From Synechococcales cyanobacterium bin59.metabat.ball.084 (GTDB lineage Bacteria; Cyanobacteriota; Cyanobacteriia; Cyanobacteriales; Chamaesiphonaceae), in the NCBI GenBank assembly GCA_013297675.1, contig JAAFHZ010000020.1, forward strand, positions 1-45,649: 45,649 bases of DNA, in the 5' to 3' direction. Within the stretch, counting starts at the first letter, position 1, and each line of letters opens with the position of its first letter. The notes under the pieces are model-generated. The model ran no database searches. It was not told where the DNA came from and saw nothing but the letters and a program-made list of their open reading frames with translations. Positions 1 to 45,649 of the stretch are shown here, piece by piece. A program made the position numbers and the translations under genes.

Positions 1-153
1 GGTATTTCAGGCTTTTTTGCCCTCTTTTCGAGCGAAAAATCCGAAAAAGAATGAAATTGGCGATCGTCTGCTAAAAATTGATGCCAATCTCAACATGATT
101 CACCCTTCATGAATAATGCAGGTTAGTATACCTGAAATGAGTTTTGAGAATTT

Positions 154-408
154 ATGCCGATCGGTTGTGCGCGGGTTTCGACTCAAGACCAGAATCTGGA
201 GTTACAGGGGAAGGCTCTGATCGATGCTGGGTGCGAAAAAATCTTTGATGACAAGGTGAGCGGTAGCCGATCGCCTTTGGCGCAAGCGAAGCTATCGGAG
301 CACCCCGGATTGTCTCAGGCTCTGGGGATTCTGCGAGACGGTGATACTTTGGTGGTTTGGAAGCTCGATTCTCCTATACGGAGACGCTTTGCAAGATCAC
401 AATCTTAA
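154..408 (+). pseudogene. Broken serine recombinase (resolvase/invertase) N-terminal fragment
   Basis: The first ~72 residues match the N-terminal catalytic domain of Pin/Hin-type serine recombinases. The ARVSTQDQNLELQ motif carries the nucleophilic serine, and the fragment ends at VVWKLD, which in intact enzymes continues into the DRLGR helix. A usual Tyr is replaced (GCARVST rather than GYARVST). Directly after KLD the reading frame runs into a small palindromic repeat (370-396) and ends, so the rest of the catalytic domain, the long helix and the DNA-binding HTH are absent. Intact enzymes are about 180-200 aa; this one is 84. It is almost certainly non-functional, a relic of a mobile element beside the restriction-modification genes. 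A short functional protein is unlikely. Confidence 0.75.
370..396. repeat. Small dispersed palindromic repeat, copy 1
   Basis: It begins TCTCC-TATAC-GGAGA followed by CGCTTTGCAAG. The same layout occurs at 9587-9613 (TCTCC-TAAT-GGAGA then TGCTCTGCGAACG), and both copies follow GAT. It resembles the short dispersed repeats with a GGAGACGCTACGCGAAC-like core that I recall from filamentous cyanobacteria. This copy lies at the exact point where the recombinase homology stops. Confidence 0.55.
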
Positions 409-502
409 AGTTGAAAGCATTCTCAAGCAAAGATCCTTCGCACCGTACTCAACCTGGAGCTTCTTACATTAGCAGTAGTAATCGATCGCCACATCCTCAA
501 AA

Positions 503-1363
503 CTAGGCATCTTCGGGATCAATCCCCAGCTCTCGTAACTTTGCAGCCAGCCGATCGCGCTGATTCTCCAGAGATGCTGCACGTTGTTTCTCTTCCTCCA
601 TCTGCCGAAACGCATCATTAGCCCGCAAAGACTCCTGTTCAGCCCGTTGTCTTTCTTCCTCTACCTGCTGAAACGCCTCATCAGCCCGCAGAGACTCCTG
701 CCGCGCCAACTCATCACCAGCCAACAACAAATTTCCAGCATCATCCCACCACCGCAGCCAAGGAAAATCTTGATTTAGGTATTCCCCTTGCCAAATCCCT
801 AACTCCACTCCCATCGGCGCGATCGAATAATGCCCTCGCTGATTAGCCGCTACCCGTTGATACTTGCCATTCACTAATTCATAAACTTCTACTGCGGCTT
901 GCTTGGCTTCATAAATCGCATAAAAAGGAATCTGAATCGCCTGCTCATACACCCAAAACTTACCAGCCTTAGCATCACCCATCGGCGCAGTAGCATCTCG
1001 CTCTTCTGAACCGTCGCTAGATACAATCTCAATGGCGACCGTCGGTATCACCAGCTCCTTCCACATCACATAAGAACGACGATAAGTACCATCTAACGAA
1101 GGAGCAACATTGGCCACATAGAACCAATCAGGCGCTTCCGCCCCCCGTTCTGGCGGATCAACCAACTGCCAGTAAATACCCGAATCTTGACCGATCGCAT
1201 ACCTACCATCAGGATGTAGTCGAGCAAGCACTGGCATGATCGAACTGGTAAGCAACAGGCTTTGGGGATGTTCCTGGAAATTTTTCACGAAAGTACCGTC
1301 CGATTCTGGCAATTGCAGATGATCGGGTAATGATAGAAGGGGCAATGACTTGGCAATCTTCAT
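503..1363 (-). CDS. Uma2-family (DUF820) PD-(D/E)XK nuclease-fold protein with coiled-coil tail
   Basis: A 286-aa protein of the Uma2/DUF820 family, very abundant in cyanobacteria and with a restriction-endonuclease-like fold; its biological role is unknown. The core motif is VAIEIVSSDGSEERD followed by GKFWVYEQAIQIPFYAIYE, the family's E-x-V-S then K-x-x-x-Y pattern. The C-terminal ~80 residues form a charged coiled coil with two ~21-residue repeats (RADEAFQQVEEERQRAEQESL, then RANDAFRQMEEEKQRAASL), ending in the KLRELGIDPED tail typical of the family. An in-frame GTG lies 15 nt upstream (1378). I prefer ATG at 1363 because GGAG lies about 9 nt before it. It stands alone, divergent from the restriction-modification pair. 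Family assignment is firm; activity is not shown. Confidence 0.85.
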   Translation of the reverse strand: MKIAKSLPLLSLPDHLQLPESDGTFVKNFQEHPQSLLLTSSIMPVLARLHPDGRYAIGQDSGIYWQLVDPPERGAEAPDWFYVANVAPSLDGTYRRSYVMWKELVIPTVAIEIVSSDGSEERDATAPMGDAKAGKFWVYEQAIQIPFYAIYEAKQAAVEVYELVNGKYQRVAANQRGHYSIAPMGVELGIWQGEYLNQDFPWLRWWDDAGNLLLAGDELARQESLRADEAFQQVEEERQRAEQESLRANDAFRQMEEEKQRAASLENQRDRLAAKLRELGIDPEDA

Positions 1364-1454
1364 AAGACTTATCTCCACATCTAAAGAACCGATGATTTTT
1401 TATATTAAAAACAAATTTTAATGTAAGGTAAATTTACAATCTACTATCAGAATA

Positions 1455-1985
1455 ATGAAGCCCGTCTCGTTTGATAGAAACAAGCATACATACAAGAGTG
1501 CAGCCTTTGTCGAGTTAGTCAAAGATGCTATTAGATTTTTCAACGGAACTCCTGTACATCTTTTGCCACCCTCTGAAATTTTTATGGGTACCGGTGTGTA
1601 TGCGCTCTACTATACAGGCCAGAATCACCTGTACCAAAAGTACGCAGAGCTAAACCGTCTTGCCTACAATTACCCTATTTATGTTGGTAAAGCTGTCCCC
1701 AAGGGATGGCGGCAGGCTCGTATTTCAGACAATACACTAAAACAATCACGGGAACTACATAATCGCCTTAAAGAACATAGTCGCAGTATTCAAATAGGAG
1801 CTGGGCTGTTACCCGAAGAGTTCATGTGTCGCTTTGTCATTTTTGAAGACGAAAGCTCTGACATGATTAGTACCGTTGAGGCAGCTTTGATTAAGCTCAA
1901 TCAACCACTTTGGAATGTTGTTGTAGATGGGTTCGGCAACCATGATCCTGGTAAAGGACGTTATGAGCAGGCCAAATCAGATTGA
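1455..1985 (+). pseudogene. Eco29kI-like GIY-YIG restriction endonuclease, truncated by a TGA codon
   Basis: 176 residues before a TGA at 1983-1985. The GIY-YIG fold is visible: GVYALYYTG (Y49), PIYVGKA (Y76), then R104, H108, E142 and N154. These are the numbers I recall for the active-site residues of R.Eco29kI (about 214 aa, CCGCGG-specific). Reading on in the same frame past the TGA gives SD[stop]DVIHPGRPWADRCNG and continues to a TGA at 2100-2102, which overlaps the methyltransferase ATG. That would be a 215-aa protein, the expected family length, with Trp (TGG) most likely in place of the stop. The last 39 residues are therefore lost by one point mutation or base-call error. All catalytic residues remain, but the C-terminal part is missing. 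Cleavage activity is doubtful. Confidence 0.8.
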
Positions 1986-2098
1986 GATGTAATTCATCCA
2001 GGTAGACCTTGGGCCGATCGCTGCAATGGAGTTCCTAGATCCGAAACCAGCATTTCTTCTAAAATTGCAGAGCATTTGCAAGAAATGGGAGATCAACA

Positions 2099-3283
2099 AT
2101 GAATTCCCTAGAACTTTTTTCGGGTGCCGGTGGTCTAGCTAAAGGACTAGAACTAGCTGGTTTCCAGCACTCTGCCTTGGTAGAGTTAAATAAAAATGCC
2201 TATGATTCTCTCTGTGAGAATTTTGATGCCAGCAAGGTTTTTTGGGGAAATATTAAAGATTTTGATTTGAGTACCGTAAACAATATTGATATTGTCGCTG
2301 GGGGATCACCTTGTCAGCCATTTTCATTGGGTGGTAAGCATCGGGGTAATCAAGATAATCGTGATATGTTTCCTTATGCAATTAAAGCGATCGAGCAACT
2401 AAAGCCAAAAGCATTTATTTTTGAGAATGTGAAAGGGCTACTAAGAGCCGCATTTGCAGATTATTTTGAATATATTATCTTACGATTAACCTACCCTAGT
2501 CATACTGCTGCGGACTTCTCTGACTGGCAATCACACCTGATCGATCTCCGCAATGTGAGTCAATGGTCTAACTCAGAAACCAAATACAAAGTATCTTTTA
2601 AGCTGATCAATGCCGCAGATTATGGAGTGCCACAAAAGCGTGAGCGAGTAGTAATTGTTGGTATCAGAGCTGATTTACCTGGTGTTTGGTCATTTCCAGC
2701 TCCGACCCATTCGGCAGAAAGATTATTTTGGGATATGCATGTTACTCAAGCTTACTGGGAGCGCCATAAAATACCTGTAGCCGATCGGCCATCAATAGAT
2801 TCATCTATGATTTCTAAAGTAAATAGAATCAAAGACCAGCATGGCTTTTTGTCCCCACTATTAATGCCTTGGCAAACAGTCCGTGATGCACTCTGCGATC
2901 TCCCCAACCCACAATCTAATCATGGGATTAGCGATCATGTCTTTCGTGATGGAGCAAAAATTTATCCAGGACATACCGGCAGCATTCTCGATTTACCAGC
3001 AAAGACTATTAAAGCTGGAGATCATGGAGTACCTGGGGGTGAAAATATGATGCGCTTTGCTGATGGGCAGGTGCGGTACTTTACCGTACACGAAGCAAAA
3101 ATACTCCAAACCTTCCCTAGTGATTTTGTAATTAAAGGTGTTTGGGGAGAAGCTATGCGGCAATTAGGTAATGCAGTTCCTGTGGCGATAGCTGAAATAA
3201 TTGGTCGAGAGTTAATTAGAACAATTTATTCTCCCCAGCAACTTATCACCATGCCGAATATAAATCAACTGGTCAGGCTGTAA
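2099..3283 (+). CDS. DNA (cytosine-5) methyltransferase, Eco29kI-type partner
   Basis: A 394-aa C5-cytosine methyltransferase with the ordered motifs: I LELFSGAGGLAKGLELAGF (SAM binding), IV GGSPCQPFS (catalytic Cys), VI FIFENVKGL, VIII QKRERVVIVG and X GNAVPVAIAEIIG. The target-recognition region lies between about residues 215 and 310. It protects host DNA from the cognate endonuclease encoded just upstream. Its ATG overlaps the TGA that would end the full-length endonuclease, so the two were probably translationally coupled. No defect is seen, so the methylase should still act even if the nuclease is dead. Specificity for CCGCGG is inferred from the endonuclease similarity, not from the TRD itself. 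Confidence 0.93.
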   Translation: MNSLELFSGAGGLAKGLELAGFQHSALVELNKNAYDSLCENFDASKVFWGNIKDFDLSTVNNIDIVAGGSPCQPFSLGGKHRGNQDNRDMFPYAIKAIEQLKPKAFIFENVKGLLRAAFADYFEYIILRLTYPSHTAADFSDWQSHLIDLRNVSQWSNSETKYKVSFKLINAADYGVPQKRERVVIVGIRADLPGVWSFPAPTHSAERLFWDMHVTQAYWERHKIPVADRPSIDSSMISKVNRIKDQHGFLSPLLMPWQTVRDALCDLPNPQSNHGISDHVFRDGAKIYPGHTGSILDLPAKTIKAGDHGVPGGENMMRFADGQVRYFTVHEAKILQTFPSDFVIKGVWGEAMRQLGNAVPVAIAEIIGRELIRTIYSPQQLITMPNINQLVRL

Positions 3284-3678
3284 AAATGTTGATAGAAATT
3301 ATTGGAGTAAATATTGACATTATGGAACAGGTGTGATTGTTAAGTTTCCAAAATATTCTACAAGTATTTATAATTTAGTATAACAGTTGTGGACATTGCC
3401 AGGACTGGAATTGGTCTAATCAAGTCTCTTGATATAAACCAGAAAATCTTCTGACGAAAAACTTTACATGGCAAATCATGATGTAGGTGCGATATCATTC
3501 ATCGGGTGTCAACTTAACGTAGGACACTTTGATATAAGCTTTGTCTAATGTGAATAGCCATAAGGCTTGCTTTGTCAAGTGAACACCAAAACCCTTTATG
3601 GGTAAGCTGTCCCGCCTTAATCTGGCATCCCATTCATCGTCTTCTTTGTAATATCAAATCTACATTAAACCTACATCT
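3284..3678. other. Intergenic region upstream of nrdJ, no gene recognised
   Basis: About 395 nt. No ORF with a credible start and no recognisable protein remnant. I looked for a cobalamin riboswitch because the next gene is B12-dependent, but the B12-box pattern is not evident. A weak inverted pair, GTGTC and GGACAC, lies around 3507-3528. The region probably holds the nrdJ promoter. Confidence 0.4.
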
Positions 3679-6600
3679 ATGGTCAGCGAGTTAAACATTA
3701 CATCCAGAACCGCAGCAGATTTTCCCCAGTCCGCTCCGGCTGCCTACCCCGTATTTTTCCGCACCTATAGTCGCTTCTTGAATGGTGGTAGAGAAAATTG
3801 GCAGCAGGTTTGTACTCGGACTCTGCGGGGCTTGGTCAAGCTCGGAAACTTGGACGCAGAAGAAGCCGCAATCATCGATCGAATGCAGCGTCAGGTCAAA
3901 GCCCTACCTTCTGGCCGTTGGCTATGGGTAGGCGGCAGTGAATGGCTAGAGCGGCCAGAAAACTTTTCGGGAGCCTACAACTGCACCAGCACCAACGTAA
4001 TTGACTGGCGAGCTTTCGGTCTAATGATGGACTTAGCCATGATGGGTTGTGGAACTGGGGCGATCTTAGAGCCAGAGTTGATCGATCAACTGCCAGCGGT
4101 CAGGAATTTACTGGAGATTGGGGAAGTGTCGGCGATCGGCACCACTCCCGCTGAGCAGCGGAGACATCTCACCGATGTAGAGATTGATGGTAATCATGTC
4201 ACTATCCATGTGGGCGATAGCCGTCAGGGTTGGGTGAAGTCTTACCAAACTGTGCTAGAGCTATGCAGCGATGAACGCTTCAGTGGCACCGTGAAAATTG
4301 ATGTGGACTTGGCAGATGTGCGGCCAGCCGGGGAGCTTTTGAAAGGCTTTGGTGGGATGGCTAACCCGGTGAAGTTGCCGGAGCTGTACGCTCGCTGTGT
4401 GCGGATTTTGAATAAGGCTCATGGACGTAAGCTGAATTCCGTGGAATGTTGTTTGCTAATTGATGAGGCTGCGGTTACTATCGTAGCGGGCAATATTAGG
4501 CGATCAGCGGGTATGCGTCAGTTTAATTCCACTGATACGCTAGGGGCGAACGCCAAAGATAACTTATGGCAGCAAAGTGAAGATGGCTCCTGGAAAATAG
4601 ATCCAGAGAGAGATTCATTGCGAATGGCTAATCATACTAGAGTGTTCCATCGAAAACCTACTTTAGAAGAATGTATTGATGCCGTGCGCAAACAATACTA
4701 CTCTGGCGAAGGAGCAATTCAGTGGGCAGGGGAGGCCGTTGCTCGATCGAATGCTGATCTGGTCAACACCCCAGAACGCAAGAAAGAATTTATTGCGGCT
4801 TATGATCAAGGCAAAGCTAAAGATTGGATTAAAGCTCATTCTCCAGATGTTTCTGAGGAAGAACTAAGTCATCGGATGCTGCGCTATGGTTTGAATCCTT
4901 GTGTTACTGATGATACTTGGGTACACACCGAAGCAGGTGCTAGACAGGTAAAAGATTTAATTGGCAAACAGCACGGCACCTATATTAATGGTGAATTGTT
5001 TAGTACCACAGTTGATGGTTTCTTCTTCAGTGGTGTGAAACCAGTGCTGAAGATGACTACTCAAGAAGGTCATAGTCTACGGTTGACTGGAAACCATCGG
5101 GTGTTGAAAGTTACTACTCAAACTCAGAAGGCTCAATATACTGAGTGGGTGGAAGCTGCCGATCTACAACCAGGCGATCGAGTGATGATTCATAACCATC
5201 GAGGCTTACAACCTTGGACTGGTCAAGGGACATCGGAGGAAGGTTGGCTATTAGGTAATCTAATTGGTGATGGCTGTTTCTCTGTATCTGAGAAGAACCA
5301 TCAGTACCAGGCCAATCTACGCTACTGGGGTGATACTCAGGTAGAGATGAAGGAGTATGCCTTGGCTTTAGCTAATGGCTTAAATCCTGATGCACCAAAG
5401 CCCCTTAAAGGTATTTATCACCAGCAAAATCAGTACTATCAAGTAAATTCAGCGCCTCTAGCTAAGTTGGCTAAAGAGTATGGAGTGGTGCCAGGAAATA
5501 AAACAGTAACTTCAGAAATTGAAGAAGCTAGCTATGAATTCTATTGCGGTTTTCTGAGAGGACTTTTTGATGCTGATGGCAGTGTTCAAGGTAATCAACT
5601 GAAAGGTATTAGCGTGCGTCTTGCCCAAAGTAATGAACCTTTATTGCAAGCAGTCCAACGGATGTTGTTGCGGTTAGGCATTGGTTCCAGAATCTATCGT
5701 AATCGTCGTCCAGAACAAGTGCGGATGCTTCCTGATTCTCAGCGTCAACCAGCAGAATATTTCTGTAAAGCTCAGCATGAATTAGTTATTGCTAACGACA
5801 ATTTGCCAGTATTTTTAGAGACGATCGGTTTCCAAGAACCTCAAAAGCAAGAGCTTCTAACATCTCTTTTGGGCAACTATAAACGTCAACTAAATCGCGA
5901 TCGCTTCTCGGTAAAAATCGCTGAAATCACTCCTGACGGCACAGAAGCAGTTTATGACTGCACCGTGCCCGGAGTAAGCCGTTTTGATGCCAACGGTTTC
6001 GTGGCTCATAACTGTGGTGAAATCTTAGGCACAGGGTTCCATTGCAATTTAGGTGAGGTTCATCTAAATCAGTTAGATCCAAAGAATCTCCAGGAGCAAG
6101 AAGATGCTTTTAGAGCTAGTGCTTTATCTGTAGCTGCATTGTTAAATCACCAGTTTCAAGAGCCACGCTATCAATACAGTCGTTTGCAAGACCCGATCGT
6201 TGGTGTTTCGTTTACTGGCTTATTTGATTTCTTTGTTCATGCCTTTGGCACCCCTTGGTTAGAATGGTGGGCAACTGGTCGCCCTGCTACCGAAGCTGGT
6301 AAAGAGTTCAAAGCCAAAGAAGCTGAGTATTTAACTCGTTGGGCAACTATAGTTCATGAACAAGTTTGGGCGTACTGCGATAAACACGGCATCAAACGTC
6401 CGAATAGATGTACTACAACTCAACCAGCAGGCACAAAATCTCTGTTAACTGGCGCTTCACCCGGTTGGCATCCACCTAAAGCCCAGCGCTTTATTCGGCG
6501 GATTACCTTCCGCAAAAATGATCCAGTGGCTTTGGCTTGTATTGAGTATGGCTATAGTGCTATTCCCTCCCAGTCTGACAAAGATGAAAACGGCAATCTA

Positions 6601-7083
6601 TTGAACGATCCGTTTGATCCAAGATGCACAGAATGGCTGATCGAGATTCCGGTAGCGGTTTCTTGGGCAGATATTCCAGGGGCTGATCAGGTGGAAATTA
6701 GTAAGTTCGATGCCATGTCCCAGATGGACTTCTATATGCAGGTACAGAGCTGCTATACAGCTCATAATACTTCAGCGACGATCGAACTACGAGAAGCCGA
6801 AATCGAGCCTTTGGGTCAAAAGATCTTTGAGGCGATCCGAGATGATGAGGGTTATATTTCAGCGGCGCTGTTGGCGCGGTTCGATGATCTTCAAACTTTC
6901 CCCCGCTTACCTTTTGAGCCGATCGATAAGGCAACTTACGAGCAACTGATGCAGGGCGTAAAAGAGCGCCAAGTAACTAGTGATTTTGCAGCGGCATTGG
7001 CGAAGTACGATTCGAGTTCGATCGAAGAGGCTGGTCCAGCAGGCTGTGATTCCGATAAATGTCTGTTGCCTGAGAAAAAATAG
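3679..7083 (+). CDS. nrdJ: Adenosylcobalamin-dependent ribonucleoside-triphosphate reductase with intein
   Basis: A 1134-aa precursor of a class II ribonucleotide reductase of the monomeric Lactobacillus RTPR type. It reduces ribonucleotides to deoxyribonucleotides using adenosylcobalamin to make a thiyl radical. Extein 1 covers residues 1-407 with GAYNCTSTN, C102 being the likely partner of the active-site disulfide. A 371-aa intein follows (408-778), and the downstream extein restarts with CGEILGTGFHCNLGEV. Removing the intein gives 763 aa with a restored NPCGE motif, whose Cys is the thiyl-radical residue and falls at position 408, the same number as in L. leichmannii RTPR. The C-terminal CDSDKC pair matches the swinging redox cysteines. 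A strong terminator follows at 7090-7125. Cobalamin genes cbiD/cbiA lie 8 kb downstream. Confidence 0.95.
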   Translation: MVSELNITSRTAADFPQSAPAAYPVFFRTYSRFLNGGRENWQQVCTRTLRGLVKLGNLDAEEAAIIDRMQRQVKALPSGRWLWVGGSEWLERPENFSGAYNCTSTNVIDWRAFGLMMDLAMMGCGTGAILEPELIDQLPAVRNLLEIGEVSAIGTTPAEQRRHLTDVEIDGNHVTIHVGDSRQGWVKSYQTVLELCSDERFSGTVKIDVDLADVRPAGELLKGFGGMANPVKLPELYARCVRILNKAHGRKLNSVECCLLIDEAAVTIVAGNIRRSAGMRQFNSTDTLGANAKDNLWQQSEDGSWKIDPERDSLRMANHTRVFHRKPTLEECIDAVRKQYYSGEGAIQWAGEAVARSNADLVNTPERKKEFIAAYDQGKAKDWIKAHSPDVSEEELSHRMLRYGLNPCVTDDTWVHTEAGARQVKDLIGKQHGTYINGELFSTTVDGFFFSGVKPVLKMTTQEGHSLRLTGNHRVLKVTTQTQKAQYTEWVEAADLQPGDRVMIHNHRGLQPWTGQGTSEEGWLLGNLIGDGCFSVSEKNHQYQANLRYWGDTQVEMKEYALALANGLNPDAPKPLKGIYHQQNQYYQVNSAPLAKLAKEYGVVPGNKTVTSEIEEASYEFYCGFLRGLFDADGSVQGNQLKGISVRLAQSNEPLLQAVQRMLLRLGIGSRIYRNRRPEQVRMLPDSQRQPAEYFCKAQHELVIANDNLPVFLETIGFQEPQKQELLTSLLGNYKRQLNRDRFSVKIAEITPDGTEAVYDCTVPGVSRFDANGFVAHNCGEILGTGFHCNLGEVHLNQLDPKNLQEQEDAFRASALSVAALLNHQFQEPRYQYSRLQDPIVGVSFTGLFDFFVHAFGTPWLEWWATGRPATEAGKEFKAKEAEYLTRWATIVHEQVWAYCDKHGIKRPNRCTTTQPAGTKSLLTGASPGWHPPKAQRFIRRITFRKNDPVALACIEYGYSAIPSQSDKDENGNLLNDPFDPRCTEWLIEIPVAVSWADIPGADQVEISKFDAMSQMDFYMQVQSCYTAHNTSATIELREAEIEPLGQKIFEAIRDDEGYISAALLARFDDLQTFPRLPFEPIDKATYEQLMQGVKERQVTSDFAAALAKYDSSSIEEAGPAGCDSDKCLLPEKK
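4900..6012 (+). mobile_element. LAGLIDADG intein inside nrdJ
   Basis: 371 codons inserted between NP and CGE of the NrdJ catalytic motif. Splicing signals are present: first residue Cys (CVTDDTW), block B TGNH within HSLRLTGNHRVLKV, a C-terminal block ending DANGFVAHN (penultimate His, terminal Asn) and Cys at +1. The central domain has two LAGLIDADG-type helices, WLLGNLIGDGCF and FLRGLFDADGSV, so the homing endonuclease looks intact. The +1 splice nucleophile is also the catalytic radical Cys of the host enzyme, so the enzyme cannot work until splicing occurs. RNR genes are a well-known intein host; this exact site is a recurrent one. Confidence 0.93.
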
Positions 7084-7089
7084 CAAATA

Positions 7090-7125
7090 AAAACGGTGGT
7101 AATTTCCAAATTGCCACCGTTTTTT
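7090..7125 (+). terminator. Intrinsic terminator after nrdJ
   Basis: A 14-bp stem with one mismatch-like pair (AAAACGGTGGTAAT against ATTGCCACCGTTTT), a 6-nt loop and a run of T. It begins 7 nt after the nrdJ stop. The phosphatase-like gene converges from the other side and may share it. Confidence 0.9.
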
Positions 7126-7161
7126 ATGGGTGATTAAGGCTTGGCATGAAGGCATTAAGCG

Positions 7162-7638
7162 CTAACACACTTTACTCATAGTGGTAGATTGCTGATCGAG
7201 TATTTCATTAATAAACCTTTGCCACACAGCATTTGGAGTCCAAATTTTATGCAGATCTGTAACTGCATCATCAGCTCCCCAGCCTAAATATATGCGACGA
7301 TAGAGATAGATAAAAGCCGAAACTCGGAAATTTGCCGCACAATGGACAAATACAGGCTGATCATCCTGTTCTTTCATCAGATCACAGAATTGAGCGAAGT
7401 CTTCTGGAGTAGGCCGATCGAACTCCACCGGAATATGCACATATCTCATACCCAAAGATTCTACTGTCGATCGCTCATCGGCCAAAGCATTATGAGCAGA
7501 ACCCAGAGCCAAATTAATCACTGTTTGATAGCCACCATCTTTAACCGTTGCCAACTGTTGCTCAGTCGGCTGTCCAGCAGTAATCAGGGTTTCTGACAGG
7601 GGTAAAAAATTAAAAATACTTTCTAAAGAATCACCCAC
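7162..7638 (-). CDS. Protein tyrosine/dual-specificity phosphatase family protein
   Basis: A 158-aa protein of the DSP-like fold. The early segment LITAGQPTEQQLATVKDGGYQTVINL is typical of the DUF442/PTP-like group. The signature loop reads PVFVHCAANFRVSAF: Cys100 and Arg105 are separated by four residues, one fewer than the canonical HCX5R phosphate loop. A related subgroup of bacterial proteins shares this CAAN-x-R-V-SAF form, so it is a family trait rather than a local mutation. Whether it dephosphorylates protein, sugar or nucleotide substrates cannot be told. It lies 60 nt downstream of the cyAbrB gene on the same strand. Confidence 0.75.
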   Translation of the reverse strand: MGDSLESIFNFLPLSETLITAGQPTEQQLATVKDGGYQTVINLALGSAHNALADERSTVESLGMRYVHIPVEFDRPTPEDFAQFCDLMKEQDDQPVFVHCAANFRVSAFIYLYRRIYLGWGADDAVTDLHKIWTPNAVWQRFINEILDQQSTTMSKVC

Positions 7639-7699
7639 AGTTTTAATTCCTGTATTGTGATGAACTGATAAGTTTGACGATGGTGGATACTCACAAATA

Positions 7700-8131
7700 C
7701 TAAGACTCTTTCTCGATCGCTTTCAAATGAATATGCTTGTATCCAATTTTAATTTCAAACTCATCTCCAGGAGATAAGTTTAATGCCTTAGTATAGGCTG
7801 CCCCAATTAAAAGCTGCCCATTTTGGTGAACAGTCGCTCTGTAGCTGGCTTCACGTCCTCTCCGATCGACCTTAGCATCTTCATTTACATTAATGCCAGT
7901 AGATTGCAGTACTGCATCATAAAACTTAGTCAAATTCACCTTGACCTTGCCAGATTTGTCTATAGAGTAGTACCCACAGCCTTTGGCAGTTTCACTTTTT
8001 GGTAGATGCGCTAACTCTTTGAGTTTTAATTTTAGGGCTTTCCCAGTAAGGGGGATAATTTTTTCTGTGGATGAGGTTTCTTGTGATTTAGCTTTTGAAA
8101 CTCTTTCTACTGACGCTGTATTTCTTGCCAT
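7700..8131 (-). CDS. CyAbrB-type transcriptional regulator
   Basis: 143 aa. It matches the cyanobacterial AbrB family, in which the AbrB-like DNA-binding domain is C-terminal. Characteristic stretches are LTGKALKLKLKELAHLPKSE, AKGCGYYSI, VNLTKFYDAVL, RGREASYRATVHQNGQLLIG and LSPGDEFEIKIGYKHIHL. CyAbrB proteins modulate carbon and nitrogen genes and bind DNA as oligomers. An in-frame TTG start at 8251 would add 40 residues (SVQLEAISLQKKFIQFEVD...) not typical of the family. I prefer ATG at 8131, giving MARNTASVERVSK. Which of the two common paralogues this is cannot be decided here. Confidence 0.88.
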   Translation of the reverse strand: MARNTASVERVSKAKSQETSSTEKIIPLTGKALKLKLKELAHLPKSETAKGCGYYSIDKSGKVKVNLTKFYDAVLQSTGINVNEDAKVDRRGREASYRATVHQNGQLLIGAAYTKALNLSPGDEFEIKIGYKHIHLKAIEKES

Positions 8132-8487
8132 TGTTAGTGTTTTGGATATTGGTTCGGAACTTTGATTTTCAAATTGTATAATGCTTTTGGTATCAACTTC
8201 AAACTGAATAAATTTTTTTTGCAGTGAAATGGCTTCCAGTTGCACTGACAACTAGATAAATTTTACAGTTTAATGATGAATGTCCGCAGGTGGTAAATCT
8301 ATTGCTACCAAGAAGAGTGGACTCTAAGCAATTTAAGGATGCTTGACCATCCGATGTAAAACGCCAAGAATTCGATCGATCGGAGTGAGAAGATATTCTG
8401 TCATGTCAATATTTAGCTCGTGTCCTGTTAGCTTCAAAAACTGTCATTGTGTACCAGTGCTCACTGCTGTAGGGCATAGCTCCTCAT
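8132..8487. other. Intergenic region between cyAbrB and sufR
   Basis: About 350 nt, of which 8132-8251 could be coding if the TTG start of the cyAbrB gene is used. Nothing else credible is seen: no paired motif, no family-like ORF. It presumably carries the cyAbrB promoter and the end of the sufR transcript. Confidence 0.35.
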
Positions 8488-9117
8488 TTACGAAATCGCT
8501 GAAATCAAATATCCGCAGCGATGTTCACCATCATTGATCCAGTGGGTGCGCTCTACTTGACAGTCAGATAGCGCCGTTTCAAACATTTCTAGTTCGTGGC
8601 CACAGACAGTCGGAAAAGAATTGGCTACTTGGGCGATCGCACAGTTATGTTCAGTCAGAATAAACTTGGCACCATCGATCGAATGAAACTCTGCCATATA
8701 TCCTTCTTGGCGGCGCAATTCTACCAATTTGGCCACTCGATCGGGCAGACTGCCACTGCCCAACTGCGCCCGATATTCTAAAGATTTGCGCTGCCAATGC
8801 TGCTCTAAAATAGCGCTGGCTTGTTCGTAGCCCAAATTATGTACCAAAGTATCTAAAAACGAAATCACGAACTGGTCGTACTGATTAGGAAACTGTTCGC
8901 GTCCTTTAGGACTGAGCTGATAAATATACTGTGGTCGCCCCATACCTCCAGCCACTGATTGGAACACTACCAACCCCTCAGCCTGTAGATCTTTTAAGTG
9001 GCGGCGAGTAGCTTGAGGACTGATGGTTAGCTTTTTGGCTAAGTCTTGAGCTGTTGCCTGTCCCTGTTTTAACAGGTATAGCAGCATGTCTTGCTTGGTG
9101 GAGTTTTCAGTGATCAT
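8488..9117 (-). CDS. sufR: SufR, Fe-S cluster-binding repressor of the suf operon
   Basis: A 209-aa DeoR/ArsR-like winged-helix regulator. The N-terminal HTH (ATAQDLAKKLTISPQATRRHLKDLQAEGLV) is followed by a central domain and four cysteines at 159, 172, 186 and 201 with spacing C-X12-C-X13-C-X14-C, the SufR cluster-ligand pattern. In cyanobacteria SufR represses sufBCDS and itself when its Fe-S cluster is intact. In many cyanobacteria it sits next to and divergent from sufBCDS. Here the neighbour across the promoter is a small membrane protein and then dnaK, so sufR is separated from its main target. Its own promoter contains a perfect SufR-type operator (9143-9156), which supports autoregulation. 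Confidence 0.93.
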   Translation of the reverse strand: MITENSTKQDMLLYLLKQGQATAQDLAKKLTISPQATRRHLKDLQAEGLVVFQSVAGGMGRPQYIYQLSPKGREQFPNQYDQFVISFLDTLVHNLGYEQASAILEQHWQRKSLEYRAQLGSGSLPDRVAKLVELRRQEGYMAEFHSIDGAKFILTEHNCAIAQVANSFPTVCGHELEMFETALSDCQVERTHWINDGEHRCGYLISAIS

Positions 9118-9142
9118 AAATTTCTGGCTTCTTTCACTTTAA

Positions 9143-9156
9143 CAACGCCTGGGTTG
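9143..9156 (-). promoter_or_regulatory. SufR operator (CAAC-N6-GTTG)
   Basis: CAAC-GCCTGG-GTTG matches the published SufR consensus CAAC-N6-GTTG exactly. It lies between the sufR -10 box and the start codon, overlapping the expected transcription start, where bound repressor would block RNA polymerase. The function is inferred from consensus and position. Confidence 0.8.
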
Positions 9157-9160
9157 CTTT

Positions 9161-9189
9161 AGTATAGCTCAGTCTTTCTTTGTTGTTAA
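9161..9189 (-). promoter_or_regulatory. sigma-70 type promoter of sufR
   Basis: On the minus strand: -35 TTAACA (9184-9189), a 17-nt spacer, and -10 TATACT (9161-9166). It is close to consensus, and the SufR operator begins 4 nt past the -10 box. Confidence 0.7.
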
Positions 9190-9261
9190 TGTTATGGCCA
9201 TTCTCAATAAAGTAGCGGGGTAATCTAGCGGGGTAAATGCAAAAATTCTAGGCCAAGTGAA

Positions 9262-9549
9262 CTAATAGAGCTTGGCAAGTTTGGCCGCTATCCCAACAGC
9301 AAAAGTAATGATGAAAATCAACAATGAGAAAAAGCGGTTATCTTGCTGCCTCTGGTCTGCCTTGATATCTGCAAGCTGAGTTTGGATGCCTTTGATTTCG
9401 GCTTTAATCTCAGCCAACCCCACTTCAACCGTTGCTATTTGTTTTTGTATGGCGGCATTACCATCAGATATCTGCTTCTGGTTGGTAGCATTGCTGTTGA
9501 TGATTAAGTCTTTTAATTCTTGTAAGTCTGTGTCTGTGACCGTAGCCAT
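9262..9549 (-). CDS. Small coiled-coil protein with C-terminal membrane anchor
   Basis: 95 aa. Residues 1-70 are a predicted coiled coil with repeated IQ/QKQI and LAEIKAEIKGIQTQLADIKADQ heptads. Residues 73-90 (FFSLLIFIITFAVGIAA) form one hydrophobic membrane segment, followed by a short basic tail. The layout resembles the hemolysin-XhlA-like or DUF-type small proteins that are common and uncharacterised in cyanobacteria. No enzymatic motif. It starts with ATG and is divergent from dnaK. No function can be named. Confidence 0.7.
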   Translation of the reverse strand: MATVTDTDLQELKDLIINSNATNQKQISDGNAAIQKQIATVEVGLAEIKAEIKGIQTQLADIKADQRQQDNRFFSLLIFIITFAVGIAAKLAKLY

Positions 9550-9586
9550 GTGCTAACCTCTGGTTATAAGTTTGATTTGCTTCGAT

Positions 9587-9613
9587 TCTCCTAATGGAGA
9601 TGCTCTGCGAACG
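9587..9613. repeat. Small dispersed palindromic repeat, copy 2
   Basis: TCTCC-TAAT-GGAGA followed by TGCTCTGCGAACG; see copy 1 at 370-396. It is followed by a further inverted pair, CGAACG/CGTTCG, around CTGTCAACAG (about 9608-9635). Confidence 0.55.
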
Positions 9614-9643
9614 CGCTGCTGTCAACAGTCCGTTCGATCGAAG

Positions 9644-9671
9644 TAGCCCTCGCCTTTACTGGTGAGGGCTA
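9644..9671. repeat. Strong hairpin in the divergent intergenic region
   Basis: An 11-bp stem, TAGCCCTCGCC with GGTGAGGGCTA (one G-T pair), and loop TTTACT. It lies between divergent genes, so it is not the terminator of either. It may belong to the repeat element beside it or to the dnaK leader. Confidence 0.6.
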
Positions 9672-9807
9672 TTCCGATTATATGAGGTTAGAGTAAGTCT
9701 TCCTCAATAATTATTTAAAATAAGACCCCACAAGCTCAATGCCCGACCTCACCAAAAATGAAGCAATGCTCTAATATAATCAAGAAGCTCTCGTGTGAGA
9801 AATAGGG

Positions 9808-12219
9808 ATGAGTAAAGTAGTCGGCATAGATTTGGGCACAACCTACTCGGTGGTAGCCGTAATGGAAGGTGGCAAGCCCGTAGTAATCGCCAACTCCGAG
9901 GGCACCCGCACCACCCCCTCAGTAGTAGGCTTCAGCAAAGATGGCGATCGGTTAGTCGGGCAAATGGCCAGAAGACAGGCCGAAATGAACCCACAGAATA
10001 CTTTTTATGGGGTAAAGCGTTTCCTGGGCAGAAAATACGCCGAACTCAGTCCCCAGGCTAAACAAGTTCCCTACACCATCCGTAAAGACGACAACGGCAA
10101 CGTTAAAATTCGCTGCCCGAGGCTAAACAAGGAATACACTGCCGAAGAAGTTTCGGCGATGATTTTGCGCAAGCTAGCTGATGAAGCCAGCCGTTACCTG
10201 GGCGAAGAAGTTACTGGAGCCGTAATTACCGTCCCGGCATATTTTAACGACTCTCAGCGCCAAGCCACCCGCGATGCTGGCCGGATTGCCGGTTTAGAAG
10301 TTTTACGAATTCTGAATGAACCCACAGCGGCTTCTTTGGCCTATGGTCTAGATAAGCAAGAACTCCAAACCATTTTGGTCTTTGACCTGGGCGGTGGCAC
10401 CTTCGATGTGTCGATTTTAGAAGTGGGCGAAGGAGTCTTTGAAGTGAAGGCTACTAGCGGTGATACTCAGTTGGGCGGAAATGACTTCGATCGATTAATC
10501 GTCAATTGGCTGGCCGATGAATTCCTCAAAACCGAAGGTATTGACCTACGCAAAGAGCGCCAATCTTTACAGCGACTAGCCGATGCTGCCGAAAAAGCCA
10601 AGATTGAGCTATCGGGCATGGCCACCACCGAAATCAACCTACCCTTTATCACTGCCACCACCGAAGGACCCAAGCATATTGAAACCAGCCTCAGCCGTGC
10701 CCAGTTTGAGGAAATGTGCGGCGATCTGCTTTCTCGCCTCCAAGCGCCAGTAAAACGCGCCTTAGCCGATGCCGGGATGACTGGCCGCGATATTGATGAA
10801 ATAGTCCTAGTGGGCGGTTCTACTCGCATTCCGGTAGTCCAAGATATTGTGCGCCAGTTTTTGAACAAGCGCCCTAATCAGAACGTGAACCCCGATGAAG
10901 TGGTGGCGATCGGTGCCGCAATCCAGGCTGGAGTGCTCTCTGGGGAAGTGAAAGAAATGCTATTGCTGGATGTCACTCCGCTCACCTTGGGCTTAGAAAC
11001 CGTGGGTGGCTTGATGAAAAAGCTGATCCCCCGCAATACCACTATCCCAGTTCGCAGGTCAGACACTTTTTCGACCTCCGAGAACAATCAAACTATGGTA
11101 GAAATCCATGTGGTGCAGGGCGAACGGGATATGGCCACCGATAACAAATCCCTGGGGCGCTTTAAGCTTACCGGCATTCCTCCCGCTCCCAAAGGTCTAC
11201 CTCAAATCCAGGTGTCATTAGATATTGATGCCAACGGTATCTTGCAAGTCTTGGCCATGGATCGCACTACCGGGCGAGAGCAAACCATCACTGTCCAAGG
11301 AGCTTCTACCCTCAGTGAGTCAGAAGTCCAAAGAATGATGGCCGAAGCCACCGAATTTGCTGCTATCGATCGGCAGAAAAAAGACAAAGTGGAGCGCCGC
11401 AACAAAGCCGAAGCCCTTACTTCTCAGGCCGAACGCCGGATGCGAGAAATCGCGATCGAGTTTGGGATGCAGTTTGCCAGCGGCCAACGCCGCCAAGTAG
11501 AAAACTTAGTCCGGGAATTACGCGGTGCCCTGCAAGACAACAACGAGCGGGATATCGAAGCGATTAAAGCCGAGCTAGAAGAGCTTTTACAAGATATCAA
11601 TCGCCAAGTTCGGCAACTCACTGCCGCCGAAGATGAAGGCTTCTTCACCACCCTCAAAAAAACCATTTTGGGCGACGATGACGAGTTCTTTGATAACCGC
11701 GATTATAATCGGGACTATGGTGGATATAATAGTCCTCGAATGCTACCTCCCGCCTCGGGCTACAGCGATCCATACCGCCCCAACGATTACCCCCCGCGTT
11801 TTCCCAACAGTCGCGGCTACGAAGAAGATCGCCGGGATAATCGGAGCTACGACGGTAATTACTACGATAGTCCTCCCAATAACCGAGATAATTATGGCGA
11901 TCGATCTGGTCGCCGTCCTAATGACGATTTTGACCAAAGACCCAGAGATGTAGATCCCAGACTGCCTAGAGATCAAGATCCTTGGGACTCCGAGCCAAGA
12001 TCACCAAGATCGTCAGGCAACGCTGATCGTCGTTCTCCTGGGGCAAGCCAACGTCCCAACGATCTCGATCGGCCTCTCAATCGCCCCCGCGACAATGACG
12101 CGGCTAATCGCCCCGGCAACAATCCCCCAAATCAACCCCGTGACTCTCGCCCCAGACCCAATCCACCTGAACGCCGTTCTCCCCCGTCTGACTGGCAAGA
12201 TGATGACGAGTGGTACTAA
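9808..12219 (+). CDS. dnaK: DnaK chaperone, DnaK3-like, with long C-terminal tail
   Basis: 803 aa. The N-terminal ATPase domain is canonical ([65 protein letters not shown]), followed by a substrate-binding domain ([14 protein letters not shown]) and lid to about residue 625. The remaining ~175 residues are a low-complexity tail of Tyr, Asp, Asn, Arg and Pro that ends in DDDEWY. Ordinary DnaK is ~635 aa. The long tail, together with the immediately following dnaJ (10 nt), fits the cyanobacterial dnaK3-dnaJ3 pair, which in other species is linked to thylakoid membranes. Paralogue identity is inferred from tail and context. Confidence 0.95.
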
Positions 12220-12229
12220 CTAAATTCCT

Positions 12230-13249
12230 ATGGAAAACTTTCGCAACTACTATGAACTGCTGGGTGTAGAGCGCAACTCACCCCCCGACGAGATCAAAAA
12301 AGCCTTTCGGCGCTTGGCTCGCCTTTATCACCCCGATCTGAATCAGGGTGATAAAGGTGCCGAAGAAAAATTTAAAGAATTCAACGAAGCCTATCGGGTA
12401 CTTTCAGATCCGGCTGCGCGTAGCCAGTATGACCAATTCACTCGCTTTTGGCGGGGCAAGAAAAACCGCACCAACCAAGATTTCTGGAGCGGCAGTCGTG
12501 ATGATGACCGGAATGATCGATCGAAGCCCGAAGAAGACTTTAGCCAATTTGGTGACTTCAACAGCTTTATCGATCAGCTTTTAGGTCGCCGTCCTAAGCC
12601 CAATAGCTACAGCCGCAGTGAAGCAGAAGTGGGCAATAGCCGCCAAGGCCGAACTTCTACCGTAGAAGCCGAACCATCAGAAGATTTCCGCAGCGAAAAT
12701 ATGCGTAGCAGCGCGAAAGCCGCGCCACCCCGCCCCAAAAATATCGAAGCTGAACTGCGTTTGCCCTTAGAAAAAGCTTACCAAGGCGGCAGAGAAAGGA
12801 TCAAATTAGAAGACGGTCGATCGCTAGAGGTAGATATGCCTGCTGGCATGGTGCCGGGGCATAAAATTCGTCTGCGCGGTCAGGGTATTGCTAACGGTGA
12901 TCTATTTTTAAAAATTGATGTAGCACCACACCATCGCTTCCGCCTAGTTGGTACCGATGTTCATTGTGCCCTCTCTGTCACCCCTGCCGAAGCCATCTTA
13001 GGCGGCTTCGTAGAAGTTCCCACCCTAGATGGCTTGGTTAAGATCTCGCTGCCCGCTGGAGTTACTGTTGGCCAAAAGCTGCGCCTTGCCAGCAAAGGCT
13101 TCCCCGATGAGCACGGCAAGCGGGGCGATCAGCTCCTAGAAATTCAGGTGGCGATTCCCAGAACTGTTTCTCAGGCAGAGCGAGAGCTATATGAAAAAAT
13201 TCGATCGATCGAATCTTTTAACCCTCGCCTAGACGATGCCAGCCCCTAG
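12230..13249 (+). CDS. dnaJ: DnaJ-type co-chaperone (type II, no zinc finger)
   Basis: 339 aa. The J domain spans residues 1-70 with YHPDLN containing the essential HPD. A charged Gly/Asn/Arg/Ser-rich linker follows (about 75-165), then two C-terminal beta-rich peptide-binding domains (IEAELRLPLEKAYQGGRERIKL..., VTPAEAILGGFVEVPTLDG...). There is no CXXCXGXG zinc finger, so it is a type II (CbpA-like) J protein. It stimulates the ATPase of its DnaK partner, here the gene 10 nt upstream, and is very likely co-transcribed with it. Corresponds in arrangement to dnaJ3 of Synechocystis. Confidence 0.92.
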   Translation: MENFRNYYELLGVERNSPPDEIKKAFRRLARLYHPDLNQGDKGAEEKFKEFNEAYRVLSDPAARSQYDQFTRFWRGKKNRTNQDFWSGSRDDDRNDRSKPEEDFSQFGDFNSFIDQLLGRRPKPNSYSRSEAEVGNSRQGRTSTVEAEPSEDFRSENMRSSAKAAPPRPKNIEAELRLPLEKAYQGGRERIKLEDGRSLEVDMPAGMVPGHKIRLRGQGIANGDLFLKIDVAPHHRFRLVGTDVHCALSVTPAEAILGGFVEVPTLDGLVKISLPAGVTVGQKLRLASKGFPDEHGKRGDQLLEIQVAIPRTVSQAERELYEKIRSIESFNPRLDDASP

Positions 13250-13338
13250 AGCTGGAACTTTAGCTAGACAGTTCGTAGTCTCTGTAAGTTCAGGCTCCGA
13301 TCGGGGCATACTTTAGTCGTGTCTTCCCAGAAACCATC

Positions 13339-13419
13339 ATGCATCTCCTGTCTTTAGATAATTCCATTTTGTTTATGCTGGGTACAGTAGTAGCCATCTG
13401 TTTTGCTGGTCTGACCTGA
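13339..13419 (+). CDS. Candidate 26-aa single-span membrane peptide
   Basis: ATG at 13339 to TGA at 13417-13419; the peptide is MHLLSLDNSILFMLGTVVAI followed by CFAGLT. Residues 9-25 are hydrophobic. The stop overlaps the start of the next gene (TGATG), an arrangement typical of translational coupling. No strong ribosome-binding site is visible, and it does not match the small photosystem or cytochrome subunits I know. Chance ORFs of this size are common, so this is a candidate only. Confidence 0.35.
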   Translation: MHLLSLDNSILFMLGTVVAICFAGLT

Positions 13420-13745
13420 TGGTTTCCACCTACGAAAAAATCTATGCTGTAGTTCGTCGCATCCCCGCCGGAAAAGTAGCTACCTACGGTCAAGTAGCCG
13501 GTTTAGCTGGACTATCAGGCAAAGCTAGACTGGTGGGCTATGCTCTCTATAAAGTCGAAATTGCTGGTGATATTCCTTGGCAAAGAGTGGTCAATGCTCA
13601 AGGTCAAGTCTCTTATTCCACAGCCCGCAATGGTGCCGACCATTTGCAAAAAAATTTATTGGAGCAAGAAGGCATCAAGTTTAATGCCCAAGGAAAAATT
13701 GATTTGAAGGCCGATCGATGGCCAGAATTTGTGGCTGATGATTGA
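13419..13745 (+). CDS. Alkyltransferase-like protein (ATL)
   Basis: A 108-aa protein matching the DNA-binding domain of O6-alkylguanine-DNA alkyltransferases (YEKIYAVVRRIPAGKVATYGQVAGLAG...). The active-site PCHR motif is replaced by PWQRV: Trp54 stands where the acceptor Cys should be. This is the hallmark of ATL proteins (Atl1, E. coli YbaZ), which bind O6-alkylguanine and hand the lesion to nucleotide excision repair rather than removing the alkyl group. Length and sequence agree with that family. It starts with ATG overlapping the preceding tiny ORF. Confidence 0.88.
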   Translation: MVSTYEKIYAVVRRIPAGKVATYGQVAGLAGLSGKARLVGYALYKVEIAGDIPWQRVVNAQGQVSYSTARNGADHLQKNLLEQEGIKFNAQGKIDLKADRWPEFVADD

Positions 13746-13798
13746 ACACTAAATCAATGGTACTCTAAAGGTCTCAACTCTAGGCTGCAACTGCTGAT

Positions 13799-14743
13799 AT
13801 GCGCGTCGAGCAATTACAAACATTCTTAGCCGTAGTCGAAACCGGCAGCTTTTTACAGGCAGCAAGGCAATGTGGCATCACTCAATCAGCGGCCAGCAGA
13901 CAAATTCAGGCATTAGAGGCCGACTTACAAGCTCCTTTGTTTCATCGTAGTAGTCAGGCCAAGCTCACCGTAGCAGGCGAAAAACTGGTGGGACGGGCGC
14001 GACGAATCTGTCAAGAATGGCAGAATGCCACCAGCGAAATTCAAGAGCTCTTAGCGGGCAAACAACCCGAGCTATGTATTGGAGCCATTCACACCGCCTG
14101 CGCTTATTTTTTGCCACCGGTCTTACAACAATTCTGCCATCAGTATCCCAATGTCCAGCTTCGAGTGACCGCCTTGGGTAGCGATCGAGCGCTCAAGGTC
14201 ATGCGTGATGGCTTAATTGATGTGGCGATTGTGATGCAAAATCGGCTGTTTACCAACAGCATAGATGTGGTGGTGCAGGAATTAATGCAAGAACCAATTC
14301 AGGTACTCTTGGCCACTCGCCACCCCCTCGCACAGCTAGAAGTTATTCCTTGGGTCGAGCTGGTGCGTTATCCCCAAGTGGTATTTAAAGATGGTTATGG
14401 AATGCAGCGGTTGGTGCAAGAGCAGTTCGATCGGCTAGGGGCAAAATTACAGGCAGTCTTAGAGCTAAATTCTTTGGATGCTTTTCGGGGCGTTGTGCAG
14501 CAAGGAGAACTGATTGCTTTGTTACCTCAATCGGCATTGATCGGTATTGAGCGAGAACCCAACCTCACGGTGCGCCCCCTGGCTCTGTTGGCACCCACAG
14601 CCAACGAGCCTAGATCTCTGCCTTTACAACGTCAAGTCATACTGGTAACTACTACCGATCGCATGAATATTCCCCCGATCGCCAGCTTTTGTGCCCTAGT
14701 CATCGCCAGAGCCAAGGAAATCCAATTGAGCGACATATCCTAG
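13799..14743 (+). CDS. ntcB: LysR-family regulator, NtcB-like (nitrogen assimilation)
   Basis: 314 aa. N-terminal LysR HTH (residues 1-60, SFLQAARQCGITQSAASRQIQALE) and a C-terminal periplasmic-binding-like effector domain. Stretches such as ALGSDRALKVMRDGLIDVAI and VVFKDGYGMQRLVQEQF agree with my memory of cyanobacterial NtcB, the nitrite-responsive co-activator of nitrate assimilation genes. The nitrite reductase gene nirA is 4 kb away, which supports the role. cbiD starts 36 nt after its stop, so the three genes may form one transcript. CmpR/RbcR paralogues are the alternative; NtcB is preferred on motif and context. Confidence 0.75.
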   Translation: MRVEQLQTFLAVVETGSFLQAARQCGITQSAASRQIQALEADLQAPLFHRSSQAKLTVAGEKLVGRARRICQEWQNATSEIQELLAGKQPELCIGAIHTACAYFLPPVLQQFCHQYPNVQLRVTALGSDRALKVMRDGLIDVAIVMQNRLFTNSIDVVVQELMQEPIQVLLATRHPLAQLEVIPWVELVRYPQVVFKDGYGMQRLVQEQFDRLGAKLQAVLELNSLDAFRGVVQQGELIALLPQSALIGIEREPNLTVRPLALLAPTANEPRSLPLQRQVILVTTTDRMNIPPIASFCALVIARAKEIQLSDIS

Positions 14744-14779
14744 CTCTCACAGTATCACCAAAATTGCAGAGGAATCATC

Positions 14780-15874
14780 ATGGCTAGAACGGGATACACT
14801 TTACCAGTTTTTGCAGTGGCGGCAGCAAAGGCAGCATTGCTCTGTGCCCAAGGCCAATCTGTAGATAATACAGTTACTTTAGAGCTACTGCCAGAAGAAG
14901 CTGACACTGCGATCGCCTGTGGTGCAAGCGTAGCTATCGAACAATGTGCCCCACTCTCACCCCAAAGTGCTCTAGCCATCACTCGTAGTGATCCTGGTGA
15001 CAACTTAGACCTGACTCGTAACACTCCCATCTGGGCAAAAGTAGAACTACAGCCTCGCAGTGACAGCGATGAACCAATTATCTTAGAAGCTGGAGAAGGA
15101 CTAGGAAGAAATATCCAAGGTGATCCAGCAATTTATAGTTATGCTAAGAAATTATTTGAGGCCAATTTATCACCCTTAATTTCAATCAATCACACTGCCC
15201 ACATTATGATCATTTTGCCAGAGGGGAAACAACTAGCTAGCCGCACATCCAATGCTGCCTTTGGCATTATTGATGGACTGTCTTTATTGGGCACCAGTGG
15301 CATCTCTAAACCCCTATCTACCGAAGAACATTTAGATAGCCTGCGCGAAGTTTTGATCGATCGAGCCTCTCAAACCAAAGATCTGATTTTCTGCATCGGC
15401 AGCAACGGCATGCAGGTGGCCAACAAAGCAGGTATTGACCCACAACGAATCATTCAAACCGGCAACTGGATCGGTGCCATGCTGCTCGAAGCTGCTCGTC
15501 AAGAAGTAACATCAGTGCTACTCCTAGGTTATCAAGGCAAGCTGATCAAGCTAGCTGGTGGCATCTTTAATACCTCTAGTCACCTGGCAGACGCTAAACT
15601 AGAAATTCTTACTGCCGCCTTGATTCGCGTCGGTGGGGATGTTGCTGGAGCGCAGCAAATCTTGGCAGCCAAAACTGCCGATGCTGCTCATCGCGTGATC
15701 CAAGAACAAGGCCGAGAGATGCCGGTCTTCACTGATTTAGCAGAGCGGATCAACAGCAAAGCGATCGCTTATGTGAGCAAGTATGCCGATCGAGTCATGC
15801 TCATTGATACTGTATTGTTCGATCGACAGGGAAAAATTATTGTGGGTGAGGAGAAACTAACATGTCGATTGTAA
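14780..15874 (+). CDS. cbiD: Cobalt-precorrin-5B (C1)-methyltransferase CbiD
   Basis: A 364-aa protein of the anaerobic (early cobalt insertion) cobalamin pathway. It methylates C1 of cobalt-precorrin-5B with SAM and takes part in ring contraction. Family stretches: RTGYTLPVFAVAAAKAAL near the N-terminus, the LLGTSGISKPLS segment (about 172-183), and CIGSNG/TGNWIGAMLLEAA in the SAM-binding region. The start ATG has GAGG 8 nt upstream. Its 3' end overlaps cbiA by 13 nt, indicating an operon. It supports the B12 supply needed by NrdJ. Confidence 0.93.
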   Translation: MARTGYTLPVFAVAAAKAALLCAQGQSVDNTVTLELLPEEADTAIACGASVAIEQCAPLSPQSALAITRSDPGDNLDLTRNTPIWAKVELQPRSDSDEPIILEAGEGLGRNIQGDPAIYSYAKKLFEANLSPLISINHTAHIMIILPEGKQLASRTSNAAFGIIDGLSLLGTSGISKPLSTEEHLDSLREVLIDRASQTKDLIFCIGSNGMQVANKAGIDPQRIIQTGNWIGAMLLEAARQEVTSVLLLGYQGKLIKLAGGIFNTSSHLADAKLEILTAALIRVGGDVAGAQQILAAKTADAAHRVIQEQGREMPVFTDLAERINSKAIAYVSKYADRVMLIDTVLFDRQGKIIVGEEKLTCRL

Positions 15875-17214
15875 TAGCCGGAGAACGCAGCGGCAGCGGC
15901 AAAACCACCGTCACCCTCGCTTTATTAGCCGCACTCACTGCCAGAGGCGATCGAGTCCAATCTTTCAAGGTTGGTCCCGACTATATTGACCCAATGTTTC
16001 ATGCCTATGTCACCGGGCGACCTTGTTATAACCTTGACCCAGTTTTGACCAGCTTGGAATATTTGCGTCCCTGCCTAGCCAGACATACCCAAAATGTGGA
16101 TGTGGCAGTGGTTGAAGGGGTCATGGGTTTATTTGATGGTGCCGTAGATCCGCCGGGGGCAGGGAGTACCGCAGAGGTGGCGCATCAATTAAAGCTACCG
16201 ATTTTGTTGGTGGTCAATTGTCAGAGTATGTCCCATTCGATCGCCGCTTTGGTGAAAGGGTTTACTAGCTTAGATCCCAATCTACCGATCGCTGGGGTAG
16301 TTCTAAACAAAGTGGGCAGCGATCGACATTTAGAGATTCTGACTACAGCCTTAAAGCCTACCCATATCCCGATTTTGGGCGTGTTTCGGCGGGAAGATGC
16401 CATTAGTTTACCCGATCGACATTTGGGTTTGGTGCCTACCGATGAACTGCCAGAATTAGAGGAGATCGTCGATCGGTTGGCTGTATTGGGAGAAAAGTGT
16501 TTTAACTGGCACATGCTACAACCCCTATTAAGGGCGGGGCAAGAGCGGGAGATTGAGACTAAGATACTGCCCAAAGTTACTTCGATCGCCGTGGCCAAAG
16601 ATGCCGCTTTTAGCTTTTACTATGCCGAAAACTTAGAACTACTGGAATCACTAGGCGCAGAGTTAGTCTACTGGAGTCCTTTAAAAGACCAAGTAGTGCC
16701 AAATACCCAAGGACTATATTTTGGCGGTGGCTTCCCGGAAATGTTTGCAGCGGAATTGGCTGCAAATGTTGCTGTGCGGGAGTCGCTGCTGGCTAAGATT
16801 CAAGCAGGTACACCGACTTATGGTGAATGTGGTGGTTTAATGTATCTCACTGAATCTGTGACAGATTTTGCAGGTTGTAGTTATCCGATGGTAGGTGCTC
16901 TGCCCACCACGTCAATTATGGGGCAGAGATTAACCCTGGGCTATCGATTGGCCGTGTCACATGCTAATACGCCATTAGTTACCAAAGGTGAGATTTTGAA
17001 AGGGCATGAGTTTCATCGATCGGCTTTAACCACAAACTCTACCAGCCCTTTATTTCAAATGCAGCGCAGTACTGCGCTGCCCATAAACCCAGAGCTGAGT
17101 GAAGGCTGGCATTTACCCCATGTTCATGCTTCGTATCTACATCTCCATTGGGGCTGCACACCACATATTCCCCAGCGATTTATTCAAAGTTGCCAAGGTA
17201 CGAAACAGCATTAG
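15862..17214 (+). CDS. cbiA: Cobyrinate a,c-diamide synthase (CbiA/CobB)
   Basis: 450 aa. It amidates the a and c side chains of cobyrinic acid using glutamine and ATP. The N-terminal synthetase domain has the P-loop GERSGSGKTT and KVGPDYIDPMFH. The C-terminal class I glutamine amidotransferase domain has YGECGGLMYL with catalytic Cys323, and a late HVHASYLHLHWG stretch with the triad His. It overlaps cbiD by 13 nt on the same strand, and the two act in the same pathway. No other cobalamin genes are in the window. Confident assignment. Confidence 0.93.
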   Translation: MSIVIAGERSGSGKTTVTLALLAALTARGDRVQSFKVGPDYIDPMFHAYVTGRPCYNLDPVLTSLEYLRPCLARHTQNVDVAVVEGVMGLFDGAVDPPGAGSTAEVAHQLKLPILLVVNCQSMSHSIAALVKGFTSLDPNLPIAGVVLNKVGSDRHLEILTTALKPTHIPILGVFRREDAISLPDRHLGLVPTDELPELEEIVDRLAVLGEKCFNWHMLQPLLRAGQEREIETKILPKVTSIAVAKDAAFSFYYAENLELLESLGAELVYWSPLKDQVVPNTQGLYFGGGFPEMFAAELAANVAVRESLLAKIQAGTPTYGECGGLMYLTESVTDFAGCSYPMVGALPTTSIMGQRLTLGYRLAVSHANTPLVTKGEILKGHEFHRSALTTNSTSPLFQMQRSTALPINPELSEGWHLPHVHASYLHLHWGCTPHIPQRFIQSCQGTKQH

Positions 17215-17368
17215 CCAAGACTCAGCAGGACTGAAAAAGAGTTGATTAGTTAATGGGGCTACTTAAAGCTGTTATTCAGGATTTTCACAACAGATCCCAG
17301 TAAAACCCAGATAGATCTATAATTCGTAAGCGCATCGATATCCTTGCGATCATTTTTTGGTAGCCCCC

Positions 17369-18745
17369 ATGCCCGAAGTTAGCGATTGCCCCGCCACCAC
17401 CTTCAACCTCCAGCAGCCCCTCGATAAAGTCGTCGATACCTGCGTTCACTGTGGATTCTGCCTTTCCACCTGTCCCAGCTATCGGGTACTAGGCAACGAA
17501 AACGATTCACCTCGGGGGCGGATTTATCTGATGGATGCCCTGAACAAAGCAGATGATGATGCCCGCCAGATCCCTCTTTCCCCTACCACCGTTTCTCACT
17601 TCGATAGCTGCCTGGGCTGTTTGGCCTGTGTTACCATTTGTCCCTCTGGCGTAGGCTACGACAAACTCATTGCCGCCACCAGACCACAAATCGAGCAACA
17701 GCATCAGCGGCCTTTGGTAGAGAAAATTTATCGACAATTAATTTTCAGCCTCTTTCCTTACCCCGATCGATTGCGTTTATTACTCTGGCCACTATTAGTC
17801 TATCGGCAGTCTGGGCTTCAGAAACTAGTGCGCAGTACTAAACTACTGCCCAAAGTCTCGCCCCACTTAGCAGCGATGGAAAGCGTATTACCAGCTTTCA
17901 CAGCCGCAGATTTAACCGTAATTTATCCCGAAAAGATTGCCGCTACCGCATCACCAAAAGTTGACTCCAAAAAACATTATCGAGTAGGCATGGTTTTAGG
18001 CTGTGTCCAAAGACTATTCTTCGATCGAGTAAATCAAGCCACTATTCGAGTATTAACAGCCAATGGCTATGAAGTAGTTATTCCTCCCGGTCAGGGCTGC
18101 TGCGCAGCATTGCCTCAGCATCAGGGACAAACCGAGCAGGCTCAGACTTTAGCAAAACAAATGGTAGATAGTTTTCGAGGGTTAGAATTAGATGCCATTA
18201 TTATCAACGCAGCGGGTTGTGGTCATACCCTCAAAGAATATGGTGAAATTTTGGCTGGTGATACAGCCTACCAACATTTGGGTGAAGAATTTTCTCATCA
18301 GGTAAAGGATATCCAAGAATTTTTGGCCTCGATCGATTTCATTGCACCACTCCATAAAATTAGTGATAGACCTTTGCCAGTAGTCTATCAAGATGCCTGT
18401 CATTTACTCCACGGCCAAAAAATCAGTGTGCAACCACGAGATTTATTAAAACGAATTCCGCAAGTACAACTATTAGAACCAGTAGATGCAGCGTTATGCT
18501 GTGGTAGTGCTGGAGTTTATAATATGTTGCAGCCCGAGGTCGCGGAAGAGTTGGGACAGCAAAAGGTCACTAATCTAGTGAACACCGGAGCCAGCATCAT
18601 TGCTTCGGCAAATCCGGGCTGTAGTTTGCAAATTAGTAAGCATTTGGCCGAGCAAGGGCGAGATGTGCCGGTGTATCACCCGATCGAGCTGCTAGATATG
18701 TCGATTAGAGGTATGCAACTGCCATCCGCAAAGACCACAGCTTAA
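17369..18745 (+). CDS. glcF: Glycolate dehydrogenase iron-sulfur subunit GlcF
   Basis: 458 aa from ATG 17369; an in-frame TTG 12 nt earlier is less likely. Two ferredoxin-like 4Fe-4S motifs, CVHCGFCLSTCP and CLGCLACVTICP, are followed by two CCG (DUF3390/heterodisulfide-type) domains: GQGCCAALPQH with AAGCGHTLKEY, and ALCCGSAGVYN with NPGCSLQI. In cyanobacteria GlcD/GlcF oxidise photorespiratory glycolate to glyoxylate and pass electrons to the quinone pool. The flavoprotein partner glcD is not in the window. It converges on nirA with only 5 nt between stop codons, so the transcripts must overlap or terminate within each other. A lactate-utilisation LutA-like role is less likely. Confidence 0.88.
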   Translation: MPEVSDCPATTFNLQQPLDKVVDTCVHCGFCLSTCPSYRVLGNENDSPRGRIYLMDALNKADDDARQIPLSPTTVSHFDSCLGCLACVTICPSGVGYDKLIAATRPQIEQQHQRPLVEKIYRQLIFSLFPYPDRLRLLLWPLLVYRQSGLQKLVRSTKLLPKVSPHLAAMESVLPAFTAADLTVIYPEKIAATASPKVDSKKHYRVGMVLGCVQRLFFDRVNQATIRVLTANGYEVVIPPGQGCCAALPQHQGQTEQAQTLAKQMVDSFRGLELDAIIINAAGCGHTLKEYGEILAGDTAYQHLGEEFSHQVKDIQEFLASIDFIAPLHKISDRPLPVVYQDACHLLHGQKISVQPRDLLKRIPQVQLLEPVDAALCCGSAGVYNMLQPEVAEELGQQKVTNLVNTGASIIASANPGCSLQISKHLAEQGRDVPVYHPIELLDMSIRGMQLPSAKTTA

Positions 18746-18750
18746 TGCCT

Positions 18751-20277
18751 CTAAACCTTGATTTTCCCCTCAAAGTTTTTCACCAGCAGCTCTTCCAGCA
18801 CCGGTAAAAGATCTTCGCAGGCTACGCCCTTCATTACACAAGTGCCCAAGTGAGCATCTTTACCAACCGTGCCACCCATGTAAATATCTACTCCCTCAGT
18901 CATCTTGCCGTCTTTGCGCACCTTCGTACCCATCAGACCAATATCGGCCACCTGGGGCTGACCACAAGAGTTGGGGCAGCCAGTCCAGTGGAAACGCACC
19001 GGTTCAGGCACAGTCACCCGATCGGCTAACTGGTTAGCAAAATGCTCGGCCTGTTGCTTCGTTTCCATCAAAGCAAAGTTACAAAACTGTGCGCCAGTGC
19101 AAGAAACTACGCTGCGAGTTAAATTGTTGGGAGCGATCGAGAACTTTTGCAGCAAAGAATCAGCCAACAAGCTATCTAATCGATCGGCGGGCACGTTGGG
19201 AATAATGCCATTTTGTTCTACCGTAAAGCGAAACTCGCCGCTGCCATAAATCTCCGCCACTCGGGCTAACTCAAACATATCTTCAGCAAACAGTCTACCT
19301 AGGGGAATATGAATACCCACATAGCTCAAGCCCTCTTGTTTCTGAGCATAAACTCCCAAATGATCGCGCTTCTCCCACTCAATTTCATCTTTGGCCGCCG
19401 CAGTTGCTAACGGCAACTGGTACTCCGCCGCTACAGTCGATCGGAGTTTTTCAATGCCCCATTCATCAATCAGCCACATTAGTCTAGACTTCAGGCGGTT
19501 TGCCCGCAGGCCATGGTCTCTAAACACCCGCAGCATCGCCAAACTAAACGGAATCACCCCTTCTGGTGGCACCCAAGCATCTAAGGGTACCGCCGGTTCA
19601 ATCCGTTTGGCCGAAAAGAAACCACCAACTACAATATTGAAGCCAAATACCTCGTTTTTAAAGGCTGGAATAAAGGCTAGGTCATTAATTTCGGCATGAA
19701 CCGAGTTATCTCGACAGCCAGCGATCGCAATATTAAACTTGCGGGGTAAATTGGTAAACTCCGGGTTGCCTGCACCGCCGTTGGTGATTTTATCTTGCAG
19801 CTCCTGAATCATGGCGCGGGTGTCATACAGTTCTCCAGCTTCGAGGCCAGCTACTGGTGAGCCGGTAATGTTGCGCACATTGTCCATCCCAGACTGCACG
19901 CTGGTTAAATGCACCGATTCCATTTCTGCAAAAATTTGGGGCAGGTCTTCGATCCGAATGCCGCGCAACTGAATATTTTGGCGAGTGGTAATATCGGCGC
20001 TGCCTTCATCCCCATAGCGCTGCAAAATGTTACCCAATACTCGCAACTGAGCGCTGGTGATAATGCCGCTTGGTAAGCGCAGCCGCATCATAAATTTACC
20101 CGGAGTCACGGGCCGCCAAAACACTCCTAACCACTTCAAACGATGCTCTCGATCGTTGTTATCCATTGCTTCCCAGCCCATCTGGGCAAAAGATTCTAGC
20201 TCAGCCCGCACGGCCAGACCGTCTTTTTCGGCTTTGAGCTTTTCAAATTTGTTCAGACTAGGAGTGGTGGCAACCAT
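18751..20277 (-). CDS. nirA: Ferredoxin-nitrite reductase NirA
   Basis: 508 aa, the usual size of cyanobacterial NirA; ferredoxin-sulfite reductases are nearer 600 or more. It carries out the six-electron reduction of nitrite to ammonium with a siroheme and a 4Fe-4S cluster. Two ferrodoxin-like half domains (GIITSAQLRVLGNILQRYG..., RQNIQLRGI...) are each followed by a cluster domain. The cluster/siroheme ligands are C393, C399 (CTGAQFC), C434 and C438 (CPNSC). No nrt or narB genes follow on this strand, because glcF converges directly. Upstream is an NtcA-type promoter (20340-20382). Confidence 0.95.
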   Translation of the reverse strand: MVATTPSLNKFEKLKAEKDGLAVRAELESFAQMGWEAMDNNDREHRLKWLGVFWRPVTPGKFMMRLRLPSGIITSAQLRVLGNILQRYGDEGSADITTRQNIQLRGIRIEDLPQIFAEMESVHLTSVQSGMDNVRNITGSPVAGLEAGELYDTRAMIQELQDKITNGGAGNPEFTNLPRKFNIAIAGCRDNSVHAEINDLAFIPAFKNEVFGFNIVVGGFFSAKRIEPAVPLDAWVPPEGVIPFSLAMLRVFRDHGLRANRLKSRLMWLIDEWGIEKLRSTVAAEYQLPLATAAAKDEIEWEKRDHLGVYAQKQEGLSYVGIHIPLGRLFAEDMFELARVAEIYGSGEFRFTVEQNGIIPNVPADRLDSLLADSLLQKFSIAPNNLTRSVVSCTGAQFCNFALMETKQQAEHFANQLADRVTVPEPVRFHWTGCPNSCGQPQVADIGLMGTKVRKDGKMTEGVDIYMGGTVGKDAHLGTCVMKGVACEDLLPVLEELLVKNFEGKIKV

Positions 20278-20339
20278 AAAATTAATAAGAAGTGAGCAGA
20301 GTTGATGAACAGGGGAAAGATTGTGCTATCTAGACCTTG

Positions 20340-20382
20340 AGATTAACGAGGATTGGTTAGATGAATATGTGCTTAAGAATAC
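20340..20382 (-). promoter_or_regulatory. NtcA-activated promoter of nirA
   Basis: On the minus strand GTA-N8-CAC (20369-20382, N8 = TTCTTAAG) is followed after 23 nt by TAATCT (20340-20345). This matches the class II NtcA layout GTA-N8-TAC, about 22 nt, TAN3T, with one base off consensus in the right half site. The leader to the nirA ATG would be roughly 55 nt. Position and gene identity make this convincing, though it is inferred by pattern only. Confidence 0.72.
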
Positions 20383-20532
20383 ATAATATTTGTTTACATG
20401 ATTTATTCGCATCAGTTCAATGCTCTTTCAGCAAGTGTGATCTATCCGGTTTATCGGGTCGATCGATCCATGATACTTTGAGCAGATCAACATCTAAATC
20501 ACCACCTCTATTAACCACTCTAGGAAGCGAGC

Positions 20533-21111
20533 ATGTCACGGGTCGAAGCAATTATAAAATTTTGGTTTGGGGCAGCCGGTAGCGAAAACTACGGATGCTA
20601 TCGCCCTTGGTGGTTTTTGGCCAGCCCCGAAACCGATCAACATATTCAAGCATCTTTTGCCAACGACTACGAATTTGCGGCGGCTGGATATTTAGATGGT
20701 TGGCAGGGTTGGCCTTGGAGCTGTTTGGCCTTGATTTTGCTGTTAGACCAAATTCCCCGCAACTTATTTCGGGGGCAGCCCGAGACTTTTGCCACCGATG
20801 CAATGGCTCTAGAGATTGCCAAACAAGCTATTTTAAATGGTGTAGATCAAGAGTTTTTACCAGTACAACGCTGGTTTTTTTACTTACCTTTAGAACACAG
20901 CGAAAACTTAGCCGATCAAATCCAGTGTTTAGAGCTATTTTTGGCTCTGCCCGAGCATCCTGACAAGCATTTTGCCGTGGCTGCCGCCCAGCAACACCAT
21001 AAAATCATCAAAGAATTTGGGCGTTTTCCGCACCGCAACCAAGTTTTGGGCAGAGTCTCAACGGCTGCGGAGTTAGCTTATTTGGAGCAGCCCAATGTCT
21101 TTCATCTCTGA
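20533..21111 (+). CDS. DUF924 family protein
   Basis: 192 aa, all-alpha, TPR-like DUF924 family. Diagnostic stretches: IIKFWFGAAG at the N-terminus, WFLASPETDQHIQASF, LALILLLDQIPRNLFRGQPETFATD in the middle and RWFFYLPLEHSENLADQ. No catalytic role has been established for the family. Its last codons lie in a 15-bp tandem repeat, and the following HEAT-repeat gene starts 17 nt before its stop, so the two are probably co-translated. Confidence 0.9.
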   Translation: MSRVEAIIKFWFGAAGSENYGCYRPWWFLASPETDQHIQASFANDYEFAAAGYLDGWQGWPWSCLALILLLDQIPRNLFRGQPETFATDAMALEIAKQAILNGVDQEFLPVQRWFFYLPLEHSENLADQIQCLELFLALPEHPDKHFAVAAAQQHHKIIKEFGRFPHRNQVLGRVSTAAELAYLEQPNVFHL

Positions 21112-22402
21112 GTCTTTCATCTCTAAGTCTTTCATCTCTGAATCTTCTAGCTTGGAATCTCTGCAACAGGCCGCCGATCGAGGTGATTGGGCAGCGGTGA
21201 GTGATGGGTTATTGGAACTAGACCCCAGCTCACATGGCGCAGAAATTTTGGCTTGGAGTTTACAGGTTTTGACTCAAGGAGATTTCGCCGATTCTTGGCA
21301 GGTGGCTAAAGTGCTGCCCAAGCTCGGGGATCTGGCAATTCAACCGCTGTTAGATTTATTGCAAAACACCGAGCTAGAAGCTGCTACTCATTGGTGTGTG
21401 GGCAGAATTTTGGGAGAATCAAGTTCTGCTCTGGTCGTGGCCGGGGTCATTGAACAGTTGAGTCAAAATCCACCCGCTGAGTTAGCCGAGATTTTAGTGC
21501 GAGTGTTGACCGATATGGGTTCACCAGCAATTCAGCAATTAAACCAGCTACTAGCCATTCCGCACCAGCGTAAATCAGCGGTGTTGGCTTTAGGGCACAT
21601 TCGCCATTCCCAGACGATCGAGCCATTAATTGCAGTATTAAACGACCCAGATGCCGAGATCAGGAGAGTGGCGATCGAAGCCCTGGGCAGTTTTCATGAT
21701 GTTCGGGTGCCGCCGGTACTCATCACGGCCTTAACAGACTTAGATAGCAAGGTGCGCCGAGTGGCCGTGATGGGCTTAGGCATGAGGCCAGATCTGGCTA
21801 CCGCAATGCAGTTGGTCGATCGACTTACGCCCTTATTACAAGATCTTTATCCGGGGGTTTATTTGGCCACCGCTGCGGCTTTAGGCCGGATGGGTAACGA
21901 AGCAGCCGCGATCGCCCTCGGAAATTGCTATCAAAAAGAAACTTGCCCCCCAGATCTCCAAAGACAAATTGTCTATGCCTGGGGTTCGATCGATCTACCA
22001 ATTACCCTCCCATACCTGCGGCAAGTTTTGTGGACATCTAACAATGAAACTGCGGTGGTGGCGATCAGATCGCTCAATCAATTAAAAAACCAGCAGCCCG
22101 CTGTAGCCAAGTTACTAGCAGAATACATTCAACATCCAGCGGCTAATAATAGCCCTCGCCTCCGCCAAGAGCTTACTGCTGTGCTGGGGAACATGCCAGA
22201 CCTTCTAGGGGTCGAAGGCATTGTGAGGCTACTAGCAGACCCCGACGAACGGGTGCGCTGGCAGGCAATTTACTGGTTGCAGCAAGGTGGTTCTCCAGTT
22301 GTAGAAAAGCTTCAGCAGCTAGTTCAGACACCAACTACCGCCAGTGGTCTGTTAACCGGGATTCAGCGGTGTTTAGATCACTGGCAGTCGGCAAGTCAAT
22401 AG
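21095..22402 (+). CDS. HEAT-repeat (PBS-lyase-like) protein
   Basis: 435 aa built from helical HEAT repeats of ~31 residues, clearest at about 155-260 (AVLALGHIRHSQTIEPLIAV, VAIEALGSFHDVRVPPVLIT, VAVMGLGM) and again near 385 (PDERVRWQAIYWLQQGG). Such proteins are scaffolds or, in cyanobacteria, phycobilin lyases and NblB-like proteins; none of those roles can be assigned here. The N-terminus is odd: MSFISESFISKSFISES is encoded by three copies of a 15-bp unit, the first of which is also the end of the upstream DUF924 gene. Confidence 0.85.
   Translation: MSFISESFISKSFISESSSLESLQQAADRGDWAAVSDGLLELDPSSHGAEILAWSLQVLTQGDFADSWQVAKVLPKLGDLAIQPLLDLLQNTELEAATHWCVGRILGESSSALVVAGVIEQLSQNPPAELAEILVRVLTDMGSPAIQQLNQLLAIPHQRKSAVLALGHIRHSQTIEPLIAVLNDPDAEIRRVAIEALGSFHDVRVPPVLITALTDLDSKVRRVAVMGLGMRPDLATAMQLVDRLTPLLQDLYPGVYLATAAALGRMGNEAAAIALGNCYQKETCPPDLQRQIVYAWGSIDLPITLPYLRQVLWTSNNETAVVAIRSLNQLKNQQPAVAKLLAEYIQHPAANNSPRLRQELTAVLGNMPDLLGVEGIVRLLADPDERVRWQAIYWLQQGGSPVVEKLQQLVQTPTTASGLLTGIQRCLDHWQSASQ
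21097..21141. repeat. Three tandem 15-bp units at a gene junction
   Basis: GTCTTTCATCTCTGA, then the same with TAA, then TGA again. Unit 1 encodes the VFHL-stop end of DUF924; all three encode the repeated N-terminus of the HEAT protein in another frame. Confidence 0.95.
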
Positions 22403-22580
22403 CCCGCAAAGTCTGGAATCCCCATTTTCAAGCTGTTTCTAACATTAAGCTGAATCTTTTGTTCGGCTAGCTTTGTTAAAGTGACAGAAAGCATCTTTTT
22501 CGGTATATTTACTGATAGTTTAGATGCTTCGATTATCCACAATCTTAAATCTTTTTAAACCCCAGCAATTTTAGGTTTCT

Positions 22581-23186
22581 ATGTTTCAGCAACACTTTCA
22601 GCGTAGTTTCTTGTCGATCGGTCTGCTCTCTTGCTTGATGGCTGTACCTTTTGCCGGTCGAGCAGAGACTCCTAAGGCTAAGCCAACTAGCACCGCCCAA
22701 TCACAGGTTCAGGCTCCACTTGCTGGTGATCAACCAGCACAAGAGAGGCCAGCAGCAGCTAACGTCAAACCTGCCGACACTTTTAAGGCCAAGGCCGACG
22801 AAGTACATTTGTTGTTAAAGCTAGGTGAGCGCCGAGTTTATGTTTATCGCGGTGACAAGCTTTTAAACAAGTACCCAGTAGCAGTAGGCAAAAAGAAATG
22901 GGAAACGCCCCAAGGTAATTGGAAAGTAGAGCTAATGCTCAAAAATCCTGGTTGGACTAACTTTAAAACCGGTGAGCAATTGGCTCCTGGCCCAGATAAC
23001 CCCTTGGGTCAGCGTTGGATTGGTTTCTGGAACGATGGTAAAGACGAAATCGGTTTCCATGGCACCACCAACTTGAGTTCGATCGGAAAAGCTGCTTCTC
23101 ATGGCTGTGTGCGGATGAGCAACAAAAACGTCAAAGAACTGTACAAAGTCGTCAAAATTGGCACAGTAGTGCAAGTTCGCGCTTAA
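22581..23186 (+). CDS. Periplasmic L,D-transpeptidase (YkuD domain)
   Basis: 201 aa. A signal peptide spans about residues 1-28 (hydrophobic SFLSIGLLSCLMAVPFAGRA, cleavage near AGRA-E). A Pro/Ala/Gln-rich linker follows to about 75, then a YkuD catalytic domain. The active-site motif is IGFHGTTNLSSIGKAASHGCVRMSN, with nucleophile Cys176 in SHGCVRM and an upstream His in FHGT. These enzymes make 3-3 cross-links in peptidoglycan or attach proteins to it. It ends well before a strong hairpin (23260-23284). No partner gene nearby. Confidence 0.92.
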   Translation: MFQQHFQRSFLSIGLLSCLMAVPFAGRAETPKAKPTSTAQSQVQAPLAGDQPAQERPAAANVKPADTFKAKADEVHLLLKLGERRVYVYRGDKLLNKYPVAVGKKKWETPQGNWKVELMLKNPGWTNFKTGEQLAPGPDNPLGQRWIGFWNDGKDEIGFHGTTNLSSIGKAASHGCVRMSNKNVKELYKVVKIGTVVQVRA

Positions 23187-23259
23187 AGTTTGCCTCTTCA
23201 TTCAATGAATAATGCCACTGGTTGTTAATCACCAACGGCGTTATCTCAAAACAAATAGA

Positions 23260-23284
23260 AACCCCCCAGAAATTCTGGGGGGTT
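23260..23284. terminator. GC-rich hairpin between convergent genes
   Basis: Perfect 11-bp stem AACCCCCCAGA with TCTGGGGGGTT and loop AAT. It separates the L,D-transpeptidase gene from the convergent small secreted-protein gene and can serve both. The T-run is weak on either side. Confidence 0.8.
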
Positions 23285-23334
23285 CTATTATGGCCAAGAT
23301 TCAAAACCACACTAATAAGTGCGAGATTAAAATT

Positions 23335-23637
23335 TTAGCCGCGACCTGGACGGAAACGCCCTGGGCGCGGACCTGGAGCACGATTTGGTGCTGAGGGAGC
23401 AACCGGAGCAGTAGGTGTAGCAAATGCAGGTGGATCTACCAACTGTACTGGGGGATCAAGGTTGGGAGTGAGTTGAGTTGGCTCATTGAGAGTTAATTCT
23501 TTGGCATTGTACTGGCAGGCGCGAGTACGAGAACAACTGCCTTCGCAGGTGTTGCCATTGGCAAAAGCTGGAGCAGCAGAGAAGCCAACGACAGCCAGGG
23601 TCATCAAGCTAACGGAGCGAATAATCGATTTAAGCAT
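23335..23637 (-). CDS. Small secreted proline-rich protein
   Basis: 100 aa from ATG 23637; an in-frame TTG 21 nt upstream would add SFSRKK. A clear signal peptide spans residues 1-26 (MLKSIIRSVSLMTLAVVGFS, then AAPAFA with cleavage after Ala). The mature part starts with three close cysteines (CEGSCSRTRAC) and ends in a proline/alanine and then Gly-Arg-Pro-rich tail (PRPGRFRPGRG). Secreted or outer-surface location is likely, and the basic tail could bind polysaccharide or peptidoglycan. I do not recognise the family. A TATAAA-like -10 box lies upstream near 23690-23700 on this strand. Confidence 0.7.
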   Translation of the reverse strand: MLKSIIRSVSLMTLAVVGFSAAPAFANGNTCEGSCSRTRACQYNAKELTLNEPTQLTPNLDPPVQLVDPPAFATPTAPVAPSAPNRAPGPRPGRFRPGRG

Positions 23638-24080
23638 CTTTTTACGGCTGAACGACAATTGAACTTATGACATAACATTAGAACTTATCTTTATATTTAT
23701 AGTGGAGAGTCTTACTAATGTCATCACTGAAAAAACTCAAGATTGCTCAATTGGGGATAATTTGATACTCAAAGCAAAAATTCTAAATCAAGTCTGATCC
23801 TGTTGCCTGTCAACAGTTACAACGAATTTCGATCAAAATATTGAGCTGCTATTTCAGCATAATGGCCGAACAAACTTTCTCATATTCGATCACTTAACAA
23901 CTTGGCATATTTCTCTGCTGCTGTAATAAATCTTTACTTTTATCACTTCTTGGCATTCAGCATTTTATAACTAGCTCGCAATAAATAAACCAACTCAACA
24001 GTAACTCCTAAAACTCGACTTCATGCCAGCGGTGCCCCTTGGCGGTATGCTAGGTGTGAGAAAAAAGCATTCTGGCCACT
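23638..24080. other. Intergenic region before the Mur ligase gene
   Basis: About 440 nt between divergent genes. It is AT-rich, with a direct repeat GAACTTAT (two copies at about 23662-23690). Apart from likely promoters for both flanking genes, nothing is recognised; no credible ORF. Confidence 0.35.
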
Positions 24081-25724
24081 ATGAACCTTCCCTCTTCCCC
24101 CCTCCTGCTGGTATTAATCGTTTCAGTTGCCGTCATCCTCTTCTATGTGCGACGGTCACTGCGCTACCTCCAGTTTTTTCAGCAAGAAGAATACAACTCT
24201 GGTCGCTTTGTAAACTGGTGGCTTGAGAAACGCGCCTTTGATACCCGTGGCTCTTTAATCGCTTTGGTGATAGGAGGTCTAGGACTGGCCGTAGCTGAGA
24301 ATTCTCTGGCGACATTGGGACTGTGCGTAGCTGGTGGCCTAGTCTTGATTGCCGCTAGCTGGACCGAAGAAGATCCTCGCAAGGTGGGCAAAATCAAACT
24401 GAACATGACCGATCGATTAACTGCCATCTATCAGCTCTCGATCGGGATCTATGCCGCAGTGGTAATAGGAGTTCTATGGTTAATTGCTGCCCTCGGCTAC
24501 GGCGCAGCGCCAATTTTATGGTTGGCATCAGTAACCCTAATTCAAAGCACGCCCCTATGGCTAATGCTCGCCAATGCTATTTTGTGGCCAAACGAAAGCA
24601 AGAAGCAGCAGGCTTTCTTGGCCGATGCCAAAGAGATTTTGGCCGATTATGATCCCTACGTAATTGGGATTACTGGCAGCTACGGTAAAACCAGTACCAA
24701 GGCGATTTTGGGCAGTTTATTGGAGGCGATCGAGCCAACTTTTTGGACTCCCGGCAGCATCAATACCGAGATGGGGATTACTCGTCAGATTCGAGAAAAT
24801 CTCAAAAGGCAGCAGCGCCTAGCAATTGTAGAAATGGGTGCTTACCAAATTGGCTCGGTAGCCAAGCTCTGTCGGCTCACGCCCCCCGATGCTGGTTTAG
24901 TGACAGCCGTAGGCGTAATGCACTTAGAGCGCTTTGGCGGGATCGAAAATATTTATAAGGCCAAGTGTGAACTACCCCAGGCGATCGATCCCAATGGTTT
25001 ATTGGTCTGCAATGGCGATAACCCTGGTGCCCGCAAGATGGCTGGTGAATATCCGAAGGCTACCACCATTCTCTATGGGTTAGAACCAGAGCTGGGCCAT
25101 TTGGATTGCTGGATGTCTGATATTGTGGCCACCATGGATGGCACCACTTTTAATTTGCATTGGCACAATGAGGTCTATGCCGGTTTTACTAAGCTGTTAG
25201 GCGTACCCATGCTCTCTAACTTGGTGGGGGCTTTTGCCATGTGCTGCGCTCTGGGCAAAAATCCAGAATATGTGATTGCGGCAATTCGTAGCATTGAACC
25301 GGCCAATAACCGTTTGAATCTGCGCAAAAACGGCGACGGCTTTATTTTGGATGATTCTTATAACTCTAATCCGATCGGCTTTGCTTCGGCATTGGAAGTA
25401 CTAGAAGGTCTACCTGGTGGGCGCAAGATTTTGATGACTCCCGGCATGGTAGAACTAGGCGATCTACAGGCCGCTGAAAATCGTCAGGTGGCTCTCAAAG
25501 CCGCAGAAGTCTGTGATCTGGTAATTGTGGTAGGGGACACTAACAAGCAAGATCTAATGACGGGCTTGCAGGAAGGTGGTTTAACTGAAGATAAAATTCT
25601 GACTTTCGATAATCGGGATAAGGCTTTGGCTCATTTGATGAGCAAGGAGTTTAAACAGCCCGCCGATATGATTTTGATCGAAAATGATCTCCCCGATTTA
25701 TATGAGGCTGAGGTAAAGTTTTAG
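24081..25724 (+). CDS. Membrane-anchored Mur ligase (MurF-like)
   Basis: 547 aa. The first ~180 residues hold about four or five hydrophobic spans (LLLVLIVSVAVILFYV, GSLIALVIGGLGLAVAE, LGLCVAGGLVLIAASW, IGIYAAVVIGVLWLIAALGY, PILWLASVTLI). A Mur-ligase ATPase follows with P-loop GITGSYGKTSTK (Lys203), an EMGAYQIGSVAKLC stretch, NNRLNLRKNGDGFILDDSYN in the C-terminal domain and VVVGD. The catalytic part resembles MurF (UDP-MurNAc-tripeptide:D-Ala-D-Ala ligase), but soluble MurF lacks such a membrane domain, so the substrate may be different. The gene is followed after 4 nt by the phzF-like gene. Mur-ligase fold is certain, exact reaction is not. Confidence 0.8.
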   Translation: MNLPSSPLLLVLIVSVAVILFYVRRSLRYLQFFQQEEYNSGRFVNWWLEKRAFDTRGSLIALVIGGLGLAVAENSLATLGLCVAGGLVLIAASWTEEDPRKVGKIKLNMTDRLTAIYQLSIGIYAAVVIGVLWLIAALGYGAAPILWLASVTLIQSTPLWLMLANAILWPNESKKQQAFLADAKEILADYDPYVIGITGSYGKTSTKAILGSLLEAIEPTFWTPGSINTEMGITRQIRENLKRQQRLAIVEMGAYQIGSVAKLCRLTPPDAGLVTAVGVMHLERFGGIENIYKAKCELPQAIDPNGLLVCNGDNPGARKMAGEYPKATTILYGLEPELGHLDCWMSDIVATMDGTTFNLHWHNEVYAGFTKLLGVPMLSNLVGAFAMCCALGKNPEYVIAAIRSIEPANNRLNLRKNGDGFILDDSYNSNPIGFASALEVLEGLPGGRKILMTPGMVELGDLQAAENRQVALKAAEVCDLVIVVGDTNKQDLMTGLQEGGLTEDKILTFDNRDKALAHLMSKEFKQPADMILIENDLPDLYEAEVKF

Positions 25725-25728
25725 CTCT

Positions 25729-26565
25729 ATGCATTCAGGAATACTTTATCGGCTCTCAGCATTTACTACTACTCCCGATGGAGGAAATCCTGCTGGAGTA
25801 TGGATTGGTAACAACCTTCCAGACCCTGAAACTATGCAGCGCATCGCTAGCGAAGTGGGTTTTTCGGAGACGGCCTTCGTTGCTCCTATTCATGGTCTAG
25901 AGCGAACTGTTCGCTACTATAGTCCTGAGGCAGAAGTATCATTTTGTGGACATGCCACCATCGCGATCGGAGTGGTGTTGGGTGAAAACAATGGCAATGG
26001 CACCTACCAGTTGGCAACATCTGTTGGAATAGTACCCGTTAACGTCTGCCAGCGAGACGGTATTTATGAGGCATCACTGACTTCCGTTGAGCCAACATAT
26101 ACATCAGCGCCCAATACGCTAGTTAGCGAGGTGCTCTCTGCCTTGGGGTGGCAAAAAAATGACCTAGATGATTCAATCCCTCCTGCCAGGGCCTACGCTG
26201 GAATCTGGCACTTGGTGCTAGCTGTCAAAGAGGCGCAACGTCTCGCAGAACTGAACTATGACTTCGATACACTCAAAGCACTGATGCTGCGGGATGGTCT
26301 TACTACGCTGCAACTGCTGTGGCGAGAGAGTGCTACCGTTTTTCATTCTCGCAATCCTTTTCCGGTAGGAGGTATTGTAGAAGACCCAGCTACTGGTGCC
26401 GCTGCTGCTGCGCTTGGAGGATATCTTCGATCGGCTAAACTCATTACAGTACCAACTACTATCCTTATTCGTCAGGGAGAAGCGATGGGTCGCCCCAGCC
26501 AATTGATGGTCACTATACCAGTCAGTGGCGGAATTATTGTAACTGGTAAGGCGATCCGAATTTAA
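25729..26565 (+). CDS. PhzF-family isomerase/epimerase-like protein
   Basis: 278 aa with the diaminopimelate-epimerase-like PhzF fold. Conserved features: FTTTPDGGNPAGVW near the N-terminus, SETAF with the catalytic Glu47, FCGHATIAIGVVLG, and the second-lobe VEDPATGAAAAALGGYL motif. PhzF itself isomerises dihydro-hydroxyanthranilate in phenazine synthesis. Most homologues, including cyanobacterial ones, act on unknown substrates, and no phenazine genes are near. It begins 4 nt after the Mur-ligase stop and is presumably co-transcribed with it. Confidence 0.9.
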   Translation: MHSGILYRLSAFTTTPDGGNPAGVWIGNNLPDPETMQRIASEVGFSETAFVAPIHGLERTVRYYSPEAEVSFCGHATIAIGVVLGENNGNGTYQLATSVGIVPVNVCQRDGIYEASLTSVEPTYTSAPNTLVSEVLSALGWQKNDLDDSIPPARAYAGIWHLVLAVKEAQRLAELNYDFDTLKALMLRDGLTTLQLLWRESATVFHSRNPFPVGGIVEDPATGAAAAALGGYLRSAKLITVPTTILIRQGEAMGRPSQLMVTIPVSGGIIVTGKAIRI

Positions 26566-26676
26566 GTAGGATGGAATGCTCAGCCTTAAAACGCTGATAT
26601 TTCTCTCATTCCATCAACTATCTCACCCAGCATAAACCGCAACTGCCGACCACCTACTCCTTCGCCCGCTAATCCC

Positions 26677-27942
26677 ATGAGCCTTAATTCTCCTACCGTC
26701 CACAAACTCACCAACGGCCTGACCATCATTGCCGAAAGTATTCCTGTCGAAGCCGTTAACCTCAGCATTTGGCTGAATGTTGGCTCTCGCGTTGAAAGCG
26801 ATAGCATCAACGGCATGGCGCATTTTTTGGAGCACATGATCTTTAAAGGCACGCCTAGATTGGGTTTAGGAGAATTCGAGAAACGAGTTGAAACCCGAGG
26901 AGCCATCACCAATGCCGCTACCAGTCAAGATTACACCAACTATTACATCACCACTGCCCCCCAATACTTTGCTGAACTCTGCCCACTGCAAATAGATTTG
27001 GTCTTAAATCCGACGATCAATCCCCAAGACTTTGACCAAGAGCGGCTCGTAATTTTAGAAGAAATCGCCCGATCGGCAGATAATGTACAGCGGCGGATCT
27101 CTCAACAGTCGATCGAAATGGCCTGCGAAACCCTACCCTACCGTCGTCCAGTCTTGGGTAACAGCCAAGTCATTGCAGGCTTGACCAATCAGCAAATGCG
27201 CTATTTTCATGCCAGCAACTATCGACCAGCAGCGATGACCGCTGTAGCTGTAGGCAACTTGCCAGTCCGAGATTTAATTGATATTGTGACCGAGAGCTTC
27301 AATACTTACTCTAGCCATGAAGGCGCGACCCAGTTCGCTACCGCTGATTCATTACCACCTCAGGAAGCACCTTTCGTTAAGGTAGTGCGTCAAGACGTAG
27401 TAGATCCCGAACTACAGCAAACTCGTCTGATCATGATGTGGCGAGTACCAGGAATGACAGAGTTAGCTGCCACTTATCCGTTAGATATTGTGGCAGCAGT
27501 ATTATCTCAAGGACGAACTTCCCGACTGGTGCGCGATCTGCGAGAGGAACGACAGCTAGTGACAGGCATTGGAGCCAGCAACAGCACCTATGCTTGGCAG
27601 GGAATTTTTGGGGTGACGGCACAGTTGCCTACGGCTAACTTAAAAGAAGTAGAAAAGCGAATTTTAGATCATATTGAGCTGTTGCAGCAGCAGAAAATTA
27701 GCTTAGAAGAAATCGATCGAGTGCGCCGTCAAGTTGCTAGCCGCCATATTTTTGGCAACGAAACCCCTAGCGCCCGCGCCAGTATGTATGGCTACTATCA
27801 GGCGATGTGTGGCGATTTAAGTGCAGGCATAGACTATCCCGCAAAAATTCAATCGATCGATGCAGATATGTTACAAGCTGCTGTTCGTCAATATCTACCA
27901 ATAAATGCCTATGGTGTCATGACTGTTCGATCGCCCGATTAG
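26677..27942 (+). CDS. M16-family zinc peptidase
   Basis: 421 aa. The inverted zinc motif HFLEH (His49, Glu52, His53) is followed 76 residues later by Glu129 in VILEEIARSADN, the third ligand, so this is the catalytically active type of M16 subunit. The C-terminal half has the second, inactive-like domain with the R/Y pair region (RHIFGNETPSARASMYGYYQ). It resembles mitochondrial-processing-peptidase-like proteins (PqqL/YmxG group). Cyanobacteria often carry two adjacent M16 genes, but no second one follows here. A terminator hairpin begins 26 nt after the stop. Confidence 0.92.
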   Translation: MSLNSPTVHKLTNGLTIIAESIPVEAVNLSIWLNVGSRVESDSINGMAHFLEHMIFKGTPRLGLGEFEKRVETRGAITNAATSQDYTNYYITTAPQYFAELCPLQIDLVLNPTINPQDFDQERLVILEEIARSADNVQRRISQQSIEMACETLPYRRPVLGNSQVIAGLTNQQMRYFHASNYRPAAMTAVAVGNLPVRDLIDIVTESFNTYSSHEGATQFATADSLPPQEAPFVKVVRQDVVDPELQQTRLIMMWRVPGMTELAATYPLDIVAAVLSQGRTSRLVRDLREERQLVTGIGASNSTYAWQGIFGVTAQLPTANLKEVEKRILDHIELLQQQKISLEEIDRVRRQVASRHIFGNETPSARASMYGYYQAMCGDLSAGIDYPAKIQSIDADMLQAAVRQYLPINAYGVMTVRSPD

Positions 27943-27967
27943 AGGCTCTATGTAAATGCCACATAAA

Positions 27968-27996
27968 AAACAGGAATTATTAATATTCCTGTTTAA
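27968..27996 (+). terminator. Intrinsic terminator after the M16 peptidase gene
   Basis: Perfect 10-bp stem AAACAGGAAT with ATTCCTGTTT, 7-nt loop TATTAAT, then short T/A run. Confidence 0.8.
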
Positions 27997-28124
27997 TGTA
28001 TGGTTACTAAGTAGTGTGGTAGATAAGAAAATAAATTTAACCTCCACGGCAGATGCCACTATGCTAAAAACAGCTAGAGTTATAATGTTGTTATAAACAA
28101 TTATCGATTAATGGTCAGGTTACT

Positions 28125-28232
28125 TTAAAGCCTTACTCCTGTCAAATGTAGCATCAGTATCAGAACCAGCAAGCCACCCAACTGTGACAATACATCAATT
28201 TCTTCAAACGAAAGGGGTAGCAAAAATCTCAT
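28125..28232 (-). CDS. Candidate 35-aa single-span membrane peptide
   Basis: ATG at 28232, TAA at 28125-28127. The peptide begins MRFLLPLSFEEIDVLSQLGG and continues LLVLILMLHLTGVRL, a short amphipathic head and one hydrophobic segment. An AGAGGTG ribosome-binding site lies 6-7 nt before the ATG, better than for most genes in the window. It is in an otherwise empty 510-nt gap between a terminator and folK. I do not recognise a family; type I toxin-like or small membrane-complex subunit are possibilities, neither supported by homology. Confidence 0.4.
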   Translation of the reverse strand: MRFLLPLSFEEIDVLSQLGGLLVLILMLHLTGVRL

Positions 28233-28234
28233 AA

Positions 28235-28454
28235 AATCACCTCTGGAGAGAATTAATTTTAGCCAAAAGACAAAAACTTACTTCAAAACTCCTTAACTGA
28301 CAAAGCTTCAAAGCTATGTTTGTCCTACCTTTGATTATAAGGTCAAATATAAAAAATCGGACTAGTAGAACTGTTCAAAATAGTCAATTTTTGTAAAGTC
28401 AGCCCGATCAAAGTAGATAGAAAGATTGATTAAAGCAAAAACTAAAAGAGCGGG
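28235..28454. other. Intergenic region downstream of folK
   Basis: AT-rich, no ORF or strong hairpin recognised. It may hold the folK transcript end and the promoter of the small ORF at 28125-28232. Confidence 0.3.
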
Positions 28455-28970
28455 CTAATAACTATTTTTTTTGGTTTTAAGTTGCTTTACCTCGACTGAA
28501 AGCTGCACCCCAGAACGATCGACCACCGAGCATAAATCCTGCACTGATTTTCTGCCACACCACCAATCCCCGGCAATTTCGGCTAAAGGAACCAGCACAA
28601 ACCCCCGATCGGCCATGTAAGGATGAGGTACTTGAAGACTGGGTGTATTAACATACCAACAGCCATACAGCAATAAATCCAAATCCAAAGTCCTGGCACC
28701 CCAATGTACCTGTCGCTCCCGACCACTATTGCTTTCGATCGACTGCAACACTACCAACAATTCCCATGGAGACAGACTAGTGGCAATCGTCACAGCACTA
28801 TTCAAATAATCTGGCTGAGGTGGCCCGATGGGCTTGGTAGAGTAATAACCAGCCACCCGCATCACTTCAATCTGCGGATGATCATCCAGAGATGTAACGG
28901 CTAAATCTAATAACCCTCGACTATCGCCCAAATTACTGCCTAGGCCAATGGCGCAGCTAGTTACGAACAT
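28455..28970 (-). CDS. folK: 2-amino-4-hydroxy-6-hydroxymethyldihydropteridine diphosphokinase
   Basis: 171 aa from ATG 28970; a further ATG at 29018 would add 16 residues. HPPK transfers pyrophosphate from ATP to hydroxymethyldihydropterin in folate synthesis. Signature: IGLGSNLGD at the N-terminus, GYYSTKPIGPPQPDYLNSAV, and the magnesium/ATP motif HWGARTLDLDLLLYG, then VPHPYMADRGFVLVPLAEIA. The family starts directly before the GLGSN strand, which favours 28970. The start lies inside the 3' end of the upstream coiled-coil gene (14-nt overlap), so the two form an operon. Confidence 0.92.
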   Translation of the reverse strand: MFVTSCAIGLGSNLGDSRGLLDLAVTSLDDHPQIEVMRVAGYYSTKPIGPPQPDYLNSAVTIATSLSPWELLVVLQSIESNSGRERQVHWGARTLDLDLLLYGCWYVNTPSLQVPHPYMADRGFVLVPLAEIAGDWWCGRKSVQDLCSVVDRSGVQLSVEVKQLKTKKNSY

Positions 28971-30600
28971 AACGCTTACCCGCTGCCCCGACCTCAACTC
29001 TGGCCGCAAAAGGCACATACATTAAATACTCATCAAATTTCAGCGCAAACTGTCTGGCCTTGCGAGGATTTCCCTCCAGCATTTGGGTTAACTCTGCTTC
29101 GGTTAGGGAGCCATACTTGTATAGGTGCTCAAACACCGCCCGAATATTTTCGTCTTCAAACTTGTCTTGCCAGGGCGTTAAATCCGAAAACAGCTCCGAT
29201 GCCAGGGCAGATTCTGTCGCCAGATTCTCTGCTTGCAAATTGGTCTGATCCAACCGCACTTTTTGCGATCGCAGCTCGGCTACTTCGGCCATCAACTGCT
29301 CCCGAGTTTGTTCTAGGGTAACTACACTGGGCCTAATTGCGGCTATTTCTGATTCCTTAATTTCTTTTTGGGCGGCGAGTTCAGCCAGAGAATGTTCGAG
29401 CTGTTCTCGTTGTGCAGCCAGCTCCGCTAACTCGGTCATAAATTGACTGCGAGATGCTGCCAACGTTTGCAGCAATGGCTGAATTTCGGCGATCTCGGCT
29501 TCCTGCTCAGTTTTTTGCTGGATCAGCTCAACGGTAAATTCATCAAGCTGTTCTTTTTGTGCTGTTAACTCAGCCACCTCCGACATAAACTGTTCTCGGG
29601 ACTGCTCCAAATTCTGAATAATTGGTTGTAGCTGGGCTACTTCGGCTTCTTTCGCAGCTTTTTGCTGAGCCAACAGTTTCATGGAGTCTTCTAAATCCTG
29701 CCATTCTTTATAGAGGGCATTAACTCGTTCTTGGGTTTGCTCATGTTTCAGGGCTGCTTGCTGTAGCTCATTTACCGATTGCCGCGTGGTCTGTTCTTTT
29801 TCGAGTAACTCCTGGAGCTGGGATTGAGACTGGGCAATAATTTGATCCCGATCGGTGCGCAGCCAGTCGATCGATTCTTGCAACTGCTCTCGCTCTTGAT
29901 GTAGCTCTGTGACCTGAGTTTGCAAAATAGACTGCTGAGTAACTTGAGCCTGCAAATGTTGCAAAGATTGTTCTAGCTGTTTTTCTTGGTTTTTTAACTC
30001 CTGGCATTTGGCAGCAGTGGCCGTGCGATCGGCTACCAAATCCTCAATTTTGGCGGTTAATTGTTGGTGTTCTAAACTGCGCTCCGCAATCTCGGTGGTT
30101 AAGGTAGCCAAAGATTCTTGCTGAGCCGCAAGGCGATCTTTGGTGCGGTTATTTTGTTTGAGAGTATTGACCGCTTTGGTCGCCAACGGCTGCTCTAGGC
30201 TGACTTCTAAGACCTTTTTCTCAGCTTGCAGTAACAGCAACTGCGATTCGATGGTGGCGGTCTCTCCGGCAATTCGTTTCCGGGCGGCTTCTAAGGCCGT
30301 GACCTGATTTTGATGGCTGGCAATTTCCATCTGTAAGCGAGTGCGCTGGTCTTCTGCCACCAACAAGTTTTCTTGAACGGCTTGCGCCCGCAGGCTGAGA
30401 TGATGAATTTTGGCATTTAAAGACTTACCCGATCGATCAAGGCGCTGTTTTTCTAGGCGCTTAACAACCCAAAAGCTGCCTACACTGGTCAGAGCACAAG
30501 CGCAGCCGATTAACGGAGTCGCACTAGGATTGATTAGCAATCCCAAAATGCTCCCCGTACCAAGGGCGATCGTCGCATTGAGAAACCAGTAATCTTTCAA
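28957..30600 (-). CDS. Membrane-anchored long coiled-coil protein
   Basis: 547 aa. Residues 8-48 hold two short hydrophobic spans (LNATIALGTGSILGLLI, PLIGCACALTSVGSFWV). A very long coiled coil follows (about 50-460), then a compact C-terminal domain (PWQDKFEDENIRAVFEHLYK... ARVEVGAAGKRYVRN), possibly a winged helix. Inside the coil is a threefold repeat of 49 residues, beginning LAQQKAAKEAEVAQLQP, LIQQKTEQEAEIAEIQP and LAAQKEIKESEIAAIRP, each exactly seven heptads. The build suggests a structural or tethering role at a membrane. I do not recognise a named family. Confidence 0.75.
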   Translation of the reverse strand: MKDYWFLNATIALGTGSILGLLINPSATPLIGCACALTSVGSFWVVKRLEKQRLDRSGKSLNAKIHHLSLRAQAVQENLLVAEDQRTRLQMEIASHQNQVTALEAARKRIAGETATIESQLLLLQAEKKVLEVSLEQPLATKAVNTLKQNNRTKDRLAAQQESLATLTTEIAERSLEHQQLTAKIEDLVADRTATAAKCQELKNQEKQLEQSLQHLQAQVTQQSILQTQVTELHQEREQLQESIDWLRTDRDQIIAQSQSQLQELLEKEQTTRQSVNELQQAALKHEQTQERVNALYKEWQDLEDSMKLLAQQKAAKEAEVAQLQPIIQNLEQSREQFMSEVAELTAQKEQLDEFTVELIQQKTEQEAEIAEIQPLLQTLAASRSQFMTELAELAAQREQLEHSLAELAAQKEIKESEIAAIRPSVVTLEQTREQLMAEVAELRSQKVRLDQTNLQAENLATESALASELFSDLTPWQDKFEDENIRAVFEHLYKYGSLTEAELTQMLEGNPRKARQFALKFDEYLMYVPFAARVEVGAAGKRYVRN

Positions 30601-30746
30601 CTTCCTGAACCTGCCTTCTTAAACCTACGAGGTATCTACTCGCTGCAAAGTTTAATAAAAGTTTACCATGCTAGTCCTCTCCCCAGCCCATAGATGCCCA
30701 TATCTAGGGGTGCAATCTGGCGAAAGACTGCTAGACTGGCGAAAAA

Positions 30747-32444
30747 GTGATCTTCAAGGATGCCGTCGCCGTGACCGATCTAGAGAACCAAAACCTCCCA
30801 AAACCCTCTACAGCAGGCACCTCTGCCGATATTCCAGATCCATTTCTGGAGTCCCCAATAGAGACACCAGTACCCCCAGTATCTGACGGTGATCTGATCA
30901 CCTGCGGTGCAACCTGCGGACAAGTTGGGTCTGAGGCGACCTCAGACCCGTGCGTGGCAGGTCGCGAAGCTGTTGGGAAAGTAGCCAGTTCATTCATTGA
31001 CCAGTCACCCACCAAAACCTCAGAGGAAGCTCGCTTTGAGTTAGCCCGAGCAAGCTTGCAAAATAGCTTAGAACGCTACCAAACCAATGCACCAGAAAGT
31101 GCCCAAGCTGATATCGCCCTGTTGAATGAAACTTTGAGCAAGCTCGATCGGGGTCTATACTGCATTGCTGTGTTTGGCTTGGTGAGTCGGGGTAAGTCAG
31201 CGGTGCTCAATGCCTTGATTGGTGAGCAGGTATTAGATGTTGGGCCATTAAATGGCGTAACCAAGTTTCCTCGATCGGTGCGTTGGCAACCCAATCCTCA
31301 AACCCAAATCGATCTGATTGATACCCCCGGACTAGATGAAATCAACGGCGAGATTCGCGGGCAGATGGCTCAAGAAATTGCCAGCAAGGCCGATTTGATT
31401 TTGTTTATTATTGCTGGCGATATCACTAAGCTCGAATACCAGGCGCTCTGTGAGCTGCGCACGGCTCAGAAGCCTTTGCTACTGGTCTTTAACAAGTCGG
31501 ATCTCTACCCAGAACAAGAACGCCAAACTATTTATACCGAGTTACAAAATCTGGGTAACGAACCCACCGAACCAGCAGCATCTGGCGCAGCTACGGCCAC
31601 CAGTGAAATGCTGCACCGCTTACTTTCAGCCGATGAAGTGGTGATGGTAGCTGCCGATCCAGCAGCCATGCAGGTACGCACCGAATATCCCGATGGCACC
31701 AGCAAGAATACCTGGGAAAAACCCGCACCTCAAGTAGAACCGCTAAAAGCAAAAATCCTGAATTTATTAGCAGCCGAAGGGCCTTCGCTGTTGGCGATCA
31801 ATGCTTTAGTCCAAGCCCGCTCCACCGAAAATCATTTGGCTGAAACTACTCTGAGCGCTATGACAGCAGAAGCTCAACAGTTGGTCTGGAAATTTGCTCA
31901 ATACAAAGCACTGGCGATCGCCCTCAATCCGATCGTCTTTTTTGATGTAGCGGTAGGTGTTTTTATTGATTTGGTCATGGTGCGCTCTTTAGCCAAGCTG
32001 TACAATTTGCCGATTACTAGCTATCAAACCAGTAAGCCGATCGCTGGAGTGCTGTTTAGCGGTGCTAGTTTATTATTGGGCGAAATCCTAACAGTATTGG
32101 TCTTTGGGATTGGTCGTAGCGACAATTTATTAGATTTTGCTAGCTTTAGTTGGGCGGCACTGCCCGGTTACTTTGCGGGCGGGATATTGCAAGGGGCGAT
32201 CGGGGGTTATGGTGCTTATGCTGTCGGTAAAGCAGCCCAAGTTTATTTAGCCAAAGGCAGTACCTGGGGTCGTCTCGGTGCCAATACGGTGATGCGCGAG
32301 ATCTTGAAAAATATCGATAATGAGACGATTGTATCTAGACTACGGGATGAGCTAATTGCAATGCCTGTTGATACGACCCAGGAATACAAAGAAGAACCAA
32401 AGGAGAGTACAAGTGTTGTTGACAAAGATAATAGCGCTAACTGA
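30747..32444 (+). CDS. Dynamin/Era-like GTPase with C-terminal DUF697-type membrane domain
   Basis: 565 aa from a GTG start. Residues 1-95 are a variable linker. The G domain shows G1 GLVSRGKS (144-151), G3 DTPG (192-195) and G4 NKSD (249-252). The C-terminal part has hydrophobic spans (LAIALNPIVFFDVAVGVFIDLV, AGVLFSGASLLLGEILTVLVFGIG, FAGGILQGAIGGYGAYAVG) and a VYLAKGSTWGRLGANTVM stretch, as in the DUF697/YcjF-type GTPases of cyanobacteria. Such proteins act at membranes; a role in envelope or thylakoid remodelling is conjecture. Codons 61-68 lie in a perfect palindrome (30927-30949) and encode an atypical Cys-rich stretch. A hairpin follows at 32462-32495. Confidence 0.82.
   Translation: MIFKDAVAVTDLENQNLPKPSTAGTSADIPDPFLESPIETPVPPVSDGDLITCGATCGQVGSEATSDPCVAGREAVGKVASSFIDQSPTKTSEEARFELARASLQNSLERYQTNAPESAQADIALLNETLSKLDRGLYCIAVFGLVSRGKSAVLNALIGEQVLDVGPLNGVTKFPRSVRWQPNPQTQIDLIDTPGLDEINGEIRGQMAQEIASKADLILFIIAGDITKLEYQALCELRTAQKPLLLVFNKSDLYPEQERQTIYTELQNLGNEPTEPAASGAATATSEMLHRLLSADEVVMVAADPAAMQVRTEYPDGTSKNTWEKPAPQVEPLKAKILNLLAAEGPSLLAINALVQARSTENHLAETTLSAMTAEAQQLVWKFAQYKALAIALNPIVFFDVAVGVFIDLVMVRSLAKLYNLPITSYQTSKPIAGVLFSGASLLLGEILTVLVFGIGRSDNLLDFASFSWAALPGYFAGGILQGAIGGYGAYAVGKAAQVYLAKGSTWGRLGANTVMREILKNIDNETIVSRLRDELIAMPVDTTQEYKEEPKESTSVVDKDNSAN
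30927..30949. repeat. Perfect palindrome inside the GTPase coding region
   Basis: GGGTCTGAGG-CGA-CCTCAGACCC: 10-bp stem, 3-nt loop. It sits in the non-conserved N-terminal linker, in frame. ACCTGC lies before it and GCAGGT after it (about 30912-30962), suggesting a larger inserted element of ~60-70 nt. Confidence 0.9.
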
Positions 32445-32461
32445 AATCTTTTGCGAGACAC

Positions 32462-32495
32462 AGTAACTATGACTACTGATTGAGAAATAGTTACT
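32462..32495. terminator. Possible terminator hairpin between convergent genes
   Basis: Perfect 9-bp inverted repeat AGTAACTAT / ATAGTTACT with a 16-nt spacer, 17 nt after the GTPase stop. It is AT-rich and lacks a T-run, so the function is uncertain. Confidence 0.4.
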
Positions 32496-32558
32496 ATCCC
32501 CCACAACACCAGTTACAGATTACATCATTTTTGGGATATGCATGTTGTTTAAAATGCA

Positions 32559-33230
32559 TTATTCAGCAGTGACTTTAAAACTATTTACGACTTGCTTAAA
32601 GATCGTATTAGCTTGTTTCGTATCTTCTGGTAAATAAGCATATGTAACTTGGAAGATTTCATCTCCCTCGATAAATAGCCCGACTAATTCTTGCAATTTT
32701 AGTCCCTGAACATCGGCATCTACTAGTAATCGTGCAACTTGACGAGATCCTACAGTATCAACTTTATGCTCAGTGAGCTTGAATCCTGGCGGGAGCATCG
32801 AAGGAAAAAACTTAGCCATTATCGCTTCTATTTCTACAATTGATGACTTGCCCAGTAATGGTAAACGAGAAATCATAATAACTTCAGGCTTGTCGCCTGT
32901 ACTAATTGCTAGCGCTCTTAGGATTGAGGGGTTACTATCTAAAATCTTGACAAAAGATGCCATAGAAGGAGCAATCTTAACGGCTTCTGTCGTAATTTGT
33001 TTCACATCCTCATCAGAGGGTGAACCACCTCTAAATCCGGCAGGAACGGAAAACTGCACACCATTGCCTTTAATAACAGTGTTAGATTCTCTTTGTAGTA
33101 GTGTCAGGTGACGATCGAATGATTGACCAATATTAGTGACTGGCTGAGGAGTGGCATTTACAGCCAAATTACCAGTAGCTAATCCGGACAACGTAATATT
33201 AAAAAATATTACAAATTTGGAGAAATTCAT
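32559..33230 (-). CDS. Secreted protein of unknown function, Mog1/PsbP-like fold possible
   Basis: 223 aa. A signal peptide covers about residues 1-27 (FVIFFNITLSGLATGNLAVNA). The mature protein starts with a polar region and then QFSVPAGFRGG. It ends with a beta-rich domain including QVARLLVDADVQGLKLQELVGLFIEGDEIFQVTYAYLPEDTKQ and IFKQVVNSFKV. The closing pattern (strand, Thr/Tyr-rich strand, then a helix ending in FxxVVNSF) is what PsbP/Mog1-like domains of the DUF1795 kind show. No metal or catalytic motif. It stands alone between the GTPase and the two-component genes. Assignment of the fold is tentative. Confidence 0.65.
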   Translation of the reverse strand: MNFSKFVIFFNITLSGLATGNLAVNATPQPVTNIGQSFDRHLTLLQRESNTVIKGNGVQFSVPAGFRGGSPSDEDVKQITTEAVKIAPSMASFVKILDSNPSILRALAISTGDKPEVIMISRLPLLGKSSIVEIEAIMAKFFPSMLPPGFKLTEHKVDTVGSRQVARLLVDADVQGLKLQELVGLFIEGDEIFQVTYAYLPEDTKQANTIFKQVVNSFKVTAE

Positions 33231-33367
33231 ATTTAAGACCTTGTGATTGTGGTGTAGCGAAAACCAAATTAGTAGGTATCTGAACTAAATTGTAATCCAT
33301 ATTTATTACATTGGGTATATTTTAAGTAATTTTGCATAATCTAGTGATTTTCTCAGAAAAAAGCATC

Positions 33368-34750
33368 CTAATATTTAGGCTTCTTTACTCTAGTCCCTAG
33401 CTTCGGTAACTCTAGAGTAAACAGACTGCCTTGACCCACTTTACTCTGGACATTTAATCGCCCGCGATGGAGAGTGGCGATCGATTTCACAATGGCCAAT
33501 CCTAAACCCGAACCCCCATCGTGGCGCGATCGATTGTTATAAACCCGATAAAACCGATCGAAAATCCTTTTTTGAGCCTTGGGATCTATCCCCACTCCGG
33601 TATCCTGTACCTGAATAATCGCCATCCGATTTCGCTGCCGGAGAAAAACTGTTACCTGTCCCTTAGGAGGCGTATATTTAATGGCATTCACAATTAAATT
33701 CGTCACCAATCGATATAGCTGCTCACTATTGCCCCACACCCATAGAGCATGATTAACTCCCATTACCGTATTGAACTGAATGTCTGCGGCGATCGCCATA
33801 GCTGCTAACTCTTCATCTAAATCAGCCACAATATTGTTTAAACAACAAGCTTCCCACTCTTGACGAAAGCCAGTGCTTTTACCACCATAAGCCCGCAAAT
33901 CAATTCGTGACAATAACAACAAATCGGCAACCAACTGAATTAGCCGTTGGTTTTGGCGTTGAATAATAATTAAAACTTCTTGAATTTGTGGCCATTCTGC
34001 ACCTGGCTGCAACAAAGTAGATTCCACCGTAGCCTGAGTCGCGGCCAGAGGAGTTCGCAGCTCATGAGCTGCATCGGCGGTGAATTGTTGAATGTGTTGG
34101 TAAGAACGATAAATCGGCTTCATGGCTGATCCGGCTAGCAGCCAGCTTGCTATTAAAATAACCATCCAGGCGATCGGCAGCCCCACAGTTAACAACCAGC
34201 GCACTTCTTTCAAGTTATCAGCCACATCTTGTAAATCACGACTGACCTGCAAGTATCCCCATTCTCTTTCTTGATTATCATGCAGCAGGATAGTTTTTTG
34301 CAAGTAATAGTTACCGTCAGACACACTGATAATCAACTGCTGTTTGGCCGGAATAATATTTAGTTTGGGCGGTAATTGATTATCAGTAACTGCAATTAAT
34401 TTACTGCTTTTGTCGAACATCTGAATATGATATTCGTTCACTAAAATAGATTTAAGATAACGATGAAACTGCTGTTTTTTTTCTGGGCATTTATTGCCAT
34501 TCAGGCACATTTGCGGCATAAAAGCCAATACATCTTTAGAGACTTCTCCGGGCTTACTCAGGTTGGCTTCCATTTCATTATGCATTACTCCCACAAAAGA
34601 CTCTAGCTCTTTGGTGGCGCTAAACATCAAAATATGTTGGGTGGTCACGTACCAAACACCGCCCATAATGCCCAAAATAACCGCCATCGCGGCGGCATAA
34701 GAAAATGCCAACCTCCAGCGAGTTCTACTAAACAGTCGATTTCTTTGCAT
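33368..34750 (-). CDS. rppB: Sensor histidine kinase, RppB-like
   Basis: 460 aa. Two membrane spans (about 15-37 and 185-206) flank a ~145-residue periplasmic sensor with a Cys pair, C82 and C88 (QMCLNGNKCPE), that could bind metal or form a disulfide. The cytoplasmic part has the H box AAHELRTPLAA (His229), N box NLIVNAIKYTPP, G1 DTGVGIDP and G2 GGSGLGLAIVKS. Sequence style and gene order match RppB/NrsS of cyanobacteria, which responds to redox state or nickel. It follows the response regulator by 3 nt, so they are co-transcribed. Kinase function is certain; the signal is inferred. Confidence 0.85.
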   Translation of the reverse strand: MQRNRLFSRTRWRLAFSYAAAMAVILGIMGGVWYVTTQHILMFSATKELESFVGVMHNEMEANLSKPGEVSKDVLAFMPQMCLNGNKCPEKKQQFHRYLKSILVNEYHIQMFDKSSKLIAVTDNQLPPKLNIIPAKQQLIISVSDGNYYLQKTILLHDNQEREWGYLQVSRDLQDVADNLKEVRWLLTVGLPIAWMVILIASWLLAGSAMKPIYRSYQHIQQFTADAAHELRTPLAATQATVESTLLQPGAEWPQIQEVLIIIQRQNQRLIQLVADLLLLSRIDLRAYGGKSTGFRQEWEACCLNNIVADLDEELAAMAIAADIQFNTVMGVNHALWVWGNSEQLYRLVTNLIVNAIKYTPPKGQVTVFLRQRNRMAIIQVQDTGVGIDPKAQKRIFDRFYRVYNNRSRHDGGSGLGLAIVKSIATLHRGRLNVQSKVGQGSLFTLELPKLGTRVKKPKY

Positions 34751-34753
34751 AAT

Positions 34754-35443
34754 TTAACCAACCACAAATCGATAGCCTACTCCGCGCACTGTCTCGATCG
34801 TGCTTTTACATTCAATATCGGCTAGCTTGCGGCGCAATAAACGCATTTGAGCGGCCACCACGTTACTAAAGCTATCGGAATCCAAAGACCAAATTTGAGC
34901 GCGGATTTGCTCACTGGTTAAAATTCGATCGGGGTGACGCATGAGATATTCCAACATTTGCAGCTCTTTGGTGGTCAGCGAAACCGGCGTATGCTGCTGG
35001 CCAGAAACCTGCATCACCGTGCGAGTACTATAGTCTAGCAGCAGATCTCCCGCCTGTAATTGCTGGGATTGTAACTGTGGCGATCGACGCTGCAAAGCCC
35101 GCAGTCTGGCCAATAACTCCGCCATCCCAAAAGGCTTGACTAAATAATCATCGGCTCCGGCATCTAGCCCCATCACCTTGTCTTCCATGCTGTCTCGGGC
35201 CGTCAGCATTAAAATTGGCAGAGCCTGAGATTGGCTGCGCAAGCGTTGACATAGCTCAATGCCCGATAAACCGGGTAACAGCCAGTCAAAGACTGCCATT
35301 TCGTACTTTGTCCAATTGGAAGTGAGATACTCCCAAGCTAAGTCTCCATCCTGCACCCAGTCCACCACGTAGGCCGATTGGGTAAGGGTCTGCTGGATAG
35401 CTGCACCGAGATCTGGTTCGTCTTCTACTAGTAATAGCCGCAT
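34754..35443 (-). CDS. rppA: OmpR-family response regulator, RppA-like
   Basis: 229 aa. The receiver domain has the acidic pair in LLVEDEPDLG, phospho-acceptor Asp53 (VFDWLLPGLSG), a switch Thr in LMLTARDS and Lys in LVKPFG. The C-terminal winged helix is of the OmpR/PhoB type (VSLTTKELQMLEYLMRHPDRILTSEQI, ending ETVRGVGYRFVVG). It pairs with the adjacent kinase; the Synechocystis counterpart RppA/NrsR regulates photosynthesis or nickel-export genes. No nickel exporter gene is next to it here. Confidence 0.88.
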   Translation of the reverse strand: MRLLLVEDEPDLGAAIQQTLTQSAYVVDWVQDGDLAWEYLTSNWTKYEMAVFDWLLPGLSGIELCQRLRSQSQALPILMLTARDSMEDKVMGLDAGADDYLVKPFGMAELLARLRALQRRSPQLQSQQLQAGDLLLDYSTRTVMQVSGQQHTPVSLTTKELQMLEYLMRHPDRILTSEQIRAQIWSLDSDSFSNVVAAQMRLLRRKLADIECKSTIETVRGVGYRFVVG

Positions 35444-35536
35444 AATTTAGGTCAGGCGGAATTTTACCCCCTTACTATAGCAAGATCATCTAAAGCAATT
35501 CCAAATTCATTTTTCTGGAAGTTTTGCTAATTTAGT

Positions 35537-38500
35537 TTAAATCTGTCCGCCCACACCTTTAAACTTCTCAACAAACGCTGCGATTTTTTGAAAAATGCTC
35601 TGCTTCTTGGTTTTGTATTGTGGGTTAAGCGGACTCATACTAGGCATTGTGGAATTTAACTCAGTCCCGTTTTCACTGGCGAAACCGCGTTTTAGGGAGG
35701 CGCTGATATAGCGCTTGGCTGCTGCTTCCTGCAAACCTTCTGAACTAATCAACTCATTTGCTTCGCGGGTTTGCTCGGCTTGGGCAAATTCAAAAAACGC
35801 ATCAATGATGCTGGCTTTATCGGCCATCTCATCGAGATTGGTTTGATTGATGAAATCTACAATCAGGCTTTCTTTGGCGCGATTACCCAGGCTGGCTCGA
35901 ATCAAGCGGCGCACTTCTTCGATCAACTCACCTTTATTTTTATTCTTTTTATGCTGCTCAAAAATCAGCTCAAGAATGTAATCTAAATTGATCTCTTGGG
36001 ATTTCAGCAAATCCACTTCAAACACCACATCGTCCCAATTGATGGTGGATTTTTCTTTTTCACTGCCCACTTTTTCCCGACGTAACCAGTCGCGGATATC
36101 GTTGTAGGTGGAGCGGTAATCTTGAATGGTGCGATCGGCAGGAACCTTGATTGCTTGGAGTGCTGTCAGGTCTTCATCACTTAAATATTGCGCCGCTTTA
36201 AACGCTTCAACCGCTGCTGGGTCATTCATGTCGATATTTTGCAAGGCTTTCAGGCTGGCAAATTCATCGTAGTTTTGCAGCACATTTTCAACGCGCAGAT
36301 ATTCACCAAATAGCTTGGCAAAGTCTTTTTTGTCTTTTTCTAAAACGATCTCGTCGGGGTGAGGAAAACGCTGCTCTAATTCTGTGACTACTTCCACAAA
36401 GCCGCGCCGAGCTTCGCCAGTCACCAGGTCAGTAAAGCCGCCCATGTATTCTTTGTAGCTTTTTTCTAGCACCACATTTTTGGTATTTTTATCGCCAAAC
36501 AGGGTAATGGCATCGATCGTGGCTTGTTCTAAATCGCGGAAGGTGACGATATTGCCAAAGGTTTTGGTGGCATCATAAATGCGGTTGGTGCGCGAATAGG
36601 CTTGCAGCAAACCGTGATAGCGTAGGTTTTTGTCCACAAACAGCGTGTTAAGCGTAGGTGCATCAAAACCAGTCAGGAACATGCCCACCACGATCAGTAG
36701 ATCAATTTCCTTGGCTTTTACTTGCTTGGCCAGATCGCGGTAGTAGTTTTGAAAACCATTGCTATCCACGCTGAAGTTGGTTGTAAACAGCGCGTTATAG
36801 TCAGCGATCGCCACAGCTAAGAATTCTTTGGCGCTGCTGTTCATGGCTGATACATCAAAGCCTTCATCCAAAATTTCGCCCACGGTTTCTTGTTCTTCGT
36901 TGGCGGCAAAGGAAAAAATGGTGGCAATTTTCAGGGGTTTATCGCGGCCTGTTTGCAACTGCTTAAATGTTTCGTAATACAGCTTGGCAGCTTCTACACT
37001 GCTCACGGCAAACAGAGCATTAAAGCCTTTTCCTGTCTGCAAGCGGTGAGTTTTTTGGCGGAAATTATTCAAGATGTATTGGGAAATCTGGCGAATCCGA
37101 TCGGGGTGTAATAGGGCTTGTCTATTTTCGGCGGCGCTGAGCTTTTGCTCGTCTTGCTCGCTTTCAATGGCTTTGAACTGGGGACGGACATCGTTGTAGT
37201 CCACCTTAAACTTCAGCACTTTTTCATCACGGATTGCGTCGGTGATCACATAGGAATGCAGCTCACGACCAAACACGCTGGCGGTGGTATCTGCGCCCAG
37301 GGCGTTTTGCGGAAAAATGGGTGTGCCAGTGAAGCCAAACTGATAAAACCGCTTAAATTTTTTCTTTAAGTTCTTCTGCGCCTCACCAAACTGGCTGCGG
37401 TGGCATTCATCAAAAATAAACACGACTTGCTTGCTGTAGATGGCTAGGTCGCTTTCGGTTTTCATCAGGTTATTCAGCTTCTGGATGGTGGTGACGATGA
37501 TTTTGTTGTCGTCTTTATCCAGATTACGCTTCAGCCCCGCTGTGCTGTCAGAGCCATTCACGCTATCGGGCGAAAAGCGCTGGTATTCTTTCATGGTTTG
37601 GTAGTCCAGGTCTTTTCTGTCCACCACAAAAAACACTTTGTCGATAAAATCTAGCTCAGTGGCTAACCGCGCCGCTTTAAAGCTGGTGAGGGTTTTGCCC
37701 GAGCCAGTGGTGTGCCAGATGTAGCCGCCGCCCTCAATATGGCTCCAGTGTTTGGCTTGGTAAGCGCTATTGATTTTCCATAAAATGCGCTCGGTGGCAG
37801 CAATTTGGTAGGGGCGCATCACCAGCAGAGTGTCATTCACATCAAATACCGCATACTGCAACAGCACGTTCAGTAGGGTATTTTTCTGAAAAAAGGTGGT
37901 GGTAAAGTCTTTTAGGTCTTTGATCAGGTTGTTATCGGCTTCTGCCCAGTTCATAGTAAAGTCGAAGCTATTTTTATTCCGCTGGGTGGTGTTGGCAAAG
38001 TAGCGGGTATCGGTGCCGTTGGAAATGACAAATAGTTGCAAATATTTATACAGGGAGTGTTCGGCATTAAAGCTTTCTTTGCTGTAGCGATGCACTTGGT
38101 TAAAGGCTTCCCGAATCGCCACGCCGCGCTTTTTTAGCTCAATTTGCACCAGGGGCAAGCCGTTGACCAAAATGGTTACATCGTAGCGGTTGGCTTGGGT
38201 GCCCTTTTGTGCAAATTGCTTGATCACTTGTACTTTGTTGTGGGCAAGGTTCTTTTTATCGAGGAGGTAGATGTTTTGAATGCGCCCATCGTCAAATACA
38301 AAATCATGGATGTAATTATCATGAATTTTACGGGTTTTATCGGTAATGCTATCGCTAGGTTTATCTAAAAAGGTTTCTACAAAACGCTGCCATTCGCCCT
38401 CGGTAAACTGCACGTTATTCAACGTCTGCAATTGCTCACGCACGTTGGCTAGCAGGGCTTGCTGGCCGGTTATACTGGGCAGGTATTGATAGCCTTGATT

Positions 38501-38632
38501 AGATAAATCCTCAATGAACTCGCTCTCCAAATCATATTCGCTTTGGTAGCTTTCGCTAGTTTTTGGTTGCTTGCTATATTTATCCAGCACGATGAAGTTA
38601 TTGGATTCGGCAATGGTGTTGTAGTCAGTCAT
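35537..38632 (-). CDS. hsdR: Type I restriction enzyme R subunit HsdR
   Basis: 1031 aa. The N-terminal PD-(D/E)XK nuclease domain includes [15 protein letters not shown] (ELK of the active site) followed by an EAFNQVHRY stretch. SF2 helicase/translocase motifs follow: [35 protein letters not shown] (DECH), [12 protein letters not shown], and later [19 protein letters not shown] and [11 protein letters not shown] (motif VI). The C-terminal helical region binds the methylase core. An AGAGGA ribosome-binding site precedes the ATG. EcoR124-like (type IC) by overall look. It is separated from hsdS by several inserted genes and remnants. Confidence 0.94.
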
Positions 38633-38772
38633 TGGTTTTTGTCCTCTAGAAACTTTTGCTTCGCTAGTCTTTCCTTTACTTCAAATTGTGACACCAGCGG
38701 CGACACTATCCTTACCATTTGTCCCACAGGCTGCGGGACAAATTCAAATTCGGCACTTAAAAATATGTAGAA

Positions 38773-38897
38773 GCGTGAAAAATAATAGTGTTATGTGTTC
38801 ATGGTAATTCTCTCACCAGTGGTGAGAGTTTTGTATGTTTTAGGACATCTGAAAACTCGCTTTGCATATTCTGCGCTCTTTGCGGATGCTTGCTCAT
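38773..38897 (-). pseudogene. YhcG/DUF1016 remnant with internal deletion (junction copy C)
   Basis: Starts ATGAGCAAGCATCCGC, giving MSKHPQRAQNMQSEFSDVLK, the same as the head of the gene at 40193-40927. It then jumps straight to KLSPLVRELP, losing about 75 residues. The next Trp is now TGA before THNTIIF. The remaining gene is gone. In front of it (38898-38950) lies a copy of the HsdS C-terminal tail (EYCRDLLLSFPKTKEEQ and stop). Confidence 0.8.
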
Positions 38898-38950
38898 TGC
38901 TCCTCCTTAGTCTTGGGAAAACTTAGCAATAAATCGCGGCAATACTCTCG
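38838..38950. repeat. hsdS-tail / DUF1016-head junction repeat, copy C
   Basis: Near-identical to 40150-40274 and 40868-41004. It contains, on the minus strand, the last ~18 codons of an hsdS-like gene, CTAAGGAGGAGCAATGA, and the first ~20 codons of a DUF1016 gene. It begins directly after the stop codon of the HigA-like gene. Confidence 0.9.
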
Positions 38951-39370
38951 TCAGATAAAAGCAGCAGGGGAAACGTTAAAGTATTCTCCCAATTTCTTGG
39001 CTTGAGTTTTGCTGATTTCTCTTTTGCCACTAAGCATTGCCGATACTAGTCCTTTGTTTAAGCCAGTTACCTTGACTAGTTCAATTTGTTTTATTTCCCG
39101 TGCTTCCATTAAATGCTGTAAGAATTCATGGGGCTTGGTGTTTATCCATTCCTGAAAAGAATAGGTTTTTTCTTCATAGTCTCGAATGAGTTTGACCAGC
39201 AACATAAATAAAGCCGTTTCAGATTCTATGCGTTCATTACGCTTAGATAAAAGGCTTTCTGTTACTGTAAGAAAATGCTCGTATTCTGGCTGGGTTTCGA
39301 TGATCTTGGGACTGATTTCGTATCTGTTGAGTAACTCTATATAGCTATCTCTGTTAATAGTGAGGGTCAT
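38951..39370 (-). CDS. HigA-like XRE-family regulator (antitoxin-type)
   Basis: 139 aa from ATG 39370. A GTG at 39466 would add 32 residues and overlap the preceding stop (TAGTG), so coupling from there is possible; the family usually starts at MTLTINRDSY. The N-terminal half is helical and the C-terminal half an HTH (LMEAREIKQIELVKVTGLNKGLVSAMLSGKREISKTQAKKLGEYFNVSPAAFI), as in HigA antitoxins. No HigB/RelE toxin ORF is adjacent. The upstream PD-(D/E)XK-like gene is the only possible partner. It may control the restriction island. Confidence 0.75.
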   Translation of the reverse strand: MTLTINRDSYIELLNRYEISPKIIETQPEYEHFLTVTESLLSKRNERIESETALFMLLVKLIRDYEEKTYSFQEWINTKPHEFLQHLMEAREIKQIELVKVTGLNKGLVSAMLSGKREISKTQAKKLGEYFNVSPAAFI

Positions 39371-39465
39371 TTTTCCATTCATCCTTGCTGTAGTCAGCGT
39401 GAGTGAGAAAGTATTTAAAGTATGCGACTTGGCTTTCGTAGCCGGAATCAAGTAATCATAGCTCA

Positions 39466-40059
39466 CTAACTTAGTATCGATTTGAGAATGCCAAGAACTT
39501 TATGAATTGGCATTAGTGGATAATTATCTGGGTCGATCATCACTTTATCGCCTTCCAGTTTAAGAAATTGCCACAATCTACCACTAGTTACACAACCATG
39601 TATAACTGGAATAGTTTGTCCTTGACTCTGATTGTAAAGCTGTGCTGCTATCATTTCAGCTACACATTGACCTAACCCAAATTCAATCTCTCCTCGTTTA
39701 GCTTCTACTAGCATGAATACCGGAGCGTCAATAGTATAAGGGTTAGCAGATCTGCTGAATAAAAAATCACAAAATCCATTCAAGCCTTTTTCCTGATCTA
39801 CATTAAACTCTTCTCCAGAAAACAACTTTACCGTTCCTCCAGATAATTTAGTTGCTTGAGCCAAGATTGGCGTAACTAACAACTCTGATTTAGCCTTTTC
39901 GGTTCTTGCACCTTCAGCCAATTCCAATAGGTCATTGAACACAATTGTAAACTCTAGTTGTGGCTCAGCGATCGGTAAAGAATCGCAAAATCGTTCGTTG
40001 ATGATTGTTAGGCTAAATTGATTTTTAGCTAATTCTAATGTGAAAGTATTGTATGCCAT
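39466..40059 (-). CDS. PD-(D/E)XK-like nuclease-fold protein of unknown function
   Basis: 197 aa. The central stretch GFCDFLFSRS...APVFMLVEAKRGEIEFGLGQCVAEMIAAQLYNQ has the D - (13-20 residues) - ExK geometry of PD-(D/E)XK nucleases (VEAK), followed by a Gln-containing helix, as in HsdR N-terminal domains and related proteins. The rest is not recognised. GAGG lies 6-7 nt before its ATG. It sits between YhcG/HsdS remnants and the HigA-like gene inside the type I island. An accessory defence nuclease is a reasonable guess, not shown. Confidence 0.65.
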   Translation of the reverse strand: MAYNTFTLELAKNQFSLTIINERFCDSLPIAEPQLEFTIVFNDLLELAEGARTEKAKSELLVTPILAQATKLSGGTVKLFSGEEFNVDQEKGLNGFCDFLFSRSANPYTIDAPVFMLVEAKRGEIEFGLGQCVAEMIAAQLYNQSQGQTIPVIHGCVTSGRLWQFLKLEGDKVMIDPDNYPLMPIHKVLGILKSILS

Positions 40060-40149
40060 GTGAACCTCAAATTAGTTTAAGTGGTAATAGGAATCCTAAG
40101 TACTAAGTCCTCTAAACTCCAGAGTTGCCAAAGCCCCTGCATAAGCATT

Positions 40150-40274
40150 AGAAAATTCGCTTTGTATATTCTGCACTTTTGCGGCTGCTTGCTCATTGTT
40201 CCTCTTTAGTCTTGGGAAAACTTAACATTAAATCGCGGTAGCATTCGTATTGCTTTTGGCGCAAGGCAATTTCA
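40150..40274. repeat. hsdS-tail / DUF1016-head junction repeat, copy B
   Basis: Contains the shared HsdS-like tail that ends the gene at 40193-40927 and, beyond its stop, a second DUF1016 start (MSKQPQK) that is frameshifted by loss of one A and decays within ~45 nt. Confidence 0.9.
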
Positions 40275-40927
40275 TGGGGGATAAAATCTCTACCCAGCTC
40301 AAGGATAAACTGCTTCATATTTTGAATGAGTGCTTTTTGCAGTTCTTTCTCTTCGTGTTCCATCGGCAAACCCAAAAACTCTAATACATAATTATCTTTT
40401 AGGGTGTGATCGATACTGGGATGAATTTCTCTCAGCACTGCCGAGAGTTTTTGATTGCCGAGCATAGTCCGTTCAAAGTGAGAAGAACTAATCTGCCGTT
40501 CCAGCTCTCTTGATGAATAGTGTTCTTTGATGCACATTCGCAGGTAATATTCCCGCTCTTCGGTGGACTTACAGCGCGAAAAAATAATGGTGTTATGCGT
40601 CCACGGTAATTCTCTCACCAGTGGTGAGAGTTTTGGATCAGATTGGTAGGTTTCATAAAACTGCTTCATTCGCCACAGATTTTTGTCGCTAAAACCTTTG
40701 ATTTCTGGGGCGTTTTGGGTGATGTAGTTGGCTAGTTCACTTACAACACTTTTGCCCCAAGATTCACTGCTCACTTTCTGGCTGATAATTTGACCAATCT
40801 GCCAATAGAGGTGGATGAGGGCGGTATTGATGTGAGCAAAAACTTTCTGTCGGGATTCCTGAATTTGTTTTAGGACATCAGAAAACTCACTTTGCATATT
40901 CTGCACTTTTTGCGGCTGCTTGCTCAT
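40193..40927 (-). CDS. YhcG/DUF1016 N-terminal protein, truncated and fused to an HsdS tail
   Basis: 244 aa. Residues 1-~215 are the DUF1016 N-terminal helical domain (HLYWQIGQIISQKV, FSDKNLWRMKQFYETYQ, LPWTHNTIIFSRCKSTEEREYYLRMCI, HPSIDHTLKDNYVLEFLGLP). Normal YhcG proteins continue into a C-terminal PD-(D/E)XK nuclease domain and reach ~340 aa. Here the frame instead ends with IALRQKQYECYRDLMLSFPKTKEEQ, almost identical to the last 25 residues of the neighbouring HsdS. The gene is thus a recombinant that has lost its nuclease domain. It overlaps hsdS by 4 nt (ATGA), so it is translationally coupled. DUF1016 genes commonly accompany type I systems, but this copy is probably inactive as a nuclease. 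Confidence 0.85.
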   Translation of the reverse strand: MSKQPQKVQNMQSEFSDVLKQIQESRQKVFAHINTALIHLYWQIGQIISQKVSSESWGKSVVSELANYITQNAPEIKGFSDKNLWRMKQFYETYQSDPKLSPLVRELPWTHNTIIFSRCKSTEEREYYLRMCIKEHYSSRELERQISSSHFERTMLGNQKLSAVLREIHPSIDHTLKDNYVLEFLGLPMEHEEKELQKALIQNMKQFILELGRDFIPHEIALRQKQYECYRDLMLSFPKTKEEQ

Positions 40928-41004
40928 TGTTCCTCCTTAGTCTTGGGAAAACTTAACAACAAATCGCGGTAATATTCGTATTGCTTTTGGCGCAAGGCGA
41001 TTTC
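40868..41004. repeat. hsdS-tail / DUF1016-head junction repeat, copy A (intact)
   Basis: The genuine junction between hsdS and the DUF1016 gene; template for copies B and C. It includes the ATGA overlap and the CTAAGGAGGAACAATGA ribosome-binding region. Confidence 0.9.
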
Positions 41005-42189
41005 ACGGGGCAAGCCTTCGCTGATGGAATGGGTGAGGGTGTCGAATTTGTCTAGAATGGCCACGATGCGAGCTTGTTCTTCGAGGGGTGGAACAGGAAT
41101 GGATATCTTTGAAAATCCGTTAATCAATAACGTATTTACCTTAGTTCTTGCTACGTACTTTGCCTTTTCTGCAATAAATGAAGTGGCTTGCATACAATAA
41201 GAAATAAATTTCGGGTTCATCGGGTGGCGAAAAGCATAGCAATGATCATGAATAGCTATTTTTTTAGTTCCAATCCATGCAACGGCTTTGCCAACATCTT
41301 CAACAGTCTCTCCGACATCGGTAATCACAACATCCCCCGGTTCTGCATAGCGTAATGATGCTGCCATTTCAGCGCGAACCTGTGATAGTGAATGAGAGGT
41401 TGAAACTCCATATCGTGTGTAAATTTCGCCGTAGTGAATAACTTGTATGCCGTTATCCACGTAATCCGCTTTGGTGAAACGTTTTCCGCGAATAAACTCG
41501 CCAATTTCCCCCAACGGCTTCCACTCCACTTCACTTTCTTCAAAACTCAACAACCGATCGCGGTAGTAGTTATATTGTTTCTTGCGATCGATCAGCTCGG
41601 CGGTCAGCTCGGCGGTCAGCTCGGCGGTCAGCGCTGTAAAAGTGTCCAAAATCCGCACGATTTCGGCTTGAATGGCAAGAGAGCGATCGGGGTTTTCTGG
41701 GCATGGGATGGGGATTAGGAATTTCCTAAAACCATTCATATCGACAGAAGCAAAACTCGACATTGTTGTATTTTTCTTACACCAATCTGCCAAGAGAAAG
41801 AAGTAGTAAAAGATGAATTTAATATCAAGAGTTTTAATATAGCTTTCTTTTACGCTTAAATTAGTAAACCTTTGGTTAGCCAAATATGGAACAGTGATTA
41901 AAGCATGTTCGCCAATTGTTGCCGATGTTGCAATTATGATCGAATTAGCAGGAAACAACTTTCCACCTTTTACGGCACTCTCTGAAATTTTTTGCAATGA
42001 ATCATTAAGAATTTGACCGTTCTCACGAATATCATCCATCCTAAACCAAGGGATAGAACCACCTTCCCAAAATTCTTTTTTTGTCGTTGATGGTGTATAA
42101 CCATTTTTCAAATGAAATATTTCTTCAAGAGGCTTCCACTCCACTGACCCCCCATCCAACAGCTTTTCCAGAAAATTTATACCGCTCAT
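40924..42189 (-). CDS. hsdS: Type I restriction enzyme specificity subunit HsdS
   Basis: 421 aa with two target recognition domains (about 15-175 and 225-385), each followed by a conserved helical spacer. TRD1 starts VEWKPLEEIFHLKNGYTPST and TRD2 VEWKPLGEIGEFIRGKRFTK. The central spacer has TAL-TAEL-TAEL-TAEL-IDRKKQYNYYRDRLLSF: three TAEL units, as in the EcoR124 family, where two versus three units shift the gap in the recognition sequence by one base. The C-terminus repeats the motif as IALRQKQYEYYRDLLLSFPKTKEEQ. It overlaps the upstream 87-aa ORF and the downstream DUF1016 gene by 4 nt each. Confidence 0.93.
   Translation of the reverse strand: MSGINFLEKLLDGGSVEWKPLEEIFHLKNGYTPSTTKKEFWEGGSIPWFRMDDIRENGQILNDSLQKISESAVKGGKLFPANSIIIATSATIGEHALITVPYLANQRFTNLSVKESYIKTLDIKFIFYYFFLLADWCKKNTTMSSFASVDMNGFRKFLIPIPCPENPDRSLAIQAEIVRILDTFTALTAELTAELTAELIDRKKQYNYYRDRLLSFEESEVEWKPLGEIGEFIRGKRFTKADYVDNGIQVIHYGEIYTRYGVSTSHSLSQVRAEMAASLRYAEPGDVVITDVGETVEDVGKAVAWIGTKKIAIHDHCYAFRHPMNPKFISYCMQATSFIAEKAKYVARTKVNTLLINGFSKISIPVPPLEEQARIVAILDKFDTLTHSISEGLPREIALRQKQYEYYRDLLLSFPKTKEEQ
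41593..41628 (-). repeat. Three 12-bp units encoding TAEL in hsdS
   Basis: CAGCTCGGCGGT three times in perfect tandem (plus-strand reading), then a partial fourth. Slippage would add or remove four residues without breaking the frame. Confidence 0.95.
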
Positions 42190-42449
42190 GCGTCACCTCC
42201 ATTAATTCCCTGCAATTCCCGCTCGATCGCCTCGATGCTTGGCAATTGTGCAACAGCCTGTTGCACAAATTCAACATCTGTTCCATTAATTATCTGCAAT
42301 TCCCACCTGATCGCCTTGATGCTCAGCAATTGTGCAAGCATGTCTTGCACAAATTCAATATTTGTCCATGTATGGACAAGTCCCCTCAACCAGATGTTAT
42401 GGCCATCCGGCGTACCGATCGAAGTAATAGACTGTGCTGACTTACTCAT
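42186..42449 (-). CDS. Small hypothetical protein with internal 28-residue duplication
   Basis: 87 aa. Residues 31-58 (IEFVQDMLAQLLSIKAIRWE...) and 59-86 (VEFVQQAVAQLPSIEAIERE...) are a tandem duplication, also visible as 84-bp units in the DNA (42192-42359). The segment is helical and ends in LPSIEAIERELQG, which is reminiscent of the ends of DUF1016 or type I accessory proteins. It overlaps hsdS by 4 nt and the upstream 72-aa ORF by 8 nt, so the whole operon is coupled. I do not recognise a function; an HsdS-associated accessory or decayed gene fragment are both possible. Confidence 0.6.
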   Translation of the reverse strand: MSKSAQSITSIGTPDGHNIWLRGLVHTWTNIEFVQDMLAQLLSIKAIRWELQIINGTDVEFVQQAVAQLPSIEAIERELQGINGGDA

Positions 42450-42660
42450 AGGTATACCTCAACTCTTGCTCAGATGGAAAATTTAGCTTGTACTTACTAA
42501 TAAAAAGACGGTCTTTGCTTTGCAATTCTTGGGTCAACGACCCAAGAATCTCAGGGCACACCTTATAAAACTGGCGGCAGCGCGACAACCCAGGGGCAAT
42601 TAGTTCTCTAAGTTGGCTTTGAAAGAAGCGATGTACTTGGTTAAAGCTTAGATTACTCAT
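42442..42660 (-). CDS. Small hypothetical protein, possible DUF1016 fragment
   Basis: 72 aa, coupled to hsdM by a 4-nt overlap. The stretch [22 protein letters not shown] resembles the helix of DUF1016 N-terminal domains (G-x-x-x-x-R-x-FY-x-x-x-P-x-I), and [14 protein letters not shown] resembles their C-terminal ends (YKL-x-x-P-x-x-x-x-L). It may therefore be a severely shortened DUF1016 protein lacking the whole middle. The similarity is by eye and weak. Confidence 0.5.
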
Positions 42661-44198
42661 GCTTCTATCTCCGCCACGATCGCCTCAATCTCAGCCCGCA
42701 AGCGATCGATCTTCACAACAGTGCTTTTTAACTCAGCATTAAGCGCGGTGATATCCGTGATTTCGCGGGTATCCTCGGCTTCCACATAGCTGCTCACCGA
42801 CAGATTGTAATCATTAGCTCCAATCTCCTCAAAAGGCACCGATCGAGCGAAGTGGGCAAGATTTTCTTTGCTGTCAAACACCCCCATGATTTTATCAATG
42901 TGGTCATCGTTTAGGGTGTTGGTGTTGGTTTCTTTTTTAAACAGTCCACTAGCATCAATAAACTGAGTATCAGTATCGGTCTTGTGTTTAGATAGCACCA
43001 AAATAGTCACGGCGATCGTAGTACCAAAAAACAGATTAGGCGCGAGTGAAATCACGGTTTCAACATAGTTGTTATCCACCAGATACTTGCGGATTTTGGC
43101 TTCCGCACCGCCCCGGTAAAAAATACCAGGGAAGCACACGATCGCCGCCCGACCCTTGCTTGATAAATAGCTCAAGCAATGCAACACAAAAGCAAAGTCA
43201 GCTTTAGATTTAGGCGCAAGTACCCCTGCCGGGGCAAAGCGATCGTCATTAATCAGCGTCGGGTTGTCACTGCCAACCCAATTCACCGAATAAGGCGGGT
43301 TAGAGACGATCGCATCAAAGGGCTTCTCATCCGCAAAATACGGATCGGTCAGAGTATTGCCCAACTGCATCTCGAACTTGTCGTAGTTGATGTTGTGCAA
43401 AAACATATTCATCCGCGCCAAGTTATAAGTGGTGTGGTTAATCTCCTGCCCATAAAAACCGTCTTCAATAATGTGAGCATCAAAGTGCTTTTTGGCTTGC
43501 AATAGCAGCGAACCAGAACCACAGGCGGGGTCATAAATTTTATTGACAGTGGTTTGCTGGTGCATGGCAAGCTGGGCAATCAGCCGCGAGACATGCTGCG
43601 GAGTAAAAAACTCACCGCCCGACTTACCAGCATTGGCGGCATAGTTGGAGATTAAAAACTCATAGGCATCGCCAAACAGATCGATATGGCTGCCCTCAAA
43701 ATCACCAAAATCTAGCCCTGCCACGCCTTTTAGTACCGCAGCCAAGCGCAGGTTTTTATCTTTAACCGTGTTGCCGAGGCGGTTGCTGGTAGTATCAAAA
43801 TCGGCAAACAGCCCTTTGATATCTGTCTCAGAAGGGTAGCCATTGGCAGAGCTTTCGATCGCTGCAAAAATCGCGGCTAGATCGGTATTCAGGCTTTCAT
43901 TGGTGTTGGCACTGGCAGAGATCGAAGCAAACAACTGGCTGGGGTAAATAAAGTAGCCCTTGGTTTTAATGGCATCCTCTTTGATATCGTCGGTAATCAC
44001 GCTATCTGGCAGCTTGGCATAGTGGATGCTATCATCACCAGCCTCGATGTAGCTGGCAAAGTTTTCACTGATAAAGCGGTAAAATAGTGTGCCGAGCACG
44101 TATTGCTTAAAATCCCAGCCATCGACCGAGCCGCGAACATCATTGGCTATTTTCCAGATTTGGCTTTGTAGGGCGGCGCGTTGTTGGGTACTCGTCAT
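42657..44198 (-). CDS. hsdM: Type I restriction-modification methyltransferase subunit HsdM
   Basis: 513 aa, N6-adenine methyltransferase of the gamma class. The N-terminal helical HsdM_N domain ([34 protein letters not shown]) is followed by the SAM-binding motif [13 protein letters not shown] and catalytic motif IV NPPYS within [16 protein letters not shown]-terminal coiled coil ([28 protein letters not shown]) contacts HsdS. It is first gene of the island, with two small ORFs and then hsdS downstream. EcoR124-like. The 560-nt upstream gap presumably holds the promoter. Confidence 0.95.
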
Positions 44199-44768
44199 TA
44201 TGAAAATTCTGATTCAACAGGTTTTGAATAGCGGTCAGTGTGGCATGAGTTGTGTATTTTAACAAGTACAGGCATTGTAATCTAGCCGTTTTAGATGTTG
44301 GTACACTCTAGGCGCATCATATCAGAGAGTGCATAATCAAAAATTCGCAAAAAAATAACCCACCTCTACAAGAGAAGCGGGAGCAGTAAGTTTTCGTGGT
44401 GTGTGATCTGAAGATGTTGAGTTGGCATTAGATAAATAACCAATGAACACCTTTGACATGTCTTTAGTATTGCCCAGTAGTGTGAAATTGAGATGAAATT
44501 ATCAGTCGATCGAATATTTTTTAGAGCAATCAGCATCGATAAATCCATAAAACGCTTTTGGGTAATGGAATACAAGGTATTGACGCAGTAGCTTTTTTTA
44601 GCGCAAAAAATTCCTCAGTGTGATTTAGATCGCTGCGAGTTGTCTTCCAGATCGCCGAGGTTATGGAATATCAGCACCTTCTCAAATTTGTTAATTCATT
44701 CTCGAAAATAAAGGTACTTTGCAATTACGGTCTGGGTATGTTATCAATGACCGCTCACATTGTCTACT
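44199..44768. other. Intergenic region upstream of hsdM
   Basis: About 570 nt between divergent genes. A short inverted repeat, CACTCT / AGAGTG, occurs near 44307-44334. A 69-codon minus-strand frame (44366-44575) has no family features and is not annotated. Probably promoters only; no RNA gene recognised. Confidence 0.35.
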
Positions 44769-45455
44769 ATGACCTCGATTCGCCGCCAAATCCGCAAATA
44801 CTACCCTCAACGCTTGGAGCTGATCCACGAAACTCCAACTACTCTGACTTTACAGCGAGGTTCATTGCCTCGATCGAAGGCCATCAAAAAAGCTTGGATC
44901 GATTATTTAGAGGCGTTGGTGTTTTTTTTGCTGCCAGTGGCCGCTTTTTTCTCACCACTGCCCTTAATGGCTAAGCCTTGGCTGAAAGCGCAGCTCGATT
45001 TAGATCTTACCGTGGTGTCTGCCGATGTTTATTGGTTGGGGATAGCGGTGCTGGCAATTCCTACCATATACAACGCCTGCTTCCGTCCCTGCTTTGCGAT
45101 TTGGACTTTTGATAAATCGCGGCGGCAAATTGAGCGGGTAATTACTAATGGCTTGGGCGTAGAGCTAAGCACCTATTTTAATTTCAATGAAGTGGTAGAT
45201 ATCGAGGTCAGTCAATATTGGGCTGGTGAGCAGAAAAAACACTATTATTGCTGGCTGGTACTAGATTCTGGCTATCGGATTTTTCTGAGCCACTGTAAAA
45301 CCGGGGTCGATCGACGGTCAAAGAATATGATCCTGTATCATCACTTGGCTCTAGCCGAAAAAATGCGGGGGTTGATGTCTTTATATACTCCACCTTCCCA
45401 AAGAGCTAATCGGGTTGGGGTGCCCATTAAGCGAGATTATGAGCAAGACGATTAG
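44769..45455 (+). CDS. Membrane protein of unknown function
   Basis: 228 aa from ATG 44769; a TTG 9 nt earlier is an alternative. After a basic N-terminus with a short beta-like stretch (RLELIHETPTTLTLQRG) there are two hydrophobic spans (ALVFFLLPVAAFFSPLPLMA and VYWLGIAVLAIPTIYNACF). The cytoplasmic domain reads FDKSRRQIERVITNGLGVELSTYFNFNEVVDIEVSQYW... YYCWLVLDSGYRIFLSHCKTG. This strand pattern resembles PH-like domains of bacterial YdbS/bPH type, which is tentative. No catalytic motif. Not linked to the restriction island (opposite strand). Confidence 0.65.
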   Translation: MTSIRRQIRKYYPQRLELIHETPTTLTLQRGSLPRSKAIKKAWIDYLEALVFFLLPVAAFFSPLPLMAKPWLKAQLDLDLTVVSADVYWLGIAVLAIPTIYNACFRPCFAIWTFDKSRRQIERVITNGLGVELSTYFNFNEVVDIEVSQYWAGEQKKHYYCWLVLDSGYRIFLSHCKTGVDRRSKNMILYHHLALAEKMRGLMSLYTPPSQRANRVGVPIKRDYEQDD

Positions 45456-45588
45456 GCGCAAAGGACTTTGCTCGATCGACCTTCTGGACTTGGATGCATT
45501 TCGGCAGATACTCGCTGCGCCGGGTATCTAATTTTTCAGGGATGCAAGAATGCTTTAAAATAGTAGAACATGCTGGTGCATAAATACT

Positions 45589-45649
45589 ATGGCAATCATC
45601 TCTTCTAAAAAACCTCCTGCTGATGACGACGACGAATCGCCCAAGCCTG
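45589..45649 (+). CDS. Start of an unidentified gene, cut by the window end
   Basis: ATG at 45589 opens a frame MAIISSKKPPADDDDESPKP that runs off the window. It is acidic and proline-rich, too short to identify. No strong ribosome-binding site is visible, so the start is provisional. Confidence 0.4.
   Translation, partial: MAIISSKKPPADDDDESPKP

What the first reader, a model, noticed from the sequence alone, without database searches (positions are those of the whole stretch)
38773..41004. Threefold hsdS-tail/DUF1016-head junction and a chimeric YhcG protein
The same ~110-130 bp junction occurs at 40868-41004, 40150-40274 and 38838-38950. The middle copy has replaced the nuclease end of the DUF1016 gene with the HsdS C-terminus; the last is a remnant with a 75-residue deletion and a stop. 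This shows repeated duplication and recombination in which genes (PD-(D/E)XK-like, HigA-like) have been inserted between units. It suggests a recombination hot spot, perhaps serving hsdS shuffling or cargo capture.
Basis: seen in the sequence. Interest (0 to 1): 0.65.

Follow-up and report, generated by a model that had tools for sequence, protein, structure and literature searches.

The report
Seams of stacked restriction-locus cargo genes
Between the genes of a bacterial DNA-restriction system, leftover ends of its own core genes mark where extra, mostly defence- or toxin-type genes were added one after another by recombination, which gives a readable trace of how such add-on genes build up.

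Summary
The hsdS-tail/DUF1016-head junction occurs at 40860-41010 (native), 40146-40279 and 38836-38947, and nowhere else in this genome; the copies are 90-91% alike. The middle one cuts off the DUF1016/YhcG nuclease domain and replaces it with an HsdS tail.

Comparison explains it. Loci of this HsdR family (EcoR124-like) carry cargo between hsdM and hsdS and between hsdS and hsdR: DUF1016, RhuM, Fic, PrrC-like ATPase, HigBA, DarTG. In 10 of 37 genomic loci and 0 of 12 plasmid loci the slots hold broken core-gene ends: hsdR heads, hsdS or hsdM tails, one hsdS head. Four loci show hsdR-head|hsdS-tail seams; one of them joins two lineages. Cargo dS is roughly half that of hsdM/hsdR.

Best reading: loci exchange cargo by recombination in the conserved core genes; when one end joins illegitimately, a second module is stacked and a core-gene end stays as a scar. 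The window looks like a three-layer stack, though there the extra copies may be decayed in-lineage duplicates. HsdS shuffling is not supported. Embedded cargo is known; my searches found no report of these seams.

The parts
42657..44198 (-). hsdM, intact (513 aa)
   Evidence: Pfam N6_Mtase and HsdM_N
42442..42660 (-). small ORF (72 aa): relic of a DUF1016-like gene with an internal deletion
   Evidence: tblastn 40% to a 161-aa ORF in the same slot of L175, E 1e-16; that this ORF is DUF1016-like rests on its weak match to the DUF1016 region (27%, E 6e-6)
42186..42449 (-). small ORF (87 aa): relic of a second DUF1016 type; head, then twice a mid-piece plus C-terminal piece (84-bp tandem repeat 42198-42365)
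   Evidence: tblastn to L134 10636-11691 residues 1-30 and 332-350 and to L178 residues 91-113; repeat D2
40924..42189 (-). hsdS, intact, two target-recognition domains (421 aa)
   Evidence: Pfam Methylase_S, two stretches
40860..41010 (-). junction copy 1: native hsdS tail / DUF1016 head, 4-bp overlap ATGA
   Evidence: same compact arrangement in L134; 90% to the native junction of L041
40193..40927 (-). DUF1016 (YhcG-like) gene cut after about codon 216 and fused in frame to an hsdS tail (244 aa); most of the nuclease domain missing
   Evidence: N-terminal part dN/dS 0.086
40146..40279 (-). junction copy 2 (scar): last 28 codons of hsdS plus about 17 codons of a DUF1016 head
   Evidence: 91% to copy 1; L041 5050-5181
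39466..40059 (-). PD-(D/E)XK-like gene, one of a large cyanobacterial paralogous family (19 matches in this genome)
   Evidence: PADLOC PD_DExK E 1e-51, no Pfam match; DNA homology to G009 stops at the gene's ends (39465-40074)
39357..39441 (-). relic of the 3' part of higB, directly after the PD-(D/E)XK gene
   Evidence: tblastn 63% to HigB residues 53-99 of G095, reported over 39509-39357; DNA comparison by eye places its start near 39441
38951..39466 (-). higA-like antitoxin gene, orphan (87-90% aa to HigA next to HigB in G095)
   Evidence: HTH_3/HTH_26
38836..38947 (-). junction copy 3 (scar): last about 17 codons of hsdS plus about 20 codons of a DUF1016 head
   Evidence: 91% to copy 1
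38772..38836 (-). DUF1016 relic continued after a deletion of about 76 codons
   Evidence: 91% to L041 5419-5484; repeat D3
38716..38775 (-). relic of a third DUF1016 type, just upstream of hsdR
   Evidence: 75% over 20 residues to L172/L183 residues 88-107
35537..38632 (-). hsdR, intact, EcoR124-like (1031 aa)
   Evidence: Pfam HSDR_N, SWI2_SNF2, EcoR124_C

Best explanation
[quoted passage not shown] Homologous loci in different bacteria carry different cargo genes in the hsdM-hsdS and hsdS-hsdR slots. DNA from another such locus recombines through the conserved core genes. If both ends recombine homologously the cargo is swapped and no trace is left. If one end is homologous and the other joins illegitimately, the new cargo is added beside the old one, and a broken end of the flanking core gene stays between the modules: a tail of the upstream gene, a head of the downstream gene, or both. 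The window shows three such layers: hsdS-DUF1016 | hsdS tail-DUF1016 head-[PD-(D/E)XK, HigA] | hsdS tail-DUF1016 relic-hsdR. Shown: the scars, their place at the slot-facing gene ends, the foreign ancestry of several scars in other loci, and the lower divergence of cargo. Inferred: that the joining is homology-assisted illegitimate recombination between loci, rather than a tandem arrangement of loci followed by deletion. Not settled: whether the window's own extra copies came from another lineage or from this one.
For: (1) Ends of hsdR, hsdS or hsdM lie in the slots of 10 of 37 loci that hold hsdM and hsdR. (2) Six hsdR heads start at residue 1-3; three hsdM tails end at or within 6 nt of the stop; six short hsdS tails lie in about the last 35 codons. 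(3) Controls outside the loci: protein level, 247,898 bases, only two weak hits not at gene ends; nucleotide level, 312,799 bases, 19 pieces with weak hits, best E 1e-4, against E 2e-9 or better for every counted nucleotide scar. (4) hsdR-head|hsdS-tail seams separate modules in L041, L127 and L174, and lie between two hsdS-hsdR units in L190. (5) In L190 the DNA after the seam matches G618 at 96-99%, its hsdR start at 98-100%, while the truncated hsdR before it is in its later half 97-99% identical to a second locus of the same genome. (6) Scars rank closer to a foreign than to their own core gene in L041 (hsdS head), L127 (85-nt hsdR head, hsdS tail), L186, L187, L190 and L169. (7) dS of cargo against hsdR/hsdM: HigA 0.34 v 0.60/1.03; AAA 0.36 and DUF4276 0.27 v 0.70/0.68; DUF1016 0.33 v 0.64/0.84. 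(8) A locus with plain hsdS-DUF1016-hsdR and no scar exists (L134). (9) A ComEC-type competence protein is in the genome.
Against: In the window itself the extra copies are nearest the native copy. The native copy is as close to L041 (90%) as to them (91%), while they are 82-84% to L041; this fits copies that split off within this lineage and then decayed faster. Nearest to their own gene are also the L041 hsdS tail (90.2 v 89.9%), the L127 hsdM tail (98%), the L174 hsdR head (92%), and the L127 37-nt hsdR head, the L174 hsdS tail and L230; L171 is undecided. The pieces after the L190 seam are not in the same order as in G618 (one recognition domain sits at the other position). Of 21 hsdS-hsdR gaps longer than 1,300 bases 13 show no scar, and a preset test of long gaps was not significant (2,000 or more: 5 of 17 with scars; shorter: 3 of 28; Fisher p 0.23). 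The HsdS middle-piece control was not clean. ComEC also rings in 10 of 14 control genomes. Lower cargo dS could partly be gene-specific rate.
Confidence: 0.63

Rival explanations
1. In-place tandem duplication of the hsdS-DUF1016 segment within one lineage, followed by decay and later gene insertions; no import is needed. (Odds raised from 0.2, for the window above all.)
For: All three window copies contain the same hsdS-DUF1016 junction. The extra copies are 91% to the native one but only 82-84% to L041, while the native one is 90% to L041, as expected of decaying in-lineage copies. L174, L230 and the L127 hsdM tail are nearest their own genes.
Against: In L041, L127, L171, L174 and L230 the modules on the two sides of a scar are different genes, not copies. 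In L190 the two sides have different ancestry.
Confidence: 0.27
2. An hsdS shuffling (phase-variation) locus in which the extra hsdS tails are silent cassettes.
For: Several hsdS 3' ends lie beside an active hsdS.
Against: The extra copies hold at most 29 codons of the tail and no target-recognition domain. No inverted repeats of 25 nt or more. Longest identical run between junctions 28 nt. No recombinase among the eight ORFs scanned.
Confidence: 0.02
3. Site-specific integration: the hsdS 3' end or hsdR 5' end is an attachment site of a mobile element whose insertions regenerate the gene end.
For: Scars sit at gene ends, as with elements that integrate into 3' ends of genes.
Against: Break points vary from seam to seam: 18 to 615 nt of hsdR head, 38 to 98 nt of short hsdS tail. 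Both hsdM and hsdS tails and hsdR heads occur. None of the cargo proteins scanned with Pfam (10, the window's) is a recombinase; other cargo was not scanned.
Confidence: 0.03
4. The fused DUF1016-HsdS-tail protein is a working new adaptor, kept by selection, that docks the DUF1016 N-domain on the type I enzyme.
For: The frame is open over 244 codons, and the DUF1016 part has dN/dS 0.086 against L041, like hsdR at 0.085.
Against: A recent truncation would give the same ratio. The fused tail was seen in this locus only, and 3 of its last 27 residues differ from the native tail.
Confidence: 0.05

Closest known systems
rlo/mlo genes in Campylobacter jejuni type I loci (Miller et al. 2005; seen only as cited in PMC5183652 and PMC2610378, passages)
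   Same: ORFs inserted between hsdR and hsdS and between hsdS and hsdM; rearrangements within one hsd family.
   Different: Other cargo. The passages I saw do not describe core-gene scars; I did not see the 2005 paper itself.
[quoted passage not shown] coli, RptR island (PMC12255303, passages)
   Same: Defence cargo in the hsdS-hsdR slot, called there a potential recombination hotspot; DarT and macro-domain genes also occur in slots here (L127, scanned; L178, read by eye).
   Different: No traces of how cargo got there: the words scar, duplication, remnant and truncated do not occur in its main text.
EcoprrI/PrrC anticodon nuclease in a type IC locus (PMC12707154 and PMC2610378, passages)
   Same: An AAA_13 gene lies between hsdS and hsdR in L230, ORFs with a like start in other loci, and one is annotated anticodon nuclease in L240.
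   Different: Single cargo gene; no stacking described in the passages seen.
hsdR relic beside rloC in Geobacillus kaustophilus (PMC2610378, passages)
   Same: A broken hsdR piece beside a restriction-linked cargo gene.
   Different: C-terminal half of hsdR, in a transposon outside an hsd locus; one case.

Membership tests
Type I restriction-modification locus, EcoR124-like HsdR | hsdM, hsdS with two target-recognition domains, and hsdR with nuclease, motor and EcoR124_C domains, all intact and in one orientation | tested here: met
   Pfam; PADLOC REase_I over nearly the whole length
Type I restriction-modification locus, EcoR124-like HsdR | active restriction and methylation | not testable with these tools
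   no methylation data
DUF1016/YhcG nuclease | DUF1016_N domain | tested here: met
   PF17761 profile 2-137 of 137, E 5e-46
DUF1016/YhcG nuclease | complete YhcG_C PD-(D/E)XK nuclease domain | tested here: not met
   only profile 3-65 of 157; DUF1016 homology ends at 40280
HigBA toxin-antitoxin | HigA antitoxin with helix-turn-helix | tested here: met
   HTH_3, HTH_26
HigBA toxin-antitoxin | HigB toxin gene upstream | tested here: not met
   only a relic matching HigB residues 53-99; a HigB_toxin gene stands there in G095
Phase-variable (shuffling) hsdS locus | extra hsdS copies with target-recognition domains | tested here: not met
   extra copies are at most 29 codons of tail
Phase-variable (shuffling) hsdS locus | inverted repeats | tested here: not met
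   0 inverted pairs of 25 nt or more in 34000-45649
Phase-variable (shuffling) hsdS locus | recombinase gene nearby | tested here: inconclusive
   none among 8 ORFs of 35.5-44.2 kb; the rest of the window was not scanned
Cargo stack with core-gene scars (pattern described here) | fragments of flanking core-gene ends inside a slot | tested here: met
   two hsdS tails in the hsdS-hsdR slot
Cargo stack with core-gene scars (pattern described here) | foreign origin of the scar or module | tested here: inconclusive
   the window's scars are nearest their own hsdS, although HigA and DUF1016 have lower dS than hsdM/hsdR

The most novel reading that the evidence does not exclude
Type I restriction loci work as recombinase-free cassette platforms. 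The conserved ends of hsdM, hsdS and hsdR act as general recombination handles, by which defence and toxin genes are swapped and stacked between species. The hsdR-head|hsdS-tail seams are a datable record of these captures, so a locus can be read layer by layer.
Probability: 0.35. Interest if true: 0.7.

Novelty: new variant of a known kind. Interest (0 to 1): 0.45.

Why it matters
Genes embedded in type I restriction loci have been known for years, and the hsdS-hsdR gap has been called a potential hotspot (PMC12255303, passages). In the passages I saw, how the genes get in is not shown. Seams that join an hsdR head to an hsdS tail record the act of stacking and say which gene ends were used. 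They can be counted across genomes, used to order captures in time, and used to find new defence candidates by the seam instead of by gene similarity. They also warn that fused or truncated cargo genes such as this YhcG can be by-products of stacking.

Tried and rejected
HsdS shuffling: rejected (no target-recognition domain in the extra copies, no inverted repeats). Attachment site of an integrating element: rejected (variable break points). Assembly error: unlikely, because the copies differ by about 9% and the same kind of seam is seen in other genomes.

Palindromes near 38.7 and 42.2-42.35 kb: I first took them for REP-like mobile elements. They are parts of DUF1016 coding sequence (EFVPQPVGQ and EFVQQAVAQ).

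Slot hits dropped before counting scars, by my judgement: L178 (hsdS split by a transposase-like insertion), L182 and L189 (broken hsdS; the L182 tail piece could also be read as a scar), L183 (repeat-like matches, one of them antisense), L195 (half-length hsdS), L224 (hsdM frameshift), L229 (broken hsdS). Also dropped: nucleotide hits in L127 (one weak hsdS-head-like, one inside the hsdM tail), L134, L170, L186 (possible hsdS head), L187 (hsdS-head-like inside the hsdM tail), L226 and L231, and one weak antisense hsdM hit in L183. Loci dropped because hsdM or hsdR was missing or short: 8 of 38 and 1 of 8.

Gap length against scars, 45 loci with a complete hsdS (4 of 49 left out): the preset cut of 2,000 bases gave p 0.23. 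After seeing the list, gaps under 1,300 bases held scars in 0 of 24 and longer ones in 8 of 21; this is post hoc, and scars themselves add length. HsdS middle pieces failed as a control, because the HsdS centre resembles its tail.

Corrected on checking: I had first set the three copies apart from all other loci by identity. One search showed that the native copy matches L041 as well as it matches the extra copies, so that argument was dropped, and the odds of in-place duplication were raised and those of the best explanation lowered.

Not found or not run: a further order-level search held only 10 genomes and no new locus. No structure prediction was made.
Full report
What is in the window. 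On the minus strand the order is hsdM (44198-42657), two small relic ORFs, hsdS (42189-40924), a shortened DUF1016 gene fused to an hsdS tail (40927-40193), a PD-(D/E)XK-like gene (40059-39466), a HigA-like gene (39466-38951), relics, and hsdR (38632-35537). hsdM, hsdS and hsdR are full length and carry the expected Pfam domains; hsdR is of the EcoR124 kind (EcoR124_C).

The observation. The native hsdS-end/DUF1016-start junction is at 40860-41010. The whole genome holds two further copies, 40146-40279 and 38836-38947, both 91% identical. Copy 2 begins where the DUF1016 reading frame is cut: homology to the intact gene of L041 (Pseudanabaena M53BS1SP1A06MG) ends at 40280 and homology to the hsdS tail begins at 40279. 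The join looks blunt, with at most one shared base (my reading of the alignment). The result is an in-frame fusion. Pfam sees all of DUF1016_N but only positions 3-65 of 157 of the YhcG nuclease domain, and PADLOC sees the end of a specificity subunit. Copy 3 has about 17 codons of hsdS tail and about 20 codons of DUF1016 head, then a jump of about 76 codons, then a piece of a different DUF1016 type at 38775-38716.

How alike the copies are. Copies 2 and 3 are 91% to copy 1 and 90% to each other; against L041 they are 84% and 82%, against L134 83% and 80%. Copy 1 is 90% to L041, 87% to L134, 90% to G095 over 92 nt and 97% to the hsdS tail of G001 over 65 nt. The extra copies thus lie on longer branches than the native one, as expected of relics, and they join this lineage's copy.

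More relics. The PD-(D/E)XK gene belongs to a large cyanobacterial family (19 matches in this genome; 85 of 148 genomes searched have a match, own genome included). Its nearest relative in G009 (90%) stands beside a gene that reads like a histidine kinase in the 3.2 kb examined, and DNA homology stops at the ends of the gene (39465-40074). Behind it lies a relic of higB and then an intact higA. In G095 the same higA (87% aa) follows higB (HigB_toxin), so the window's antitoxin is an orphan. Between hsdM and hsdS the two small ORFs are eroded DUF1016-type genes, one with an 84-bp tandem repeat made of the same two DUF1016 pieces.

Relatives show what the junctions are. L134 (genome G316) has the plain state: hsdS, DUF1016 and hsdR in tight succession, though its DUF1016 ORF ends at codon 310. 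L041 has hsdS, a full DUF1016, then 18 nt of hsdR head, about 90 nt of hsdS tail, then an AAA ATPase and a DUF4276 gene, then hsdR. L127 (G095) has hsdM, DarT, a macro-domain gene, an hsdM tail of 58 codons, a small ORF, hsdS, an antisense ORF, an hsdR head, the AAA/DUF4276 pair, an hsdR head joined to an hsdS tail, HigB, HigA, hsdR. So cargo modules are separated by broken ends of the flanking core genes.

Survey. I took loci of this HsdR family and from whole-genome searches: DNA search of 120 relatives, 6 of 386 genomes of the phylum, 4 of 148 relatives, 28 of 301 genomes of one gammaproteobacterial order (25 of the 28 fetched) and 9 of 369 of the class (8 new). Of 38 loci in the first set 30 had hsdM and hsdR; of 8 in the second set 7 did. 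End fragments of hsdM, hsdS or hsdR lie in the slots of 10 of these 37: window, L041, L127, L169, L171, L174, L186, L187, L190, L230 (dropped hits are listed under Tried and rejected). Six hsdR heads start at residue 1-3; three hsdM tails end at or within 6 nt of the stop; six short hsdS tails lie in about the last 35 codons.

Controls. At protein level 247,898 bases outside the loci gave two weak hits (33-38% identity), neither at a gene end. At nucleotide level 312,799 such bases gave hits in 19 pieces, all weak (best E 1e-4), while every counted nucleotide scar has E 2e-9 or better. Of 12 plasmid loci that I chose from 40 listed of 970 matching records, none had a scar; their hsdS-hsdR slots are mostly empty or singly occupied.

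Seams. hsdR-head|hsdS-tail joins occur in L041, L127, L174 and L190. In L230 an hsdS tail stands between an AAA_13 (PrrC-like) gene and a RhuM gene. In L171 a RhuM head is fused to a DUF1016 body (my reading of the ORFs), a second chimeric cargo gene. L190 has no cargo: hsdS, 207 codons of hsdR, the 3' part of another hsdS, then hsdR. The DNA after the seam matches genome G618 at 96-99% in three pieces, not all in the same order (one recognition domain sits at the other position of hsdS), and its hsdR start at 98-100%. The truncated hsdR before the seam is closest to the second locus of its own genome, 97-99% in its later half. This is a join of two lineages.

Import or duplication. By bit score the nearest core gene to a scar belongs to another locus for the L041 hsdS head, the L127 85-nt hsdR head and hsdS tail, L186, L187 and L190 and L169. 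It is its own for the window's two scars, the L041 hsdS tail (90.2 against 89.9%), the L127 hsdM tail, the L174 hsdR head, and the L127 37-nt hsdR head, the L174 hsdS tail and L230. L171 is undecided. Cargo genes shared by two loci have roughly half the synonymous divergence of hsdR and hsdM of the same pair: HigA 0.34 against 0.60 and 1.03; AAA and DUF4276 0.36 and 0.27 against 0.70 and 0.68; DUF1016 0.33 against 0.64 and 0.84 (window-L041), 0.38 against 0.68 and 0.63 (window-L134), 0.40 against 0.78 and 0.76 (L041-L134). The 95% bootstrap intervals do not overlap, except that HigA touches hsdR (0.51) and the window-L134 DUF1016 (up to 0.54) overlaps hsdM (from 0.51). Modules therefore seem to move between homologous loci more recently than the core genes parted, unless rates differ by gene.

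Model. Recombination through conserved core genes swaps cargo. When one end is homologous and the other joins illegitimately, cargo is added and a core-gene end remains. The window reads as three units that each begin with an hsdS end: hsdS-DUF1016, hsdS tail-DUF1016 head-PD-(D/E)XK-HigA, hsdS tail-DUF1016 relic-hsdR. For the window alone, in-place duplication of the hsdS-DUF1016 segment fits the identities well, with PD-(D/E)XK and HigA then added. A tandem pair of loci with a later deletion would give the same seams.

The fused protein. The DUF1016 part shows no relaxed selection (dN/dS 0.086), but a recent truncation would look the same. Most of the nuclease domain is lost; that its catalytic residues lie in the lost part is recalled, not tested. 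I consider the protein most likely a by-product.

What is known. Embedded ORFs in type I loci (rlo, mlo) are described for Campylobacter; [quoted passage not shown] coli island, and the site is called a potential recombination hotspot; PrrC is embedded in EcoprrI; one hsdR relic stands beside rloC in Geobacillus (passages only). Among the rows listed by my nine library searches no title or abstract opening describes core-gene seams between stacked cargo. Several searches matched more papers than were listed, and the library lacks most subscription papers and, by its own account, bioRxiv, so this is weak evidence of absence.

Noticed in passing
L190 13454-14819, coordinates on the strand with hsdR forward (genome G641): hsdS - 207-codon hsdR head - 3' part of a foreign hsdS - hsdR, without cargo; two lineages joined, with one recognition domain at the other position than in G618. 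G641 has a second locus (L187) carrying an hsdM tail that resembles the first locus.
   Followed up: yes
L127 12821-11105 and 11078-10905 (genome G095): DarT and macro-domain (DarG-like) genes between hsdM and hsdS, followed by a 58-codon hsdM tail 98% identical to the full hsdM.
   Followed up: partly
L171 12521-13219, strand with hsdR forward: ORF that begins like RhuM and continues as DUF1016: a second chimeric cargo gene.
   Followed up: no
L169 slots, L186 and L229: 176-aa ORFs (three in L169) that look like REP-associated transposases (recalled likeness, not scanned), with short repeats around them that also hit the middle of hsdS in L169.
   Followed up: no
window 39466-40059: PD-(D/E)XK-like family with a match in 85 of 148 genomes searched (own included), often in many copies (19 in this genome); what multiplies it is unknown.
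   Followed up: no
L178 10752-13047: hsdS interrupted by two transposase-like ORFs, with DarT/DarG-like ORFs downstream before hsdR (read by eye).
   Followed up: no
L240 10804-11004 (Salinivibrio plasmid): 66-aa ORF, annotated winged helix-turn-helix regulator, between an anticodon-nuclease gene and hsdR; it may be a cargo remnant.
   Followed up: no
L128 and L133 (genome G001, same genus): hsdM-hsdS with DUF559- and RelA/SpoT-like ORFs on one contig, and hsdR preceded by PIN- and antitoxin-like ORFs and a transposase-like ORF on another (read by eye); the locus may be split.
   Followed up: no
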